From Pseudomonadota bacterium (lineage in GTDB: Bacteria > Pseudomonadota > Alphaproteobacteria > Rhodospirillales > Magnetospirillaceae): a DNA stretch of 64,000 nucleotides. The stretch spans positions 1 through 64,000 of the forward strand of contig JAJYTF010000009.1 in the NCBI GenBank assembly GCA_021793155.1, in the 5' to 3' direction. Numbering within the stretch: position 1 is the first letter of the stretch; each line of letters opens with the position of its first letter. The notes beneath the pieces are model-generated. The model was not told the DNA's origin and did not search any database. It saw only the letters and a list, made by a program, of their open reading frames with translations. A program made the position numbers and the translations under genes. Positions 1-64,000 of this stretch are shown here, piece by piece.

Positions 1-791
1 ACCAGATACTGCAGCTCGCTGATGATGTAGGCGTCGCCGTCGAATTTGAACTGGGCGCCGCCACGGTCGATGCTTTCCGGCTGGTGGGTGGTGATCGCCG
101 TCAGCCAGGCAAACTTGTCATTCGGCGCATAGGTGACGCGGACGCCGGGTGCGCCCTCGGGATAGTTCGGGCCATTGCCGGTGAAGTAGGGGTCGGCCGG
201 CTGGCCGGCCGGCAGGTTGGCGAAGTTCAAGGCGAAGTTCAGAAAGGTGGTGTTGATCAGGTTGGCGGCGGTGGTGCTGACGTAGAATTCGTCATCGGTC
301 GAGATCTGGCCGAGGCGCACCGAGAGTTCGCCGTCGAACGCCGTCTTCTGCAGCCACAGGGTCCACAGGCGGGTCTTCACCTCGCCGGCGCCATAAATTT
401 CCGTGTTGCTGATGTCCAAGGCGTTCTTGACCTGGCTGTAGGAGGGACCGTGGCCCAGCACCGACAGGGCGGAGACATGGCCGGTCAGTCCGTCCAGGCC
501 GGCCAGCTTTTCGAAGTCGAAGTCACCGGTGGCAAAGAACTGGTGATCGGTAGCCGTGCCCGTATGGACGCCGCCGTCCACCGTGCCCCAGACTTCGCCG
601 ATGTACCTGAGGCCCAGAACGACGCCGCCCTCCGCCAATTTGGTGCGGGCCCCACCCCAGTCGCCGGTCAGGGTGTCGCGGTCGAACAGCCCGGGATCGG
701 CGGGCGCGTCCTCGGCATATGCGGGAGAGGCCAAAGCGAATGCGGCGCCTAGGGCAACCGCGGCTGTGCCGGCAAGGAGAAACTTTTTCAT
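1..791 (-). CDS. OprB-like carbohydrate-selective porin, 3' end cut by window edge
   Basis: Outer-membrane beta-barrel porin, of the kind that lets sugars or other small solutes diffuse into the periplasm. The start is ATG at 791-789. It is followed by a Sec signal peptide of about 26 residues (basic start MKKF, hydrophobic core, cleavage near SPAYA-ED). After cleavage comes the OprB-type opening LFDRDTLTGDWGGARTKLAE. Alternating hydrophobic and polar strands follow. Only the first 263 codons are in the window, and the C-terminal strands lie beyond base 1. It diverges from the DUF3576 gene. The substrate cannot be told from this part. The family call is from motif recognition. Confidence 0.8.
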   Translation of the reverse strand, partial: MKKFLLAGTAAVALGAAFALASPAYAEDAPADPGLFDRDTLTGDWGGARTKLAEGGVVLGLRYIGEVWGTVDGGVHTGTATDHQFFATGDFDFEKLAGLDGLTGHVSALSVLGHGPSYSQVKNALDISNTEIYGAGEVKTRLWTLWLQKTAFDGELSVRLGQISTDDEFYVSTTAANLINTTFLNFALNFANLPAGQPADPYFTGNGPNYPEGAPGVRVTYAPNDKFAWLTAITTHQPESIDRGGAQFKFDGDAYIISELQYL

Positions 792-1158
792 TTCGGTGCC
801 TTTCGTTTGTCGAGGGGGCGACATCTGCGGTTGTATGTCAGCCTTTATTAATCTCCCCTATTGTCGTCGGATCGGTGGGATTGTGCAGCACGGAATAGGC
901 TTGACTGTGACGAAACTGGCGCGTTGTGCCGCCTGGGTGACAGTTCGCTCGGAAAGGGCGCGACATGCCTAGATAATAGGCAAAATAATACCTTAAACTG
1001 TATATGGTCATTATGTGTGCACATTGCTCCGCCGGCCGGCATCCGGCGGCCCCGGGGCAAGACGGGCCTTGGTCCGATCCGGCACGTGTGATACGAGAAG
1101 GGTCTGGGGTGGATCAGTTCCATCCGCTGCCGGCCGTAACAGAGGTCTGAAGAAAGTC
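792..1158. other. Intergenic region between divergent porin and DUF3576 genes
   Basis: No convincing gene is seen in these 367 bases. A block at about 970-1015 is AT-richer than its surroundings and may carry promoters for one or both divergent genes. No pair of -35 and -10 boxes stands out clearly enough to call. Confidence 0.4.
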
Positions 1159-1704
1159 ATGTTGATCGACAGGAAAATCCGGGCGGTACTGTCCGTCGCT
1201 GCAGTCTCCTTCCTTGCCGCATGCAGCGGACTTAGCTCGGAAGGCCCCAATGTTCCTGCCAGGAACGATGCGGATCCGAGTTGGAAAGATGCCGGCAAGG
1301 GTGGCAGCCTGTTTGGGCCGGGTGGCCTATTCGGCAGCAGCAGTACGCGCGAAGTCAATCCGGACTCGGAGATCGGCGTGAACTCGTTCCTGTGGCGGGC
1401 CAGCCTGGACACCATCGGCTTCATGCCGCTGGCCTCGGCCGACCCGTTCGGCGGGGTCATCATCACCGACTGGTACGCTCCACCGGAAAGCCCGAACGAG
1501 CGCTTCAAGATGTCGGTATTCATCATGGACCGGGCGTTGCGGGCCGACGGCATCCATGTCTCGGTGTTCCGTCAGGTGCAGAATTCACCCGGAACCTGGA
1601 CCGATGCGACGGTGGAACCGAAGACCGGCACAGATCTGGAAAACGCCATCCTGACCCGGGCCCGAGAGTTGAGGACCGCTGCCACGGCCCAGAAGAAGGA
1701 CTGA
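1159..1704 (+). CDS. DUF3576 domain lipoprotein
   Basis: Predicted lipoprotein of 181 residues with no known enzymatic function. An N-terminal signal peptide ends in a lipobox, LAAC, with the lipidated Cys at residue 22. A Gly/Ser-rich linker follows, then the domain beginning near 'REVNPDSEIGVNSFLWRASLDT' that is widespread in alphaproteobacteria as DUF3576. The ATG at 1159 was chosen because it gives a proper signal peptide (MLIDRKIR then a hydrophobic stretch); the longer open frame upstream does not. It precedes leuS in the same direction, with a 232-base gap. A role in envelope assembly is only a guess from the lipid anchor. Confidence 0.8.
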   Translation: MLIDRKIRAVLSVAAVSFLAACSGLSSEGPNVPARNDADPSWKDAGKGGSLFGPGGLFGSSSTREVNPDSEIGVNSFLWRASLDTIGFMPLASADPFGGVIITDWYAPPESPNERFKMSVFIMDRALRADGIHVSVFRQVQNSPGTWTDATVEPKTGTDLENAILTRARELRTAATAQKKD

Positions 1705-1862
1705 GGACGCAGCTTTTCGAGGATAGGGCTGACGCTTACATCAGTTTTCGGGTCATCCCCGGCCTTCGCGGGGCGGGCCTCTGATCGCGACCCTCAAGCG
1801 TTGCCCTGCCGGTTTCGCCGGCACCACATATTGATCGCGCGCCAAGCGCGCGAGCTTACGCA

Positions 1863-1890
1863 GCACCGGCCTTCAGGCGAAGGCCGGTGC
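1863..1890. terminator. 12-bp perfect hairpin upstream of leuS
   Basis: The arms GCACCGGCCTTC (1863-1874) and GAAGGCCGGTGC (1879-1890) pair perfectly around the loop AGGC. No run of T follows directly, so intrinsic termination is uncertain. It lies in the 232-base gap between the DUF3576 gene and leuS, which also holds a GCGCGC-type palindrome near 1833-1850. It could instead be a leader structure of leuS or a dispersed palindrome. Confidence 0.4.
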
Positions 1891-1936
1891 CGCTCTAATG
1901 CGAGCACAACATTTTTTATTGGAAGACCAGGACATC

Positions 1937-4516
1937 ATGTCGCGCACCGACGAGCGGTATAACGTCAGGGAAACCGAGGCCAAGTGGCAAGCCGTCTGGA
2001 ACGACCGCCAAAGCTTTCGCGCCAACGAGGACGATACGCGGCCGAAATACTATGTCCTCGAGATGTTTCCCTATCCGTCGGGCCGTATCCATATGGGGCA
2101 TGTGCGGAACTACACCCTCGGCGACGTGGTGGCCCGGTACAAACGAGCCCGCGGTCATGCCGTGTTGCATCCGATGGGCTGGGACGCCTTCGGCCTGCCG
2201 GCGGAAAATGCCGCTATCCAGAACGGGGTGCATCCGGCCAAGTGGACGCGCGAGAACATCGCCGCCATGCGCACCCAGCTCAAATCCATGGGCCTGTCCT
2301 ATGACTGGTCGCGCGAACTAGCCACTTGCGAGCCGGAATATTACCGGCACGAACAAAAGATGTTCCTCGATTTCCTGAAGGCCGGCCTGGTCTACCGAAA
2401 GGAATCCTGGGTCAACTGGGACCCTGTGGAACATACGGTGCTGGCCAATGAACAGGTCATCGACGGCCGCGGCTGGCGCTCAGGCGCCCTCGTCGAGAAA
2501 CGCCTGCTCAGCCAATGGTTCCTGAAAATCACGGCCTTCGCCGAAGATCTGCTCCAAGGCCTTAAGGGCCTCGACCGCTGGCCCGAGCGGGTGCGGCTGA
2601 TGCAGGAAAACTGGATCGGCCGCTCGGAGGGCCTTCGGCTGTTCTTCGACCTGGAAGGCCGGCAAGACCGGTTGGAAGTCTACACCACCCGGCCCGACAC
2701 CCTGTTCGGCGCCTCGTTCTGCGCCGTCGCCGCCAACCATCCGCTGGCCGAGGCGATGGCCGTGAACGATCCCGCTCTGGCCGAATTCGTCGCCGAATGC
2801 AACCGCATGGGTACCAGTGAGGCGGCGCTCGAGACCGCCGAAAAGAAGGGCTATGCCACTGGCCTTTATGCCCTCAATCCGCTGGCCGAGGGGCAGCGTC
2901 TGCCGGTCTATGTAGCCAATTTTGTCCTGATGGACTATGGCACCGGCGCCATCTTCGGCTGCCCTGCCCATGACCAGCGTGACCTTGATTTTGCCCGCAA
3001 GTACAAGCTGCCGGTGACGCCCGTCGTCGCTCCGCCGGGGGTCGATCCGACCTCCATCGTCATCGGCGATGAAGCCTATGCCGAGGACGGCGTGATGATC
3101 AATTCGGGCCTGCTGAACGGTCTGCCGGTGGCCAACGCCAAGGCCAAGGTGATCGACCTGATGGAGGCCAGGGGCGTGGGGACGCGGGCGGTCAACTATC
3201 GCTTGCGCGACTGGGGCGTTTCACGGCAGCGCTATTGGGGCTGCCCGATTCCCATCGTTCACTGCCAGTATTGCGGGGCGGTGCCGGTACCCGAGCAGGA
3301 TCTGCCGGTAAAGCTGCCGGAGGACGTGACCTTCGACAAGCCGGGCAACCCGCTGGATCACCATCCGAGCTGGAAACATGTTGCCTGCCCGCGATGCGGC
3401 GCACCGGCACGGCGGGAAACCGACACCTTTGACACCTTCTTCGAATCCTCCTGGTACTTCGCCCGCTTCTGCTCGCCCGCCGATACGACGCGCGGCTTCA
3501 CCCGCGCGGCCGCCGACCATTGGCTGCCGGTCGACCAGTATATCGGCGGCATCGAGCACGCGGTGTTGCACCTGCTCTATTCCCGCTTCTTCACCCGAGC
3601 GCTGAAGACCTGCGGTTACCTGTCGGTCGATGAACCCTTCGCCGGCCTGCTCACCCAGGGCATGATCTGCCACGAGACCTACAAGGATGCCGACGGCCAC
3701 TGGCTGTTTCCGGATCAGGTGGAGCGCCGCCCCGACGGCACGACCGTCGAAGTGGGCAGTGGCCGACCGGTCGCTCTCGGCCGTTCCGAGAAGATGAGCA
3801 AGTCGAAAAAGAACGTGGTGGATCCGGCCGGCATCATCGAAACCTACGGCGCCGATACCGCGCGCCTGTTCATGCTGTCCGACAGCCCGCCGGAACGCGA
3901 CCTTGACTGGACCGAAGCCGGTATCGACGGAGCATTCCGCTATCTCAACCGACTGTGGCGCATGGTAAGCGCCGCCCTGCCCGCTCTGCCCGCCCGCGGG
4001 GCTCCGGCACCCCAGGCGTTCGGTTCGGTGGCCGAAAAAGCCCGGCGGCAGACCCACAAGACCGTCGCCCTGGTCGGCGACGACCTCGAACGCTTCCACT
4101 TCAACAAGGCGGTCGCGCGTATCCGCGAGTTGACCAACACTTTGGCTGAACTGCCGGCTGGCGAACTGGGCGCCGCTTGGGCGCTGCGCGAAGGCCTTGA
4201 AACGGTGGTGCGGCTGATCGGCCCGATGATGCCCCATCTCGGTGAGGAGCTGTGGTCACAACTGGGCCACGCCACCCTGCTGGTCGATACCCCCTGGCCG
4301 CAGGTCGACCCAGCCCTGCTGGTGGAGGACAGCGTCACCGTCGCGGTGCAGGTGAACGGCAAGCTGCGCGGCACCATCGAGCTGCCCAAGGACGCCAATG
4401 CCAAGGACGCCGAAGATGCCGCGCTGGCCGTGCCGGCGGTGGCGGCAGTCCTGGCCGGCAAACCGCCGCGCAAGGTGATCGTCGTGCCTAACAGGATCGT
4501 CAATGTGGTGGCGTAA
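1937..4516 (+). CDS. leuS: Leucyl-tRNA synthetase
   Basis: Class I aminoacyl-tRNA synthetase that charges tRNA-Leu with leucine in the cytoplasm. The protein has 859 residues, the usual bacterial length. The ATP-binding HIGH motif appears as HMGH at residues 52-55, inside [18 protein letters not shown]. The catalytic KMSKS loop appears as EKMSKSKKN near residue 620. The editing domain lies between them, and zinc-type CxxC pairs (CQYC, CPRC) occur around residues 440-500. The ATG at 1937 (MSRTDERYN) has AGGA six bases upstream and fits the family start better than the earlier in-frame ATG at 1898. Its 3' end overlaps lptE by 14 bases. Confidence 0.98.
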
Positions 4517-5036
4517 GTTCTTCGCTCTCCTCTTTCCCGTCCTGCTCCTGCCTTTGGCCGGCTGCGGATTTCATCCGCTGTATGGGACTGAAAGCGATTC
4601 TGCCAACCCGGCAGTAATGAACGAACTGGCCAGTATTCAGGTGGCTCCGCTGGCCGATCACCAGGGTCAGATGATCCACAATGCGTTGCTGACGGACCTG
4701 ACGCCACGTGGTGAGGCAGAACATCCGAAGTATATTCTACGTATTCGGGTGTCGCTGAACGACGTACAGGAAGCCATCAGCACAACTTATTCAGCAACTC
4801 GTGACTTCCTTCTTTATACGATTAATTTCTACCTATATGAGGGACAGACCATCGTCACAGCCGGTAGTTTTTCTCAGTCTTATAGTTACGATTTCTTGCC
4901 GGATTACTACGCGAACGTGTCCACCTCGGACGACCTGAAGCGGCGGGCTGCCTTGGCCATCGCCGACGAGATCCGCAATCGCCTCGCCGCCTATTTCGCC
5001 AAAGCCGCCGAGGTCAAGACGAAGAGCGGCAAGTGA
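4503..5036 (+). CDS. lptE: LPS-assembly lipoprotein LptE
   Basis: Outer-membrane lipoprotein of 177 residues that plugs the LptD barrel and helps insert lipopolysaccharide into the outer leaflet. The signal peptide [21 protein letters not shown] has its lipobox Cys at residue 21, followed by the typical 'GFHPLYG' opening of LptE proteins. The start lies inside the end of leuS, and the leuS-lptE-holA order is a common proteobacterial arrangement, which supports the call for a family with little sequence conservation. Bases 4720-4920 are visibly AT-richer than the flanking genes, although synteny argues against recent transfer. Confidence 0.9.
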
Positions 5037-6085
5037 AACTGGCCGGCAATCGGGTCGAAGGCTTTCTGAGAAACCCCGATGCCGCGGCGAAGGCCGTTCT
5101 TGTCTACGGCCCCGACGCAGGCCTGGTGAAAGAGCGGCTTGATCGCCTGGCGCGGACGGTGGTCGCCGATCTTGCCGACCCGTTTCGTATAGCCGATCTT
5201 CCGGCCAGCAGCCTGAAGGATGACCCCGCCCGCCTGGCGGATGAAGCCGCGGCCCTGTCTCTGACCGGCGGGCGTCGGGTCGTGCGCCTGCGCGACGCCG
5301 GTGACGCTATGGCTGGCGTGCTGCAATCCTTCCTGTCCCACCCTATGGGCGATGCCTTGCTGCTTATCGAAGCCGGCGAATTGGGACCACGATCGTCTCT
5401 GCGCAAATTGGTGGAGGGAGCAGACAACGCGGTGGCGCTGCCCTGCTACGCCGATGAAGGCGGCGGTCTGGAGGCAGTGATCCATGAAACCCTCAGGGGT
5501 CACGGCTTGACCGCCGAGCCCGATGCGGTGGCCTGGCTGGCCGACCATCTGGGCGGCGACCGCCTGCTGACCCGTTCGGAACTGGATAAGCTGGCTGTCT
5601 ATATGGGCCCGGGGGAACCGGGCCGACCGCGCAGGGTCCAACTCGAAGACGCCGCCGCCTGTATCGGCGACACCGCATCATTGTCCATGGATGACCTTGC
5701 CATGGCGACGGCTGACGGGGACCATCCGGCTGCACAGCGGATACTCGATCGGCTGTTCCACGAGGGCGTTTCCCCCGTCGCGGTGCTGCGTAGTCTGATG
5801 CGCTATTTTCAGCGATTGCATCTGGCGGCCGGCACCATGACGGCTGGAAAATCGGCCGAGCAGGCCTTGGCCGGCCTCAAGCCGCCGCCCCATTTCCGTG
5901 CCGCGCCCCGCATGCAGGGCCAACTGCGGCGCTGGCCGCTCGACCGGCTGGCCACCGCCCTCGACCTGCTGGTAGCGGCGGAAATCGACAGCAAGAGCAC
6001 CGGCATGCCGGCTCAAGAAATCTGCGGCCGCACCCTCATGCAATTGGCAAGGGCGGCGGGGCGGAAGCCCACTACGCGACGATAA
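5033..6085 (+). CDS. holA: DNA polymerase III delta subunit
   Basis: Clamp-loader subunit of 350 residues that opens the beta sliding clamp during replication. It starts with GTG overlapping the lptE stop codon (GTGA), so translation is probably coupled. The opening '[16 protein letters not shown]', the 'VLVYGPDAGLVKERL' segment and the three-part AAA-like/collar layout match HolA, and the length is typical. It ends the rightward leuS-lptE-holA run and faces parB tail to tail across 53 bases. That gap holds a partial copy of a dispersed palindrome ending in GATGACAGG. Confidence 0.95.
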   Translation: MKLAGNRVEGFLRNPDAAAKAVLVYGPDAGLVKERLDRLARTVVADLADPFRIADLPASSLKDDPARLADEAAALSLTGGRRVVRLRDAGDAMAGVLQSFLSHPMGDALLLIEAGELGPRSSLRKLVEGADNAVALPCYADEGGGLEAVIHETLRGHGLTAEPDAVAWLADHLGGDRLLTRSELDKLAVYMGPGEPGRPRRVQLEDAAACIGDTASLSMDDLAMATADGDHPAAQRILDRLFHEGVSPVAVLRSLMRYFQRLHLAAGTMTAGKSAEQALAGLKPPPHFRAAPRMQGQLRRWPLDRLATALDLLVAAEIDSKSTGMPAQEICGRTLMQLARAAGRKPTTRR

Positions 6086-6138
6086 GGCAGGAGGGTTTCC
6101 TTGAGCCGGAAGATCCCTCGCCTCGCTGCGATGACAGG

Positions 6139-7074
6139 CTATTCCGCCGTATCGGCAGCCCGGCCGTGAAGACCGTTGGACAGACGGTGCAGGATATCGT
6201 CCAGCTGTTCCAGGGTTCCGTATTGGATGACCACTTCGCCACCCTGATTCTGAAGGCTGATCGATACTTTGAGGCCGAGAAGACCGGACAAATCCCGTTC
6301 CAGCGCCACCAGGTCGGCATCCTTGCCGGGTTCCTGCGGCCGCCGGCTCTTGCTTGCGCCCGGGGTCTTCTGCACCAATTTTTCGGTTTGCCGGACGTTA
6401 AGCCCTTTCTTCACCACTTGGCGTGCCAAGCCAAGCGCGTCGCCGCTGGTTAATAATGCGCGGGCATGGCCGGCGGTCAACTCGCCGCCGTCCAGCATCT
6501 GTTTCACCGGCTCCGGCAAGGCCAGCAGGCGCATCATATTGGCCACGTGGCTACGGCTCTTGCCCACGGTCTTGGCCAACTCTTCTTGCGTGTGAGAAAA
6601 GTCATCCATCAACCGACGATAACCTTCTGCCTCCTCCAACGGTGACAGATCCTGGCGTTGCAGGTTTTCGATCAGCGCCACTTCGAGAGCTTCGCGATCC
6701 GACAGGTCGCGGATGATGATCGGCACCTGGTGCAGCGCTGCCGCCTGGGCAGCCCGCCAGCGCCGCTCGCCGGCGATTATTTCGAAGGATTCGCCGTCGA
6801 TGGGATGACGCCGAACCAGAATGGGCTGCAGGACACCCTTCTCCCGGACCGATTCCACCAGATCGTCGATGGCCGCCTGGTCGAACACCCGGCGCGGCTG
6901 GAAACGGCCGGGACGCAGCATTTCCACCGGTACGGTCCGCAGTCCCTTGATCGGCCCGGCCGACTGGTCCGCCATGCTTGGCGCGGGCCCAACGACACTG
7001 GCAATCGGATCACCCAACAGGGCGGACAGCCCTCGGCCCAATCCCTTGCGGCGAGGTTCTTCGCTCGCAGTCAT
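6139..7074 (-). CDS. parB: Chromosome-partitioning protein ParB
   Basis: Binds parS, spreads as a CTP-dependent clamp and loads SMC, so that newly copied origins are segregated with ParA. The protein has 311 residues. The N-terminal ParA-stimulating tail RKGLGRGLSALLGD is followed by the ParB/Srx CTPase domain with the GERRWRAAQAA box, then a helix-turn-helix around 'TVGKSRSHVANMMRLLALP', then a C-terminal dimerisation region. The start overlaps the end of parA by four bases. Its likely binding sites are in this window at 8437, 8506, 10405 and 16046. Confidence 0.98.
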   Translation of the reverse strand: MTASEEPRRKGLGRGLSALLGDPIASVVGPAPSMADQSAGPIKGLRTVPVEMLRPGRFQPRRVFDQAAIDDLVESVREKGVLQPILVRRHPIDGESFEIIAGERRWRAAQAAALHQVPIIIRDLSDREALEVALIENLQRQDLSPLEEAEGYRRLMDDFSHTQEELAKTVGKSRSHVANMMRLLALPEPVKQMLDGGELTAGHARALLTSGDALGLARQVVKKGLNVRQTEKLVQKTPGASKSRRPQEPGKDADLVALERDLSGLLGLKVSISLQNQGGEVVIQYGTLEQLDDILHRLSNGLHGRAADTAE

Positions 7075-7880
7075 GCCACCAGCTCCCGCTCCCGCTTCAG
7101 GACTTCGCTGGCCAGATGGATATAGGCCTCGGCGCCAGCGCAGCGAATATCATAAAGCAGCACCGGCTTGCCATGAGAAGGGGCTTCGGAAATACGCACA
7201 TTCCTGGGAATCACTGTCTTGTACACCTTGTCGCCGAAGTAGTCGCGCACGTCGGCCGCCACCATGTCGGACAGATTATTGCGTTTGTCGAACATGGTCA
7301 GCACGATGCCGTGCAGTTGCAAACCAGGATTGAACGCCTGGCGAACCCGTTCGATGGTTTTGACCAGGTGGCTGATGCCCTCGAGAGCGAAGAACTCGCA
7401 TTGCAGTGGGACCATAACCGCCTGGGCCGCCACCAAAGCATTCAGCGTCAGCAGGTTCAGCGACGGCGGGCAATCGATCAGCACAAAATCGAAGGCTGCC
7501 TGGCCGGCCAGGGCATCGGCCAACCGGTGTTCACGGCGCGGCGTATCGACCAGTTCGATTTCGGCGCCGGACAGGTCGATAGAAGATGGTACCAGCGACA
7601 GATTGGGGATGACGGTGTGAATCACCGCCTCCTCCAGGCGCGCCTCATCAATCAACACGTGATAAGAGGTCACCGTCCGCGTCCGGCGGTCCACGCCAAG
7701 CCCGGTGCTGGCGTTACCCTGCGGATCGATGTCGATGATCAGTACCCGCCTGCCGGTCGCCGCCATGGCGGTCGCCAGATTGATGGCGGTCGTTGTCTTG
7801 CCGACCCCACCCTTCTGGTTCGCGATGGCGATGACGCGCGGAGACGCCTCGGGGCCGCGGCTGGAGTCTGTCTCAACCAC
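7071..7880 (-). CDS. parA: Chromosome-partitioning ATPase ParA
   Basis: Deviant Walker-A ATPase of 269 residues that binds DNA non-specifically when ATP-bound and drives movement of the ParB-parS complex. The signature KGGVGKTTTAINLA starts near residue 23, the Walker B region appears as 'FVLIDCPPSLNLLTLNAL', and 'DIDPQGNAS' carries the A' motif. It sits between rsmG and parB, with short overlaps at both ends, in the conserved mnmG-rsmG-parA-parB run. All features expected of an active chromosomal ParA are present. Confidence 0.98.
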   Translation of the reverse strand: MVETDSSRGPEASPRVIAIANQKGGVGKTTTAINLATAMAATGRRVLIIDIDPQGNASTGLGVDRRTRTVTSYHVLIDEARLEEAVIHTVIPNLSLVPSSIDLSGAEIELVDTPRREHRLADALAGQAAFDFVLIDCPPSLNLLTLNALVAAQAVMVPLQCEFFALEGISHLVKTIERVRQAFNPGLQLHGIVLTMFDKRNNLSDMVAADVRDYFGDKVYKTVIPRNVRISEAPSHGKPVLLYDIRCAGAEAYIHLASEVLKRERELVA

Positions 7881-8526
7881 GATGAACCTCTCTCAGATGA
7901 AGAATGATGCCTGACGGATCGGCTAGGCTTGCTATCCGTTCGACCAGCATCATCCAATCTTTGGAGCCTTCGGTCAATTCATCTTCACCGCCCTTTCCCT
8001 TCAGGAACAGGCATTCGGTATCTGGCGAGAGGAAAGGTTCTGCCATGTCCAGCAATTTGGACAGCGGCGCCAAAGCCCGGGCGGTAATGGTCTTAACGAA
8101 AAAGGGGTTCAATTGCTCAAGGCGCTTGTTATGCACCACCGCGGGGGCCTGGGTCACCCGCGCGACCTCGCGCAGGAAGGCACATTTGCGGCTGTCCGAT
8201 TCGACCAGATGGACCGGATCCACCCCGCCATCCGACCGCAAGATGGCCAGCACCATCCCCGGAAAACCCGCCCCCGACCCCATGTCGAGCACCGGCCCGG
8301 GGCGAAGCCGGGGAAGCAACTGGGCCGAATCCAGCATGTGACGCCGCCACAGATCGGGCAGCGTGGCGGGGCCTATCAGGTTGATACGAGTCTGCCACTT
8401 GACCAGCAACTCGGCATAGGCTGTCAACCGCTCGCCTGTTTCACGTGAAACAGGAACCAGGGCCCTGAGCCCCGCGACGGTCAACGCAGTTGCAGCCGCG
8501 CCCGATGTTCCACGTGAAACAGTCAC
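7873..8526 (-). CDS. rsmG: 16S rRNA m7G527 methyltransferase RsmG (GidB)
   Basis: SAM-dependent methyltransferase that adds N7-methyl to G527 of 16S rRNA; its loss gives low-level streptomycin resistance in other bacteria. It has 217 residues, with the SAM-binding loop [13 protein letters not shown]. The start is GTG at 8526, overlapping the mnmG stop as GTGA. Two parS sites lie inside the coding frame. Residues 3-7 (VSRGT) come from the site at 8506-8521, and residues 26-30 (VSRET) from the perfect palindrome at 8437-8452. The reading frame appears to have absorbed the centromere sequence. Confidence 0.96.
8437..8452. other. parS site, perfect 16-bp palindrome
   Basis: The sequence TGTTTCACGTGAAACA matches the bacterial parS consensus exactly and is fully self-complementary. 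It lies inside rsmG, 1.4 kb upstream of parB, where it is read as VSRET. It is probably a ParB nucleation site near the origin. Confidence 0.93.
8506..8521. other. parS site at the rsmG start
   Basis: TGTTCCACGTGAAACA matches the consensus TGTTNCACGTGAAACA. It covers codons 2-7 of rsmG and begins five bases inside the GTG start, with the mnmG stop codon immediately adjacent. ParB bound here could hinder translation-coupled transcription through the junction, but that is speculation. Confidence 0.9.
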
Positions 8527-10427
8527 GCGACCTTTTCCCGTCCAAGCCGTTTGACATGCGCCAGCAAGGCGGTCAAGGCCGCCGGCGTCACCCCCGGAAT
8601 GCGCCCCGCCGCCCCCAAGGTCGCCGGGCGCGCCTGGGCCAGCTTCAGACGAATCTCCGACGACAGGCTGCCAATCGCCGCGTAATCAAGATCCTTCGGC
8701 AATCCAAGCCCTTCGTCGCGGCGGAACGCGGCAATATCAGCGGCCTGCCGTTCCAGATAGCCGGCGTACCGACCCTCGATTTCCAACTGCTGCGCCACGT
8801 CGGCGCGCAATTCTCGCAGAGTGGGCCAAAGATGCTGCAGGCTGGCCCAGGTCACATCGGGATAGCGCAGCAGATCCAACGCTGAGCGCCGCACCCCGTC
8901 CTGATTCACCGCCAGCCCACGGGCCCGCAACTCGTTGGGGCTGCCGCCCAGGCTTTGCATTACGCGCCGCCCCTCCTCCAATGCCGTCAGCTTGGTGCGA
9001 TACGCCGCCTGCCGGCCGGCGCCGACACAACCGGCTTCCATGCCTTTCGCCGTCAGTCGCAGATCTGCATTATCGGCCCGCAGGATCAGCCGATATTCGG
9101 CTCGCGATGTGAACATACGGTAGGGCTCGGTCGTGCCGCGCGTCACCAGATCGTCGATCAGCACGCCGATGTAAGCATCGGCCCGGTCGAGGATGAACGG
9201 TTCCGGCTGGTCTCCCGCCCGCCGGGCGGCATTGATACCCGCCATCAGTCCCTGGGCAGCCGCTTCTTCATAGCCAGTGGTGCCGTTGATCTGGCCGGCG
9301 AAGAACAGCCCGGTGACCCGGCGAGTCTCCAAGTCTGGGCTCAGTTCGCGCGGATCGACAAAATCATACTCGATGGCGTAGCCGGGGCGCAGCATGGTGG
9401 CGCGCTCGAGGCCGGGAATGGTGGTCAGCAACTGGCGCTGCACATCCTCGGGCAGCGAGGTCGAAATTCCGTTGGGATAGACAGTGTCGTCGTCCAACCC
9501 TTCCGGCTCCAGGAAGATCTGGTGACGGTCTCGCTCGGCAAAGCGCACCACCTTGTCCTCGATACTGGGGCAATAGCGCGGGCCGACGCTTCCGATCTGA
9601 CCCGAATACATGGGCGCCCGATGAAGGTTCGCCCGAATCAGTTCGTGTGAGGCGTTCGTGGTCCCCGTGATACCGCAAGTGATCTGCGGCGTCGTGATCT
9701 TCTCGGTCAGGAAGGAGAAGGGTGAGGCCGGGTCGTCGCCGGCCTGGCCGTCGAGAGCCCCCCAGTCGATGCTCCGCCCATCGAGCCGGCAAGGCGTACC
9801 GGTCTTCAGCCGTCCCACGGCGAATCCCAGTCGCCTCAGGGTCACCGACAACCCCAGGCTGGGCGCATCCCCCATCCGACCTGCCGGGAACCGTCGCTCG
9901 CCGATATGGATGAGACCCGACAGAAAGGTCCCGGTAGTTAGGACTACCGCACCGGCGGCGATCTCTTCGCCCTCGGCGGTCACCACGCCGGCTACCCGGC
10001 GTCCGTCCGCGGACAGCGTCAGGTCCTCGACGGCCGCTGCACGAATTTCCAGGTTGGTGGTGTCGGCCAGGGCTTCCGCCATGGCCCGCCGGTATAGTTT
10101 GCGGTCGGCCTGAGCGCGCGGGCCCTGAACCGCCGGACCCTTGCTGCGATTAAGGATGCGGAACTGGATTCCTGCCCGGTCGATGACACGCCCCATCAGC
10201 CCGTCGAGAGCATCGATCTCACGGACCAACTGGCCTTTGGCCAGGCCGCCGATGGCGGGATTACAGCTCATCTCGCCGATGGTTTCTAACCGGTGGGTCA
10301 GTAGTAGCGTCCGCGCGCCCATCCGCGCCGCAGCGGCGGCCGCTTCGCAGCCGGCATGCCCTGCCCCGATGACGATGACGTCGACCTTATTGACCATCCC
10401 TTGAGGTTCCACGTGAAACAGCGTCAC
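8523..10427 (-). CDS. mnmG: tRNA uridine-34 carboxymethylaminomethyl modification enzyme MnmG (GidA)
   Basis: FAD-dependent partner of MnmE that makes cmnm5U at the wobble position of several tRNAs. It has 634 residues from GTG at 10427, which overlaps the mnmE stop codon. The dinucleotide-binding motif [14 protein letters not shown], the '[12 protein letters not shown]' segment and the Cys in '[13 protein letters not shown]' are present. The start is uncertain: ATG at 10397 gives a more usual '[14 protein letters not shown]' start but has little room for a ribosome site, whereas GTG fits the overlap pattern of neighbouring genes. The residues between the two starts are encoded by a parS-like site. 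Confidence 0.96.
10405..10420. other. parS-like site, one mismatch, at the mnmE/mnmG junction
   Basis: GGTTCCACGTGAAACA differs from the parS consensus only in its first base. It lies at the extreme 5' end of mnmG, just after the mnmE stop, in a setting that mirrors the parS at the mnmG/rsmG junction. In the GTG-started frame it reads LFHVEP. Binding would probably be weaker than at the three exact sites. Confidence 0.75.
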
Positions 10428-11755
10428 TTGCCGATGCAGAACTCCCGGAAGATGAGGTCCAGCATCTGCTCCACATCCACCCGCCCGGTAATCCGCCCCA
10501 GCGCCCGAGCTGCCACTCTTACATCTTCCGCCGCCAGTTCTGGAAGCCCCGCGTTGAGGGACCGGCGCAATGCTGCCTCGGCTTCCTCGACCGCCAGCCG
10601 GTGGCGGGCTCGCGTCAGCACCGGAGCGCCGCCGCCTTCCAGCACCGCAATGGCCCGGCTTTCCAGTTCGGCCAGCAAGGCGTCCATCCCGGTGCCGCTG
10701 GCGGCCGACACGGCAAAGGCCGGCCGCCCGCTGATAACAGGTGGCAGAGGCGCCCTCGCCAGGTCTAGTTTGTTGAGCACGGCAATCGCTCGGTTGCCGA
10801 GCAGCGCCAAGCCGGCTTCGTCCAGCCTCGGCAACTCGCCGGCATCGAACACCACAAGACTGATATCGGCACTTTCCGCCCGCGCTCGCGCTCGCCGAAT
10901 GCCCTCTTCCTCTACTGCCTCGGTCGCCTCGCGCAAGCCTGCCGTGTCGGCCAACACCACCGGATATCCGGCCAGGTCCAAATGCACCTCGATGATGTCG
11001 CGCGTCGTGCCGGCGGTAGCCGACACGATGGCCGCGTCACGCCCGGCTATGCGGTTCAGCAGGCTGGATTTACCCACATTAGGCGCACCGAGGATGGCGA
11101 CCGACAGGCCATCGCGCAGATATTCGCCGCGCCGCCCGTCGGCCAGATGGGACGCCATGGCGTCGGCCAGTTCCGTGAGCCGCTGCCTCGCTTCGGCGCC
11201 GAGACCAACCGGCAGATCCTCGTCCGAGAAATCAATTTCGGCTTCAATATGCGCCTGGCTGCGCAACAGACTGCCCCGCCAGTCGTCATAAAGCCGCATC
11301 AGTGCCCCATCCATCTGGCGCAGCGCCTGGCGGCGCTGGGCTGCCGTCTCGGCCGCCACCAGATCGGCCATCGCCTCAGCCTGGGTCAGGTCGAGCTTCC
11401 CCGCTTCGAAGGCGCGCCGGGTGAATTCACCCGGCTCGGCCGGCCTCAAATCCAAGGCCAGCAGAGCCGCCGTTACAGCCGCGGCGACCGCCCTGCCACC
11501 GTGCAGATGCAGTTCGACCACGTCTTCCCCGGTGAAACTGGCCGGACCGGGAAACCACAGCGCCAGCCCGTCGTCGATCGTCTCGCCGGAAACGTCGGCC
11601 AGACGCACCCGCGTCGCCCGTCGTGGCGTTGGCAGCGGCCGCCCGGACAACTGAATCAGGGTCTGACCGGCCGTCGGACCGGACAGCCGATAGACGGCGA
11701 CGCCAGCCCTTCCGGCTCCGCTGGCTAAGGCAAAGATGGTGCGTGACGCGGCCAC
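10424..11755 (-). CDS. mnmE: tRNA modification GTPase MnmE (TrmE)
   Basis: GTPase that works with MnmG to modify the wobble uridine. It has 443 residues from GTG at 11755 ('[21 protein letters not shown]'), matching the family start. The open frame extends further upstream but through the neighbouring gene. Order: N-terminal formyl-THF-binding domain, helical domain, then an inserted Ras-like G domain with P-loop [18 protein letters not shown] and NKLD motifs. The C-terminal catalytic CIGK is intact at the very end (FREFCIGK). It starts two bases after the ferredoxin gene stop, so the two are probably co-transcribed. Confidence 0.97.
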
Positions 11756-11757
11756 GA

Positions 11758-12123
11758 TCAGGCGAAGGCGCGCCCGCCGGCTGGGCCGTCTTCCGGCCGT
11801 AGCATCAGCCGCTCCACCCGGCGGCCCCGCACAAGATGGGTCTCCAGAATCTCGTCGAGGTCTTCCGTCGTGCGGTAATGGTACCAAACTCCTTCCGGGT
11901 AAATAACCATGGTCGGGCCCAGTTCGCATCGATCAAGGCAGCCCGCGCTATTGATGCGTACATCGCCAAGCCCAAGTTCCTTGGCCCTCGCCTTCAGGTA
12001 GTCGCGCAAGGACTCGGATCCTTTGGTAGCACAGGAACCCCGGGGATGCCCTTCGGGCCGCCGATTGGTGCAGACGAAGACATGGATACGAAAATACGGC
12101 GGCGGATCCGGAGGTAAGGACAA
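11758..12123 (-). CDS. Thioredoxin-like [2Fe-2S] ferredoxin
   Basis: Small (121 residues) thioredoxin-fold ferredoxin. Four cysteines are placed as in this family: one in 'HVFVCTNRR', one in 'PRGSCATKG', and two in 'NSAGCLDRCELGP', followed by the typical 'MVIYPEGVWY' strand. Such proteins bind a [2Fe-2S] cluster, and most have no known partner. It sits directly upstream of mnmE on the same strand, two bases away, and downstream of a DUF6489 gene. The electron donor and acceptor cannot be inferred from context. Confidence 0.85.
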   Translation of the reverse strand: MSLPPDPPPYFRIHVFVCTNRRPEGHPRGSCATKGSESLRDYLKARAKELGLGDVRINSAGCLDRCELGPTMVIYPEGVWYHYRTTEDLDEILETHLVRGRRVERLMLRPEDGPAGGRAFA

Positions 12124-12147
12124 ACGGGCAACCTTTCTTGTTCCGAA

Positions 12148-12399
12148 CTATTCGTGTTTGGTACGCATCTGGCCATTTTGGAAGGCCGACCAGAATATTT
12201 TTTGCAGCTGTTCCATTCCCTGGACACTTGCCGGCAACCAGGCGCGGAGTAAAGCCTCGGGGCTGATGGCTTCAAGATTGGCCAGCATACGGTCTTCGAC
12301 CTTCTTCAACACGACGTCCTGCATCGGTTTCACGTCGGGCAAACCGAAAAAGGCGCGAGCTTCTTCAGGGGTACAGTCTACATCGAAGGTTAATTTCAC
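12148..12399 (-). CDS. DUF6489 family protein
   Basis: Small protein of 83 residues beginning 'VKLTFDVDCTPEEARAFFGLPDVKPM', a pattern typical of the alphaproteobacterial DUF6489 family, which is often seen near phasin-type proteins. GTG at 12399 was chosen because a strong ribosome site (GGAGGAGGA) lies just upstream and the family starts here; the earlier in-frame ATG adds an unrelated tail. The rest is mostly helical, with a tryptophan-containing end (RAWLP..., KIFWSAFQ). Function is unknown. Confidence 0.75.
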   Translation of the reverse strand: MKLTFDVDCTPEEARAFFGLPDVKPMQDVVLKKVEDRMLANLEAISPEALLRAWLPASVQGMEQLQKIFWSAFQNGQMRTKHE

Positions 12400-12511
12400 C
12401 GCTTCCTCCTCCAGGTTATCCCGGCTCGCGGCCTGAGGTTGCAACTCCCTCTTTGCGACCCAAACTAAGCTTTCAATTCCTTGTCCGCAACGTCCGACAT
12501 GTACCCTTTCC

Positions 12512-14536
12512 ATGAGCCGTAACCAGCTTGATCAGGAAACCAGCCCTTATCTCCTGCAGCACCGCACCAACCCGGTGCATTGGCGACCCTGGGGCGATGA
12601 AGCTTTGGCGGCGGCGCGGGCCGCCGATCAGCCGATCCTGCTTTCCGTCGGCTATGCCGCCTGCCATTGGTGTCACGTCATGGCCCACGAAAGCTTCGAA
12701 GACGAAGCGACGGCAAAGCTGATCAACGAACTGTTCGTTCCGGTGAAGGTAGACCGCGAGGAGCGGCCGGATATCGACATGATCTACCAGACGGCACTGG
12801 TCTTGCTGGGCGAATCCGGAGGCTGGCCGTTGACCATGTTCCTGACGCCGGATGCCGAGCCCTTCTGGGGCGGCACGTATTTTCCGCCGACGCCTCGTTA
12901 CGGTCGACCCTCCTTCCGGGATGTCCTGCTGGCTGTTTCCGCCGCATACCGGCGCGAGCCGGAGAAGATTGCCACCAACGTCGCCGCCCTGAAAAAGGGT
13001 CTGGAGCAGCAAGCGCGGCCCGCACAGGGATCTCTGCCGTCCACGGACTTTCTCGATCGGGCTGCCCGGGCCCTGCTGCAGGCGGTCGATTTCACCAACG
13101 GCGGGCTCAAGGGTGCGCCGAAGTTTCCCCAGACCTCGCTATTCAGTTTTCTGTGGCGGGCTTGGCGGCGCAGCGGCGACGACAAGTTGCGCCAAGCGGT
13201 GATTCTGACGCTGGACAAGATGAGCCAAGGCGGCATCTTCGACCATCTGGGGGGCGGCTTTGCCCGTTACTCCACCGATGAAACCTGGACCGTCCCGCAT
13301 TTCGAGAAAATGCTTTATGACAATGCCCAACTGATCGAACTGTTGACCCAGGTTTGGCAAGAGACCCGTTCGCCGCTCTATGCCCAACGGGTGGCCGAGG
13401 TGATCGGTTGGGTGGCGCGCGACATGATGGCGGAACATGACGCTTTCGCCGCTACCGTGGATGCTGATTCGGAAGGCGTGGAAGGAAAATATTACGTATG
13501 GACAGCGGACGAGATTGACCGGCTGCTGCCCCCGGAACTGGCCTTTCCGTTCAAACAGACCTATGGCGTAACCGCCGCGGGAAACTGGGAAGGTCGTACC
13601 ATCCTTACCCGGCACCGACCGCCGGGTGATCCTGCCGACCCCGTTGAGCAGCAGTTGGACCGGGCTCGCCGGAGCCTGCTGATCGAACGCTCCCGGCGCG
13701 TTCCCCCTGCTCGGGACGATAAGATCCTTGGTGATTGGAACGGCATGATGATCGCCGCCTTGGCCAATGCCTCACTGGTCTTCGGCAAGCCGGAATGGCT
13801 GGTTCTGGCGCGGCACGCGTTCGACGGAATTTGCCGCCATCTCGGCCGCGGCGACCGTCTGGCGCACAGCCTGCGCCACCGGAGCCTGCAGCCCGACGCC
13901 ATGCTTGACGACTATGCCCAGATGACGCGAGCCGCGCTGATCCTTTATTCCGTCAGCGGTCAGGATCGATATCTCGAACAGGCAAAGATCTGGACGGCCT
14001 TGGCCGACAAGCATTATTGGGACGACGACAGCGGTGGATATTTTTTCACCGCCGACGACGCGGCTAATCTGATCCTGCGCAGCAAGACGGCAAGCGACCA
14101 GGCCACGCCATCGGGTAATGGGGTGATGGTCGAGGTGCTCGCCCGCCTGTTCCACCACACCGGAGACGACCGATATCGCAGCCGAGCGGAAGAAGTCATG
14201 GCGGCTTTCGCCGGCGAATTGCAGAGCACCCTCCCCACCATGGCCACCATGCTGAATGGCTGGGAACTGCTGAACGACGCCGTCCAGGTGGTCATTGTCG
14301 GACCGGCCGATAGCAAACATCGCCGCAACCTGATCGATGTCGTTGCCGGTCTGCCCCTGCCCACTCTGCTGCTCGCCGTCGTCGACGCGGGCCAAACCTT
14401 CGCGCCCGGCCATCCGGCCGCTGACAAAGTCGCGGCGGCCGGCAACAATACGGCGGCCTTCGTTTGCCATGGACCAGCCTGTTCTGTTCCCATCGGCGAC
14501 GGCGAGGCCCTGCGCGCCGCCTTGGCAGCCGGTTAA
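12512..14536 (+). CDS. DUF255 thioredoxin-domain protein (YyaL/SSP411 family)
   Basis: Large cytoplasmic protein of 674 residues. The N-terminal thioredoxin-like domain has the signature 'YAACHWCHVMAHESFED', with CHWCH at residues 51-55. It is followed by an alpha/alpha-barrel domain related to N-acylglucosamine 2-epimerases (about residues 200-520; note 'HFEKMLYDNAQL' and 'TASDQATPSGNGVM'). The family is widespread, but its substrate is not established. The ATG at 12512 fits the family start (MSRNQLDQETSPYLLQH). It diverges from DUF6489 and is followed closely by an alkyltransferase and an oxidoreductase on the same strand. Confidence 0.92.
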   Translation: MSRNQLDQETSPYLLQHRTNPVHWRPWGDEALAAARAADQPILLSVGYAACHWCHVMAHESFEDEATAKLINELFVPVKVDREERPDIDMIYQTALVLLGESGGWPLTMFLTPDAEPFWGGTYFPPTPRYGRPSFRDVLLAVSAAYRREPEKIATNVAALKKGLEQQARPAQGSLPSTDFLDRAARALLQAVDFTNGGLKGAPKFPQTSLFSFLWRAWRRSGDDKLRQAVILTLDKMSQGGIFDHLGGGFARYSTDETWTVPHFEKMLYDNAQLIELLTQVWQETRSPLYAQRVAEVIGWVARDMMAEHDAFAATVDADSEGVEGKYYVWTADEIDRLLPPELAFPFKQTYGVTAAGNWEGRTILTRHRPPGDPADPVEQQLDRARRSLLIERSRRVPPARDDKILGDWNGMMIAALANASLVFGKPEWLVLARHAFDGICRHLGRGDRLAHSLRHRSLQPDAMLDDYAQMTRAALILYSVSGQDRYLEQAKIWTALADKHYWDDDSGGYFFTADDAANLILRSKTASDQATPSGNGVMVEVLARLFHHTGDDRYRSRAEEVMAAFAGELQSTLPTMATMLNGWELLNDAVQVVIVGPADSKHRRNLIDVVAGLPLPTLLLAVVDAGQTFAPGHPAADKVAAAGNNTAAFVCHGPACSVPIGDGEALRAALAAG

Positions 14537-14556
14537 CCTGAGGTTAAGGTAGTCCG

Positions 14557-15015
14557 ATGCCTTACGTTTCGATGAAAAGCCCGATTGGCGACCTGACCCT
14601 GTTCGAAGAGGACGGCCGGATCGTTGCCCTGGACTGGGGATGGGTCGAACGCGGCACGGCAACGCCCCTGCTGACCGAAGCCCGCAACCAGCTTGATCAA
14701 TATTTCGACGGCGAGCGGCAGGATTTTGACCTGCCTTTGGCGCCGAATGGCAGTCTGTTCCAGAAGAAGGTGTGGGCCAGCCTGCAGCGCATTCCCTACG
14801 GCCAGGTGCGCCGGTACGGAGAGCTTGCCACCGAGTTGGAAAGCGCGCCGCGGGCTGTCGGCGGCGCTTGCGCCCGCAACCCGTTACCGATCATCGTGCC
14901 TTGCCATCGGGTGGTGGGGTCCGGTGGCTCGTTGGGCGGCTATTCCGGCCTCGAGGGCCTGGACACCAAGCGGTTTCTGCTGTCCCTCGAAGGCTGGTCC
15001 ACAACCGACGCCTAA
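14557..15015 (+). CDS. ogt: Methylated-DNA--protein-cysteine methyltransferase
   Basis: Suicide repair protein of 152 residues that moves alkyl groups from O6-alkylguanine in DNA to its own cysteine. The active-site motif PCHRVV is present, with the acceptor at Cys116. The helix-turn-helix/Arg-finger stretch 'PYGQVRRYGELATEL' precedes it, and 'GGYSGLEGLDTKRFLLSLE' is the typical C-terminus. It begins 20 bases after the DUF255 gene and may share its transcript. The ogt symbol is used by similarity of size; there is no Ada regulatory domain. Confidence 0.93.
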   Translation: MPYVSMKSPIGDLTLFEEDGRIVALDWGWVERGTATPLLTEARNQLDQYFDGERQDFDLPLAPNGSLFQKKVWASLQRIPYGQVRRYGELATELESAPRAVGGACARNPLPIIVPCHRVVGSGGSLGGYSGLEGLDTKRFLLSLEGWSTTDA

Positions 15016-15053
15016 GAAATACAGCCTTCATCCTACTCTAGACGGAGAATACC

Positions 15054-16031
15054 GTGACGAAAGCCATCCGCATTCATCAACCCGGCGGCCCTGAACAGAT
15101 GGTTTGGGAAGAAGTCGAGGTCGGAACCCCCGGACCCGGCGAGGCCCTAGTCCGTCATACCGCGGTAGGCCTCAATTTCATCGACGTCTACCACCGCACT
15201 GGGTTGTATCCCCTGCCCAAAATGCCAGCCGTCATCGGCATGGAAGCCGCAGGCGTGGTCGAGCAGATCGGCTCGGGTGTCACCGAGGTCAAGGTCGGCG
15301 ATCGCGTCGCCTATGCCAGCCCACCCCCTGGTGCCTATACTGAGAAACGCATCATGCCGGCTCACCGCCTGGTGGTCCTGCCCGACGACATTGCCGATAC
15401 CCAGGCAGCAGCCATGATGCTACAGGGCATGACCGCCCAATATCTGCTGCGTACTACCTATCGGGTTCAGCCGGGCGACACCATTCTGTTCCATGCTGCG
15501 GCCGGTGGGGTGGGCCTGATCGCTTGCCAGTGGGCCAAGCATCTGGGAGCCACTGTCATCGGCACCGCTGGCGGTGAGGCCAAATGTGCCCTGGCGCGCG
15601 CTCACGGCGCCGACCATGTGATCGACTATACCAAGGAAGACTTCGTTGCCCGGGTGAAAGAGCTAACCAACGGCAAGGGCGTCCCCGTGGTCTATGATTC
15701 GGTAGGCAAGGATACCTTCATGCGGTCCCTCGATTGCCTGAAGCCACGCGGCATGATGGTCAGCTTCGGCCAATCCTCCGGGTCGGTGCCACCCTTCGAT
15801 GCGGGTATCCTGTCGGCCAAGGGATCGCTCTACCTTACCCGCCCTAGCTTGATGACCTATACCGCCGAACGGGCCGACTTGGTGGCCAGCGCGGCCGAGT
15901 TGTTCGAAGTGGTACGAAGCGGCGACGTCAAGATCGAGGTTCGCCAAACCTATCCGCTGTCGGAAGCTGCCCAGGCCCATCGCGACCTGGAGGCCCGCAA
16001 AACCACCGGCTCCACGGTGTTCATCGTCTGA
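15054..16031 (+). CDS. qor: NADPH:quinone oxidoreductase (zeta-crystallin/MDR family)
   Basis: Medium-chain reductase of 325 residues of the zinc-free quinone oxidoreductase type. The N-terminal GroES-like fold has 'GPGEALVRHTAVGLNFIDVYHRTGLYP', and the Rossmann domain has the nucleotide loop 'FHAAAGGVGLIACQWAKHLGA'. The C-terminus 'AHRDLEARKTTGSTVFIV' is characteristic. No zinc-binding cysteines are seen. The start is GTG at 15054, with GGAG eight bases upstream. It ends just before the palindromic terminator that also contains parS, and faces rho tail to tail. Confidence 0.93.
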   Translation: MTKAIRIHQPGGPEQMVWEEVEVGTPGPGEALVRHTAVGLNFIDVYHRTGLYPLPKMPAVIGMEAAGVVEQIGSGVTEVKVGDRVAYASPPPGAYTEKRIMPAHRLVVLPDDIADTQAAAMMLQGMTAQYLLRTTYRVQPGDTILFHAAAGGVGLIACQWAKHLGATVIGTAGGEAKCALARAHGADHVIDYTKEDFVARVKELTNGKGVPVVYDSVGKDTFMRSLDCLKPRGMMVSFGQSSGSVPPFDAGILSAKGSLYLTRPSLMTYTAERADLVASAAELFEVVRSGDVKIEVRQTYPLSEAAQAHRDLEARKTTGSTVFIV

Positions 16032-16036
16032 TACGG

Positions 16037-16070
16037 AAAGGGCGGTGTTTCACGTGAAACACCGCCCTTT
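16037..16070. terminator. Bidirectional rho-independent terminator between qor and rho
   Basis: A perfect 34-bp palindrome is centred between 16053 and 16054. Its outer arms are AAAGGGCGG and CCGCCCTTT, and a T run continues on the plus strand (TTTTG). It lies 5 bases after the qor stop and 23 bases from the rho stop, so one hairpin can end both convergent transcripts. Its central 16 bases are an exact parS site. Confidence 0.88.
16046..16061. other. parS site, perfect palindrome, inside a terminator hairpin
   Basis: TGTTTCACGTGAAACA is an exact and fully symmetric parS. It is intergenic, unlike the other sites in the window, and about 4.2 kb from the predicted origin, making it the closest parS to oriC. 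Flanking GGCGG/CCGCC bases extend the symmetry into a terminator stem. Confidence 0.93.
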
Positions 16071-16093
16071 TGTTCTAAAACTGCCGGCCCCAC

Positions 16094-17350
16094 TCAGGAA
16101 TTCATCGCTTCAAAGAAATCTGAATTGGTCTTCGAGTGCTTCAATTTGTCCACCAGAAATTCCATGGCGTCTACCACGCCCATCGGCATAAGCACTCGGC
16201 GCAGCACCCACATCTTGGAAAGCACGCCCTTGTCCACCAGCAGCTCTTCCTTGCGGGTGCCTGACTTGGTGATATCGATGGCCGGGAAGGTCCGCTTGTC
16301 CGAGAGCTTGCGGTCCAGAATGATTTCCGAGTTACCGGTACCCTTGAACTCTTCGAAGATCACCTCGTCCATGCGGCTGCCGGTATCAATCAGCGCTGTG
16401 GCGATGATGGTCAGCGAGCCGCCCTCCTCGATGTTGCGGGCCGCCCCGAAGAAACGCTTCGGACGCTGCAGCGCATTGGCGTCGACACCGCCGGTCAGCA
16501 CCTTGCCCGAGCTGGGCACCACGGTGTTGTAGGCCCGTGCCAGACGGGTGATGGAGTCGAGAAGGATCACCACATCGCGCTTATGTTCGACCAGCCGCTT
16601 CGCCTTCTCCAGCACCATCTCGGTCACCTGGACATGGCGCGACGCCGGCTCATCGAAGGTCGAACTGATCACCTCGCCCTTCACCGAACGGGCCATGTCG
16701 GTCACTTCTTCTGGCCGTTCATCGATCAACAGGACGATCAGATAGACTTCCGGATGGTTGGCGGCAATGGCATGGGCAATGTTCTGCAGCATTACCGTCT
16801 TGCCGGTGCGCGGAGGTGCGACGATCAGGCCGCGCTGCCCCTTGCCCAGCGGCGAAATCAGGTCGATCACCCTGGTGGTAAGATCCTTGTTGGTCGGATC
16901 CTCGATTTCCAGGCGAAGCCGCTCGTCAGGATAGAGCGGCGTGAGGTTGTCGAAGTTTATCCGATGGCGAACATTATCCGGCGGCTCGAAGTTGATGGTG
17001 TTCACCTTCAGCAGCGCAAAATAGCGCTCGCCATCCTTCGGCGCCCGGATTTGCCCTTCCACCGTGTCTCCGGTTCTCAGACCGAAACGTCGAACCTGGC
17101 TGGGCGAGACATAGATGTCGTCCGGGCCCGGCAGATAATTCGCCTCCGGCGACCGCAGAAAGCCGAAGCCATCCTGAAGGATTTCCAACACGCCGTCCCC
17201 ATAGATGGGGGTATCGTTTTCGGCAAGCTGCTTCAGGATGGCGAACATCATGTCCTGCTTCCTGAGTGTCGAGGCGTTCTCGATCTGCAGGTCTTCGGCA
17301 TAGGCAAGCAATTCGGCCGGGGTCTTGGCCTTCAGCTCCTGGAGATTCAT
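16094..17350 (-). CDS. rho: Transcription termination factor Rho
   Basis: Hexameric RNA-dependent ATPase of 418 residues that ends transcription at untranslated RNA. The start is ATG at 17350 ([21 protein letters not shown]); the longer open frame upstream is non-conserved. The N-terminal helical and cold-shock RNA-binding domains include '[33 protein letters not shown]'. They are followed by the RecA-like core with P-loop [12 protein letters not shown] and the R-loop/Q-loop region '[15 protein letters not shown]'. It is last in the leftward run hemE-hemH-hemJ-rho; the 195-base gap after hemJ may hold its own promoter. Confidence 0.98.
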
Positions 17351-17545
17351 GGCAGGTCCAGCATGGGGAAATGGGGGATTGGGAAGGATTGGCCCTTGAG
17401 GCCCGGGATGGTCTCGAACCGGACATTGTCGCCCGGCGAACGCAACGCTCTGATGGAAATCGGGTCGAAGCCCTGGGAATTCCGCAGAATTATCTAAATC
17501 GGGCAAGCAAGTCAAACAGAGAATCGAGGTGAGGCCTCATTCCCT

Positions 17546-17977
17546 TCAGAACGGTTTAACCACCACCAGGATGACGATCCCAATCATCAGCAACGTCGGC
17601 ATCTCATTGGCAATGCGAAAATAGCGCTGAGGGTGAATGTTGCGGTCAGCGGCAAACGCCCGCCGCCAGCGTTCCATTGCCAGGTTGAACAGGGTCAGCA
17701 ACACCACAAGAACCAGTTTGGCATGCAGCCACCCATTGCCGGCCAGGCCGATCTGGCCGATCATCACCAGGCCCAGAATCCAGGTGACGATGCCAGCCGG
17801 AATGGTGATGGCGAACATCAGCCGCCGTTCCATCACCTTGAACAGCTCTGACCCTTCTGATCCGGCCTTCGCCTCGGTGTGATAGACGAACAGCCGCGGC
17901 ATGTAGAGCAGTCCGGCCATCCACGAAATGACCGCGATGACGTGGACCGCCTTGATCCAAAAATAAGCTTCGCTCAC
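17546..17977 (-). CDS. hemJ: Protoporphyrinogen IX oxidase HemJ
   Basis: Integral membrane protein of 143 residues that oxidises protoporphyrinogen IX to protoporphyrin IX in bacteria lacking HemG and HemY. There are four hydrophobic segments, a conserved His at residue 12 in 'WIKAVHVIAVISWMAG', and the family string 'RRLMFAITIPAGIVTWILG'. GTG at 17977 was chosen because AGGAGG sits seven bases upstream, and it overlaps the hemH stop as GTGA. Placement directly after ferrochelatase supports a role in heme synthesis, supplying the step before HemH. Confidence 0.93.
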   Translation of the reverse strand: MSEAYFWIKAVHVIAVISWMAGLLYMPRLFVYHTEAKAGSEGSELFKVMERRLMFAITIPAGIVTWILGLVMIGQIGLAGNGWLHAKLVLVVLLTLFNLAMERWRRAFAADRNIHPQRYFRIANEMPTLLMIGIVILVVVKPF

Positions 17978-19020
17978 CCCAAACCTCCTGCCTGGGCGCA
18001 ACGTCGTACCGAACCGGGACAGATCCGGCCACCCTTTTCAGAACAGGGATCGCAGCCAGCGATCAGCGAGCGGCGGACCAAATCGGCCATCGCTCCAACG
18101 AAGGCAGGATGGCTCCCCACCGCCGGAACCCGGCGATAGACGGGTACGCCTAATTCCTTGGCCACCCGGGCATATTCGATATCCAATTCGACCAGGGTTT
18201 CCGAATGTTCCGAAACGAAGGCGACGGGCTGTACCACCAGGGCCTTTCCCGCCTCTCCCGCCTGTCGGATTTCCGCATCGGTGGAGGGACCAATCCACTC
18301 CAGCGGTCCGACCCGGCTTTGATAGCAGATCCGCCAGTCGAGATCGGGCATGCCCAATTCCTTGACGATGGCTTTGGCGGTCATCTCCACATGCAGCGGA
18401 TAAGGATCGCCCCGCTCGACCACCGATTTCGGCAAGCCATGAGCGGAAAAGAGAACCCGAACGCCGGCCGGCGAATGCTCTATCTCCGCCAGGCATTGGC
18501 GCAACAGATCAGCCTGGGCCAGAATCAGTCCGTCCTCCGTCGGATAGCAGCAGATACTGACCGTCGGAGCGCCAAGCCCGGCTTCCGCAGCCGCTCGCTT
18601 CCAGGCTGAAATGGATGAAGCGCTGGTGGTGGTGGAGTACTGCGGATAAAGCGGCAACAGGACGACACGTTCGGGCTTCCATGCCCTGACCTCGGCAACG
18701 GTCTGTTCCGTCAGGGGATGCCAGTAGCGCATCGCGATGAATACCCGCACCTCGTCTTCGCCGGCGGCAAGAGCCGTCTGCAGCGCCGTCGCCTGCTGGC
18801 GCGTCAACTCCAGCAAAGGAGAGCGTCCACCAAGATGGGCGTAGATATGTTGGGCAGCCGGCGCCCGCCGGGTGGAGATCAACCAGGCGATGGCTCGACG
18901 GATCAGCGATGGCGCTCCAATGATTGCCGGATCGTTGAACAGGTTGAACAGGAACGGCCGGATTGCCTCGGGCCGATCAGGTCCGCCCAGATTGAACAGG
19001 ACGACGGCCAGGCGGGCCAT
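17974..19020 (-). CDS. hemH: Ferrochelatase with cysteine-rich C-terminal tail
   Basis: Inserts ferrous iron into protoporphyrin IX, the last step of protoheme synthesis. It has 348 residues. Family motifs include 'VVLFNLGGPDRPEAIRPFL', the active-site His in 'VLFSAHGLPKSVVERGDPY', and the Glu in 'VSEHSETLVELDIEY'. The extra C-terminal tail has cysteines spaced C-x2-C-x7-C-x6-C (in IAGCDPCSEKGGRICPG and VRRC). Ferrochelatases with C-terminal cysteines are known to hold a [2Fe-2S] cluster in several bacteria, Caulobacter among them, so one may be bound here; this is inference. It is tightly packed between hemE and hemJ. Confidence 0.96.
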   Translation of the reverse strand: MARLAVVLFNLGGPDRPEAIRPFLFNLFNDPAIIGAPSLIRRAIAWLISTRRAPAAQHIYAHLGGRSPLLELTRQQATALQTALAAGEDEVRVFIAMRYWHPLTEQTVAEVRAWKPERVVLLPLYPQYSTTTSASSISAWKRAAAEAGLGAPTVSICCYPTEDGLILAQADLLRQCLAEIEHSPAGVRVLFSAHGLPKSVVERGDPYPLHVEMTAKAIVKELGMPDLDWRICYQSRVGPLEWIGPSTDAEIRQAGEAGKALVVQPVAFVSEHSETLVELDIEYARVAKELGVPVYRRVPAVGSHPAFVGAMADLVRRSLIAGCDPCSEKGGRICPGSVRRCAQAGGLG

Positions 19021-19025
19021 GGCTG

Positions 19026-20072
19026 TTACCTCCGGCTTCGCACCCGGTCGATAAGCCGAGCCACGTTCTCCGGCGGCGTATTAGGCAGGATGCCGTGGCC
19101 AAGATTGAAGATGAAAGGCCCTTTCGTGCAAACCTCAAGGATACGGTCCACCGCGGCGTCGAGTGCCGGGCCGCCGGCAACGACCATCACCGGGTCCAAA
19201 TTACCTTGCAGGGTAACTTTCGACTGCAAGCTGCCGACTGCCCAGTCAAGAGGAATGCCGGTATCGAGGCTGACGCCATCGATCCCGGTCCGATCCACAT
19301 AGGGTTGATAGAGCGCTCCGGCTCCTCGCGGGAAACCGATCACCGGAATGCCCGGCCGCTCCGATTTGATGCGCTCCACCAGTCGCCGCGTCGGCTCGAT
19401 CACCCATCGCGCGAAAGCGTCTTCGGGCAAAACCCCTGCCCAGCTGTCGAACAGCTGGATCGCCTCGGCGCCATGATCGATCTGGGTGATCAGGTAGTCG
19501 CCGGTGGCTTGCACCAGAAGATCGATCAACCGTTGGAACAGATCGGGGCGGCCATAGGCCATGATCTTGGTCTGCACGAAGTCTTTCGATCCGCTGCCTT
19601 CCACCATGTAGGTGGCCACCGTCCATGGCGCGCCGGCGAAGCCGATCAATGCGGTCGTCGACGGAATGTCCCGATGAAGGCGTTCGACTGTCTGAAAGAC
19701 CGGTTGCAGCCGATCCTGAAAACCCTCCAGCGTCAATGCGTCCAAGTCCTTGGAGGATCGGATCGGTTTGAGACTCGGTCCCTCGCCTTCGCGAAAGCTT
19801 ACCGCTTGGCCCAGGGCGTCGGGCACCACCAGGATGTCGGAAAACAGGATGGCGGCGTCGAAACCGTAGCGGCGCAGCGGCTGCAGAGTGACTTCTGTCG
19901 CTTTTTCAGGGCTGTAGCAAAGGTCGAGAAAGCCCTTCACGGTGGCACGGACCGCCCGGTATTCAGGTAGGTAGCGGCCGGCCTGCCGCATCAGCCAGAC
20001 GGGCGGTGGGGTGACGGTCTCGCCTTTGAGGGCGCGCAGGAACGATTTGGTGGCAGGGGATGCGTCGGTCAC
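19026..20072 (-). CDS. hemE: Uroporphyrinogen decarboxylase
   Basis: Cytoplasmic enzyme of 348 residues that removes four carboxyl groups from uroporphyrinogen III to give coproporphyrinogen III. Signatures include '[19 protein letters not shown]' and '[15 protein letters not shown]', plus 'FDSWAG' in the middle and a C-terminal '[16 protein letters not shown]'. The start is GTG at 20072. It is the first gene left of the predicted origin and is transcribed away from it. hemE flanks oriC in Caulobacter and related bacteria. Five bases separate it from hemH. Confidence 0.97.
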
Positions 20073-20486
20073 GGAAGGTCACCTGGACTGAAAAGACCCA
20101 TCTTCAATACAGGTGTTAGAAGGGTAAGGAAAGGTAGCTGTGCTGGTGGATGCCTGTGGATATCGGGGATCGGCTTTCATCCACGTCCGATCCGCCGAAT
20201 CATCCACCTTTCGCCGAACTGTGGGCAGATTGTGGAGAAAATTCGGGACAACTAATGTAGAGCCTTGATTCTCCGCATTGAATGCAGTGGATCAATATCT
20301 CCGGAAAAGGCGGACGTTTCGGGCTGGAGGGGCGTCGTCCCGGGTTTTCCGAGGCCGGCCCGGCAATCACCCACAGCGGGACCGACCTGCCGACTCCACG
20401 GTGGCGAGCGTGGAACAAAAAGGGCAGAATTGCCGTTCAGGCATCCTTATCCCCGAAGTCCGAAGTTATCCACAGGACGGTGCGTC
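20073..20486. other. Predicted chromosomal replication origin (oriC) between hemE and ppsR
   Basis: No gene is supported in these 414 bases. They contain a perfect DnaA box, TTATCCACA, at 20466-20474. One-mismatch boxes lie at 20155-20163 and 20231-20239 (both reading TGTGGA- on the plus strand), and a G-box-like TGATCCACT on the minus strand at 20286-20294. Weaker ATCCAC motifs lie near 20178, 20200 and 20367. An AT-richer stretch spans about 20228-20262. Genes point away on both sides, and hemE-oriC-ppsR-maf-aroE-coaE-dnaQ is the known Caulobacter origin order. No minimal origin can be delimited from sequence alone. Confidence 0.8.
20466..20474 (+). promoter_or_regulatory. Consensus DnaA box
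   Basis: TTATCCACA is identical to the high-affinity DnaA box. It ends only 12 bases before the probable first codon of ppsR, so DnaA binding may also affect ppsR expression. Confidence 0.85.
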
Positions 20487-21332
20487 ATTTCCTCCTCGGT
20501 CAAGCGCTTCCATCTGCATCTGGTATCGGACGCCACCGGAGAAACCTTGTCTTCGGTCGCACGGGCCTGCCTGGTGCAGTTCGAGAACATCGAACCGATT
20601 TCCCACCTGTGGTGGCTGGTCCGTACCCAGGGTCAGGTGGAGCGGGTCATCGCCGGCATCGAAGCCTGCCCCGGTGTGGTCCTTGCCACCGTGATGGACG
20701 GTGCGGTTCGCGGTATACTGGAGGAGGCCTGCCGGCACCTGCACGTCCCCTGCATACCCGTGCTCGATCCGGTGATGGCGACGCTGGCTGCCTATCTGGA
20801 CAGCGAGTTCGGCGCCCAGCCGGGCCGCCAGCATGTGCTGGATGCCGAATATTTCAGCCGTATCGACGCCATGCATTACACCCTCGCCCATGACGATGGG
20901 CAGTTGCTGGATGACCTCGACGATGCCGACGTGGTGCTGGTCGGTGTGTCGCGCACCTCCAAGACGCCGACCTGCATGTACCTCGCCAACCGCGGCATCA
21001 AGGCGGCCAATGTGCCGCTGGTGCCCGGCCTCGATCCGCCGACCGAACTGCTGGCCTGCAAGCGCCCCCTCATCGTCGGCTTGACCAAGGAACCGAAAAG
21101 CCTGACCGACATTCGGCGGTCGCGCCTGCGCTTTCTCAACCAGACCAGCGAGACCGACTATGCCGATCCGGAAAAGGTCCGCGAGGAAGTAACCCGCGCC
21201 CGCCGCCTGTTCGCTCAGCGCGGCTGGCCGGTCATCGACGTTTCGCGTCGCTCCATCGAGGAGGCGGCGGCCTCCATCCTGCAGCTCTACATCCGCCACC
21301 GGGGTGGTGAAATGCCGGGAGGCGTGCCGTGA
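20487..21332 (+). CDS. ppsR: PEP synthase / pyruvate,phosphate dikinase regulatory protein
   Basis: Bifunctional ADP-dependent kinase and phosphorylase that switches PEP synthase or pyruvate,phosphate dikinase off and on. Conserved parts: 'KRFHLHLVSDATGETLSSVARA', 'HYTLAHDDGQ', the nucleotide loop 'VLVGVSRTSKTPTCMYLANRG', and 'GLTKEPKSLTDIRRSRL'. The start is a problem, because no ATG, GTG or TTG lies at the expected place. The family start falls at ATT 20487 (ISSSVKRFHLHL), with AGGA nine bases upstream, giving 281 residues. The in-frame ATG at 20265 would add 74 unrelated residues across the origin. ATT initiation is inferred. Confidence 0.9.
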   Translation: MSSSVKRFHLHLVSDATGETLSSVARACLVQFENIEPISHLWWLVRTQGQVERVIAGIEACPGVVLATVMDGAVRGILEEACRHLHVPCIPVLDPVMATLAAYLDSEFGAQPGRQHVLDAEYFSRIDAMHYTLAHDDGQLLDDLDDADVVLVGVSRTSKTPTCMYLANRGIKAANVPLVPGLDPPTELLACKRPLIVGLTKEPKSLTDIRRSRLRFLNQTSETDYADPEKVREEVTRARRLFAQRGWPVIDVSRRSIEEAAASILQLYIRHRGGEMPGGVP

Positions 21333-21925
21333 GAACGGTTGTGCTGGCATCGGGCAGTGCTACCCGCAAGGCCTTGCTGGCTGCGGCGGGTGTCGACTTG
21401 ATCCAGGTCTCTCCCCAGGTCGATGAAGCGCCGATCAAGGTGGCCCTGCGAACGCAAGGTGCCGATGCGCCGGCCGCCGCCCTGGCCCTGGCCGAGGCAA
21501 AAGCCCTTGAGGTCGGCCACAATCACGGACAGGCGTTGGTGATCGGCGCCGATCAGATGCTCGATTGTGAAGGCCGCTGGTTCGACAAACCGCGCGACCG
21601 AGCGGCGGCACAGCATCAGTTGCAGATGTTGCGAGGCCGCCGTCACAGATTGTCGACGGCGGTGGTGGTGGCCACCGCCGGCACCGTGCTGTGGCACCAC
21701 CTGGACCTGGCGACATTGACCATGCGGCCGTTCAGCGACGCCTTCCTCGGCCGCTATCTCGACCAGGCCGGCACCGCCGTGCAGTCTTCAGTGGGCGCCT
21801 ATCAATTGGAGGGTCTGGGTGCTCAGCTTTTTTCCGAGGTGACGGGTGATCATTTCGCCATTCTCGGCCTGCCGCTGCTACCGCTCCTGGATTTCCTCCG
21901 CCGCCATGGAGTCGTTCCCTCATGA
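21329..21925 (+). CDS. maf: Maf-family nucleoside triphosphate pyrophosphatase
   Basis: House-cleaning enzyme of 198 residues that hydrolyses non-canonical nucleoside triphosphates (dTTP/UTP or 7-methyl-GTP types, not distinguishable here). The start 'VRTVVLASGSATRKALLAAAGV' is the classical Maf N-terminus, with 'VIGADQMLDCEGRWFDKPRD' in the middle and 'GAYQLEGLGAQLFSEVTGDHFAILGLP' at the end. It starts with GTG overlapping the ppsR stop and overlaps aroE by four bases, so it belongs to a tightly coupled run. Confidence 0.95.
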   Translation: MRTVVLASGSATRKALLAAAGVDLIQVSPQVDEAPIKVALRTQGADAPAAALALAEAKALEVGHNHGQALVIGADQMLDCEGRWFDKPRDRAAAQHQLQMLRGRRHRLSTAVVVATAGTVLWHHLDLATLTMRPFSDAFLGRYLDQAGTAVQSSVGAYQLEGLGAQLFSEVTGDHFAILGLPLLPLLDFLRRHGVVPS

Positions 21926-22761
21926 TTCTTTCCGGCCATGCACGGCTGGCCGGGGTCATCGGCTGGCCGGTCGGACATTCGCGGTCGCCGCGGCTGCACG
22001 GCTATTGGCTGGACAAATACGGGGTGGACGGCGCCTATCTGCCGCTGGCAGTGCAACCGGGACATTTCGAACAGGTTCTCCGCGCTCTGCCGCATATGGG
22101 GTTTGCCGGAGCCAATGTGACGGTGCCGCACAAGGAGGCGGCATTGGCCTTGGCCGACCATGTGGAGCCTCTGGCAAGGCGGATCGGTGCGGTCAATACC
22201 CTGCTGGTGCGGCCGGACGGCAGCCTTGAGGGACGGAATACTGACGCCTTTGGCTTCCTGGAAAACCTGCGGCACGGCTGCCCCGGCTTTTCCGCCTCTG
22301 CGGGGCCGGCCGTGGTCCTCGGCGCCGGAGGTGCCGCCCGCGCGGTGATTGCCGCTTTGCAGGATGATGGCGTTCCGGCCATCCGCCTGCTCAACCGCAC
22401 CGCCGAGCGGGCCCGCCAGGTGGCCGATGAACTGGGAGGTGGCATCGAAGTGGTGCCCTGGGACGAGCGGGCCGAGGTTCTGGAGGGAGCCGCCACCCTG
22501 GTGAACACCACCACCCTGGGCATGACCGGTCAGGCGCCCCTGGTCGTCGACTTGCGCCTGCTGCCTGTTGACGCGGTGGTCGCCGACATTGTCTATGTGC
22601 CGCTGGAGACCGATCTACTGGCCGCCGCGCGGCACCGCGGCAATCGGACCGTGGATGGCTTGGGCATGTTGTTGCATCAGGCGCGGCCGGGCTTCGCCGC
22701 GTGGTTCGGCGTCATGCCGGACGTGACCGAGGAATTACGGACTTTCGTGGGGGGCACATGA
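21922..22761 (+). CDS. aroE: Shikimate dehydrogenase
   Basis: NADPH-dependent reduction of 3-dehydroshikimate to shikimate in aromatic amino acid synthesis. It has 279 residues. The substrate site '[17 protein letters not shown]' and catalytic Lys in '[11 protein letters not shown]' are present, the nucleotide loop is '[15 protein letters not shown]', and '[14 protein letters not shown]' provides the NADP phosphate-binding Arg. '[14 protein letters not shown]' is the usual C-terminal motif. It starts at an ATGA overlap with maf and ends with an ATGA overlap with coaE. Confidence 0.97.
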
Positions 22762-23375
22762 TCATTCTCGGGCTGACAGGGTCCATCGGCATGGGCAAGA
22801 CGACAGCGGCCGACCAGCTTCGCTCCATCGGCATTCCCGTCTACGACGCCGACGAGGTGGTGCACGGGCTGATGGCCAAGAACGGCAAGGCGGTGCCGTT
22901 CATCAAGCAGGCCTTTCCCAATGTGGTTTTCGGCGGCGAGGTGGAGCGCCCGCGCCTGGGCGCCCGGGTGTTCGGCGATGCTGCCGCGCTGAAACAGCTG
23001 GAAGCCATCCTCCACCCGCTGGTGCGCGACGCCGAGCGCCGCTTTCTGCGCCGCGCCCGCCGCCAGCGGCGGCGGGTGGTCGCGCTCGACATCCCCCTGC
23101 TGTTCGAGGTCAAAGGCACGTCCCGGGTGGATGCGGTCGCGGTGGTCACCTGCCCGGCCTTCCTGCAGGAACAGCGGGTGATGGCACGCACCGGCATGAC
23201 TCATGGCAAACTGGCCAGCATCCGCCGGCGGCAAATGCCCGACCAGGAAAAGCGCCGCCGCGCCGATTTCATCATCCCCACGGGTGCCGGCAAGCGGCTG
23301 TCGCTGCGCAAGTTGAGCCAGGCGGTGCGTCAGCTGGAAACCATCGCGGCGCGCCGTCATCGCCGGGTTCCGTGA
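22758..23375 (+). CDS. coaE: Dephospho-CoA kinase
   Basis: Phosphorylates the 3'-hydroxyl of dephospho-CoA, the final step of coenzyme A synthesis. It has 205 residues from ATG 22758. The P-loop [12 protein letters not shown] is near the N-terminus, followed by '[14 protein letters not shown]' and the lid motif '[24 protein letters not shown]'. An earlier in-frame start exists inside aroE but adds a non-conserved tail. The ATG overlaps the aroE stop. The product is unusually Arg-rich in its second half. Confidence 0.96.
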
Positions 23376-24049
23376 TGCGCGAAATCGTTCTCGACACGGA
23401 AACCACCGGCCTTGACCCGGCCACCGGGCATCGGGTGGTGGAAATCGGCTGCGTCGAACTGGTCAACCACCTGCCGTCCGGCCGGGTGTTCCACCAGTAC
23501 ATCAATCCCGAGCGCGACATGCCTGCCGAGGCGTTCAACGTTCACGGCCTGTCCGCGGAATTCCTTTCCGGTCACCCGATATTTGCCGCCATTGTCGAGG
23601 AATTCCTGGCCTTCATCGAGGACGCGCCGCTGATCATCCACAACGCCGACTTCGACATGAAGTTCCTCAACTGGGAACTGAAGCAGCTCGATCGGCCCCA
23701 GCTGCCGCGCGAGCGGGCGGTCGACACGGTGGTTATGGCGCGGCGGAAATTTCCTGGCTCGCCGGCCAACCTCGATGCGCTATGCCGGCGCTTCGAGATC
23801 GACAATTCAGGGCGTGAGAAGCACGGCGCCCTGCTGGACGCGGAACTGCTGGCGGAAGTCTATCTGGAACTGATCGGCGGTCGCGAACCGGTGCTGGCGT
23901 TGGCCACGGCATCCCGCCGCGATGGCCAGGCCGGTCCCGCCACCCAGCGTCAGGCCCGGCCACCCCGACCCCATGCCGCCAGCCAGGACGAACTGGCCAG
24001 CCATGCCGAGTTCATCGGCAAGCTGCGCAAGGCGATCTGGCTGGAATAG
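23375..24049 (+). CDS. dnaQ: DNA polymerase III epsilon subunit (3'-5' proofreading exonuclease)
   Basis: Proofreading subunit of the replicative polymerase, 224 residues. Exonuclease motif I is '[12 protein letters not shown]' at the N-terminus; '[14 protein letters not shown]' carries motif II, and '[18 protein letters not shown]' carries the motif III His-x4-Asp. The C-terminal tail is a proline/glutamine/arginine-rich linker with a short clamp- or polymerase-binding end. ATG 23375 fits the family ([12 protein letters not shown]); a GTG three bases earlier is also possible. It closes the ppsR-maf-aroE-coaE-dnaQ run. Confidence 0.96.
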
Positions 24050-24059
24050 ACCCCTGTTT

Positions 24060-24087
24060 CGTCATTCCCGCGGAAGCGGGAATGACG
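24060..24087. terminator. Hairpin between convergent dnaQ and secB; dispersed palindrome type
   Basis: The arms CGTCATTCCCGC (24060-24071) and GCGGGAATGACG (24076-24087) pair perfectly around GGAA. It lies 11 bases after dnaQ and 16 bases before the secB stop, so it may terminate both. The GTCATTCCCGC...GCGGGAATGAC core is a common bacterial intergenic palindrome. Confidence 0.6.
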
Positions 24088-24102
24088 GATCAAGATCACA
24101 GA

Positions 24103-24573
24103 TCAGGCGGTACCCTGCGTCTGCTCCTGGGCGAAATTTTCCATTCGGCTGCGGAACAGGGCGACGAAATCGATGGGCTGCAGCAACATGGGCGGGAAAC
24201 CGCCGTCGCGGGTCACGTCGGCGATGATATTGCGGGCGAAGGGGAACAGCAGGCGGGGCGCTTCGATCAGCAGCACCGGCTGTACATGTTCATCCGGCAG
24301 GTTCAGGGTGAAGATGCCGGCATAAGTCAGCTCGACGATGAAGGCTACCTTGTCCTTCACCTTGGCTTCGGTGACCAGTTGCAAGGCAACTTCAAACACG
24401 TTTTCCTGCATTGGCTTGACGTCCAGATCGACGCGCACACCGATTTCCGGGGGGGCGCTGGCCAATTCCTGGAAGATGGCCGGGGCGCCAGGAACTTCGA
24501 AGGACAGGTCCTTGACGTACTGGGCATTCACCTGGATCGGCGGCTGTTGCGGCTGGGCATTCTCGCTCATCAT
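24103..24573 (-). CDS. secB: Protein-export chaperone SecB
   Basis: Tetrameric cytosolic chaperone that keeps preproteins unfolded and hands them to SecA. It has 156 residues. The core 'VNAQYVKDLSFEVPGAP', 'LDVKPMQENVFEVALQLVTEAK' and 'YAGIFTLNLPDEHVQPVLLIEAPRLLFPFARNIIADVTRDGGFPPMLLQPIDF' regions match the family along its length. It runs opposite to dnaQ, next to which it also lies in Caulobacter. Upstream lies the first copy of a 123-bp repeat, which may separate it from fxsA transcription. Confidence 0.97.
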   Translation of the reverse strand: MMSENAQPQQPPIQVNAQYVKDLSFEVPGAPAIFQELASAPPEIGVRVDLDVKPMQENVFEVALQLVTEAKVKDKVAFIVELTYAGIFTLNLPDEHVQPVLLIEAPRLLFPFARNIIADVTRDGGFPPMLLQPIDFVALFRSRMENFAQEQTQGTA

Positions 24574-24613
24574 CTGCTCCTCGAGTGGGGGGCGCCCCTA
24601 TGGCTGGCCTTGG

Positions 24614-24736
24614 CTAGTGGTGAGAATCTCACGGATGGCACGGTCAGCATCCGTCAGATTCTCACCACAATTCAATCAGTTGGCGGGCCGCCTTATCCAG
24701 ACGCCCGGGAACCAAGCGTCTGTGGCGGACCACTAG
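24614..24736 (+). repeat. 123-bp MITE-like repeat, copy 1
   Basis: The element is bounded by inverted ends CTAGTGGT and ACCACTAG. Copy 2, in opposite orientation, lies at 45454-45576 and has exactly the same length. The left part folds into a long stem: bases 24618-24637 pair with 24649-24668 with a single mismatch. A smaller AGACGC/GCGTCT stem lies in the right part (24699-24704 and 24715-24720). It has no coding capacity and sits between the secB start and the fxsA stop. CTAG at both ends suggests TA or CTAG target duplication. Confidence 0.85.
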
Positions 24737-24785
24737 CATGGAACCCGCGCCGAGACAACCCGTAGCCCGGCGGGAAAGCCTTGGG

Positions 24786-25226
24786 CTAATGGGGTAGGCG
24801 AGGTTTGCCGGACGGAGGGCGGCCTTCGTCGACCACTTCCCAGTCGCCCTCGATGACCGTTGGGCCGTCGGGCGGCGGGAAGCGGCTTTGCAGGCCACGG
24901 CGCAACAGGAGCCGTACCGGCGGCAGCAGCAGCGGAACCGCCAGCAGGTCGGTGGCGTAGCCGGGCAGCAGCAGCAGCAACCCGGCCGCCGCCAGACAGG
25001 CGCCGTCGAACAGTTCTGCCACCGGCATTTGCCCGCGGGCGAGCTGCGCCTGGGCACGGCGGGCGGTGGAGAGCCCCTGGATGCGCAGAAGCGCGGTACC
25101 GATCATGCCCGACAGGATGACACCGGCCACCGCGCCGAGCAGCCCGATCCACCGCGCGACCTCGATGAACGCGGCGATCTCCACGGCCGGCCAGGCCAGG
25201 ATGAGGATGGTGAACAGCCAGGCCAT
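24786..25226 (-). CDS. fxsA: FxsA family membrane protein
   Basis: Small inner-membrane protein of 146 residues. The N-terminal part has hydrophobic segments 'WLFTILILAWPAVEIAAFIEVARWIGLLGAVAGVILSGMIGTALLRIQGL', and a further pair follows with 'AAAGLLLLLPGYATDLLAVPLLLPPV', ending in an Arg- and Pro-rich cytoplasmic tail. This matches FxsA, which in E. coli relieves phage T7 exclusion by F when overexpressed; its normal role is unclear. It is divergent from the Tim44-like gene. Confidence 0.9.
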   Translation of the reverse strand: MAWLFTILILAWPAVEIAAFIEVARWIGLLGAVAGVILSGMIGTALLRIQGLSTARRAQAQLARGQMPVAELFDGACLAAAGLLLLLPGYATDLLAVPLLLPPVRLLLRRGLQSRFPPPDGPTVIEGDWEVVDEGRPPSGKPRLPH

Positions 25227-25339
25227 GCTTGCTCTTTATCGCGCAACCGCTTATCTACTGAGCATCATCCAGAGGCCCGCCGAAGTTCGGCCGGCTTGGC
25301 GCCGTCCGGTCGCATCGACGGCATCCGAATGTGCAAACC

Positions 25340-26038
25340 ATGAATGACGGCTCGCAGTTCATCGATATCATTCTTTTCGCCATGGTGGCGGTTTTTCTTG
25401 GGCTCCGCTTGAGGAGCGTGCTGGGCCGTCGGACGGGTCACGAGGCGCCGCCGCCGGAAGCCCGCTTTGGCGGCCGCGGCGGGACGCCGGCCAATGGCTC
25501 GGCGGGGGCCGATACGGTCGTTGATCTGGCGCAGCGGCGCCAGAAGGCACCCGAGCCATTCGAAGTACAGCCCTCGGCCAATACCCTGGCAGGGCGGCTC
25601 GCCCAGATCGGTGCCGCCGATCGGAGCTTCGAACCGCAAGCTTTCGTCCAAGGGGCCGGCATGGCCTTCGAGATGATCGTCCGGGCCTTTGCTCAGGGCG
25701 ACGAGTCGACCTTGCGGCCGCTGCTCTCGGACGAGGTGTTCGAGAATTTCTCATCCGCCATCCGCGCCCGCCAACAGGCGGGTGAAACCAGCCAGTCCGA
25801 ACTGCAGCGCATCGAATCGGCGGATATCGTCGAGGCCCGGATGGATGGCCGGACGGCCCGGATCGACGTGCGATTCGTCAGCCGGCAGCTGATCGTGGTG
25901 CGAGACGCTTCGGGTGCGGTGGTCGAAGGTGATCCGGCGCAGCCAGTACGCCTGGTAGATCTCTGGAGTTTCGCCCGCGACACCCGGTCGACCAATCCCA
26001 ACTGGCTGCTCGTCGCGACCTCCAGCCACGACGAATGA
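25340..26038 (+). CDS. Tim44/TimA-like domain membrane-associated protein
   Basis: Protein of 232 residues. A single N-terminal membrane segment ('FIDIILFAMVAVFLGLRLRSVLG') is followed by a charged linker. The C-terminal Tim44-like domain begins near 'FVQGAGMAFEMIVRAFAQGDESTLRPLLSDEVFENFSSAI' and ends 'DLWSFARDTRSTNPNWLLVATS'. Alphaproteobacterial homologues resemble mitochondrial import protein Tim44, and some act as membrane adaptors. ATG 25340 is preferred over GTG 25331, but neither has a clear ribosome site. It overlaps mltA by four bases and sits near secB and fxsA, as in many alphaproteobacteria. Confidence 0.9.
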   Translation: MNDGSQFIDIILFAMVAVFLGLRLRSVLGRRTGHEAPPPEARFGGRGGTPANGSAGADTVVDLAQRRQKAPEPFEVQPSANTLAGRLAQIGAADRSFEPQAFVQGAGMAFEMIVRAFAQGDESTLRPLLSDEVFENFSSAIRARQQAGETSQSELQRIESADIVEARMDGRTARIDVRFVSRQLIVVRDASGAVVEGDPAQPVRLVDLWSFARDTRSTNPNWLLVATSSHDE

Positions 26039-27234
26039 CTGCGATCGCTTTCCGTCATGACGGCCGCCGAAGCGGCGTCCGTCTCTTGCCTAGGACGTTG
26101 TCTGCGGCGCTGCTCCTGGTCCTGGCCGCCTGCGTCTCCCGCCCGTCTCCTCCACCTCCTGCGCCAGGCCCCGAGCGGTTGGCGCTGACTGCGGTGGATT
26201 TCGACGCCCTGCCCGGCTGGCGGGACGACACCTTGGCCGAGGCCTTGCCTGCTCTGCGAAAAAGCTGCGAACGCATTGCCGCGATGCCGCCGGGCCAGCC
26301 GGTCGGCCGGGATGGCCGAGGCGGTGTGGCAGCGGACTGGCTTGCGCCCTGTGGGGCGTTGCGGGCCGTTCCCGAGGGCGACAATGCAGCAGCGCGGATG
26401 TATTTCGAAAGCTGGTTCCAGCCCTACCGGACCAGCAATGGTGATCGGGTCGACGGCCTGTTCACCGGCTATTACCAGGCCGAGCTACATGGCTCGCGCC
26501 GACCCGGCGGTCACTACCGGGTTCCGCTTTACGAACGGCCGGAAGGCCTACCCCTCGATCCCGCGGCCAGCGGCATTTCCTATTACAGCCGCGCCGAAAT
26601 CGAAGCCGGCGCCTTGCGAGGCAAGGCTACCGAATTATTGTGGGTGGACGATCCGGTGGACGCCCATATCCTGCAGATCCAGGGATCGGGCCGGATCATC
26701 CTCGACGACGGAACGGTGGTGCAAGTTGGCTACAACGGCAGCAACGGCCGCAAATTCGTCGGGCTCGGCCGCATCCTGCTGGACCATGGCAAGATTACTG
26801 CGGCCGATACCACGATGCAGACCGTACGCGCCTGGCTGAAGAGTCATCCCGCCGAAGCGCCCACCCTGATGGATGAGAATCCCCGCTACGTATTTTTTCG
26901 CCTGCTTTCCGGCGACGGACCGGTGGGGGCTGCCGGAGTGGTCCTGACCCCGGGCCGCAGCCTGGCGGTGGATCCACATTTCGTACCGCTCGATGTGCCG
27001 GTGTGGCTTGACAGTACCGAGCCTGACGGCCGGCTGCTGCGTCGCATGATGGTAGCGCAGGATACCGGCGCGGCGATCAAGGGGCCGATCCGCGGCGATG
27101 TCTTCTGGGGTGCGGGCGAGGCGGCCTTCGACAAGGCCGGCCGCATGAAAAGCCGGGGTAGCTACTATCTGTTGCTGCCGCGCCGGCGATCCGGCATGTT
27201 CGCCCGGCTGACACCGGCTGAAACTCAGCTGTAG
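26035..27234 (+). CDS. mltA: Membrane-bound lytic murein transglycosylase A
   Basis: Lipoprotein of 399 residues that cleaves peptidoglycan glycan strands to 1,6-anhydro-muropeptides. The N-terminus ends in a lipobox, VLAAC, near residue 33, followed by a Pro-rich linker. The MltA domain spans about residues 110-280 ('GLFTGYYQAELHGSRRPGGHYRVPLYERPEGL', 'LQIQGSGRIILDDGT'), then the 3D domain with the catalytic-type 'MMVAQDTGAAIKGPIRGDVFWGAGEAA'. The start overlaps the Tim44-like stop. It leads into a hypothetical membrane protein, an Smr protein and an XRE regulator. Confidence 0.95.
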   Translation: MTAIAFRHDGRRSGVRLLPRTLSAALLLVLAACVSRPSPPPPAPGPERLALTAVDFDALPGWRDDTLAEALPALRKSCERIAAMPPGQPVGRDGRGGVAADWLAPCGALRAVPEGDNAAARMYFESWFQPYRTSNGDRVDGLFTGYYQAELHGSRRPGGHYRVPLYERPEGLPLDPAASGISYYSRAEIEAGALRGKATELLWVDDPVDAHILQIQGSGRIILDDGTVVQVGYNGSNGRKFVGLGRILLDHGKITAADTTMQTVRAWLKSHPAEAPTLMDENPRYVFFRLLSGDGPVGAAGVVLTPGRSLAVDPHFVPLDVPVWLDSTEPDGRLLRRMMVAQDTGAAIKGPIRGDVFWGAGEAAFDKAGRMKSRGSYYLLLPRRRSGMFARLTPAETQL

Positions 27235-27247
27235 CCAAACCGCAGCC

Positions 27248-27712
27248 ATGACAAGCCCCAGCATTTCCCCTTCGGCCGCCCACGAAGCGCTGAAACGCGC
27301 CCATGCTGCAGGCCGCATTGTCTTCTTCACCGATTCCCATCTGCTGGCTCGCCCGGGGTCGCCGGTCTACAACGGGCTCGACGTCTTCGTGCCGCCGCTG
27401 GTGCTGATGGTCAGCAGCCTGACGCTGCTGTTCGCCTTCGGCCTGGTGGAGTGGATCGTCGCCCTCGTCGTCATTCTGCTCTACCAGGTCTACGGTGCGC
27501 CGCATCTGGTTCATTGGCGGTTGCATCGGCGGGTCGTCTCGGCAGTCCTGCATAGCCCCCACAATTGGCAACTGCTGTGGGAGCTGGGCGGCCTGGCAGT
27601 GGCGCTGAAGGATTGGCCGGAAAGAAACTGCGTCGCGCCGACCGGCGATTGGCAGAAGTTCTCCGCCGATTACCTGGAAGAAAGTGAGCCGGTCTCTGCT
27701 TCCGGCGATTGA
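27248..27712 (+). CDS. Conserved hypothetical membrane protein
   Basis: Protein of 154 residues not assigned to any family I recognise. Two adjacent hydrophobic segments (about residues 43-80, 'FVPPLVLMVSSLTLLFAFGLVEWIVALVVILLYQVYG') form a hairpin. They are flanked by a soluble N-terminus of about 40 residues and a soluble C-terminus rich in Trp (HNWQLLWELGG, LKDWPERNC, GDWQKF). It lies 13 bases after mltA and overlaps the Smr gene by four bases, so it is almost certainly co-expressed with them. A link to cell-wall turnover is suggested only by position. Confidence 0.8.
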   Translation: MTSPSISPSAAHEALKRAHAAGRIVFFTDSHLLARPGSPVYNGLDVFVPPLVLMVSSLTLLFAFGLVEWIVALVVILLYQVYGAPHLVHWRLHRRVVSAVLHSPHNWQLLWELGGLAVALKDWPERNCVAPTGDWQKFSADYLEESEPVSASGD

Positions 27713-28332
27713 CCGATCGGCTGGCCCCGCGTTTATTTGGGGCAGTCGAGGGATTGGAACGATCGATGGGGATGGACCGCGGCAGGCGCGTGGTGACGGC
27801 CGATGAAGCCAAATTATGGCGGGACGCCATGCGCGGGGTCACTCCATTTCCGGATCGGCTGCCGGTGGAACCGGCCACGAAGCCGTCCCTGGCCGCGCCG
27901 GCACCATCCTTCCCGGTTCTGGCCTCCCCGGTTCCGGCTCCATCGGGGCAGCCACCGGCACCACGCGGCCAGCCTCCCGCCATGCCGATCATCGCGCACG
28001 GCCGCTCCCCAGGCCTCGACCGGCGTACCGCCGAGCGGCTGCGCAAGGGGGACATGCCTATCGATGCCAGCCTCGACCTGCATGGCATGACCCAGGAGAT
28101 CGCCCATGCGGCACTCTGGCGTTTCGTCTCCGCCTCGGCCGAACGCGGTCACCGGTGCATCCTGGTGATCACCGGCAAGGGTGGCCACGCAGGCGGCGGC
28201 GTACTCAGGGCGCAGGCGCCGCGGTGGCTCAACGAGCCGGCCCTGCGTCCACTGGTGCTGGGCTTCACCTTTGCCCAGCCTAAGCATGGCGGCGACGGGG
28301 CACTTTACGTCCTGCTGAAGCGGCGGCGATGA
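27709..28332 (+). CDS. Smr (small MutS-related) domain protein
   Basis: Protein of 207 residues with a disordered Pro/Ala-rich N-terminal half. The C-terminal Smr domain runs 'IDASLDLHGMTQEIAHAALWRFV', 'CILVITGKGGHAGGGVLRAQAPRWLN', to 'GGDGALYVLLKRRR'. The LDLHG and TGKG motifs of the domain are intact. Smr domains are nucleases acting on DNA or RNA; stand-alone bacterial versions have been linked to DNA repair and ribosome rescue, and which applies here is unknown. It overlaps its neighbours on both sides by four bases. Confidence 0.92.
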   Translation: MTDRLAPRLFGAVEGLERSMGMDRGRRVVTADEAKLWRDAMRGVTPFPDRLPVEPATKPSLAAPAPSFPVLASPVPAPSGQPPAPRGQPPAMPIIAHGRSPGLDRRTAERLRKGDMPIDASLDLHGMTQEIAHAALWRFVSASAERGHRCILVITGKGGHAGGGVLRAQAPRWLNEPALRPLVLGFTFAQPKHGGDGALYVLLKRRR

Positions 28333-28682
28333 CGCCCTTCGGCCGAAAGATGCGGGACCTGCGCCAGCAGCGCGGCATTACGCTCAAACAGATGGCGGGG
28401 GACCTCAACCTGTCAGCGGCCTACCTGTCGGCACTCGAGCACGGCCAGCGCGGCAAGCCAAGCCCTGGCCTGGTGATGCAGATCCTCGGCTATTTCAATG
28501 TGATCTGGGACGAGGCCGAAGAAGTGAAGGCCCTGGCCGAGCTGTCCCATCCCAAGGTGACCCTGGACACCGCGGGTCTTTCTCCCACCGCCACCGAACT
28601 GGCTAATCGACTGAAGCGGCGAATTCGCGACATGCCGGAAGAACAGCTTCGCGAGCTGCTGGAATTGGTGAAGCAAGGCTGA
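28329..28682 (+). CDS. XRE-family helix-turn-helix regulator
   Basis: Small transcription factor of 117 residues. The helix-turn-helix covers about residues 5-60 ('KMRDLRQQRGITLKQMAGDLNLSAAYLSALEHGQRGKPSPGLV'), followed by a helical C-terminal region ending 'DMPEEQLRELLELVKQG'. It is last in the Tim44-like/mltA/membrane protein/Smr run, overlapping smr by four bases. It may regulate this run or act elsewhere; no operator is evident. Homologues often follow Smr genes in alphaproteobacteria. Confidence 0.9.
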   Translation: MTPFGRKMRDLRQQRGITLKQMAGDLNLSAAYLSALEHGQRGKPSPGLVMQILGYFNVIWDEAEEVKALAELSHPKVTLDTAGLSPTATELANRLKRRIRDMPEEQLRELLELVKQG

Positions 28683-28708
28683 GCCGCCGCGGCGTGGCGG
28701 CGCGCGCA

Positions 28709-28783
28709 TTGTCATCCCGGCGGCCGACGGAAGGACGGATCTCGAGGGCTTGACGAGATCCCTCGCGGTGCTCGGGATGACAA
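28709..28783. repeat. Nested intergenic palindrome between XRE gene and hslU
   Basis: The outer arms TTGTCATCCCG (28709-28719) and CGGGATGACAA (28773-28783) are exact inverted repeats. An inner stem GGATCTCG (28737-28744) pairs with CGAGATCC (28754-28761). It sits between convergent genes and could serve as a transcription terminator. A partial relative (AGATCCCTCGC...GATGACAGG) lies between holA and parB near 6110-6137. Confidence 0.7.
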
Positions 28784-28806
28784 AGGCTCCGTCGGGGTGA
28801 TCAACC

Positions 28807-30120
28807 CTACAAAATGAATTTCGACAAATCGGCGTTCTTGGCCAGGTCACCGACGCGCTCGCGGACCAGAGCGGCATCGATGGTGATGGTGCTGCCGGCA
28901 CGGTCGGTGGCGTTGAAACTGATCTCCTCCAGCAAGCGCTCCAGCACCGTGTGGAGGCGCCGTGCGCCGATGTTCTCGACGCCGAGGTTGATCTCGGCGG
29001 CCAGGTCGGCGATAGCTTCAATGGCTTCCGGGGCGAATTCCAGATTGACCTCCTCGGTCGCCAGTAGCGCTTTGTACTGCTTGATCAGGCTGGCCTCGGG
29101 TTCGGTCAGGATGCGGACGAAGTCGTCGCGCGACAACGCCTTCAGCTCGACCCGGATGGGCAGGCGGCCCTGCAGTTCCGGCAGCAGGTCGGCCGGCTTG
29201 GCCAGGTGGAAGGCGCCCGAGGCGATGAACAGGATGTGGTCGGTCTTCACCGGGCCGTGCTTGGTGTTGACCGTCGTGCCTTCGATCAGCGGCAACAGGT
29301 CGCGCTGCACGCCTTCGCGGCTGACGTCGCCGCCCTTCCACTCGCCCGATCGGGCGCAGATCTTGTCGATCTCGTCCAGAAAGACGATGCCGTTGTTCTC
29401 CACCGCGGCGATGGATTCCTTGAGCACCTTTTCCTGGTCGAGCAGCTTGTCGCTTTCTTCCGCCACCAGCACGTCGTAGGAGTCGCGCACCAGCATCTTG
29501 CGCGGCTTGGTCCGCTGGCCGAAGGCCTTGCCGAAGATGTCGCCGAGATTGACCATGCCCATCTGGGCACCCGGCATGCCGGGGATCTCGAAGGTCGGCA
29601 GGCCACCCGTGCTGTCCGCCACCTGCACCTCGATCTCGCGGTCGTTCAGGGCTCCTTCACGCAGCATCTTGCGAAATTTCTGGCGAGTATCGCCGCTGGC
29701 GCTTTCGCCCACCAGCGCGTCCAGCACCCGTTCTTCGGCAGCCAGCTCGGCCTTGGCGGCAACCTGTTTGCGCAACCGTTCCCGCGTCATGACGATGGCG
29801 GCTTCCACCAGGTCGCGAACGATCTGTTCGACGTCGCGGCCGACATAGCCGACCTCGGTGAACTTCGTCGCCTCGACCTTGAGGAACGGTGCTTGCGCCA
29901 GCCGCGCCAGGCGGCGGGCGATTTCGGTCTTGCCGACGCCGGTGGGACCGATCATCAGGATGTTCTTCGGCAGCACCTCCTCGCGCAGCGCTTCCGGCAG
30001 CTGCTGGCGGCGCCAGCGGTTTCTGAGCGCGATGGCGACAGCGCGCTTGGCGTCATGCTGGCCGACGATGAAGCGGTCCAGCTCGGAGACGATTTCACGG
30101 GGAGAAAAGGCAGCGCTCAT
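28807..30120 (-). CDS. hslU: ATP-dependent protease ATPase subunit HslU
   Basis: AAA+ unfoldase of 437 residues that feeds proteins to the HslV peptidase in the cytoplasm. It has Walker A '[18 protein letters not shown]', Walker B '[10 protein letters not shown]' and the pore motif region '[15 protein letters not shown]'. The I-domain runs about residues 110-240, and the C-terminus ends 'LSKFIL', which inserts into HslV for activation. Its start overlaps the hslV stop by four bases. It converges on the XRE regulator across a palindromic repeat. Confidence 0.98.
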
Positions 30121-30659
30121 AGGGTTTCCACGACGACGTTTTCATTGGTGAAGACACAGATGTCAGCGGCGATTTTCATCGCCTTGCGGGCGATTGCCTC
30201 GGCTTCCAGCCCGTCGATGTCAATCAGCGCCCGGGCGGCGGACAATGCGTAGTTGCCGCCCGAGCCGATGCCGATCAGCCCGTCTTCGGGCTCGAGGACG
30301 TCGCCGGTACCGGTCAGCACCAGCGAAACGGTCTTGTCAGCCACCGCCATCATCGCCTCGAGACGGCGCAGGAAGCGGTCGGTCCGCCAGTCCTTGGCCA
30401 ATTCGACGCAAGCGCGGGTCAACTGCCCGGGATGCTTCTCGAGCTTCGCTTCCAGTCGCTCGAACAGGGTGAAGGCGTCGGCCGTGGCGCCGGCGAATCC
30501 GCCGATCACCGATCCGTCGCCCAGACGCCGCACTTTGCGCGCATTGGACTTGATGACCGTGTTGCCGAGAGACACCTGGCCGTCGCCGGCAATCACCACC
30601 GTGTTGTTCTTGCGCACCGCCAGGATGGTGGTGCCGTGCCAAAGCTCGTTGGTCGTCAT
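30117..30659 (-). CDS. hslV: ATP-dependent protease peptidase subunit HslV
   Basis: Threonine peptidase of 180 residues, the proteasome-like core of HslVU. ATG 30659 gives '[19 protein letters not shown]'; processing would expose the catalytic Thr at 'TTILAVRK', as usual for alphaproteobacterial HslV. '[25 protein letters not shown]' and '[14 protein letters not shown]' are conserved. The open frame continues upstream without conservation. It is divergent from the degenerate sensor kinase; in many alphaproteobacteria the divergent neighbour is hisB instead. No clear heat-shock promoter was found upstream. Confidence 0.97.
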
Positions 30660-30880
30660 GCAGCCTCGAAAGAAGGGGATCGGATGTAGAGATAGGTCGC
30701 TGGCGTGCCGACGGTAGAGGCCGACCGACCGGAATGGTCGGATGATAGACCGAGCCTCCGTTTGTGCCAATGCGAAGGGAGCCATGCAAAGACAGTGAGT
30801 TGACAGCCGCCGGCCGTTGGGAGAAAACCACAATTATAATCAGGTCAATGGTCATGCGGGCATTCATGGTGGGGGCCAAG

Positions 30881-32557
30881 ATGCAGCAGCAAAACGCCAG
30901 GCATCAGATTCGCGGCCCGGTCCTTGGTCCTCTTGCCCTTGCGCTCATCATCCTGATGCTGACAGGCTTGGCCGGTCTCTACCACCTGGTCGAGGGTGAG
31001 GATCGCGCCAAGGTGAAAGGCACCCTGACGCGGGTCGAGGCCCTGCTCAAGGAACAGCTCACGGGTGATGCCGAAGCGCTCGACATGGCGTTGTACGGCG
31101 TGGCGGTCAATCACGACTTTGCCGATCCCTTGCGCGACCACGACCGGACCCGCCTTGCCGAACTGGCGCAGCCAATCTACCGGCATTTTCGCGAAGACCA
31201 TCGAATCACCCATTTCTACATCGACGACGCCAACCGGGTGAACCTTCTGCGTGCCCATGACCCCGACATGTTCGGCGACCGGATCGAGCGCCGGACCACG
31301 CTGGAGGCGGAGCGCAGCGGGCGGACCGCCAGTGGCATCGAACTTGGGCCGCTGGGGGCCCTGACCCTGCGGGCGGTCATGCCCTACAGGGCCGACGGCC
31401 AGGTCCTCGGCTATTTCGAGCTGGGCGAGGAGATCGGCCATGTGATGGGCAACATCCACGATATCCTTTCGGCCGACCTGGTGGTACTTCTCGACAAGCG
31501 CCGTCTGAGCGCCGGCAATTGGGAAGTCGGCAGGCGCCTGTTCGGCTGGCTGCTGCCGTGGAGCCAGTTCCCCACGGTGGTGGCGACCGCCAGCACCATC
31601 GGCGAGTTCGACAAGCCGTTGCTCGACCTGATCGCCCAGGCATCACCCAGCGGAGATGTTCCGGTCAGCCGGTTGCGGCTGGGCGCGCGGTCCATTCATT
31701 TCACCCCCCTGCCGATCTACGATGCCGCCGGAGAGCGGGTGGGCAGCCTGCTGGTGGGCGTGGATCTGACCGCGCTGTCGGCGCGCTCACGCACCCTGAT
31801 GATTGCCATGGCGGTGCTGTGCGTGGCATTGGGCGGCGGGCTGGTGGTGTTCTTCCACCGCTTGCTGGGCGGCCTGGAAAGCCGGGTGCACAGCTGCATC
31901 GACAAGATGGCGATGACCAATGCCGACCTGGAACGGATCGCCTTCGTCACCACCACCCAATTGCAGGAACCCTTGGATCGGCTGAACGAGGCCAGCCGGC
32001 GGTTGAGCGCGCGGTCGGCATCGAGCCTCGACGGCGAGGCGAAATCCGACCTCAACCTGGTGGTCGCCGGAACGGAAGAAATCCGCGAGACGCTTGGGGC
32101 TCTCGAGGATTATTTCGATCTTGGACTCACCGGACATCGACCCGAGCCGGTGGATTTGGGCGCGGTCTTCGTCGCTGCCGTCGATCATCTGCGGCCAGCG
32201 TTGGGCGATGCCGAACTGGTGGCGCCGCCGCTGCCCACGGTGACCGCCAACCCCGTCCTGCTGGCGCGAGCCTTCTTCTGCCTGGTGGAACATGCGGCGG
32301 CGGCCAAGGCCCCTCGCCGCCGGCTGCGCCTGGCGGTTACCGCGGCCGAGGGCGCCGGCGGCTGGTCCATCATATTTGCCGACAACGGTACCGGCCTTGA
32401 AGGCGACTGCCAGCAAACCGCCCGGCTGGCGATGGCCGACCGCGTCGCGGCGGCGCATGGCGGCAAGATCGAAGTGGAACGCCACCAGGGCATCGGCACC
32501 ACGGTACGGATGAGCATTGCCGCCGTGGCAGGAGCACGCACCGCCGGAATGTCGTAA
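30881..32557 (+). CDS. Double-CACHE sensor protein with degenerate histidine kinase core
   Basis: Membrane sensor of about 558 residues. An N-terminal membrane segment ('PLALALIILMLTGLAGLYHLV') leads into a periplasmic double-CACHE-like domain ('ITHFYIDDANRVNLLRAHDPDMFGD', 'LTLRAVMPYRADGQVLGYFELGEEI'). A second membrane segment ('TLMIAMAVLCVALGGGLVVFF') and a kinase-like half follow. The dimerisation box reads LERIAFVTTTQLQEPL: Thr359 replaces the phospho-acceptor His of the usual SHDLQEP pattern. The ATPase domain keeps DNGTG (501-505), but the N-box Asn is not evident (FFCLVEHAAAAK). It is probably a pseudokinase. No response regulator is adjacent. ATG 30881 is chosen for its GGGGG-type ribosome site. 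Confidence 0.85.
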   Translation: MQQQNARHQIRGPVLGPLALALIILMLTGLAGLYHLVEGEDRAKVKGTLTRVEALLKEQLTGDAEALDMALYGVAVNHDFADPLRDHDRTRLAELAQPIYRHFREDHRITHFYIDDANRVNLLRAHDPDMFGDRIERRTTLEAERSGRTASGIELGPLGALTLRAVMPYRADGQVLGYFELGEEIGHVMGNIHDILSADLVVLLDKRRLSAGNWEVGRRLFGWLLPWSQFPTVVATASTIGEFDKPLLDLIAQASPSGDVPVSRLRLGARSIHFTPLPIYDAAGERVGSLLVGVDLTALSARSRTLMIAMAVLCVALGGGLVVFFHRLLGGLESRVHSCIDKMAMTNADLERIAFVTTTQLQEPLDRLNEASRRLSARSASSLDGEAKSDLNLVVAGTEEIRETLGALEDYFDLGLTGHRPEPVDLGAVFVAAVDHLRPALGDAELVAPPLPTVTANPVLLARAFFCLVEHAAAAKAPRRRLRLAVTAAEGAGGWSIIFADNGTGLEGDCQQTARLAMADRVAAAHGGKIEVERHQGIGTTVRMSIAAVAGARTAGMS

Positions 32558-32579
32558 CAACTGGCGCAAGGCCGCACTT

Positions 32580-32603
32580 CCTGCTAGGTAACAGCCCAGC
32601 AGG
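32580..32603 (+). promoter_or_regulatory. Small hairpin next to the hisB ribosome site
   Basis: CCTGCT (32580-32585) pairs with AGCAGG (32598-32603). The second arm overlaps the hisB Shine-Dalgarno sequence CAGGAGGAA, so the hairpin could limit hisB translation. The stem is only six pairs, so this is tentative. Confidence 0.35.
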
Positions 32604-32614
32604 AGGAATCTGCC

Positions 32615-33214
32615 ATGCGGCAAGCCAGCATCGAGCGCAACACCAAGGAAACGCGTATCCGCGTGACCGTCAATCTCGACGGCAGCGGTACTTACGCCGT
32701 CGACACCGGTATCGGCTTCCTCGACCACATGCTGGAGCAGCTGTCGCGGCACAGCCTGGTCGATCTCGACCTCAAGGCACATGGCGACCTGCATATCGAC
32801 GCCCATCACACCACCGAGGACAGCGGTATCGCCATCGGTCAGGCGATCGACCGGGCGCTTGGCGAGCGCCTGGGCATCAGTCGCTACGGTTCCGCCCTGA
32901 TCCCGATGGACGAGACGTTGACCCGGGTGGCCATCGACTTGTCGAACCGGCCCTACCTGGTGTGGAAGGTGCCGTTCTCGCGCGACAAGCTGGGGACCAT
33001 GGACACCGAACTGTTCAAGGAATGGTTCCACGCCTTCGCCCAGGCGGCCGGGGCGACGCTCCATGTGGAAACCCTGTACGGCGAGAACAACCACCACATC
33101 GTCGAGGCCTGCTTCAAAGGGTTGGCCCGGGCGCTGCGCGAAGCCATCGCCGTCGACCCGCGCAAGGCCGACGCCGTGCCCTCGACTAAGGGGACGTTGG
33201 GTGGGTCGCTGTGA
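32615..33214 (+). CDS. hisB: Imidazoleglycerol-phosphate dehydratase
   Basis: Histidine synthesis enzyme of 199 residues that dehydrates imidazoleglycerol phosphate to imidazole acetol phosphate; monofunctional, without the phosphatase domain found in E. coli. The metal-binding repeats '[46 protein letters not shown]' and '[22 protein letters not shown]' are intact. A strong ribosome site (AGGAGGAA) precedes the ATG. It opens hisB-hisH-hisA-hisF-hisE, and its stop codon overlaps the hisH GTG. Confidence 0.98.
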
Positions 33215-33855
33215 CAACGGTCCTCATTGATTACGGCTCGGGCAATCTTCGCTCGGCCGCCAAGGCATTCGAGCGGGCGGTGGCCGAAGCGGGCTTGTCC
33301 GATACCGTCGTAGTCACCGCCGATCCCGACCTCGTCCGCCGGGCCGACCGTATCGTGCTGCCCGGCGTCGGCGCCTTCGCCGACTGCAGGCGGGGCCTCG
33401 ACGCTCTGCCCGGCATGACGGAAATGTTGATCGAGCAAGTGGCCAAGGGCGGCAAGCCGTTCCTCGGAATCTGCGTCGGCATGCAACTGATGGCAAGCTG
33501 GGGTCGCGAACATGGCGATCATCGGGGCCTGGACTGGATCGCCGGCGAAGTGGTCGGTCTCGACCCCGCCGATCCGGCTCTCAAGGTGCCTCATATGGGC
33601 TGGAACGATTTGCGCTTCACACCGGGCGCCCACCCGTTGCTGGCGGGTATCGAGCCGGGCCAGCATGCCTATTTCGTCCACAGCTATCAGTTCGCCACTG
33701 CCGAGCCGGCCCAGGTGCTGGCTACGGTCGACTACGGCGGCCCGGTAACGGCGATGGTGGGACGCGACAATCTGGTGGGCACCCAGTTCCACCCGGAAAA
33801 GAGCCAGGCCACCGGCCTGGCGGTGATCACCAACTTCCTGCGCTGGCGGCCATGA
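33211..33855 (+). CDS. hisH: Imidazole glycerol phosphate synthase, glutaminase subunit HisH
   Basis: Class I glutamine amidotransferase of 214 residues that supplies ammonia to HisF. The nucleophile Cys lies in '[16 protein letters not shown]', and the His-Glu pair in '[15 protein letters not shown]'. The N-terminus '[20 protein letters not shown]' is typical. The GTG start overlaps the hisB stop, and it overlaps hisA by four bases. In this operon hisA lies between the two synthase subunits, hisH and hisF, as is common. Confidence 0.98.
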
Positions 33856-34577
33856 TTCTTTTTCCTGCGATCGACCTCAAGGACGGTGCCTGCGTTCGCC
33901 TGATCAAGGGCGAAATGAGTGCCGCCACCGTCTTCAACACCGATCCGGCGGCCCAGGCGGCCAGCTTTGCCACGGCCGGCTGCGCCTGGATTCACGTGGT
34001 CGACCTGAACGGCGCCTTTGCCGGCAAGCCGGTGAATGCCAAGGCGGTTTCGGCGATCGTCGGGGCCGTGCCGGTTCCGGTGCAGCTGGGCGGCGGTATC
34101 CGCGACATGGCGACCATTGAGCAATGGCTCGAAGCGGGCGTCGCCCGGGTCATCCTGGGCACCGTGGCGCTGCGCGATCCGGCCCTGGTGCGCGCTGCCT
34201 GCATCCGCTTTCCCGGTCGCGTGGCGGTGGGGATCGACGCACGCGGTGGCTTGGTGGCGGTGGAGGGCTGGGCCGAGACCTCGAAGGTTACCGCCCTCGA
34301 CCTCGCGCTGAAATTCGAGGATGCCGGCGTCGCCGCCATCATTTACACCGACATCGATCGCGACGGCGTGCTGGCCGGCCCCAATGTCGAAGCGACCGCG
34401 GCCCTGGCCGGGCGGTTGACCACGCCGGTCATCGCCTCGGGCGGCGTGTCCTCGCTGGACGACTTGCGGGCGCTGAAGGCACGAGCGGCTTCCGGCATCG
34501 CCGGTGTCATCTCTGGCCGCGCGCTCTACGACGGCCGCATCGACTTGAAGGCGGCGCTGGAAGTATTGAAGGACTGA
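33852..34577 (+). CDS. hisA: ProFAR isomerase HisA
   Basis: TIM-barrel isomerase of 241 residues that converts ProFAR to PRFAR by an Amadori rearrangement. The general acid/base Asp residues lie in '[18 protein letters not shown]' and '[17 protein letters not shown]'; the phosphate-binding 'QLGGGIRD' and '[11 protein letters not shown]' loops are present. The start overlaps hisH. A gap of 117 bases separates it from hisF, the widest gap in the his run, and I see no gene in it. Confidence 0.97.
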
Positions 34578-34694
34578 CGACGTCATGCGGCGCAGTCGAG
34601 GATTCAACCCTCAAGATCACCGAGCGATCTCGACGGACCTTTTAGTCGTCGTGGCGGGCGCGGTGGTGAAGATTATTCCCTGCGGGGCGACCCT

Positions 34695-35456
34695 ATGTTG
34701 AAGATGCGCATCATCCCCTGCCTCGACGTCAAGGACGGGCGGGTGGTCAAAGGGGTCAACTTCGTCGACCTGGTGGACGCCGGCGATCCGGTTGAGCAGG
34801 CCCGTGTTTATGACCGGGCCGGCGCCGACGAACTGACCTTCCTCGACATCACCGCGTCGTCGGACAACCGTAACACGCTTTACGACGTGGTCGCCCGTAC
34901 CGCCGAGCAATGCTTCATGCCGCTGACCGTCGGCGGCGGTGTCCGCCAGGTCGAGGATATCCGGAGACTGCTGCTGGCCGGGGCCGACAAGGTTTCGATC
35001 AATACCGCCGCCGTGCACCGTCCGGAATTCGTCCGCGAAGCGGCCGAGAAATTCGGCAGCCAGTGCATCGTCGTGGCTATCGATGCCAAGCGGACGGCGC
35101 CGGGCCGCTTCGAGATCTTCACCCACGGCGGCCGCAAGGCCACGGGCATCGACGCCGTGGAATGGGCACGCCGCATGGCGACGTTCGGCGCCGGTGAGAT
35201 CCTGCTCACCTCGATGGATCGCGACGGCACGCGCCAGGGTTTCGACATCCCGCTGACCCGGGCGGTGGCTGACGCGGTGCGCATTCCGGTGATCGCATCG
35301 GGTGGCGTCGGCACCCTCGATCATCTGGTGGAAGGCATCCGCGACGGGCACGCAACCGCCGTTCTGGCCGCCTCGATCTTTCATTTTGGCCAGTTTTCCA
35401 TTGGCCAGGCCAAGGCCCATATGCAGGCAGCCGGTATCCCGGTGCGCCTGTCCTGA
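34695..35456 (+). CDS. hisF: Imidazole glycerol phosphate synthase, cyclase subunit HisF
   Basis: TIM-barrel cyclase of 253 residues that uses ammonia from HisH to form imidazole glycerol phosphate and AICAR. The catalytic Asp residues fall in '[22 protein letters not shown]' and '[16 protein letters not shown]', and the phosphate loops are 'TVGGGVRQ' and '[11 protein letters not shown]'. The start could be the first ATG (34695) or a second ATG three codons on. Twelve bases separate it from hisE. Confidence 0.97.
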
Positions 35457-35467
35457 AAGGAGAAGCC

Positions 35468-35797
35468 ATGCCGGTACCGACCGCCAGGATTCTCGACCAG
35501 CTGTTCGAGACCATCGCTGATCGCAAAGACAGCGATCCCGAAAAATCGTATACGGCCAAATTGTTTTCCCGCGGGCGCGGCAAGATCGCGCAAAAGCTCG
35601 GTGAGGAAGCCGTGGAGACGGTGGTTGCGGCCCTGGCCGAAGGTTCCGGTCGGCTGGTCAGCGAAAGCGCCGACCTGCTCTATCACCTCATGGTCCTTTG
35701 GGCCGATTGCGGCGTGACGCCGACCGAGGTATGGACCGAACTGGAGAAGCGCCAGGGCGTCTCTGGCATCGACGAGAAGAAGGCGCGCAAGAAATGA
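35468..35797 (+). CDS. hisE: Phosphoribosyl-ATP pyrophosphatase
   Basis: All-helical pyrophosphatase of 109 residues for the second step of histidine synthesis, as a stand-alone HisE without the HisI cyclohydrolase domain. The MazG-like metal-binding residues are in 'KLGEEAVETVVAALAEG' and 'ESADLLYHLMVLWADCG', preceded by 'SYTAKLFSRGRGKIAQKLGEE'. AAAGGAG lies upstream of the start. hisI and other his genes are not in the window. Confidence 0.97.
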   Translation: MPVPTARILDQLFETIADRKDSDPEKSYTAKLFSRGRGKIAQKLGEEAVETVVAALAEGSGRLVSESADLLYHLMVLWADCGVTPTEVWTELEKRQGVSGIDEKKARKK

Positions 35798-35810
35798 AAG
35801 GGGAGTGGCA

Positions 35811-36176
35811 ATGACCTACGATCCCAACAACGTGTTCGCCAAGATCCTGCGCGGCGAGATCCCCTGCAAGAAGGTCTACGAGGACGATTTCGCCCTCGCC
35901 TTCCACGACATCAACCCACGGGCGCCCGTCCATGTGCTGGTGATCCCCAAGGGTCCCTATGTCTCGATGGCAGATTTCACCCTCAAGGCGCCAGCCGAAC
36001 TGGTGGCGGGCTTCATACGGGCCGTGGGCACCGTGGCCCGCCAGTTGGGGGTCGAGGAGCAGGGCTACCGTATCCTGGCCAATAGCGGGGCGAACGCGCA
36101 CCAGGAAGTGCCGCATCTGCATATTCACATTTTTGCCGGCCGTCCGCTGGGGCCGATGCTGGTCGAACGCAAGTAA
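35811..36176 (+). CDS. HIT-family (Hint-like) nucleotide hydrolase
   Basis: Histidine-triad protein of 121 residues that binds and hydrolyses nucleotide phosphoramidates or dinucleotides. The triad HLHIHIF starts at residue 102, with the catalytic middle His of the HxHxHx motif. 'NVFAKILRGEIPCKKVYEDDFALAFHDINPRAPVHVLVIPK' is the standard N-terminal half. ATG 35811 has AGGGGAG five bases upstream, better placed than for the earlier GTG 35805. A HIT gene following hisE is a common alphaproteobacterial order. Confidence 0.94.
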   Translation: MTYDPNNVFAKILRGEIPCKKVYEDDFALAFHDINPRAPVHVLVIPKGPYVSMADFTLKAPAELVAGFIRAVGTVARQLGVEEQGYRILANSGANAHQEVPHLHIHIFAGRPLGPMLVERK

Positions 36177-36257
36177 TTTGTTTCCGGCCGTCCGCCGAAC
36201 CTTTCCCGCCACGGTTTGTTGACTCCCGCAACATGGAAACCATGGCAGGAGGAGGAC

Positions 36258-36632
36258 ATGGCGACGGGATGCGTCATGAGAGCGGGGCGGATATTTGCCG
36301 CCGCCGCTATTTTGCTGTTGAGCCTACCGGCGGTGGCCGAAACGCCGGCACAAACCGGCGGACCGGCCACCGAACGGAATCAAGCCACCAAGGCGCTGCC
36401 GGAGAAGCCCGGTCAGCCGCAGACAGCCGCGGTGCCTTCGGCGCAGACCGGCGTCATCGACATCAATTCGGCCAGCAAGGCGCAACTCGAAAGCTTGCCC
36501 GGTATCGGCAAGCGGCGCGCCGACGCCATCGTGGCGCATCGGCCTTACAAAAGCCCTGACGAACTGGTTAGCCGCAAAGTAATCCCCGGAAAGGTCTATA
36601 CCGGAATCAAAGACCGGGTTGCTGCGCGCTGA
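36258..36632 (+). CDS. Exported helix-hairpin-helix (ComEA-like) protein
   Basis: Protein of 124 residues with a signal peptide ('MRAGRIFAAAAILLLSLPAVAET'), a Pro/Ala/Gln-rich linker and a C-terminal helix-hairpin-helix pair 'IDINSASKAQLESLPGIGKRRADAIVAHRPYKSPDELVSRKVIPGKVYTGIK'. That domain binds DNA non-specifically and is found in the competence protein ComEA. No other DNA-uptake gene is adjacent, though comM lies 6 kb away. ATG 36258 has a strong ribosome site (AGGAGGAGG). Confidence 0.88.
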   Translation: MATGCVMRAGRIFAAAAILLLSLPAVAETPAQTGGPATERNQATKALPEKPGQPQTAAVPSAQTGVIDINSASKAQLESLPGIGKRRADAIVAHRPYKSPDELVSRKVIPGKVYTGIKDRVAAR

Positions 36633-37002
36633 TTTCCATCGGCCGCAAGGCCGCGGCTCGACCGATCCCGGCCAAAGGCCGTACTTGACCCTTCGCCGGG
36701 GACCGCCCCGCGACCCGGACTTGCCGGGTCACCCCCCCTTTCAGGTGGTCCCCTGCCTACCCGAATGACGGAGTTCTGCCGCCCTGGCGGGTGTTCCATC
36801 GCCGGGGGGTGATCGTGACTCTTCAATAATTCGATACGTTAATCCCCTTATTACCAAAGTATAGACACATTAGCACTGAAGCATAAGTTTTTATGCGTTG
36901 ACAATAATGCAACCCCAAATACGATTTCGCTAAGGCGGTTGAAAAAATATCGATAGCCCGAACAGGGCGGAATTCAAGCCGGCATGACGAGGAAACATCA
37001 CG
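36633..37002. other. Intergenic region before the sulfur/cytochrome operon
   Basis: No gene is supported. The first 200 bases are GC-rich with short GC palindromes. From about 36820 onwards the sequence turns AT-rich and carries the likely promoter of the downstream operon. A GCATAA-GTTT-TTATGC inverted repeat lies at 36881-36896, just before the -35 box, and may be an operator. Confidence 0.6.
36898..36925 (+). promoter_or_regulatory. Sigma-70 type promoter for the TsdA operon
   Basis: A perfect -35 box TTGACA (36898-36903) is followed after 16 bases by TACGAT (36920-36925), which has four of six -10 consensus bases. The first gene starts 78 bases further on. A 6-bp-arm inverted repeat abuts the -35 box on the upstream side, a position suited to a regulator. 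Confidence 0.55.
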
Positions 37003-37800
37003 ATGGCGATCACCACTGGACGTCGCACTGTACTACAAACGATCGGGCTGGGAATGGCGGCGAGCGCGTTCGGCTTGACCGCCGGCGAAGCCGGAACTGC
37101 CCAGGCTGCCGTCAGCTCAGACCTCGCGCCGGCGGGCGCAGGCAAACTCAAGATGCTGCTGGAACGACTGCAAAAGGCGCCGCGCCGTCGCGATTTCACC
37201 ACCGTGCCGATGATCCTCACCAGTCCCGACCAGTGGGATCACGAAGCTCTGAACGAGGTCGTGGCCTACAAGGGCGGGCCGAAACAGGTGTGGGATCACA
37301 CCGACATCGCCGGCCCCTGGCTGAACCTCATGCGCAACTCGCTGAATGCGCAGGTCTGGTCGTACAAGCACCCGGATTTCCTCGTCGTGTCGGCGACCCA
37401 CGGCTCCGCCCATCTGGCGCTCTATGACCAGGCGATGTGGGATAAGTACCAGTTCGCCAAGTTGACCAATGACAAATTCAAGAGGAACTCGCTGATCGAG
37501 CTGCCGAAAATGGCTTCGGCAGACCCCGCTAATTTCGAAGATCCTGAAGGGGTGTTCTCGGCCGCCGACAACGCCATTCCGACCCTGATGCGGCGTGGGG
37601 TCGTGTTCATGGCCTGCCACAACGCGATCGCCGAGATGTCCCACAAGCTGATCAAGGCAAATAATAACCCCGACAAGCTGACATTCGAACAACTGACGGC
37701 AGAACTGACAAACCACCTGATTCCCGATGTTATTTTGACTCCCGGCATCGTCGCTACTCTGCCTGTTCTACAGGCTGCCGGCTTTCACTACGCGAAGTAA
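37003..37800 (+). CDS. Tat-exported DsrE-like protein
   Basis: Protein of 265 residues. A twin-arginine signal (TTGRRTVLQTIGLGMAAS, Arg7-Arg8) ends near AQAAV, so it is exported folded to the periplasm. The C-terminal half resembles DsrE/F-type sulfur-carrier folds: 'NAIPTLMRRGVVFMACHNAIAEMSHKL' followed by 'IPDVILTPGIVATLPVLQAAGFHYAK'. It has a single cysteine, Cys205 in MACHN, at the position where DsrE proteins carry persulfide. The fold assignment is from pattern only. It is first in the run binding protein - cytochrome - TsdA, which supports a sulfur role. Confidence 0.75.
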   Translation: MAITTGRRTVLQTIGLGMAASAFGLTAGEAGTAQAAVSSDLAPAGAGKLKMLLERLQKAPRRRDFTTVPMILTSPDQWDHEALNEVVAYKGGPKQVWDHTDIAGPWLNLMRNSLNAQVWSYKHPDFLVVSATHGSAHLALYDQAMWDKYQFAKLTNDKFKRNSLIELPKMASADPANFEDPEGVFSAADNAIPTLMRRGVVFMACHNAIAEMSHKLIKANNNPDKLTFEQLTAELTNHLIPDVILTPGIVATLPVLQAAGFHYAK

Positions 37801-37811
37801 GGAGATATCTG

Positions 37812-38819
37812 ATGCGTTCGGTCCTGCGCCGCGCCCTGCTCGGTTCCATTGCGTGCGCCCTTCTGGCCGCACCTGCCCTGGCGGAGGAGGCCGGCGGCAA
37901 ATCCTATTCCGCCGCCTGCCCACAACCGCATATGGGGGAAAACACCCTGCCGCCGTGGCAAGCCGGCAGCAACAATGACGCGACCGACCGCGGGCTACCC
38001 TTCACCGTTCCGGAAGTGGACGTCCTAGCCGACTTCCATGGCGACCTGACCGATCCCAAGCTCATCCTGTTCTTCGGCGGCAACTACTTCTTCGCCACTG
38101 GCCCACTGGTGGCGGCCTTCGAGAAGGCCCATCCGGAATACAAGGGCCGCATCTTCTGGGAGACCATCCCGCCGGGCCGGCTGATCGAGCAGATCCAGAA
38201 AGGTGGCCGCATCACTGTCGGCAACATGACCTGGACGGCCAAGGCCGACGTCTATTTCGGTGGCCTGAAGAAGGTGAAGGAAAATATTGACGCCGGCATC
38301 CTGACCGGCCAGGCGGTGCCCTACGTCACCAACACGCTTACCATCATGGTGCCGAAGGGCAACCCAGCGCATATCACCAGCTTGGCCGACCTCGGCAAGC
38401 CGGAAGTCCGCCTGGCCATGCCCAACCCGGCCTATGAGGGTATCGGTCGGCAGATCAAGGCCGCGCTGACCAAGGCCGGCGGCGAGGCGCTGACCAATGC
38501 TGTCTACGAGACCAAGGTGAGCGCGGGCAGCACCTATCTGACCCAGATCCACCATCGGCAGACACCCCTGTCGGTTATGCAGGGCTGCGCCGATGCCGGC
38601 GTGACCTGGCAGTCCGAGGCAATGTTCCAGGAGCAGGCGGGTAACCCCATCGAGCATGTGGCCATTCCCGACTCGCAAAACGTGACGGCGATCTATGCCG
38701 GCGCGCAGGTCAAGGGCGCGCCACACCCGAAGGCGGCGAAGGCCTGGCTGGAGTTCATCCGGTCGCCTGAGGCGTTGGCGATTTTCCAGCGCTACGGCTT
38801 CAAGCCCTACGCGGCTTGA
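37812..38819 (+). CDS. Periplasmic substrate-binding protein (ModA-like, type 2 fold), orphan
   Basis: Exported protein of 335 residues with a Sec signal ('LLGSIACALLAAPALAEE'). The body looks like a type 2 periplasmic binding protein of the molybdate/sulfate kind: 'LILFFGGNYFFATGPLVAAFEKAHPEYKGRIFW', 'VPYVTNTLTIMVPKGNPAHITSLADLGKPEVRLAMPNPAYEGIG', and a C-terminal 'HPKAAKAWLEFIRSPEALAIFQRYGFKPY'. No ABC permease or ATPase is nearby, so it is not obviously part of a transporter. It may bind a sulfur oxyanion or act as a partner of the redox enzymes. AAGGAG precedes the start, 11 bases after the DsrE-like gene. Confidence 0.85.
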   Translation: MRSVLRRALLGSIACALLAAPALAEEAGGKSYSAACPQPHMGENTLPPWQAGSNNDATDRGLPFTVPEVDVLADFHGDLTDPKLILFFGGNYFFATGPLVAAFEKAHPEYKGRIFWETIPPGRLIEQIQKGGRITVGNMTWTAKADVYFGGLKKVKENIDAGILTGQAVPYVTNTLTIMVPKGNPAHITSLADLGKPEVRLAMPNPAYEGIGRQIKAALTKAGGEALTNAVYETKVSAGSTYLTQIHHRQTPLSVMQGCADAGVTWQSEAMFQEQAGNPIEHVAIPDSQNVTAIYAGAQVKGAPHPKAAKAWLEFIRSPEALAIFQRYGFKPYAA

Positions 38820-38859
38820 GGCGTCCGGACAATTACCTGAATCCAAAGGACTATCGCCG

Positions 38860-40128
38860 ATGGCCAAACTGCACTGGTTCTGTGCCGGTCTCATTCTCGC
38901 CGCGACGACGGCGCGAGCCGCCGAGGCTCCCGCCGATGCGGTCGAGCGCGGGGCCTATCTGGCACGGGCGGGCGACTGCATTGCCTGCCACACGGCTCCC
39001 GGGGGCGCCGAGTTCGCCGGCGGACTGCCGCTGGATACGCCCGTCGGGCGGATCTACTCCACCAACATCACGCCCGACCGGGCAACCGGCATCGGCAGCT
39101 ATAGCCTCGAGGACTTCACCCGTGCCGTGCGGCAGGGCGTTGCCAAGGATGGCCATCGCCTTTATCCGGCCATGCCGTTTCCCTCCTACACCAAGGTGAG
39201 CGACGCGGACATCCAGGCGCTGTACGCCTATTTCCAGCACGGCGTCACTCCGGTGAAACAGGCCAACCGTCCCAGCGCCATACCGGCGCCGCTCAACTTG
39301 CGATTTCCGCTGGCCATCTGGGACGTGATGTTCCTGCACGAGGGGGCATTTCGGCCGGATCCGGCCCATGACGCGCGGTGGAACCGCGGTGCCTATCTGG
39401 TCGAAGGACTGGGTCACTGCGGGGCTTGCCACACGCCACGAGCCCTGAGCCTGCAGGAGAAGGCGCTGAGCGACGGCGACGGCTCGATCTTCCTGTCCGG
39501 CAACAAGTTTGACGGCTGGTTCGCCAAGAGCCTGCGCGGCGGCGACCAGGATGGCCTAGCCGGATGGAGCGAGGGCGAACTTGTCACGTTCCTGAAGACC
39601 GGCACCACCGACCGAACGGCTGCCTTCGCCAACATGGCGGAAGTGGTACAGCACAGCACCCAATATCTCAGTGACGATGACCTGGGTGCCATTGCCCATT
39701 ACCTGAAGTCGTTGCCGGCTCATCAGGGGGGATCCTCGGCTGCCGCCGGGACCCGCCAGGCCGCGGCCACGGCCGAGGATCATCCGGGCAGGGGCAGCGC
39801 CAACTACAACCAGTTCTGCGTAACCTGCCATCGCCCCGACGGCGGCGGTGCGCCCCACATCTTCCCGGCCCTGGCCGGCAACGATGTGGTGGAGACGGCC
39901 GACCCGACATCGCTGATCCACATCGTGCTCAGCGGTGGACGGATCGCCCATACCTCGGCCCATCCAATGCCGTTCGCCATGCCTGGGTTTGCCAGGATGG
40001 ACAACCGCGATGTGGCCGAGGTGGTGACCTTCATCCGCACCACCTGGGGCAACAATGCCGCTCCCGTCAGCGCCGACCAGGTAGCGAAGGTCCGCGCCAA
40101 CCTCACTCAGGCGGAGGTGAAGCCGTGA
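38860..40128 (+). CDS. Triheme cytochrome c (alcohol-dehydrogenase-cytochrome-subunit type)
   Basis: Periplasmic electron carrier of 422 residues with a signal peptide ('LHWFCAGLILAATTARA'). There are three heme-binding motifs: CIACH (40-44), CGACH (187-191) and CVTCH (320-324). The first two domains match the cytochrome subunits of membrane alcohol/aldehyde dehydrogenases ('GAYLARAGDCIACHTAPGG', 'YSTNITPDRATGIG', 'GAYLVEGLGHCGACHTPR'). No dehydrogenase flavin or PQQ subunit is adjacent. Its stop overlaps the start of TsdA, so it is a likely electron acceptor for that enzyme, replacing the TsdB cytochrome of other bacteria. That is inference. Confidence 0.9.
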   Translation: MAKLHWFCAGLILAATTARAAEAPADAVERGAYLARAGDCIACHTAPGGAEFAGGLPLDTPVGRIYSTNITPDRATGIGSYSLEDFTRAVRQGVAKDGHRLYPAMPFPSYTKVSDADIQALYAYFQHGVTPVKQANRPSAIPAPLNLRFPLAIWDVMFLHEGAFRPDPAHDARWNRGAYLVEGLGHCGACHTPRALSLQEKALSDGDGSIFLSGNKFDGWFAKSLRGGDQDGLAGWSEGELVTFLKTGTTDRTAAFANMAEVVQHSTQYLSDDDLGAIAHYLKSLPAHQGGSSAAAGTRQAAATAEDHPGRGSANYNQFCVTCHRPDGGGAPHIFPALAGNDVVETADPTSLIHIVLSGGRIAHTSAHPMPFAMPGFARMDNRDVAEVVTFIRTTWGNNAAPVSADQVAKVRANLTQAEVKP

Positions 40129-41027
40129 CCTCCGAACAGCTGAAGATGAAGAAGATGCGTATCATGCGCCACACCCTGATGGCCGGCCTCGTGATCATGG
40201 GCCTGGTGCCGCCGGCCCTGGCCCAGACCCCGACTCAGGAGACCCCGCCAGCGGCACCGGTCAAGTTCCTGGTGCCGCGTCTGGCCGACATTCCTGATGA
40301 CGCGAACGGTAAACAGATCCTCTATGGCCGTCGCTTGGTCATGGAAACCGCGCGGTTGCTGCCGAGTAACGTCGGTGACGTCCTGAACTGCACCAGTTGC
40401 CATTTGGGCGGCGGAACGGTGGCTGGAGCTTCGCCCTTCATAGGCCAGTCATCAGCCAGCTATCCCCGCGACAATCCCCGGGCGGGCCACAAGGTCACCT
40501 TGGAGGATCGGATCAACGGCTGCTTCCAGCGGTCGATGAATGGCAAGCCGCTGGCCAATGATTCGGCGGAGATGAAGGCCATGGTGGCCTATTTCAACTG
40601 GCTTTCGGCGGACGTCCCACCGCACGCCAAGGTCGAGGGCGCGGGCATCGGCAAGATAGACAAGACCCTGGTACCCGACGCGGCTCACGGCAAAGAGCTT
40701 TATGGCACCAAATGTGCCGTTTGCCACGGCACCGACGGCCAGGGTCTCAAGAACGCGAAGGGCGAGTTTGTCTTTCCACCATTGTGGGGCGACCGGTCGT
40801 TCAATGTCGGCGCCGGCATGGCGAGAACTTATACCGCCGCCGCCTTCATCAAGCGCAACATGCCGATCGGCTATGGCCTGAACGGCCCGCTGGGCCAGGG
40901 CGGCGCGCTCACCGAGCAGGAAGCGGTGGACGTGGCGGAATATTTCAGCCACCAGCCGCGCCCCGATTTTCCCGCCAAGGTCAACGACTGGCCAAATGGA
41001 GGCAAGCCGAAAGACGCGCGGTACTAG
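40125..41027 (+). CDS. tsdA: TsdA-type diheme thiosulfate dehydrogenase
   Basis: Periplasmic enzyme that joins two thiosulfates into tetrathionate, or does the reverse. It has 300 residues, with a signal peptide ending near PPALAQ. Heme sites are CTSCH (89-93) and CAVCH (197-201). 'LEDRINGCFQRSMNGKPL' carries Cys133, matching the cysteine that serves as an unusual axial heme ligand in TsdA. 'FPPLWGDRSFNVGAGMARTYTAAAFIKRNMPIGYG' and the final 'NDWPNGGKPKDARY' are strongly typical. GTG 40125 has GGAGG seven bases upstream and overlaps the cytochrome stop codon. Confidence 0.93.
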   Translation: MTSEQLKMKKMRIMRHTLMAGLVIMGLVPPALAQTPTQETPPAAPVKFLVPRLADIPDDANGKQILYGRRLVMETARLLPSNVGDVLNCTSCHLGGGTVAGASPFIGQSSASYPRDNPRAGHKVTLEDRINGCFQRSMNGKPLANDSAEMKAMVAYFNWLSADVPPHAKVEGAGIGKIDKTLVPDAAHGKELYGTKCAVCHGTDGQGLKNAKGEFVFPPLWGDRSFNVGAGMARTYTAAAFIKRNMPIGYGLNGPLGQGGALTEQEAVDVAEYFSHQPRPDFPAKVNDWPNGGKPKDARY

Positions 41028-41156
41028 GTTCGCGCGAACCGGTTCAGCGGCGGCTTTTTCCCAGGCAGGCCGCCGCTTCCGGTTGAATTTCCTCGCTTGC
41101 ACTCTGTAAAAAGAGCGGCCATCATCGGTGTCCCCTGAAAGATGGTGGGGGCCGAA

Positions 41157-42281
41157 ATGGAATCCGTAGGGGACATTGCGCGGGCTGCGGCGGCCAAGTC
41201 GCTGGTCTGCGTCGTTGATGCCAACTCCAGGTTTCGGGCCGACGTCAGGGAGGCCTTGACCTCGTACTACGAGGTGCTGGAGTTATGGGAACAAGGCCCC
41301 GCACTCGAGACCATTTCCACTGCGCCGCCGGCCGCTATCATCCTTGACGAGAACGTCGTTCCCAATGGTGGTCTGGCGCTGCTGCGCGAGATCGGCTGCG
41401 TGCCTGAACTCCGCAGGGTTCCACTCATCTGTACCGCGCCCAGCGAGCGCAGCACTTTTCTGGCCGACGCCAAGGGATTGGGTGTCCGCACCACCTTGGT
41501 CAAGCCGTTCCGGCGGAATACACTCCTTCAGGCCCTGTCTCGGGAAATCAACGAGAAAGTCGAACGGTCCTGGCTGAAGATCGAGCCGGTGCAGCAAGCC
41601 GCATTACGGCAGACCACACGCGTGTTCAATGAAATCGCCGACCTGATCAGTGAAGGCCAGCCCCTTAAATACGATACCGTCAGCGCCGCCTGCGAGCCGT
41701 TGATAGAGGCGGTTCTGTCCGGCAACTTCCAGGACATGTTGAATGGGGTGCGCAACCACGACAACTATACCTATGTGCACTCGTTCCGAGTGGCGACCTT
41801 CCTTTCGGCATTCGGCCACGCCCTTGGGATCGGCCGCAGCGACCTGTTGACCCTGGCCACCGGCGGGTTGATTCACGATGTCGGCAAGATGTCGGTGCCT
41901 TGGGAAATCCTCAATCAACCGACTCGTCTGAGCGACAAGCAGATGGCCATCATGCGCAGCCATGTCACCCATACCAAGGAATTCCTACGCAACAGTCCGG
42001 GAATTCCCAAGGCGGCTATCACGATCGCCGAACAGCATCACGAAAAACTCGACGGCAGCGGCTACCCCCGGGGCCTTAAGGCGGCCGAGCTGAACGAACT
42101 GGCCCGTATGGCGACGATCATCGACATTTTCGGCGCCATGACCGATCGCCGGGTCTACAGGGATGCCATGGCACCCGAGCAAGCCTTCCACGTGATGACG
42201 CAGATGGACAAGGAGCTGGACCAACATCTGCTCGCCATATTCCGCGGCCTGTTGCTCGATACGGCAAAGCGGCTGAATTGA
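41157..42281 (+). CDS. Response regulator with HD-GYP phosphodiesterase domain
   Basis: Signalling protein of about 374 residues. The N-terminal receiver domain keeps an Asp in 'AIILDENV' and Lys in 'TTLVKPFRRN', but the usual acidic pair is reduced to VDAN. The C-terminal HD-GYP domain has 'GGLIHDVGKMSVPWEIL' near residue 240 and 'AEQHHEKLDGSGYPRGLK' near residue 300, so cyclic-di-GMP hydrolysis is likely. Starts at 41142 or 41157; the latter has a GGGGG-type ribosome site. It is separated from tsdA by 129 bases, and the cognate kinase is unknown. Confidence 0.93.
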   Translation: MESVGDIARAAAAKSLVCVVDANSRFRADVREALTSYYEVLELWEQGPALETISTAPPAAIILDENVVPNGGLALLREIGCVPELRRVPLICTAPSERSTFLADAKGLGVRTTLVKPFRRNTLLQALSREINEKVERSWLKIEPVQQAALRQTTRVFNEIADLISEGQPLKYDTVSAACEPLIEAVLSGNFQDMLNGVRNHDNYTYVHSFRVATFLSAFGHALGIGRSDLLTLATGGLIHDVGKMSVPWEILNQPTRLSDKQMAIMRSHVTHTKEFLRNSPGIPKAAITIAEQHHEKLDGSGYPRGLKAAELNELARMATIIDIFGAMTDRRVYRDAMAPEQAFHVMTQMDKELDQHLLAIFRGLLLDTAKRLN

Positions 42282-42357
42282 AGCGCTTTCCGCTTTGCTC
42301 CGAACGCTCGGATACGATGCCAACAGCCTCTGGCTGCGGCAGGCTCAAACGCTGCAG

Positions 42358-43884
42358 TCATTGCCCCCGTGTGGCCGGCCCTGCTCTCCGATAGCTCAAC
42401 GCTTCCGCCACATGCAGCCGGCGCACCTGTTTTTCGCCGGCCAAGTCGGCCAGAGTGCGGGCCACCTTCAGGACGCGGTGGTAACCGCGGGCCGACAAAC
42501 GCAGCCGTTCCGCCGCCTCGGTCAGCAGGTGCCGGCCATCGGCATCGGGGGCCGCAACCTCCTCCAACAGCTCGCCGTCGGCTTCTGAATTGCAGCGGAC
42601 GGGTCCGCCTGGAACCAGCCGGGAATAGCGCTTTGCCTGCACCGCCCGCGCGGTGGCGACGCGCGCCGCCACATCGGCCGTACCCTCGGCTGGCGGCGGC
42701 AGCGACAGGTCGGCTGGATTCACCGCAGGAACATTTACATGCAGGTCGATGCGGTCGAGCAGCGGGCCTGACAGGCGCGCCTGGTAGTCCTCGGCGCATT
42801 TTGGCGCCCGTGAACAGCCCAGCACCACGTCGCCCAAATGCCCGCATTTGCACGGGTTCATCGCCGCCACCAGCTGGATGCGTGCCGGGTAGGTCACATG
42901 GGCATTGGCCCGAGCGATGGTGGTCACCCCGCTTTCGAGCGGCTGGCGCAGGGCTTCCAGGGCGCTGCGCTGGAATTCGGGCAATTCATCGAGGAACAGC
43001 ACGCCGTGATGGGCCAACGAAAGTTCTCCCGGCCGGGCACGCGGGCCGCCGCCGACCAACGCGGCGGCCGAGGCGGTATGATGGGGTGCGCGATAGGGGC
43101 GCCGACGCAGCAGTCGCCCCTTGTCGAGGGTTCCCGCAAGACTGTGGATCATCGTCGCTTCCAGCGCCTCTGCCGGCTCCAGCGGCGGGAGCAGTCCGGC
43201 CAATCGCGCTGCCAGCATCGACTTGCCGGCACCGGGCGGGCCGGCCAAAAGCAGATTGTGCTTTCCGGCCGCCGCCACCTCAAGGGCGCGTTTTGCTGTC
43301 TCTTGCCCTTTGATGTCCCTGAGGTCGGGAAGCGATGCCTCGTTCTCGGCTATCTGCGGGCTGGGTGTTCCCAGCAACTGGTTGCCTTTGAAATGGTTGA
43401 TCAGGGCCAAGAGCGAGGCGGGGGCAAGGACGGCACTGCCGGCCCAGGCGGCCTCGCCGCCCTGCGGGGCCGGGCAGATCAGGCCGCGACCTTCGCTGGC
43501 GGCGGCGATGGCGGCCGGCAGCACGCCGGTCACCGGGGCAAGGGTGCCATCCAGCCCCAGTTCCCCTAGCGCCGCGTACGGCGCCACCGCATCAACCGGC
43601 AAGATGCCCATGCCGACCAGCAGGGCCATGGCGATGGGCAGGTCGAAATGGCTGCCTTCCTTCTGCAGGGCGGCCGGCGCCAGGTTGACGGTAATGCGCT
43701 TGGGCGGCAAGGCCAATCCCAGGCCAGACAAGGCCGCGCGGACCCGTTCGCGGCTTTCCCCGACCGCCTTGTCGGGCAGCCCGACCACGGTGAAAGCGGG
43801 CAGGCCGGTGGCCATCTGCGCCTGCACGTCGACGGGCAGGACCTCGATCCCCTGGAAGGCGACGGTGTGGATATGGGCGGTCAC
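42358..43884 (-). CDS. comM: YifB/ComM-type Mg-chelatase-like AAA+ ATPase
   Basis: Cytoplasmic AAA+ protein of 508 residues. In Vibrio, ComM is a hexameric helicase aiding branch migration in transformation. GTG 43884 ('VTAHIHTVAFQGIEVLPVDVQ') was chosen by family match, with GGAG ten bases upstream. The order is an N-terminal Lon-like domain ('GLPAFTVVGLPDKAVGESRERVRAAL'), then the AAA+ core with Walker A 'LLLAGPPGAGKSMLAARL' and Walker B 'GVLFLDELPEF', then a zinc-type cysteine set ('NPCKCGHLGD', 'CSRAPKCAEDY') and a C-terminal helical domain. It converges on the HD-GYP gene. Confidence 0.95.
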   Translation of the reverse strand: MTAHIHTVAFQGIEVLPVDVQAQMATGLPAFTVVGLPDKAVGESRERVRAALSGLGLALPPKRITVNLAPAALQKEGSHFDLPIAMALLVGMGILPVDAVAPYAALGELGLDGTLAPVTGVLPAAIAAASEGRGLICPAPQGGEAAWAGSAVLAPASLLALINHFKGNQLLGTPSPQIAENEASLPDLRDIKGQETAKRALEVAAAGKHNLLLAGPPGAGKSMLAARLAGLLPPLEPAEALEATMIHSLAGTLDKGRLLRRRPYRAPHHTASAAALVGGGPRARPGELSLAHHGVLFLDELPEFQRSALEALRQPLESGVTTIARANAHVTYPARIQLVAAMNPCKCGHLGDVVLGCSRAPKCAEDYQARLSGPLLDRIDLHVNVPAVNPADLSLPPPAEGTADVAARVATARAVQAKRYSRLVPGGPVRCNSEADGELLEEVAAPDADGRHLLTEAAERLRLSARGYHRVLKVARTLADLAGEKQVRRLHVAEALSYRRAGPATRGQ

Positions 43885-44231
43885 GCCGTGTCTCCAAAAC
43901 GGAAATATTGAGAGACTATAGCCGCACCATCGGCTAGTGCCAAGGGTGCGTCGGCATGTGGCGGCCTCGATACCGCCGCAAGACCCAAATCGGCTCGATG
44001 CCGACAAGGACCCCAGTTTGGCCGGGAGGCTGATGATCATCGACTAATCCCAACAAACATACATTGCAACAAATTGTTGTTACGGGCAAACTCGCGCGAT
44101 TATGAAAAAGAATGTCCACAGTATTGATATAGCAAACATCGCGTGTTCACATCGCCTCTCGCTATCTAGCCTAGGTCATGGTACCGGCCTGCCTACGCGT
44201 TCCCGGACGCCCTTTTCAAGGGGAACAGACA
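43885..44231. other. Intergenic region between divergent comM and the GGT-like pseudogene
   Basis: No gene is supported in these 347 bases. The middle and right part (about 44040-44165) is AT-richer and may hold the old promoter of the pseudogene. A short palindromic CAACAAATTGTTG lies near 44070. A ribosome site (AAGGGGA) lies just before 44232. Confidence 0.5.
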
Positions 44232-44930
44232 ATGAGGCGTTTCACTTCGGAGACGTCGCTAACCGGCGCTCTTGTTCTTGTCTTTGGGCCTGCGCAGACC
44301 GCCGACATCAAGGGAAAATACTGCGATACACCATCGCGGTGCCTGGACCCGATGGCGACCAATGCCATGGTCACCACGTCCGATTACCTGGCGACGCAGG
44401 CCGGCCAGAAGGCGACGATCGCGTTCTACACGTCAAAGGGTCTGCCGAAGATTCCGTCGCGCGGCTACCTGGCCGCCAACACCGTTCCTGGTGTCATCTC
44501 GGGCTGGGATGCCGCCTACCAGTACGCGAAAACCAGCATTGGGGTTGGAGTCGCCTGCTGAATTCGGCTGTCCGCTATGCCGATAACGGCTTCGCCGTCA
44601 CTCCCAGCCTCGCCTATTGGGAACAGGTGAATCTCAATCCCGCGGATCAGCAATTTCGCAATCTGCAGCGCTTCGATGGCTTCCGCCGGACCTTCCTGAA
44701 GGCCGACGGCACCGGTTATGGGCTTGGGGAAATTCTGAAACAGCCTGAGTTGGCGACCACCTTGCGCCTGATCGCCAAGGACGGTGCCAAGGCTGGCCCA
44801 CGGTGGCGTCCTGACCGCGGCCGATTTCGCCAGGCACAAGGCGAACTGGGTAGCCCCCATTTATGTCCAATATCGCGGCCGCACCGCGTACAATTTCCCG
44901 CCGAATACCCAGGGCATGGCGTCCCTGAAA

Positions 44931-44957
44931 ATCCTCAACATCCTCAACATCCTCAAC
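44931..44957 (+). repeat. Three tandem copies of a 9-bp unit in the pseudogene
   Basis: ATCCTCAAC occurs three times in a row and reads ILN-ILN-ILN in the surviving frame. Intact relatives are not expected to have this run, so it looks like replication slippage after the gene lost selection. Confidence 0.8.
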
Positions 44958-45453
44958 AATTTCGATGTGAAGTCGTTGGGTGAAAGTTCGGCTGACTGCT
45001 ACCACCTGATGGTCGAAGCGCCGAAACAGGCCTTTGCCGACCGCGATCGTTACCTGTCGGACCTGAGTTCGTCCAGATTCCAATCGAGTTCCTGCTGTCC
45101 CCTGCCCACGGCGCCGATCAGGCGGCGCGAATCGACATGAAAGTTGCCGCTCAGGAGCTCAAACCGCTCGATCCCAAGGGCGACACAGTGTGGTTCGGCG
45201 TGGTCGACAAAGACGGCAACGCGGTTTCGGTGATCCAAAGCATCTACCACGACTTCGGATCGGGCATCGTTGCCGGCGATACCGGCGTGCTGCTGCAGAA
45301 CCGTAGCAGTTTCTTCTCGCTCGATCCCAACCACATCAATCACCGGGAACCCGGCAAGCGCACCTTCCACACCTTCAATCCGGCCATGCTGATGAAGGAC
45401 TGCCGCCCCTTCCTGGTTTACAGCACCATGGGCGGGGAAGGGGAACCGCAGAC

Positions 45454-45576
45454 CTAGTGGTCCGCCCCAGACGCTTGGTCCCCAAGCGCCTGGATCAGGC
45501 GGCCCACCAACCAATTGAATTGTGGTGAAAATCCGACGGCTGGTGGCGGTACCATCCGTCGGATTTTCACCACTAG
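45454..45576 (-). repeat. 123-bp MITE-like repeat, copy 2, inserted in the pseudogene
   Basis: This is the same element as 24614-24736 in opposite orientation, identical in length, with CTAGTGGT and ACCACTAG ends. The long stem is conserved (pairing perfect over about 16 bp) even though its bases differ from copy 1 at two stem positions, each compensated on the other arm. Joining the flanks at the shared TAG puts the two pseudogene halves back in one frame, with TAG where relatives commonly have a glutamine. That fits insertion by duplication of a short target. Confidence 0.85.
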
Positions 45577-45836
45577 GCCAGCATGGTTACCCGCATAGTT
45601 GATTTCGGCATGTCCCCGCAGAACGCCATCACCGCCCCGTGTTGGTTGCACGGCCGAACCTGGGGCGCTGCCGCCTACGGCCTGAGACTGGAGGGCCGCG
45701 TTCCCGCCAACGTGGTCGAGGAACTGCGGCACCGCGGCCATCCGGTGACGGTGGTCGACGATTTCACCGACACCTGGGCCATGCGGGCGCACCCGGTAAG
45801 CGGCGTGCTGCAAGGCGCCACCGATCCCCGCGGCGA

Positions 45837-46694
45837 CTATCTCGACTTTTCGCCCACCGTTCCGACAGTCTGGGGACCCGTCCAGCCAGCCATGCGGGCG
45901 GACAGCCACCACCAGGCCCGTGCCGCCCGCAGCTTCCCTTCATTGGTCAGGTGGCCGCCGTCCTGGGTATAGCCGGCATACATGACGGGCTCTCCGCTGA
46001 CCATCACCTGCCGCCCTTGCGGGTCATGTGATTCGATATCGGCAATATCGTAAAGCGGTTTGCCATGCTCCTCGGCGTAAGCCCGGACCAGCCGGTTATA
46101 GGCGTTGCGCAGCTGGTTGCCGTTGTTCATCAGGGGAACAGTCCACCATACGAAGCGAACTTTGGGGTGGGCTTTTTCCAGGCGTTCCATGCCGTTACGG
46201 TAGTCGGCGAACAGCCGCGCAGGGTCTGTTTTCGGGTCCTGGAAATCGACGAAGCACAGCTTCATCATCGCCACATCGGCGGTCCGCCCCTGCCTTTCCA
46301 TGCGGCGCGAGAAATCCGCGATCTTGCCCTCCGGCTCGCCATTGCGGCCAACGAAGAAATGCTCGATGCCGGCCTGCTTGTCGTCCTCCGCCCCGCCTTT
46401 GAACAAGGCCGACAAGCTGAACCGCGAGGGCTCGGAGCGCACAACCAGCCGGTAGCGGCCGGGGTTTTGGCGGGCTAGTGCTTCCACGCCTTCCAGAAGA
46501 TTCGCACCCACCGACTGATGGCCGAAATAGACATCCAGGCTTCTCGCCCGGTCGAGCCAACGCTGGGGAATGACTTCATCCCGCGTATCGATGGTGGTGT
46601 GATCCGCGGTCAAGGCCGCGGCTGAGGCGCTGGTGGAAAGGATCAGTCCGCACACAGCGGACAACGCCGCCTTGCCCATCGTCTGCCCGTTCAT
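45837..46694 (-). CDS. Exported SGNH/GDSL-hydrolase-like protein
   Basis: Protein of 285 residues with a signal peptide ('MGKAALSAVCGLILSTSASAAAL'). 'SLDVYFGHQSVGANLLEGVEAL' offers a candidate nucleophile Ser, and 'DGGHLTNEGKLRAARAWWWLSARM' a C-terminal Asp-x2-His, the SGNH layout. The substrate is unknown; family members act on esters of lipids or polysaccharides. Its last codons lie within the degraded 3' end of the GGT-like pseudogene, so the C-terminal dozen or so residues may be non-native. GGAG lies seven bases before the ATG. Confidence 0.75.
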   Translation of the reverse strand: MNGQTMGKAALSAVCGLILSTSASAAALTADHTTIDTRDEVIPQRWLDRARSLDVYFGHQSVGANLLEGVEALARQNPGRYRLVVRSEPSRFSLSALFKGGAEDDKQAGIEHFFVGRNGEPEGKIADFSRRMERQGRTADVAMMKLCFVDFQDPKTDPARLFADYRNGMERLEKAHPKVRFVWWTVPLMNNGNQLRNAYNRLVRAYAEEHGKPLYDIADIESHDPQGRQVMVSGEPVMYAGYTQDGGHLTNEGKLRAARAWWWLSARMAGWTGPQTVGTVGEKSR

Positions 46695-46798
46695 GCCAGT
46701 GCTCCTGTCCTGGGTCTCGAGCGGAAATCGTCCGCTCTCCCAGGGGGATCAAGCCTGACGGTCGGCCATCTGGCGTCTGACTTATAGCGATCCGCGAT

Positions 46799-48010
46799 TT
46801 AGGGCCCGAGCAAGTCCTGCATTGTGGACACTACCCGCTCCGGCGTGATGGCCCGCATGCAGACCGGGTCGGAGCAGGCGGTCTTGCGGTGATTGGCGGC
46901 TGAAACGCAAGGGCTGCAGGCGAGCCCGGCGGTGACCGGCCGGCTGTCGCCCAGCGAGCCGTAAAGCGCTGGCGTTTCAGGGCCGAACAGCACGATGGTC
47001 GGCATTTCGGTGACCGACGCGAAATGGCCGGGCCCGGAATCGTTGGTCACCATCAGCCGGGCGATGCCGTAGAGTGCCGGCAATTCGGTCAGCCGCTGGC
47101 GGCCGGCGAAATTGACCATGCGAGGATCGCCAACCCGACGGCAGAGTTCGTCCGCCTCGGCGGCTTCGGCCGGCGCCCCGGTGACCAGAATCACCACGTC
47201 CTTCCAACGGCCCAGTACCGTTTTCGCCAGTGCCACGAAATTGTCCACCGGCCAGCGCCGCTGCGGCAGCAACTCGCTGGCATTGGGATTGAACAGCACG
47301 ATGCGGTGCCGCAGCGGTTCGTAGCCGGGAAAGGCCGCGGCTATGCGTTCCCGCATCTCGGCGGTGGCTGCCGTCGGCACGGTGACGTGCGGTACGCCCG
47401 TCTCGGCGTCATCGATCAGCGTCTTCGAATAGGGGACCTCGTCCACCGGGCCGCTCAGGGCGTTGACCAGGGCGATGAAATTCTTGGCGATATGAATATG
47501 AGGATTATAGGCCACCCGGTGGCTCAGCAATTCGCCCCGGTACAGGCCTTCGTTATGAAAGCGGTGGAAGCCCACCCGGTTTGCCGCGCCGGCTAGCCCG
47601 GTCAGCAAGGCGGTGAAGCGCGAGAACAGTTCGAGGTCGATGACCGTATCGATGCCGCGCCGACGCGTCCAGACAAGGAAACCCAGGGTGTCGATCGCCA
47701 GGGTGAACAGCGAATCCTCGCGGATCGTGTAGATGTTGGCCGCCGGCACGGTCTGCAGGAATTCCAGGCTGGCCGCATTGCGTCGGAAAATGACGAAGAA
47801 CAATTCCGCGTCGAACACCGCGCGCGCCTTGCGCATCGCCGGGTCGGCCAGGATCGTGCTGCCCATTTCGGACAGCTCGACGAACAGGATCCGTTTGGGC
47901 CGCGGGCGCTCTTTCGCGGGAAGGCCGAACAGGCGGCTGACCAGAGTCAGTGCGAAGCATAGGGGTATGCCCGCCCAGCGGTCGATCGCCCGCATCGTGT
48001 CCACATTCAT
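46799..48010 (-). CDS. Family 9 glycosyltransferase (heptosyltransferase-like)
   Basis: Protein of 403 residues related to the LPS heptosyltransferases. The N-terminal segment has a hydrophobic stretch ('GIPLCFALTLVSRLFGL'), then the GT-B domain with 'KRILFVELSEMGSTILADPAMRKAR', and a C-terminal nucleotide-sugar domain with 'LFNPNASELLPQRRWPVDNFVALA' and 'MVTNDSGPGHFASVTEMPTIVLFGPETPALYGSLG'. A Cys-rich end ('LACSPCVSAANHRKTACSDPVCM') is common in this subfamily. It probably adds a sugar to LPS core or another surface glycan; the acceptor is unknown. The ribosome site is weak. Confidence 0.85.
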   Translation of the reverse strand: MNVDTMRAIDRWAGIPLCFALTLVSRLFGLPAKERPRPKRILFVELSEMGSTILADPAMRKARAVFDAELFFVIFRRNAASLEFLQTVPAANIYTIREDSLFTLAIDTLGFLVWTRRRGIDTVIDLELFSRFTALLTGLAGAANRVGFHRFHNEGLYRGELLSHRVAYNPHIHIAKNFIALVNALSGPVDEVPYSKTLIDDAETGVPHVTVPTAATAEMRERIAAAFPGYEPLRHRIVLFNPNASELLPQRRWPVDNFVALAKTVLGRWKDVVILVTGAPAEAAEADELCRRVGDPRMVNFAGRQRLTELPALYGIARLMVTNDSGPGHFASVTEMPTIVLFGPETPALYGSLGDSRPVTAGLACSPCVSAANHRKTACSDPVCMRAITPERVVSTMQDLLGP

Positions 48011-48110
48011 TTTGCCAGCCGCAGTCCTCGGCGAAAAACGGCCGGCACCTTAACACGGGCGTTGCTTATGACCAATGGCGGATAGGTCCGCCAGTTATAG
48101 CAGCTCCGAT

Positions 48111-49049
48111 CTAAAGGCGTGCCTCGATGGCGTTCCACACATCCACCTCCAGGGTGGTGCCATCGAAGCGGTTGATCTCCTGAAGGCCGGTGGGCGAGGT
48201 TACGTTGATCTCGGTCAGATAGTCGCCGATGACGTCAATGCCGACGAAGATCAGGCCCCGTTCCTTCAAGGTCGGGCCGATGGCCGCGCAGATCTCCTGC
48301 TCCCTGGGCGTCAGCGCACTCTTTTCCGGCCGGCCGCCCACATGCATGTTGGACCGTGCCTCGCCGGCCGCGGGGACCCGGTTCACCGCTCCGGCGGCAA
48401 CGCCGTCGATCAGGACGATGCGCTTGTCGCCCTGGCGGACCTCAGGCAGATAGCGCTGTACGATCAACGGTTCGCGGTAAAGCTGGGTGAACAATTCCAG
48501 TAGCGAATTGAGATTGTCGTCCTCGGGCTCCAGGTGGAATACCCCGGCGCCGCCGTTGCCAAACAGCGGCTTCAAGATGATCGACCGCTGTTCGGCCCGG
48601 AATTCCAGGATCTGCCGGCGGTCCGACGAAATCAGGGTGGGCGGCATCAGCTGGGGGAAATGGGTGACCAGCAGTTTTTCTGGAGCGTTTCGAACGTGGA
48701 ACGGATCATTCACCACCAGGGTCTTGGGGTGTATGTGCTCCAGCAGATGGGTGGCAGTGATGTAGGCCATGTCGAAGGGTGGGTCCTGGCGCATCAGCAC
48801 CACGTCCATCTCGGCAAGGTCCATCTGGCTGCCCTCGCCAAGGGTGAAATGGTTGTCCTTGTCGCGGCGCACCGTCAGCGGCCGTGCCCAGGCGGTAAGG
48901 CGTTCCTGCCGCATGGTCAGATGGTGCGGCAAGTAGTGGAACAGCCGGTAGCCGCGCCGCTGCGCTTCGAGCGCCAGCACGAAGGTGCTGTCGGCGTCGA
49001 TATTGATCGACTCGATGGGGTCCATCTGGATGGCCACGGACAGGGTCAT
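48111..49049 (-). CDS. gshB: Glutathione synthetase
   Basis: ATP-grasp ligase of 312 residues that adds glycine to gamma-glutamylcysteine. The N-terminus '[30 protein letters not shown]' is the standard GshB start. '[24 protein letters not shown]', '[14 protein letters not shown]' and the metal-binding '[26 protein letters not shown]' are intact. ATG 49049 has GAGGA close upstream. It follows the SirB1-like and DolP-like genes on the same strand. Glutathione would also be available as a sulfur acceptor, but no functional link to the tsd genes is shown. Confidence 0.97.
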
Positions 49050-49148
49050 GGATTCCTCGATTGCGATTGGAGCGGTTTCGGCCGGCCGGAACCGTGACCA
49101 GCCCGCGCAATGCCTGAGCGTCGCGGTCAGGATGACCGTGAAGCTACT

Positions 49149-49976
49149 CTAGGTCAGTTTCTGCCGCAATTCCTGCAGCAGGGCGCTGGTGCGGTGGCGC
49201 GAGGCGGTGTTGGGCGAGCGGGCGACGAACTGCTCCAGGGCTGCGACGGCATGCGGCAGGTTGCCCTGGCGCAGATGCATCAGGCCGACTTCACGCCACA
49301 ACCCCAGTTCATCAGGGGCGAACAGCAGTGTCGCCTCGGCCGTTTCGGCCGCCCGCTCGATCTGCGCATGGCGCAGGTAGTGCAACTTGACGGAGGTCTG
49401 CAAACGCACCAGGACCTCGCGATTGGTCAGGCTGGCGTAATGGGCCGGCTCCAGTTCCGCGGCCGCCCCTGCCGACAGTTTCAACAACTCGCGCAAGGCC
49501 GCAGGGTCCAGGCAGCGGCCTCCGGCGGACGGATCGACAATCAGCCGTTGGCCATTGTCGTCGGCGAAGCGCAGCAGCAGGCGTCCGGGAAAAGCCAGGG
49601 CTTCTACCGCCCAGCCGAGACGGCGGCCGAGATGCAGCCAGACCAGGCCCAGTACGCAGGGCGGGCCCCGCCGACGATCGAGTAACTCCATGATGCTGGC
49701 GCCGTCCGGACCGTCGTCGTCATCGTCGCCGAGCAGCCGGTAGCGGCCGGTCAGGGTGTCGGTCAAGGCCGTCACCCGATCGCCCACCGTTTCGGCGGCG
49801 GCACCGCGATCCGCCACCACCGCCGTCATCTCGGCCAGCAGCACCCGGTAGCGGTGGCGGTCACGCCGCGGATGATGCAGGGCCGCCAGCAGCAGGGCCG
49901 TCTCGGCCAAGTCGATGGCGGCGGCGGGCAGGTCGGCCAGCCGCGACAGTTCGTGCTTGGCGTCGGCCTGGCTCAT
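49149..49976 (-). CDS. SirB1-family transglutaminase-like/TPR protein
   Basis: Protein of 275 residues matching the SirB1 family. The N-terminal half is a degenerate transglutaminase-like domain ('SIMELLDRRRGPPCVLGLVWLHLGRRLGWAVEALAFPGRLLLRF', 'LIVDPSAGGRCLDPAALRELL'), and the C-terminal half has TPR-like helices ('AETAEATLLFAPDELGLWREVGLMHLRQGNLPHAVAALEQFV'). ATG 49976 is chosen because the open frame beyond it starts only with TTG. The catalytic status is uncertain, and no function is established for the family. Confidence 0.88.
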   Translation of the reverse strand: MSQADAKHELSRLADLPAAAIDLAETALLLAALHHPRRDRHRYRVLLAEMTAVVADRGAAAETVGDRVTALTDTLTGRYRLLGDDDDDGPDGASIMELLDRRRGPPCVLGLVWLHLGRRLGWAVEALAFPGRLLLRFADDNGQRLIVDPSAGGRCLDPAALRELLKLSAGAAAELEPAHYASLTNREVLVRLQTSVKLHYLRHAQIERAAETAEATLLFAPDELGLWREVGLMHLRQGNLPHAVAALEQFVARSPNTASRHRTSALLQELRQKLT

Positions 49977-50006
49977 TCCGTCATGCCCCGGGGCCAAGGG
50001 GGCGCC

Positions 50007-50615
50007 TTACAGCGATTGCTGGCGATGGGGGTCGGTCTTCAACATGACGTGGTTGACGACCTTCTTCACGTTGGCGATGTCGCGGGCGTGGGCGATCACC
50101 CGATCCAGTTCTTCCTGGCTTTGCGCGATGCCCATCAGATAGACGACGCCATTCACCACGTCGACGGTGTAGTTGATGTTCTCGATCTGGCTGTCGAACA
50201 TCAGCCGAGTCCGCAAGTCGTTGGCGATCCACACGTCGCGGCTGTAGTCGAAGAATCCGGACTGATCGGTTACCTGGATTTCGTCGATCACCTGGCGCAC
50301 CCCGGCGGCTTGCCAAGCCAGGCGCACCGCCTCGATCCGGGTCTCCGGCTTTTTCACCGAGCCGGTCAGCATGACCCGGCCCTCGGTCACGGACAGGGAA
50401 ATGTCGGTGAACAGGCTGAAGTCCTGCTGCACCCAAAGATCGTTGATCTCGGCGCGGATCTTGGTGTCGTCGATGGCCCCTTCAAGGCCGCGCTCCTCGG
50501 CCGCGCCCATGCCGATGGCGCCACCGCCGCCGACGACGGTGGCGGTAATCGGATCGCATCCGGCCACAAGGATGGTGAGAAGCAGGGCTGGCACGACGAA
50601 GCGTTGGCGAGTCAC
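50007..50615 (-). CDS. Dual BON-domain outer-membrane lipoprotein (DolP-like)
   Basis: Lipoprotein of 202 residues. GTG 50615 gives a signal 'VTRQRFVVPALLLTILVAGC' with lipobox Cys20. Two BON domains follow: the first around 'AEINDLWVQQDFSLFTDISLSVTEGRVMLTGSV', the second around 'RTRLMFDSQIENINYTVDVVNGVVYLMGIAQSQEELDRVIAHARDI'. In E. coli the dual-BON lipoprotein DolP maintains the outer membrane and its gene lies with lpoA, yraN and rsmI, exactly the set found here. The open frame extends past the GTG without conservation. Confidence 0.9.
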   Translation of the reverse strand: MTRQRFVVPALLLTILVAGCDPITATVVGGGGAIGMGAAEERGLEGAIDDTKIRAEINDLWVQQDFSLFTDISLSVTEGRVMLTGSVKKPETRIEAVRLAWQAAGVRQVIDEIQVTDQSGFFDYSRDVWIANDLRTRLMFDSQIENINYTVDVVNGVVYLMGIAQSQEELDRVIAHARDIANVKKVVNHVMLKTDPHRQQSL

Positions 50616-50661
50616 GGCATTGCATCCTTGGCGGTGGGTCCTGGCCCGGCAGTGTAACGAG

Positions 50662-51042
50662 CTATACCTCATCCCGCCAAGCGTCGATCAAATGACAAGG
50701 CCAATGCCAGGGGGCGACCAACATGGCGTCGAAGCGCGCCTGGCACCCCGCGAGATCGGGACGCCGGGCCAGGAAAGCGCCGGCGGCGCGGGTCAGGCGC
50801 CACCGTTGGCGTGCGGTGACGGCTTCCGCTGCCTGACGCAGGGTCGGACGCGCCTTCACCTCGACAAAGGCAATAACGTGCCCGCGCCGGGCGACGATGT
50901 CGATCTCGCCGGCGCCGGTGCCCCGGCCGGTGACGTGGCGCCGCGCCAGGATCGCATAGCCCTTGAGCCGCAGGCTCCAGGCGCAGGCCGCTTCGGCCCA
51001 GCGGCCGCGCCGCCCGCCGCCGGCCCTCGTCCTGCCGGTCAC
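50662..51042 (-). CDS. yraN: YraN family protein (UPF0102, endonuclease-like fold)
   Basis: Small protein of 126 residues of the UPF0102 family, which has a restriction-endonuclease-like fold without proven activity. The diagnostic core is '[53 protein letters not shown]', which contains the E..D...EVK arrangement of that fold. The GTG start overlaps the rsmI stop as GTGA, so translation is coupled. Its pairing with rsmI is conserved across proteobacteria. Confidence 0.95.
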
Positions 51043-51962
51043 GCCTTGCCGCCTTTGGCCAGAGCGACGGCGCGTGCGTAGACCTGACGACGGGGCAAGC
51101 CGGTAGCGGCGGCGACGGTGGCTGCCGCGTCGCGTGGCGACAGTTCAGCCAACGCCCGGCGCAACTGGGTATCCACCTCTTCGGGGCTCGTCGGCGGGGC
51201 TTCCCCGGGGGGGCCGACCACCAGCACCACCTCACCCTTGGGTGGGCCGGACCCGGCGTAATGGGCCGCCAGTTCGGCCAGGCTGCCACGGCGAACTTCC
51301 TCGTAGAGTTTGGTCAGCTCACGCGCCACAGCGGCCTCGCGGGCGCCCAGAAGGGCATCCATTTCGGCCAGCGTTGCGGCTAGGCGGCGGGGCGATTCGT
51401 AGAACACCAGACTGGCCGGCACGGCCGCCAGTTCGGTCAAAGTGTTGCGCCGCGCGCCCGTCTTGGCCGGCAGGAAGCCGGCGAACAGGAAGCGGTCACA
51501 AGGCAGGCCGGAAAGCTGCAGGGCGGTAAGCGCCGCCGAGGCGCCGGGCAGGCTGGTAACCGCCAAGCCCTCGGCCAGACAGGCGGCGACCAGGCGATAG
51601 CCGGGGTCGGACAGCAGCGGTGTGCCCGCATCGGACACCAGGGCCACCACCGCGCCCTGGCGCAGCCGGGCCAGCAGGGCGGGGCGGGCACGATCGGCAT
51701 TGTGTTCATGGTAGGGCGTAAGAGGTGACCCGGCGATCCCCAGCAGCGACAGCAGCTTGCCGGTAACGCGCGTATCCTCGCAGGCGATCAGGTCGGCCGC
51801 CCGTAGCAGCTTGAGCGCCCTGAGGCTGATATCGTCGAGATTGCCGATGGGCGTAGATACCAGGTAAAGGCCTGGTGCCGGTTTACTTCCGATCGGGCTC
51901 TCGTTAGGCTGTTCGCCCGTCGACGATCGAGAACGGGAGACCACCTTTGCGCCGTCCCGCAT
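51039..51962 (-). CDS. rsmI: 16S rRNA C1402 2'-O-methyltransferase RsmI
   Basis: SAM-dependent enzyme of 307 residues that 2'-O-methylates C1402 in 16S rRNA. Typical segments are '[41 protein letters not shown]', '[19 protein letters not shown]' and '[15 protein letters not shown]'. ATG 51962 is supported by AGGAGG (revealed as CCTCCT at 51969-51974 on the plus strand). This means its start and ribosome site lie within the 5' end of the divergent LpoA-like gene. Confidence 0.97.
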
Positions 51963-53290
51963 TGCTAGCCTCCTGGCTGAAATTCCGCCTTAGTGCCTGT
52001 TCAAGAATATTTGAACGGGGCCTGGCCGCCCGCTTGACCATGGCGCTGGCCGTGGGCTTGGCGGTCTGTGCCTGTTCACAAGTACCATCGACGGCCGGCG
52101 GCGCCAAGCCGCCCAGCCAAACCTCGGCCAATCTGCCGCCGCCGGCCGTGCCGGCGCCACGGCCAGCGGTCACCCAGGCACCGCTGGCACCCGGCGCCGC
52201 CATGGCGCCGTCGGTTACCGCTGGTCCCTTGCCGTCCGCCTCCGCCAGGGCCACCACCGCCGCCCTGCTGTTGCCGCTGAGCGGGCCGTCTGCGGGGATC
52301 GGCATGGCGCTGTTCAACGCTGCCCAGCTCGCCTTGTTCGAGGTGGGTGACAACCAGTTCACCCTGTTGCCGTTCGACACCAAAGGCAATGCCGAGGGGG
52401 CGGCGACAGCCGCCCAGCAGGCCATCGCCCAGCATGCCGAGATCATCCTTGGCCCCTTGTTCTCCGGCGAGGCCAAGGCGGTGGCGCCGTTGACGCGGGC
52501 CGCCGGGATCCCCATGGTGGCGCTCACCGCCGACCGTACGGCAGCCGGCGACAACGTGTACATCCTGGGATTCCTGCCGGGACCGCAGGCGTTGCGGGTG
52601 GCCGACTATGCGCGCAGCCAAAACCGGACGCGCCTGGCGGTGCTGGCGCCCGCCAACGAGTACGGCCGTATCGTCGCAGAATTCCTGTCCAACAACCTGG
52701 CGCCGCTGGGCGGCAGCCTCGCCGGTATCGAATACTACGATCCCAACGGCGTCGATTTCAGCGGTCCGATCAAGCGGCTGATCAAGACCGACCCCCGGAT
52801 GCCCGGCGATGTCGGCTTCGACGCGCTGCTGCTGCCCGACGAAGGCCAGCGCCTGCGCGCCGTTGCCGCCGCCTTGGCGGCGCAGGGCGTGGATACCCGG
52901 CAGGTTAAGCCGCTTGGCACCATGTTGTGGGAAGAAAGCAAACCGGGCAGCGAACCCGCCCTAGCAGGCGGCTGGTATGCCGCACCGGCCGCAGCCGGCC
53001 ACGCTGACTTCGACAGCCGGTACGCCAAAGCCTTCGGCGGCAAGCCGCCCCGCCTGGCATCGCTGGGCTACGACGCGGCCGCGCTGGCGGCGGTGCTGGC
53101 GCGGCGCACCCCGCACGACTATTCGGCGGCGGTGCTGACCAACCCCTTGGGCTTCGCCGGCGTCGACGGCATCTTCCGCCTGCGGCCCGACGGCACCAAT
53201 GAGCGCGGTTATGCGGTGATGGAAGTGGTCAGCGGCGGCCCGGCCCAGGAGGTCGCTCCCGCCCCGGCGGCGTTTCAGGCGGCGTATTAG
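51947..53290 (+). CDS. LpoA-like penicillin-binding-protein activator lipoprotein
   Basis: Protein of about 447 residues. A hydrophobic leader with a possible lipobox ('TMALAVGLAVCACSQ') and a Pro/Ala-rich linker precede a type 1 periplasmic-binding fold ('TAALLLPLSGPSAGIGMALFNAAQLALFEVGDNQFTLLPFDTKGNAEGA', 'ILGPLFSGEAKAVAPLTRAAGIPMVALT'). This matches the LpoA C-domain family. In E. coli, LpoA activates penicillin-binding protein 1A and its gene is divergent from rsmI, as here. The start is uncertain: TTG 51947 has GGGAG upstream, but later starts are possible. The TPR half of E. coli LpoA is absent. Confidence 0.85.
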   Translation: MRRPALLASWLKFRLSACSRIFERGLAARLTMALAVGLAVCACSQVPSTAGGAKPPSQTSANLPPPAVPAPRPAVTQAPLAPGAAMAPSVTAGPLPSASARATTAALLLPLSGPSAGIGMALFNAAQLALFEVGDNQFTLLPFDTKGNAEGAATAAQQAIAQHAEIILGPLFSGEAKAVAPLTRAAGIPMVALTADRTAAGDNVYILGFLPGPQALRVADYARSQNRTRLAVLAPANEYGRIVAEFLSNNLAPLGGSLAGIEYYDPNGVDFSGPIKRLIKTDPRMPGDVGFDALLLPDEGQRLRAVAAALAAQGVDTRQVKPLGTMLWEESKPGSEPALAGGWYAAPAAAGHADFDSRYAKAFGGKPPRLASLGYDAAALAAVLARRTPHDYSAAVLTNPLGFAGVDGIFRLRPDGTNERGYAVMEVVSGGPAQEVAPAPAAFQAAY

Positions 53291-53324
53291 AGCGGTTTCG
53301 GCCGTCGTGTGAGGGTTAACCGCG

Positions 53325-54476
53325 CTAACCGCGCAGCAGTGCGCCGATTACCGCATTGAGCACAAGCCGGCCTTTGGGGGTTGCCCGCAGTTGGTCACCG
53401 GCCCATTCGAGGAAGCCGTCGCCCAGCATTGTTTCCAATCCAGAACGATCGATCGCCTGGTCCAGCGCCAGACCGGCCCGGCGGGCGAAGCGGTCGGCGG
53501 ACAGGCCTTCCGCAAGGCGCAGGCCCATCATCACCAACTCGTCTCGGCGCTCTCGCGCCGACAGCCGGCTGCTTTCGACGGTGCCGTGGCCGTGCTCCTC
53601 CACCTCTGCCAGCCACCGGCCGGGCGCTCTGTGCTGGTAAAGCGCCCACACGGTTCCAGAACGATCGGTCCAACGGCCATGGGCGCCTGGCCCGATGCCC
53701 ACATAGTCGTCGCCATGCCAGTAAAGCAGATTGTGACGGCACTCGGCACCCGGCCGGGCGTGGTTCGACACCTCGTAGGCCGGCAGGCCGGCGGCTTCGG
53801 TCAAGGTTTGGGTCAGTTCGAACATCTCGGCCGCCGCCTCTTCTTCCGGCAAGACGAAATCGCCGCGGGCATGGGCCGGGTGGAACGCTGTTCCCGGTTC
53901 GATGGTCAGCTGGTACAGCGACAGATGGTCGGCCGCCAGGGCGATGGCCCGGGCCAGTTCGCCCCGCCAGTCCGCCGGCGTCTGTCCGGGCCGCGCATAA
54001 ATGAGATCGAAGGAGATACGGGGGAACAGCCGGCGCGCCAGTTCCGCCGCAGCCAGCCCTTGCGTGGCGTCGTGCCGCCGGCCGAGAAAGCGTAACGACG
54101 CGTCATCCAGGGCTTGCAGTCCCATGGACAGCCGATTCACGCCGGCGGCGCGGAAATCGGCGAAGCGCTCGGCGTCGACGGTCCCCGGATTGGCCTCCAG
54201 GGTGATTTCCACACTCGCCGCTACCGGCCAATGCCGGGCCACGCGTTCGATCAGCGCCGCGGTGGTGACGGGGTCCATCAGGGACGGCGTGCCACCGCCG
54301 AAGAACACGCTGGTCACCGTTCGCCCTGGCGTCATCGTGGCAAAGTGGTCCAGCTCGGCCAATAGCGCCCGACGCCATGCCGCCTGATCGATGGCCGCCG
54401 CGACATGGCTGTTGAAGTCGCAATAAGGGCATTTCGACAGGCAGAACGGCCAGTGAATATAGATGCCGAAGTTCAA
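53325..54476 (-). CDS. hemW: Radical SAM heme chaperone HemW
   Basis: Protein of 383 residues once annotated as oxygen-independent coproporphyrinogen oxidase; HemW binds heme and delivers it to respiratory proteins. The [4Fe-4S] site is 'HWPFCLSKCPYCDFN' (Cys12, 16, 19), followed by 'VFFGGGTPSLMDP' and 'NRLSMGLQALDDASLRFLGRRHD'. The fourth cysteine next to the cluster in true HemN (CxxxCxxCxC) is replaced by Phe, as expected for HemW. It is third in the rph-rdgB-hemW leftward run, after an 81-base AT-rich gap. Confidence 0.95.
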   Translation of the reverse strand: MNFGIYIHWPFCLSKCPYCDFNSHVAAAIDQAAWRRALLAELDHFATMTPGRTVTSVFFGGGTPSLMDPVTTAALIERVARHWPVAASVEITLEANPGTVDAERFADFRAAGVNRLSMGLQALDDASLRFLGRRHDATQGLAAAELARRLFPRISFDLIYARPGQTPADWRGELARAIALAADHLSLYQLTIEPGTAFHPAHARGDFVLPEEEAAAEMFELTQTLTEAAGLPAYEVSNHARPGAECRHNLLYWHGDDYVGIGPGAHGRWTDRSGTVWALYQHRAPGRWLAEVEEHGHGTVESSRLSARERRDELVMMGLRLAEGLSADRFARRAGLALDQAIDRSGLETMLGDGFLEWAGDQLRATPKGRLVLNAVIGALLRG

Positions 54477-54504
54477 TGTACCGACCGAAAGTAAAATGAA
54501 CTAC

Positions 54505-54546
54505 CAAGACACAAATATGCCTGTGATTTTGTGCTGTGGTGTCTTG
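54505..54546. other. Inverted repeat in the AT-rich gap between rdgB and hemW
   Basis: CAAGACAC (54505-54512) pairs with GTGTCTTG (54539-54546) across 26 bases that contain further short complementarity (ACAAA/TTTGT). The surrounding 80 bases are clearly AT-richer than the genes. It may terminate rdgB transcription, serve hemW regulation, or both. Confidence 0.45.
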
Positions 54547-54557
54547 ATGGTTCGCTG

Positions 54558-55157
54558 CTATTTAAAACAAGCTTCCACCAACTGGCGGAAGGCGTCGGCG
54601 CGGTGACTGATGGCGTGCTTGGCCTCGGGCTCCATCTCGCCGAAGGTATTTGAATGACCGTTCGGCCGGAAAATCGGGTCGTAGCCGAACCCACGATTGC
54701 CGCGCGGTGGCCATACCAGGGCGCCATGCACCACGCCCTCGAAGGTTTCAACATGGCCGTCCGGCCAAGCCAAGGCAAGTGCGCAGACGAAACGGGCGTT
54801 GCGGTTGGTCTTGTCGGCCAGGGCCTTTTCTACCTGTTTCATTGCCGAAAGGAAATCGCGCGTCGGGCCGGCCCAGCGGGCGGAATAGATGCCCGGCTCG
54901 CCGTTCAGGGCATCGACGGCCAAGCCGGAATCGTCGGCCAGCGCCGGCAGCCCCGTCGCGCTGGCCGCGATGGTGGCCTTCAGCACCGCATTCTCGACGA
55001 AGCTGCTACCGGTTTCCTCGGGTTCGGACAAGTTCAGTTCTCCGGCCGAAACCACCTTGGTGCCGAACGGTGCGAGCAGATCGGCGATTTCGCGGGCCTT
55101 GCCGGGGTTATGGGTGGCGATCAGCAGGCGATCAGCGGTAAAACTGCGCCGGGTCAT
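54558..55157 (-). CDS. rdgB: XTP/dITP pyrophosphatase (RdgB/HAM1)
   Basis: Removes non-canonical purine triphosphates (XTP, dITP, ITP) from the nucleotide pool. It has 199 residues. The N-terminus '[23 protein letters not shown]', the metal-binding '[27 protein letters not shown]' and '[23 protein letters not shown]' segments and the C-terminal '[14 protein letters not shown]' are all intact (the second Arg of the third segment reads as G in '[12 protein letters not shown]'). ATG overlaps the rph stop as ATGA. Confidence 0.96.
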
Positions 55158-55870
55158 TGTCCCAACACCTTTCGTTGCGCGGCGGTGAGCTCGGCCACGC
55201 CCTCCTGCGCCAAAGCCAGCAGAGCCATGAATTCGCCTTGGCTGAACGGGCTTTCCTCGGCCGTTCCCTGGATCTCGACGATGCCTCCTTGGGCGGTCAG
55301 CACGAAATTGGTGTCGGCCTGGCAGGCCGAGTCCTCGGCATAGTCCAGGTCCAGCACCGGCGTGCCCTGGTAGATCCCGCAGGAAACCGCGGCGACCTGG
55401 CTGGTCAGCGGCACCGCGGCCAGGACGCCCATGCCCACCAGCTTCTGGAAGGCCAGATGCAGGGCCACATAGGAACCGGTGATGGCGGCGGTGCGCGTCC
55501 CACCGTCGGCCTGGATGACGTCGCAGTCCACCTTGATCTGCATTTCGCCCATGGCCGGCAGATTGGTTACCGCCCGCAGCGAGCGGCCGATCAGCCGCTG
55601 GATCTCCTGGGTACGGCCGGATTGCTTGCCCTTCGCCGCTTCGCGATCGGTGCGGCTGTGGGTCGAGCGCGGCAGCATGCCGTATTCGGCGGTCACCCAG
55701 CCTTTGCCGCTGTTGCGGAGGAACGGTGGAACCTTTTCATCGACCGAGGCGGTGCACAGGACATGGGTGTCGCCGAAGCGGGCCAGGCACGATCCTTCCG
55801 CATATTTGCTGAATCCCGGTTCGAGCAGGATGGAGCGGAGCTGATTGGGCGCACGACCCGATGGCCTCAT
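55154..55870 (-). CDS. rph: Ribonuclease PH
   Basis: Phosphorolytic 3'-5' exoribonuclease of 238 residues that trims tRNA precursors and helps degrade structured RNA. The start '[27 protein letters not shown]' is typical; '[39 protein letters not shown]' and '[24 protein letters not shown]' (with KVDCDV) are the catalytic and phosphate-binding regions. ATG 55870 is preferred over the longer open frame. It diverges from hrcA, a conserved alphaproteobacterial arrangement. Confidence 0.97.
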
Positions 55871-55952
55871 GATATCCTCTGGCGGTGGGAAACGGAGGGG
55901 CAACAAACTAGCCTGGATTTCTTCCAGTGTCACCGCCCAACGCCAGCCTAAG

Positions 55953-55981
55953 TTGACGCACCCCGTCGTCCTCACTAAATT
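55953..55981 (+). promoter_or_regulatory. Candidate sigma-70 promoter of hrcA
   Basis: TTGACG (55953-55958) and TAAATT (55976-55981) are 17 bases apart, matching five and four of six consensus bases. The hrcA start codon is 36 bases downstream of the -10 box. No CIRCE inverted repeat was seen in the rph-hrcA gap. Confidence 0.45.
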
Positions 55982-56017
55982 TCAGCACCGCTGATCCTCC
56001 GTAAAGACCCCACGGGA

Positions 56018-57067
56018 ATGACCCGCAGCAGGAACGTCATCGAATTGAGCGAACGGTCGCGCGAGATCTTCCGCGAGATCGTCGACGCCTATGTCGAGAC
56101 CGGAGAGCCGGTGGGCTCGCGCACCCTCTCGCGGCGTTTGTCGGTGTCATTGTCGCCGGCCACGGTGCGCAACGTCATGGCCGACCTGGAAGAAGCCGGC
56201 TTGCTCTATGCCCCCCACACCTCGGCCGGGCGCCTGCCGACCGAAGCCGGCATGCGCATGTTCGTCAGCGGATTGCTGGAGGTCGGCCAGCTGCCGGAGA
56301 CCGAGCGGGACAGCATCGACGCCAAGTGCAAGGGCAGCGGCCGGAGCCTCGAGACCTTGCTGGGCGAGGCCCTGACCACCCTTTCCGGCCTGTCGCGCTG
56401 CGCCGGCCTGGTGCTGGCGCCGAAGACCCAGACGGCGCTCAAGCATATCGAGTTCGTTCCATTGGGCAGCGGGCGCGCTCTGGTGGTGATGGTCACCGAC
56501 GACGGCTTGGTGGAGAACCGGGTGCTCGAACTGTCTCGCGAGGTTACTCCCTCGGCCCTGGTGGAAGCGACCAACTACTTGAATGCCCGGCTCGTCGGGC
56601 GGACCCTCGATGAAGCCAGGCAGTTGATCGTCGAGGAACTGGAAACCCAGAAAAGCCAGCTCGACGAACTGACTGGTAAGGTGGTGGCGGCCGGTTTGGC
56701 GACTTGGGCGGGCGGCGACAAGAGCGGCCAGCTCATCGTGCGCGGCCAGTCGCATCTGCTTGACGACGTCACTGCGTTGGCCGATCTGGAACGCATCCGC
56801 GCACTGTTCGAGGCGCTGGAGACCAAGGAACATCTGGTCCGCCTACTCGACCTGACCAACCGGGCCGAGGGCGTGCAGATCTTCATCGGGGCGGAGAATG
56901 AATTGTTCCGGGTGTCGGGTTGCTCGATGGTGGTCGCCCCTTATCACAACAGCCGGGAACAAATCGTCGGAGCCATCGGCGTCATCGGCCCGACGCGCAT
57001 CAACTATGCCCGCATCATCCCGCTGGTGGACTACACCGCGAAAGTGATCGGGCGTCTCATCGGATGA
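56018..57067 (+). CDS. hrcA: Heat-inducible transcription repressor HrcA
   Basis: Repressor of groE/dnaK-type operons that binds CIRCE elements and needs GroEL to fold. It has 349 residues. The winged-helix N-terminus reads 'LSERSREIFREIVDAYVETGEPVGSRTLSRRLSVSLSPATVRNVMADLEEAGLLYAPHTSAGRLPTEAGMRMFV', followed by the GAF-like domain. The C-terminal end 'GVIGPTRINYARIIPLVDYTAKVIGRLI' is conserved. No CIRCE appears upstream, so its targets lie elsewhere, probably at groESL. It precedes grpE by 16 bases. Confidence 0.97.
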   Translation: MTRSRNVIELSERSREIFREIVDAYVETGEPVGSRTLSRRLSVSLSPATVRNVMADLEEAGLLYAPHTSAGRLPTEAGMRMFVSGLLEVGQLPETERDSIDAKCKGSGRSLETLLGEALTTLSGLSRCAGLVLAPKTQTALKHIEFVPLGSGRALVVMVTDDGLVENRVLELSREVTPSALVEATNYLNARLVGRTLDEARQLIVEELETQKSQLDELTGKVVAAGLATWAGGDKSGQLIVRGQSHLLDDVTALADLERIRALFEALETKEHLVRLLDLTNRAEGVQIFIGAENELFRVSGCSMVVAPYHNSREQIVGAIGVIGPTRINYARIIPLVDYTAKVIGRLIG

Positions 57068-57083
57068 CAATGTGAAGGGACCC

Positions 57084-57713
57084 ATGAGCCAGGATAATAA
57101 CCAGACCTCCGTATCCACTCCCACCGCCGCCTCTGCGGTGCCGCCTCCGTCGGCCGCTGACGAAGCCGGGCATCAGGCGGTCGAGTCCTCGGCCGCCGTC
57201 ACCCCGCGCGAAGCGGAACTCGAGGCCGAACTGGCCAGGGTCAAGGACCAGCTGCTGCGCGCCATGGCGGAAACCGAGAATGTCCGCCGCCGGCTTGAAC
57301 AGCAGGCCGAGGATCGGGGCAAATATGCGGTGTCGTCCTTCGCCAAGGACATGCTGCCGGTGGCCGACAATCTGCGCCGCGCTCTGGACAGCATTCCGGC
57401 CGAATCCATCGGTGGTGATCCTATGGCGCAAAAGCTGGCCGAAGGGGTGGAGCTGACCGAACGCTCGCTGCTCTCGGCCCTCGAGCGCCATGGCATCAAG
57501 CGCGTCGTCGCGCTCGGCCAGCGCTTCGACCCGCATCTGCACCAGGCGATGATGGAGGTGGAGGATCCAAGCCAGCCCGCCGGAACCGTGGTGCTGGAAA
57601 TGCAGGCCGGCTACACCATCCACGACCGTTTGTTGCGCGAGGCCATGGTCGGTGTGTCGAAGGGCGGCCCGAAACCGCAGCCCGGCGACGCCGGGGTGGA
57701 TACTACCGCCTGA
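57084..57713 (+). CDS. grpE: Nucleotide-exchange factor GrpE
   Basis: Co-chaperone of 209 residues that releases ADP from DnaK. A disordered Ser/Pro/Ala-rich N-terminus precedes a long helix ('EAELEAELARVKDQLLRAMAETENVRRRLEQQAEDRGKYAVSSFAKDMLPVADNLRRAL') and the beta domain ('QRFDPHLHQAMMEVEDPSQPAGTVVLEMQAGYTIHDRLLREAMVGVSKG'). ATG 57084 is preceded by AAGGGA; GTG 57072 is also in frame. dnaK-dnaJ are not in this window. Confidence 0.97.
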   Translation: MSQDNNQTSVSTPTAASAVPPPSAADEAGHQAVESSAAVTPREAELEAELARVKDQLLRAMAETENVRRRLEQQAEDRGKYAVSSFAKDMLPVADNLRRALDSIPAESIGGDPMAQKLAEGVELTERSLLSALERHGIKRVVALGQRFDPHLHQAMMEVEDPSQPAGTVVLEMQAGYTIHDRLLREAMVGVSKGGPKPQPGDAGVDTTA

Positions 57714-57727
57714 CCAGGGGGGCGCCC

Positions 57728-58966
57728 ATGCGGCTTCCGGCCGTTCCGATCGCCCTCTGCGCCGCTCTCGCTGTGACTGTGGCCGTTTCCGCGGTGCGGG
57801 CGGAGGACGCGCGGCCGGGGGACGAGATTTCCGTCGACGCCGCTTCGCTGCCGCCGCCCCATGCCACGCCCAGCGCCGGCAATCCGCCGCGGGTGGTGGC
57901 CCGGCCGTCGGGGGTCGGCCTGCAGCTGCCGACAGGATTCCATGCGGAGCTGTTCGCTGAGGGTCTGGAGGACGCCCGCTGGCTGGCCGTCGCTCCCAAT
58001 GGCGACGTCTTCCTGGCCGAATCCCGTGCCGGCAGGATCACCCTGCTGCGGGACGGCGTCGGCCGGGGCCGGGCCGACCTCAAGACCACCTTTGCCGAAG
58101 GCTTCGACCGGCCGCACGGCTTGACTTTCCATGACGGCTATCTCTATGTCGGCGATGTGCGCGGCGTCTGGCGGCTGCGCTATCAGCCGGGCCAGACCGC
58201 CGCCGATGGCCCGCCTGAAGCGGTTACACCGCCCCATGCCCTGGGCGACGCCGGGGGCCACTGGACGCGCACCGTCGTCTTCTCACCCGCCGGCGACCAT
58301 TTCTTCGTCGCCATCGGTTCGCGCTCCAACATTGGCGAGGACCCGCCGCCGCGGGCCACCATCCAGGAATTCGCCGCCGGCGGTGGCGGCCAGCGAACCT
58401 TTGCCTCGGGCCTGCGCAACCCGGTGGGCATGGCCTTTCGCCCCGGCACCGATGAATTGTGGGCGGTGGTCAACGAACGCGACGGCCTGGGCGACGGCCT
58501 GGTGCCCGACTATCTGGTCCGTCTGCGTGACGGCGGCTTCTACGGCTGGCCTTACAGCTATCTGGGCGACCATCCCCAGCCGGGTTTCGCCGACATGCGG
58601 CCGGACCTGGCCAAGCGGGCGATCGTGCCGGATCTGCTGTTTCGCTCCCATTCCGCGCCGCTCGGCCTGGTCTTCTACGATGGGAACCAGTTTCCCGCCG
58701 AATACCGCGGCGACGCCTTCGTCGCTTTGCACGGTTCCTGGAATTCGGCCCAACCCACCGGCTACATGCTGGTGCGGGTGCATTTTGCTGCTGGCGACCC
58801 CGGGAAATCCTACCAGGTCTTCGCTACCGGCTTCCGCCTTGGCGGCGAATCGACGGCTAAAGTCTGGGGCCGCCCGGTCGGCTTGGCGGTGGCCAAGGAC
58901 GGCAGTCTGCTGGTGGCCGATGACGCCGGCCAGACGGTGTGGCGGATCAGCTATCAGGGCAAGTGA
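57728..58966 (+). CDS. PQQ-type soluble sugar/sorbosone dehydrogenase-like protein
   Basis: Exported beta-propeller protein of 412 residues with a signal peptide ('MRLPAVPIALCAALAVTVAVSAVRAED'). 'LPTGFHAELFAEGLEDARWLAVAPNGDVFLAESRAGRITLLRDG', 'FDRPHGLTFHDGYLYVGD', 'FSPAGDHFFVAIGSRSN' and 'GLRNPVGMAFRPGTDELWAVVNERDGLGDGLVPDYLV' match the L-sorbosone/aldose dehydrogenase family, which uses PQQ bound in the propeller centre. The real substrate is unknown, and no PQQ synthesis genes are visible. It follows grpE by 14 bases but need not be co-regulated. The triheme cytochrome at 38.9 kb is a conceivable acceptor but is far away. Confidence 0.88.
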   Translation: MRLPAVPIALCAALAVTVAVSAVRAEDARPGDEISVDAASLPPPHATPSAGNPPRVVARPSGVGLQLPTGFHAELFAEGLEDARWLAVAPNGDVFLAESRAGRITLLRDGVGRGRADLKTTFAEGFDRPHGLTFHDGYLYVGDVRGVWRLRYQPGQTAADGPPEAVTPPHALGDAGGHWTRTVVFSPAGDHFFVAIGSRSNIGEDPPPRATIQEFAAGGGGQRTFASGLRNPVGMAFRPGTDELWAVVNERDGLGDGLVPDYLVRLRDGGFYGWPYSYLGDHPQPGFADMRPDLAKRAIVPDLLFRSHSAPLGLVFYDGNQFPAEYRGDAFVALHGSWNSAQPTGYMLVRVHFAAGDPGKSYQVFATGFRLGGESTAKVWGRPVGLAVAKDGSLLVADDAGQTVWRISYQGK

Positions 58967-58987
58967 AGAAGGGAATCGGCATCGGCA

Positions 58988-59521
58988 TCAGCCCAAGGGA
59001 TATTCCGCCTCGGCGGTGTAGATTGGTTCCCCCCGGCCGAGATGGCTGGAGAACAGGACGAAGCTCGCCACCGGGACGCTTTCGCGGAACAGGTTGTGGC
59101 CGGCGATGAAGGACTGCAGTTTGGGCAAGGGCGGGTCCTTCAGCCGGGCCAGGGTGATATGGGGTTGGAAACGCCGGCCTTCAGGCGGCAGCCCGATCCG
59201 CACCAGCGCCGATTCCACCTTGTCGCGCAGGCGCAGAAGCGCCGGCTCGCGTTCCACGCCGAGCCACAGGGTGATCGCCCGCCGGCCGCCTTCGAAAGTG
59301 CCGCAGCCGGCGACCGTCATGGTGAAGGCCGGGGCCTGCAGTTCGGCCAGCGCGTCGTGGATGGAATTGGCGACGGCCTCGTCGACTTCGCCGACGAAGC
59401 GCAACGTCAAGTGCAGATTTTCTGCCGGCGTCCAGTGCGCATTCGGGATGCCGGCCGCGAAGCTGACCAGCCGCTGCTGGAGCGATGGCGGAAGGGGAAT
59501 ACCGACGAACAGGCGGATCAT
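58988..59521 (-). CDS. thpR: RNA 2',3'-cyclic phosphodiesterase ThpR
   Basis: 2H-phosphoesterase of 177 residues that opens 2',3'-cyclic phosphates at RNA ends. The two catalytic HxTx motifs are present as HLTL in 'ENLHLTLRFVGEV' and HITL in 'RRFQPHITLARLKD'. ATG 59521 ('MIRLFVGIPLPPSLQQRL') has GGAGG six bases upstream; the earlier ATG adds only six residues. It converges on the sugar-dehydrogenase gene across 21 bases and follows the FIST gene. Confidence 0.94.
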   Translation of the reverse strand: MIRLFVGIPLPPSLQQRLVSFAAGIPNAHWTPAENLHLTLRFVGEVDEAVANSIHDALAELQAPAFTMTVAGCGTFEGGRRAITLWLGVEREPALLRLRDKVESALVRIGLPPEGRRFQPHITLARLKDPPLPKLQSFIAGHNLFRESVPVASFVLFSSHLGRGEPIYTAEAEYPLG

Positions 59522-59577
59522 GGCAAACCTCCGCCGCATTGGCGGCTGGGCATGCTGCAGATCTTCTGCACCATCCC

Positions 59578-60714
59578 CTAAAGGAACAGCGCCAGCACCC
59601 CGGTGAAACCGTAGAGCCGGTCGTAGCAGATTTCCCCGGAGGCAGAAAACCCCACCAGCGGGAACTCACCCAGAGCTTCGCGGATCATCTCCAATTCGCG
59701 GCCGTCCCGGCCGAACATATGGGCGCCGCGGGCGACACAGGAAACATAGATGCCGCCGACAATGGTTTCGCCGGTCAACCGTTTCGCCAGCCCGGCCAGC
59801 ATGCGGCGAAAGTCCTTCTGCGCAGCATTGGCGTCACGCCGGACGAACATGACGGTATCGCCGCTGACCAGATGTTCGCCGACGGCCAGCCAGCCGCGCT
59901 TGGGGTCGATGCCCAGCAGCGGGCGAACCACGTAATCGTGGTTGTCCGAGCCGGCCACCGGCAGGGCGATATGAATGTAGCCGGCCGCCTTCTGCAGGTC
60001 GCGGGCGATGATGTCTCCGGCTTCCCGTTTCAGCACCTCCAGGGCCGGCCGCCCGTCCAGCGCCATGATCACGTTGTCGACCACCTCATTCGCCCGGTGC
60101 AATCCGCCGATCGGCGTACAGCCTTGCGACAAGGCGGTGGCAAGACGGATCTCCTCGCCGAACAGCGCGCCCGACAGGCCGGCCGCGCCGACCCGGCCGC
60201 AGACCTGCATCGGCGTATCGCCAGTCGCCGTCAGGCCGCCGATCAGGAAGGCCTGGGCGGTTTCGCTGAGGCCGGCAACCATCTCGGCAACTTGCGCTTC
60301 CTGCGGGTTGCCGTGTACCAGCGCGGTGATGGCGCCCTGCCGGCTCAGCCAGTCGCCATGCTCGGCCAGGAAGCTGTCACGCTCCAACGGCTCGAAGCTT
60401 TCGAAGCGCCGTACCGCGCCTGGCGGCACCCGTGCTGCGAGAACGGCCATCGCCTTGCCCTCTCGCATTTCGCCCTCGGGCCCGAAGACCGCATAGCCGA
60501 CGCCGCCCAGCCAGTCGTCGATGGGCGTGGTCTCCCGCAGGAAGGTGACGATGGAGGAAAGGTCGTCGGCGAAGGCCTCGGTGACATAGACCACGCCCAG
60601 ATTGGCCCCCTCCGGAAGGGGTCCCAGGCGCTCGAGGCAGGCCTTGGCGGCCAGGCCCCAATGGTCCCCGCTTGCCTGGGCGGCGGTCATAGCGGTCTTC
60701 GTTTCGGCTCTCAT
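59578..60714 (-). CDS. FIST-domain sensory protein
   Basis: Protein of 378 residues with an N-terminal FIST domain ('NLGVVYVTEAFADDLSSIVTFLRETTPIDDWLGGVGYAVFG') and a C-terminal FIST_C domain ('VMALDGRPALEVLKREAG', 'ARGAHMFGRDGRELEMIREALGEFPLVGFSASGEICYDRLYGFTGVLALFL'). FIST domains are thought to sense small ligands, often amino acids, and usually sit beside signalling genes. No signalling gene is adjacent here. Its ATG overlaps the tesA stop (ATGA), so the two are translated together, an unexpected pairing. There is no membrane segment. Confidence 0.9.
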   Translation of the reverse strand: MRAETKTAMTAAQASGDHWGLAAKACLERLGPLPEGANLGVVYVTEAFADDLSSIVTFLRETTPIDDWLGGVGYAVFGPEGEMREGKAMAVLAARVPPGAVRRFESFEPLERDSFLAEHGDWLSRQGAITALVHGNPQEAQVAEMVAGLSETAQAFLIGGLTATGDTPMQVCGRVGAAGLSGALFGEEIRLATALSQGCTPIGGLHRANEVVDNVIMALDGRPALEVLKREAGDIIARDLQKAAGYIHIALPVAGSDNHDYVVRPLLGIDPKRGWLAVGEHLVSGDTVMFVRRDANAAQKDFRRMLAGLAKRLTGETIVGGIYVSCVARGAHMFGRDGRELEMIREALGEFPLVGFSASGEICYDRLYGFTGVLALFL

Positions 60715-61379
60715 GGCGCCCCCGTGGCGGCAGATCGACGGGGCGGACCTATCAGGTCTTCCACCGCAGGCAGGATGCCACGGACCACGACGTCGATTCC
60801 TTGCGCGTTGGGATGCATGCCGTCCGGCAGAGTGAGCTCGCGCCGCATGGCCACGCCCTCGAGAAAGAACGGATAGAGTGGTACGCCGTGAGCCTTGGCC
60901 AAGCGCGGATAGATGGCATCGAATTCTCGCACGTAATCGGTTCCCATGTTGCGCGGCGCCAGCATGCCGGCCAGGAGCACCTTGACACCCCGCTGCCGGA
61001 GGCGCGAAAGAATGGCATCCAGGTTGGCCGCGGTGACTTTGGGGTCGATGCCGCGCAGGGCATCGTTGGCGCCCAATTCGACGATGGCGAAATCCGGCCG
61101 GTCGGACAGCGCCCAGTCGAGGCGGGCCCGACCGCCGGCCGAGGTGTCGCCCGAGACACCCCCGTTGATCACCTGGACCGAATAGCCCTTGGCTCGCAGC
61201 GCCCCCTCCAGCTTGGCAGGAAAGGCGTCGCCGGCGGCTAGGTTGTAGCCGGCGGTCAGGCTATCGCCGAAGGCGAGCAGGCGGATGGAGTCGGCGGCCA
61301 TGGCGGGACCGGCGGTCAAGTTGACAAACAGGCTAAGCAGACCATATGCCCACCACGCCCGCTGTGCAAAGGATCGCAT
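60711..61379 (-). CDS. tesA: Periplasmic arylesterase / lysophospholipase (TesA-like)
   Basis: SGNH hydrolase of 222 residues with a signal peptide ('WAYGLLSLFVNLTAGPAMAAD'). The Ser block 'LLAFGDSLTAGYNL', Gly block 'VINGGVSGDTSAGGRARLDW', Asn block 'VELGANDALRGID' and the final 'LPDGMHPNAQGIDVVV' Asp-x2-His are complete. It probably cleaves acyl-thioesters or lysophospholipids in the periplasm. ATG 61379 has GGGA eight bases upstream. The start codon shares two bases with that of the divergent ABC ATPase. tesA divergent from ybbA-ybbP is conserved in proteobacteria. Confidence 0.95.
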   Translation of the reverse strand: MRSFAQRAWWAYGLLSLFVNLTAGPAMAADSIRLLAFGDSLTAGYNLAAGDAFPAKLEGALRAKGYSVQVINGGVSGDTSAGGRARLDWALSDRPDFAIVELGANDALRGIDPKVTAANLDAILSRLRQRGVKVLLAGMLAPRNMGTDYVREFDAIYPRLAKAHGVPLYPFFLEGVAMRRELTLPDGMHPNAQGIDVVVRGILPAVEDLIGPPRRSAATGAP

Positions 61380-62103
61380 GATCGGTTCCCATTCCGACGA
61401 CCAGCCCATCGTCCTTCTCGAGGACGTGAGGCTTAAGCTGGCAAGCCCGGCTGGCGAGGTCAACATCCTTCGGGGCATGAACCTCCGCATTGCAGCCGGC
61501 GAAACAATCGGTGTCATCGGCCCCTCGGGCTCGGGGAAGTCCACCATGATGATGGTGATGGCCGGGCTGGAACGACACACCGGCGGCCGGGTGACAGTGG
61601 CTGGGACGGTGCTGGACGGCCTGGACGAGGACGCCCTGGCAACATTCCGCCGCCAGAACGTCGGCATCGTCTTCCAGTCGTTTCATCTCATCCCCACCAT
61701 GAACGCCCTCGAAAACGTCGCCGTGCCGCTGGAACTGGCCGGCCACCGAGGCGCCCTGGCCGAGGCGCGGCATCTCCTCGACCGGGTCGGCCTGGGCCAG
61801 CGCCTGCATCACTATCCCGGGCAACTTTCGGGCGGCGAGCAGCAGCGGGTCGCCCTGGCCCGCGCCTTCGCCGGTCGCCCACGCCTGCTGCTGGCCGACG
61901 AGCCGACCGGCAATCTCGACCAGGCGACCGGGCGGGCAGTCATCGAATTGTTGTTCGAATTGCATCAGCAAAGCGGCAATACCTTGCTGCTGATCACCCA
62001 CGACCCCGCCCTGGCGGCCCGCTGCCGCCGCATCGTGCGCGTGGAGGACGGGCGGATTGCCAGCGAGCGGGCCGGCCAGGCTGTCGCGGCGGCCGACTCA
62101 TGA
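61378..62103 (+). CDS. ybbA: ABC exporter ATP-binding protein (YbbA-like)
   Basis: Cytoplasmic ATPase of 241 residues of the MacB/LolD type. Walker A is '[16 protein letters not shown]', the Q-loop '[20 protein letters not shown]', the signature '[19 protein letters not shown]', Walker B '[12 protein letters not shown]' and the switch His in '[11 protein letters not shown]'. ATG 61378 has AAGGA six bases upstream, and its first bases overlap the tesA start codon on the other strand. It overlaps the permease gene as ATGA. The cargo of YbbAP is not established; release or export of hydrophobic molecules processed by TesA has been proposed. Confidence 0.95.
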
Positions 62104-64000
62104 TCGCCCTCTCGTTTCGCCTGGCACGCCGCGAATTGCGCGGTAGCCTTCGAGGCATCGGTACGGTGGTGGCCTGCCTCGCCCTTGGCGTCGCGGCGAT
62201 TGCCGCCGCCGCTTCCCTCGATGCCGCCTTGCGGAGAGCCTTGGCCGAGGATGCGAGGGCTCTGCTGGGCGGCGATGCCGAGCTGCGCTTGACCTATCGC
62301 GAGCCAACGGCCGAGGAGGCGGAATTCCTTGGACGTTACGGCGAGCTGTCGAAAACCGTCGAGATGCGGGCGATGGCCCGGCGCCCGGACGGTGGTGCCC
62401 AGACGTTGGTCGAACTGAAGGGCGTTGACGTTCGCTATCCGCTCTATGGCCACCTGGATCTGGCTCCCGCACAACCGCGCGGCCAGGCGCTGGGCTGGCG
62501 CGACGGTGCCTGGGGCGCGGTGGCGGACGCCAACCTGCTCGAACGCCTGGGCCTGAAGATCGGCGATCGGCTGAAAGTCGGCGACGCCTCCTTCGTCATC
62601 CGCGCGACCATCCTCCGCGAACCGGACCGGGTCGCCACCATCTTTTCGTTCGGGCCGCGCCTGCTCGTCGACGGCCGCGCCTTGGGGAGCACCGGCCTGG
62701 TCCAGCCGGGAAGCCTGATCCGCCATGCCGTGCTGGTCAAATTCTCGCCCGGGGTGGTTGCGCCGACCTTTCGCCGGGCGGTCGAGCAGCGCTTTCCCGA
62801 TGCCGGCTGGCTGTATCGCGACAGCGGTGACGCCGCGCCGGGGGTCAAACGGTTCCTCGACAACATGACCCTGTTCCTCACCCTGGTCGGCCTTACCTCG
62901 CTGCTGGTCGGAGGGATCGGCGTGGCCAACGGGATCAAGGCCTTTCTCGACAGCCGGATTGCCAGCATCGCTACGCTGAAATGCCTGGGCGCGTCGCGCC
63001 GGGTGGTCCTTTCCACCTGCTTCCTGCAGGTGGCGGCGCTGGCCGGGCTGGGGATCGTCCTTGGTCTGGTTGCCGGCGCGGCGCTGCCCTGGGGGCTGGT
63101 GGCGGTCATCGGCGACCGGATGCCGGTGGCCGCACGTCTCGGCGTCTATCCCCTGCCCCTGGGCTTGGCGGCTGGCTTCGGCGTCCTGACCGCCCTGGCC
63201 TTTGCCACCTGGCCTCTGGCTCGCGCCGCCGGGGTGCCGGCCGCCACCCTGTTCCGCGACATCGTGGCACCGCAACGGGCCTGGCCGGGGCCGGCATCGC
63301 TGGCGGCGACTGCGGCGGCCGGCGCCGCCCTGGCCGCTCTGGCCGTCGTTTCGGCGGCAAATCGTCCCCTGGCGGCCTGGTTCGTCGGCGGCGCAGCGGC
63401 TGCCCTCGCCATCTTCGCCGGATGCGGCGCCGGTCTGGTGGCGCTGGCCCGCTGGACCGCCCGCCGGCGTACCGAAACGGCGAGTGGGGGCGGCCACCCG
63501 GCGCTGCGCCTCGCGTTGTCCAGCCTGCACCGGCCGGGGGCTCCTGCACGCGGCATCGTGCTGTCCTTGGGCCTGGGGTTGACCGTGCTGGTGGCGGTGG
63601 CGCTGGTGCAGGCGAATCTGTCGCGCGAAGTCGACGAGCGCCTGCCGGAACAGGCTCCGACCTTCTTCTTCATCGATATCCAGCCCGATCAGGTGGACGG
63701 GTTCGAGCGTGCCGTGACCATGGCCGGCGGGAGCCTGGCCAAGCGCGCGCCGATGATTCGCGGGCGGATCACCCGCATCAACGGCGTTCCGACCGATCAG
63801 GTGGCGATCGCTCCGGATGCGCAATGGGCGGTGCGCGGGGACCGTGGCCTGACCACCGCGGCGACCCGTCCCGAGGACGCCCGCGTGGTGGCCGGCCAAT
63901 GGTGGCCCGCCGATTACGACGGCCCGCCGCTGGTTTCCCTCGATGCCGGGATCGCCAAAGGTTTCGGGCTCAGGCTGGGGCAGACCATCACCGTCAATGT
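62100..64000 (+). CDS. ybbP: FtsX-like ABC permease (YbbP-like), 3' end beyond window
   Basis: Membrane component of the YbbA ATPase, with at least 633 codons in the window. The N-terminal membrane helix ('GIGTVVACLALGVAAIAAAASLDAAL') is followed by a periplasmic domain of about 240 residues. An FtsX core follows ('NMTLFLTLVGLTSLLVGGIGVANGIKAFLDSRIASIATLKCLGASRRVVLSTCFLQVAALAGLGIVLGLVAG'), then two further helices, a cytoplasmic linker and the start of the second half ('GIVLSLGLGLTVLVAVALVQANL'). The tandem-FtsX layout matches the roughly 800-residue YbbP family, so roughly 170-200 residues are missing at the right edge. Confidence 0.93.
   Translation, partial: MIALSFRLARRELRGSLRGIGTVVACLALGVAAIAAAASLDAALRRALAEDARALLGGDAELRLTYREPTAEEAEFLGRYGELSKTVEMRAMARRPDGGAQTLVELKGVDVRYPLYGHLDLAPAQPRGQALGWRDGAWGAVADANLLERLGLKIGDRLKVGDASFVIRATILREPDRVATIFSFGPRLLVDGRALGSTGLVQPGSLIRHAVLVKFSPGVVAPTFRRAVEQRFPDAGWLYRDSGDAAPGVKRFLDNMTLFLTLVGLTSLLVGGIGVANGIKAFLDSRIASIATLKCLGASRRVVLSTCFLQVAALAGLGIVLGLVAGAALPWGLVAVIGDRMPVAARLGVYPLPLGLAAGFGVLTALAFATWPLARAAGVPAATLFRDIVAPQRAWPGPASLAATAAAGAALAALAVVSAANRPLAAWFVGGAAAALAIFAGCGAGLVALARWTARRRTETASGGGHPALRLALSSLHRPGAPARGIVLSLGLGLTVLVAVALVQANLSREVDERLPEQAPTFFFIDIQPDQVDGFERAVTMAGGSLAKRAPMIRGRITRINGVPTDQVAIAPDAQWAVRGDRGLTTAATRPEDARVVAGQWWPADYDGPPLVSLDAGIAKGFGLRLGQTITVN

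Follow-up and report, generated by a model that had tools for sequence, protein, structure and literature searches.

The analysed stretch, called the window here, comprises 64,000 nucleotides of a bacterium of the Magnetospirillaceae (assembly GCA_021793155.1, contig JAJYTF010000009.1, positions 1 to 64,000), and four open reading frames follow one another on its + strand (Table 1). The preliminary description of this DNA had reported four same-strand genes separated by 11, 40 and -4 bases, with export signals on all of them and no membrane subunit of a transporter among them. The reading-frame coordinates give the same layout, none of the four genes encodes such a subunit, and gene 1 carries a Tat leader while genes 2-4 have Sec-type leaders, as judged by eye. 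The single promoter assumed there was not borne out, as the only promoter-like match (36898-36925, 10 of 12 positions) equals the chance expectation of 0.9. The terminator scan at the operon also stayed at chance level. The operon resembles its surroundings in base composition and is without compositional sign of recent transfer. It is preceded by his genes and genes for a HIT protein and a helix-hairpin-helix protein; downstream come genes for a response regulator with an HD domain and for a ComM-like ATPase. The names his, HIT and ComM were given by eye. A search of other genomes found the same set again, and because of this recurrence the four genes can be regarded as more than a chance assembly. 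Elsewhere in the window, at 44178-45972 on the + strand, a gamma-glutamyltranspeptidase is broken up into several short ORFs that lie in different frames, and PF01019 matches three of them in order; the gene appears to be disrupted or affected by sequencing errors.

Table 1. Genes of the operon and single codons discussed in the text, in window coordinates
Feature	Position	Strand	Basis
tsd (gene 1): haem-free thiosulfate dehydrogenase family protein (AFE_0042 type)	37003..37800	+	NF052225 405 bits; AF2 + Foldseek; conservation
Tat leader twin arginine, Arg7-Arg8 codons	37021..37026	+	sequence; alignment
Cys205 codon, lone invariant Cys, C-H-N motif	37615..37617	+	56/56 sequences; aligned with conserved Cys of DsrE proteins
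sbp (gene 2): orphan ModA/sulfate-binding-type periplasmic binding protein	37812..38819	+	PF13531 1e-51; fold
cyt3 (gene 3): triheme cytochrome c, alcohol/glucose/fructose dehydrogenase subunit family	38860..40128	+	8gy2_B 1.7e-115; three CxxCH
tsdA (gene 4): diheme thiosulfate dehydrogenase/tetrathionate reductase	40125..41027	+	A. vinosum TsdA structures 2e-58; PF21342
Cys133 codon, predicted sixth ligand of haem 1	40521..40523	+	alignment with 4v2k/4wqc; ligand role PMC5146829
Met246 codon, predicted ligand of haem 2, context K-x-N-M	40860..40862	+	alignment with 4v2k/4wqc; PMC5146829

In regard to the first gene, its product (TSD) matches the NCBIfam equivalog NF052225 above the cut-off of 300 bits, with residues 7-265 placed on model positions 1-259, and the possibility that it is merely an unnamed DsrE protein was ruled out on this ground. 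NF052225 can be equated with the A. ferrooxidans AFE_0042 family because the same series of a Tat-leader protein, a solute-binding protein and DoxDA is described there (PMC2754497, PMC6335251), and because an Acidithiobacillus ferruginosus locus (L052) has TSD-SBP-DoxD twice. The twin arginine is kept in every row of the TSD alignment that extends to the leader region, and Cys205-His206-Asn207 is invariant in 56 TSD sequences; Cys205 is the single cysteine of gene 1, as the preliminary description had noted. The DsrE-like fold that had been guessed there is supported as a prediction. In the AF2 model (pLDDT 85.7, with a disordered leader), the top solved structures found by Foldseek are of DsrE type, 2pd2 and 3pnx, with 3mc3 further down; scores are modest, the top matches having probabilities of 1.00 and 0.94 yet E-values of 9e-3 to 0.1 (best 8.7e-3), which are weak by score. 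Alignment of TSD with plain DsrE proteins by hhalign gave probabilities of 63-64%, against 0.1-0.2% for unrelated controls, and placed Cys205 on or beside their conserved cysteine. Furthermore, DsrE-family genes replace gene 1 in other loci. The Pfam DsrE model (PF02635) had no match in the 56 TSD members at E up to 10, a profile search included among the sequence comparisons found no related solved structure, and viral contigs held no TSD relatives. Weak DPPIV_N matches in 29 TSD members (best E 0.0018) were dismissed as noise.

The second gene was confirmed to encode a binding protein with the fold of ABC transporter components of the ModA/Sbp type (SBP), and none of the flanking genes encodes a permease or an ATPase. 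As in Acidithiobacillus, sbp adjoins tsd. Other loci (L119 18338-19108, L010 5179-5943, L116, L117) repeatedly have, next to SBP or TSD, a further SBP_bac_11 protein of shorter length (SBP2).

For the third gene, 38860 is the better start, since the longest ORF begins at 38695, inside gene 2. The resulting protein of 422 residues matches 8gy2_B across residues 14-413, the match stopping at position 435 of 478 in 8gy2_B, and it is the only triheme protein of the alcohol dehydrogenase (ADH) type found in its own genome; TsdB, a small diheme cytochrome, was ruled out as its identity by the length, the three CxxCH motifs and the ADH-type match. Gene 4 has a GTG start with GGAGG a few bases upstream, as seen by eye. 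Two CxxCH motifs, the SoxA/TsdA cytochrome domain and the predicted ligands of both haems identify its product as a true TsdA.

Within the order the TSD family is uncommon, with one carrier among 150 genomes, and it is present in two of five genomes of the genus. The second genus carrier (L102) has the same TSD-SBP-triheme start, with 93% identity in TSD, and a metagenome-assembled genome (L014) starts in the same way and has the complete four-gene layout with similar flanks. The operon of the window is the rare triheme version of a TSD-TsdA set. Since its own genome has, besides, soxA/soxB (contig 60) and a canonical pair of TsdB and TsdA (contig 25), the operon would be an additional route. 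Neighbours of the contig 25 pair (L100) include a LysR regulator and a putative sulfate exporter of the YeiH-like type, and YeiH-like proteins are also found near TSD/TsdA loci of Methylobacterium and Hymenobacter. On contig 60 (L101), SoxA-SoxB are followed by YeeE/YedE-like transporter, CcdA-like and thioredoxin-like proteins, all named by eye.

Neighbourhoods of TSD were collected by a profile scan of GTDB genomes (79 loci), with plasmid loci added; the best 80 of 177 loci were kept, those most similar to the window gene, so their frequencies are not a census. At the 75 of these best loci that had at least 4.5 kb downstream, partners were sought within 7 kb, and TsdA was found at 42, DoxD at 21, neither at 12 and both at none, a lack of overlap with a chance of 1.7e-10 when loci are left unclustered. 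When TSD sequences of the same best loci were clustered at 80% identity, 24 of 49 clusters had TsdA and 16 DoxD, the chance of zero overlap being 6e-7. In the TSD tree the TsdA/DoxD label changes at least 10 times, of which well-supported branches alone force only about three. Some TsdA-type loci among the 75 are without SBP. Methylorubrum thiocyanatum is a carrier of the TsdA type and Gluconobacter oxydans 621H one of the DoxDA type. Five further TSD carriers came from 398 genomes of the phylum that were drawn separately: one with TSD-SBP-TsdB-TsdA, one with TSD-SBP-DoxD, two without a partner, and one (L129) in which TSD, SBP and a sulfur transporter precede a fusion of the triheme cytochrome with TsdA. 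The module had been described as centred on TsdA. This does not hold strictly, since gene 1 itself belongs to a thiosulfate dehydrogenase family and tsd-sbp is known beside doxDA in Acidithiobacillus. At 21 of the 75 loci homologues of gene 1 occur away from tsdA, with DoxD in its place, an outcome that the preliminary description had named as refuting; these loci show an exchange of the partner and not a dissolution of the module.

Genes for DsbA, DsbD, TlpA, YeeE and a metallo-hydrolase are also frequent neighbours of TSD. A gene for subunit I of a haem-copper (cbb3-type) oxidase often follows TSD/SBP/TsdBA or DsrE/SBP/TsdBA sets (L005, L015, L017, L021-L023, L025, L026, L028, L119, L120), which suggests a dedicated terminal oxidase.

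Natural fusions tie the parts more closely. SBP and TsdA form a single polypeptide directly behind TSD at five Planctomycetota loci (L057, L059, L083, L084, L086), and together with the adjacency of the genes this supports the earlier suggestion that the binding protein is a partner of TsdA. A five-haem polypeptide of triheme cytochrome and TsdA stands behind TSD in Burkholderia aenigmatica (L041) and in L129, the latter from a different family and carrying SBP and a split sulfur transporter. Rhizobium, Ideonella, Cupriavidus, Thioclava and a B. stagnalis replicon have the same fusion but no TSD beside it, the two genes adjoin in Paracoccus versutus (L106), and in Bosea TsdB and TsdA are apparently one ORF. 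Replacement of TsdB by the triheme protein, as proposed in the preliminary description, agrees with these fusions. The comparison made there with the MoxJ/XoxJ-cytochrome partnership of methanol dehydrogenases may be taken as an analogy. As the triheme-TsdA units exist without TSD and SBP, TsdA catalysis as such does not depend on the latter two. In the TsdA tree all triheme-linked TsdAs fall into one group (support 98), and inside this group the window pair stands apart from B. aenigmatica; it is therefore probable that TSD came together with triheme-TsdA units on more than one occasion, and independently with other TsdAs. At two loci (L104 4860-7291 and L108 4917-7366) the genes behind the fusion encode a response regulator and a histidine kinase whose binding domain is of the phosphonate type. 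This kinase architecture is presumably that of the tetrathionate sensor TtrS, and these TtrSR-resembling loci could possibly be tetrathionate-responsive units.

SBP homologues without adjacent TSD were found on plasmids of Komagataeibacter, Acetobacter, Paraburkholderia, Spirosoma and two Hymenobacter. All six plasmid loci that were read have TsdA nearby and a DsrE-family gene adjoining SBP at the position of TSD; five of these DsrE genes exceed the Pfam cut-off, and that of Komagataeibacter is identical to that of Acetobacter across the stretch compared. Such an arrangement speaks for the DsrE reading of TSD as well as for a direct relation between SBP and TsdA.

TSD and TsdA have been treated as two kinds of thiosulfate dehydrogenase from different bacteria in a review, the TSD gene having been identified in 2013, as given in reviews. 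According to one of them, A. ferrooxidans TSD makes tetrathionate, and neither ubiquinone nor horse cytochrome c is reduced by it (PMC6335251). A 2024 review puts a "?" in the place of its electron acceptor (PMC10859504). Both points call for a dedicated acceptor. In TsdA, two thiosulfates are coupled at the Cys-ligated haem, and TsdB receives the electrons (PMC9774590). We propose, with a probability of roughly 0.58 and on the strength of family identities, gene order, natural fusions, the TsdA/DoxD alternation and the DsrE genes in the place of TSD, that the operon encodes one periplasmic thiosulfate-oxidising assembly with a substrate half and an exchangeable redox half. The substrate half would consist of TSD, as a DsrE-fold protein with an invariant cysteine, and the oxyanion-type SBP, and the redox half of TsdA with a triheme subunit borrowed from membrane dehydrogenases instead of TsdB. 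SBP would capture thiosulfate and present it to TSD and/or TsdA, TSD could hold or activate it at Cys205, two thiosulfates would be joined into tetrathionate at the Cys-ligated haem of TsdA, and the triheme cytochrome would carry the two electrons on to the respiratory chain. DoxDA would serve as the redox unit in other bacteria, and TsdB or the triheme cytochrome would accompany TsdA elsewhere. Physical contact between the parts, the substrate of SBP, the order of steps, the role of Cys205 and the direction of the reaction are what we infer here. The findings together suggest that the adjoining redox unit may be the acceptor of TSD, or that TSD and SBP may prepare thiosulfate for it.

Related to this, TSD could be mainly a DsrE-type carrier and not an enzyme, which with SBP would deliver thiosulfate loaded on Cys205 to interchangeable oxidases, either TsdA with its cytochrome or DoxDA. 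We hold this only tentatively, as less probable than not. If true, it would explain a cofactor-free "dehydrogenase" and the missing acceptor, and tetrathionate formation in Pseudomonadota, Planctomycetota and Acidobacteriota would be served by a general system of substrate delivery, with a plain-DsrE form in Bacteroidota.

It is less likely that TSD with its SBP is one thiosulfate dehydrogenase and TsdA with its triheme cytochrome another, the two being merely co-regulated and each working alone, for example at different pH or thiosulfate levels. A. ferrooxidans TSD is reported as active by itself (PMC6335251), so handing substrate to TsdA is not required, and the triheme-TsdA fusions lacking TSD, as well as the additional TsdB-TsdA pair and soxA/soxB of the same genome, fit such independence. 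On the other hand, TsdA and DoxD never stand together beside TSD at the 75 loci from the best 80 of 177, which suggests one slot and not the stacking of enzymes, and SBP is fused to TsdA and accompanies it even where TSD is missing.

That the unit works in reverse and reduces tetrathionate with electrons received through the triheme cytochrome appears improbable. The TtrS-like kinases beside the L104 and L108 fusions would fit it, but the operon of the window has no kinase of this kind next to it. The haem-2 context K-x-N-M is that of C. jejuni TsdA, a tetrathionate reductase (PMC5146829), but its Asn-Met is shared by all aligned TSD-linked TsdAs and by M. purpuratum TsdBA and so is not diagnostic, and TSD is reported only as an oxidase. 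Least probable of all is that TSD and SBP form a sulfur-trafficking or protective unit, handing sulfane sulfur on for import or repair and having only a loose link with tetrathionate formation, since the most constant partners, direct fusions included, make tetrathionate from thiosulfate, even if the DsrE fold, the DsrE genes in the place of TSD and the frequent DsbA, DsbD, TlpA, YeeE and metallo-hydrolase neighbours would suit it.

Searches of the open-access literature, mostly at the level of titles and abstracts, found neither TSD described together with TsdA, nor SBP as a partner of TsdA, nor triheme-TsdA proteins; the parts are known, and their combination and exchange pattern appear to be new. 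The presence of TSD and TsdA in one operon, the fusions and the TsdA/DoxD alternation point to the acceptor of TSD and make the acceptor question testable, and the natural fused proteins are ready material for expression and structure work. If the proposed assembly holds, it would assign a role to a family of orphan ModA-type binding proteins and would show the recruitment of an alcohol/sugar dehydrogenase cytochrome subunit into sulfur metabolism.

Compared with known systems, TSD would share the core fold and the cysteine position with DsrE/DsrF-like sulfur carriers, as predicted at modest scores, and has the gene position that such proteins take in related loci; it differs from them in its 265 residues, its Tat leader, its insertions and its similarity below Pfam detection. 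Likewise, gene 3 has three haems and matches the triheme subunits of alcohol, glucose and fructose dehydrogenases (8gy2_B, 8hdd_B, 7w2j_C) along its length, whereas its neighbours are TSD, SBP and TsdA, with no dehydrogenase subunit adjoining; unlike those subunits, the triheme cytochrome of TsdA loci is paired or fused with TsdA. Gene 3 also ends about 40 C-terminal residues earlier than those chains, whose tail we take to be a membrane anchor. In Acidithiobacillus ferrooxidans and A. ferridurans, with their tsd-sbp-doxDA cluster (AFE_0042-0044), homologous TSD and SBP are adjacent as in the window and the periplasmic chemistry from thiosulfate to tetrathionate is the same, but the redox partner is DoxDA and not TsdA with a triheme cytochrome. 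These three genes are listed in one A. ferrooxidans operon with higher expression on sulfur (PMC2754497), and Acidithiobacillus is without TsdA according to a review (PMC6335251). Finally, the TsdA/TsdB systems (A. vinosum TsdA, M. purpuratum TsdBA fusion) have, like the window, a Cys-ligated haem 1 and a cytochrome partner gene directly upstream, with partner-TsdA fusions known, while in the window the partner is a triheme cytochrome of the alcohol/glucose/fructose dehydrogenase family in place of the diheme TsdB, and TSD and SBP are added.
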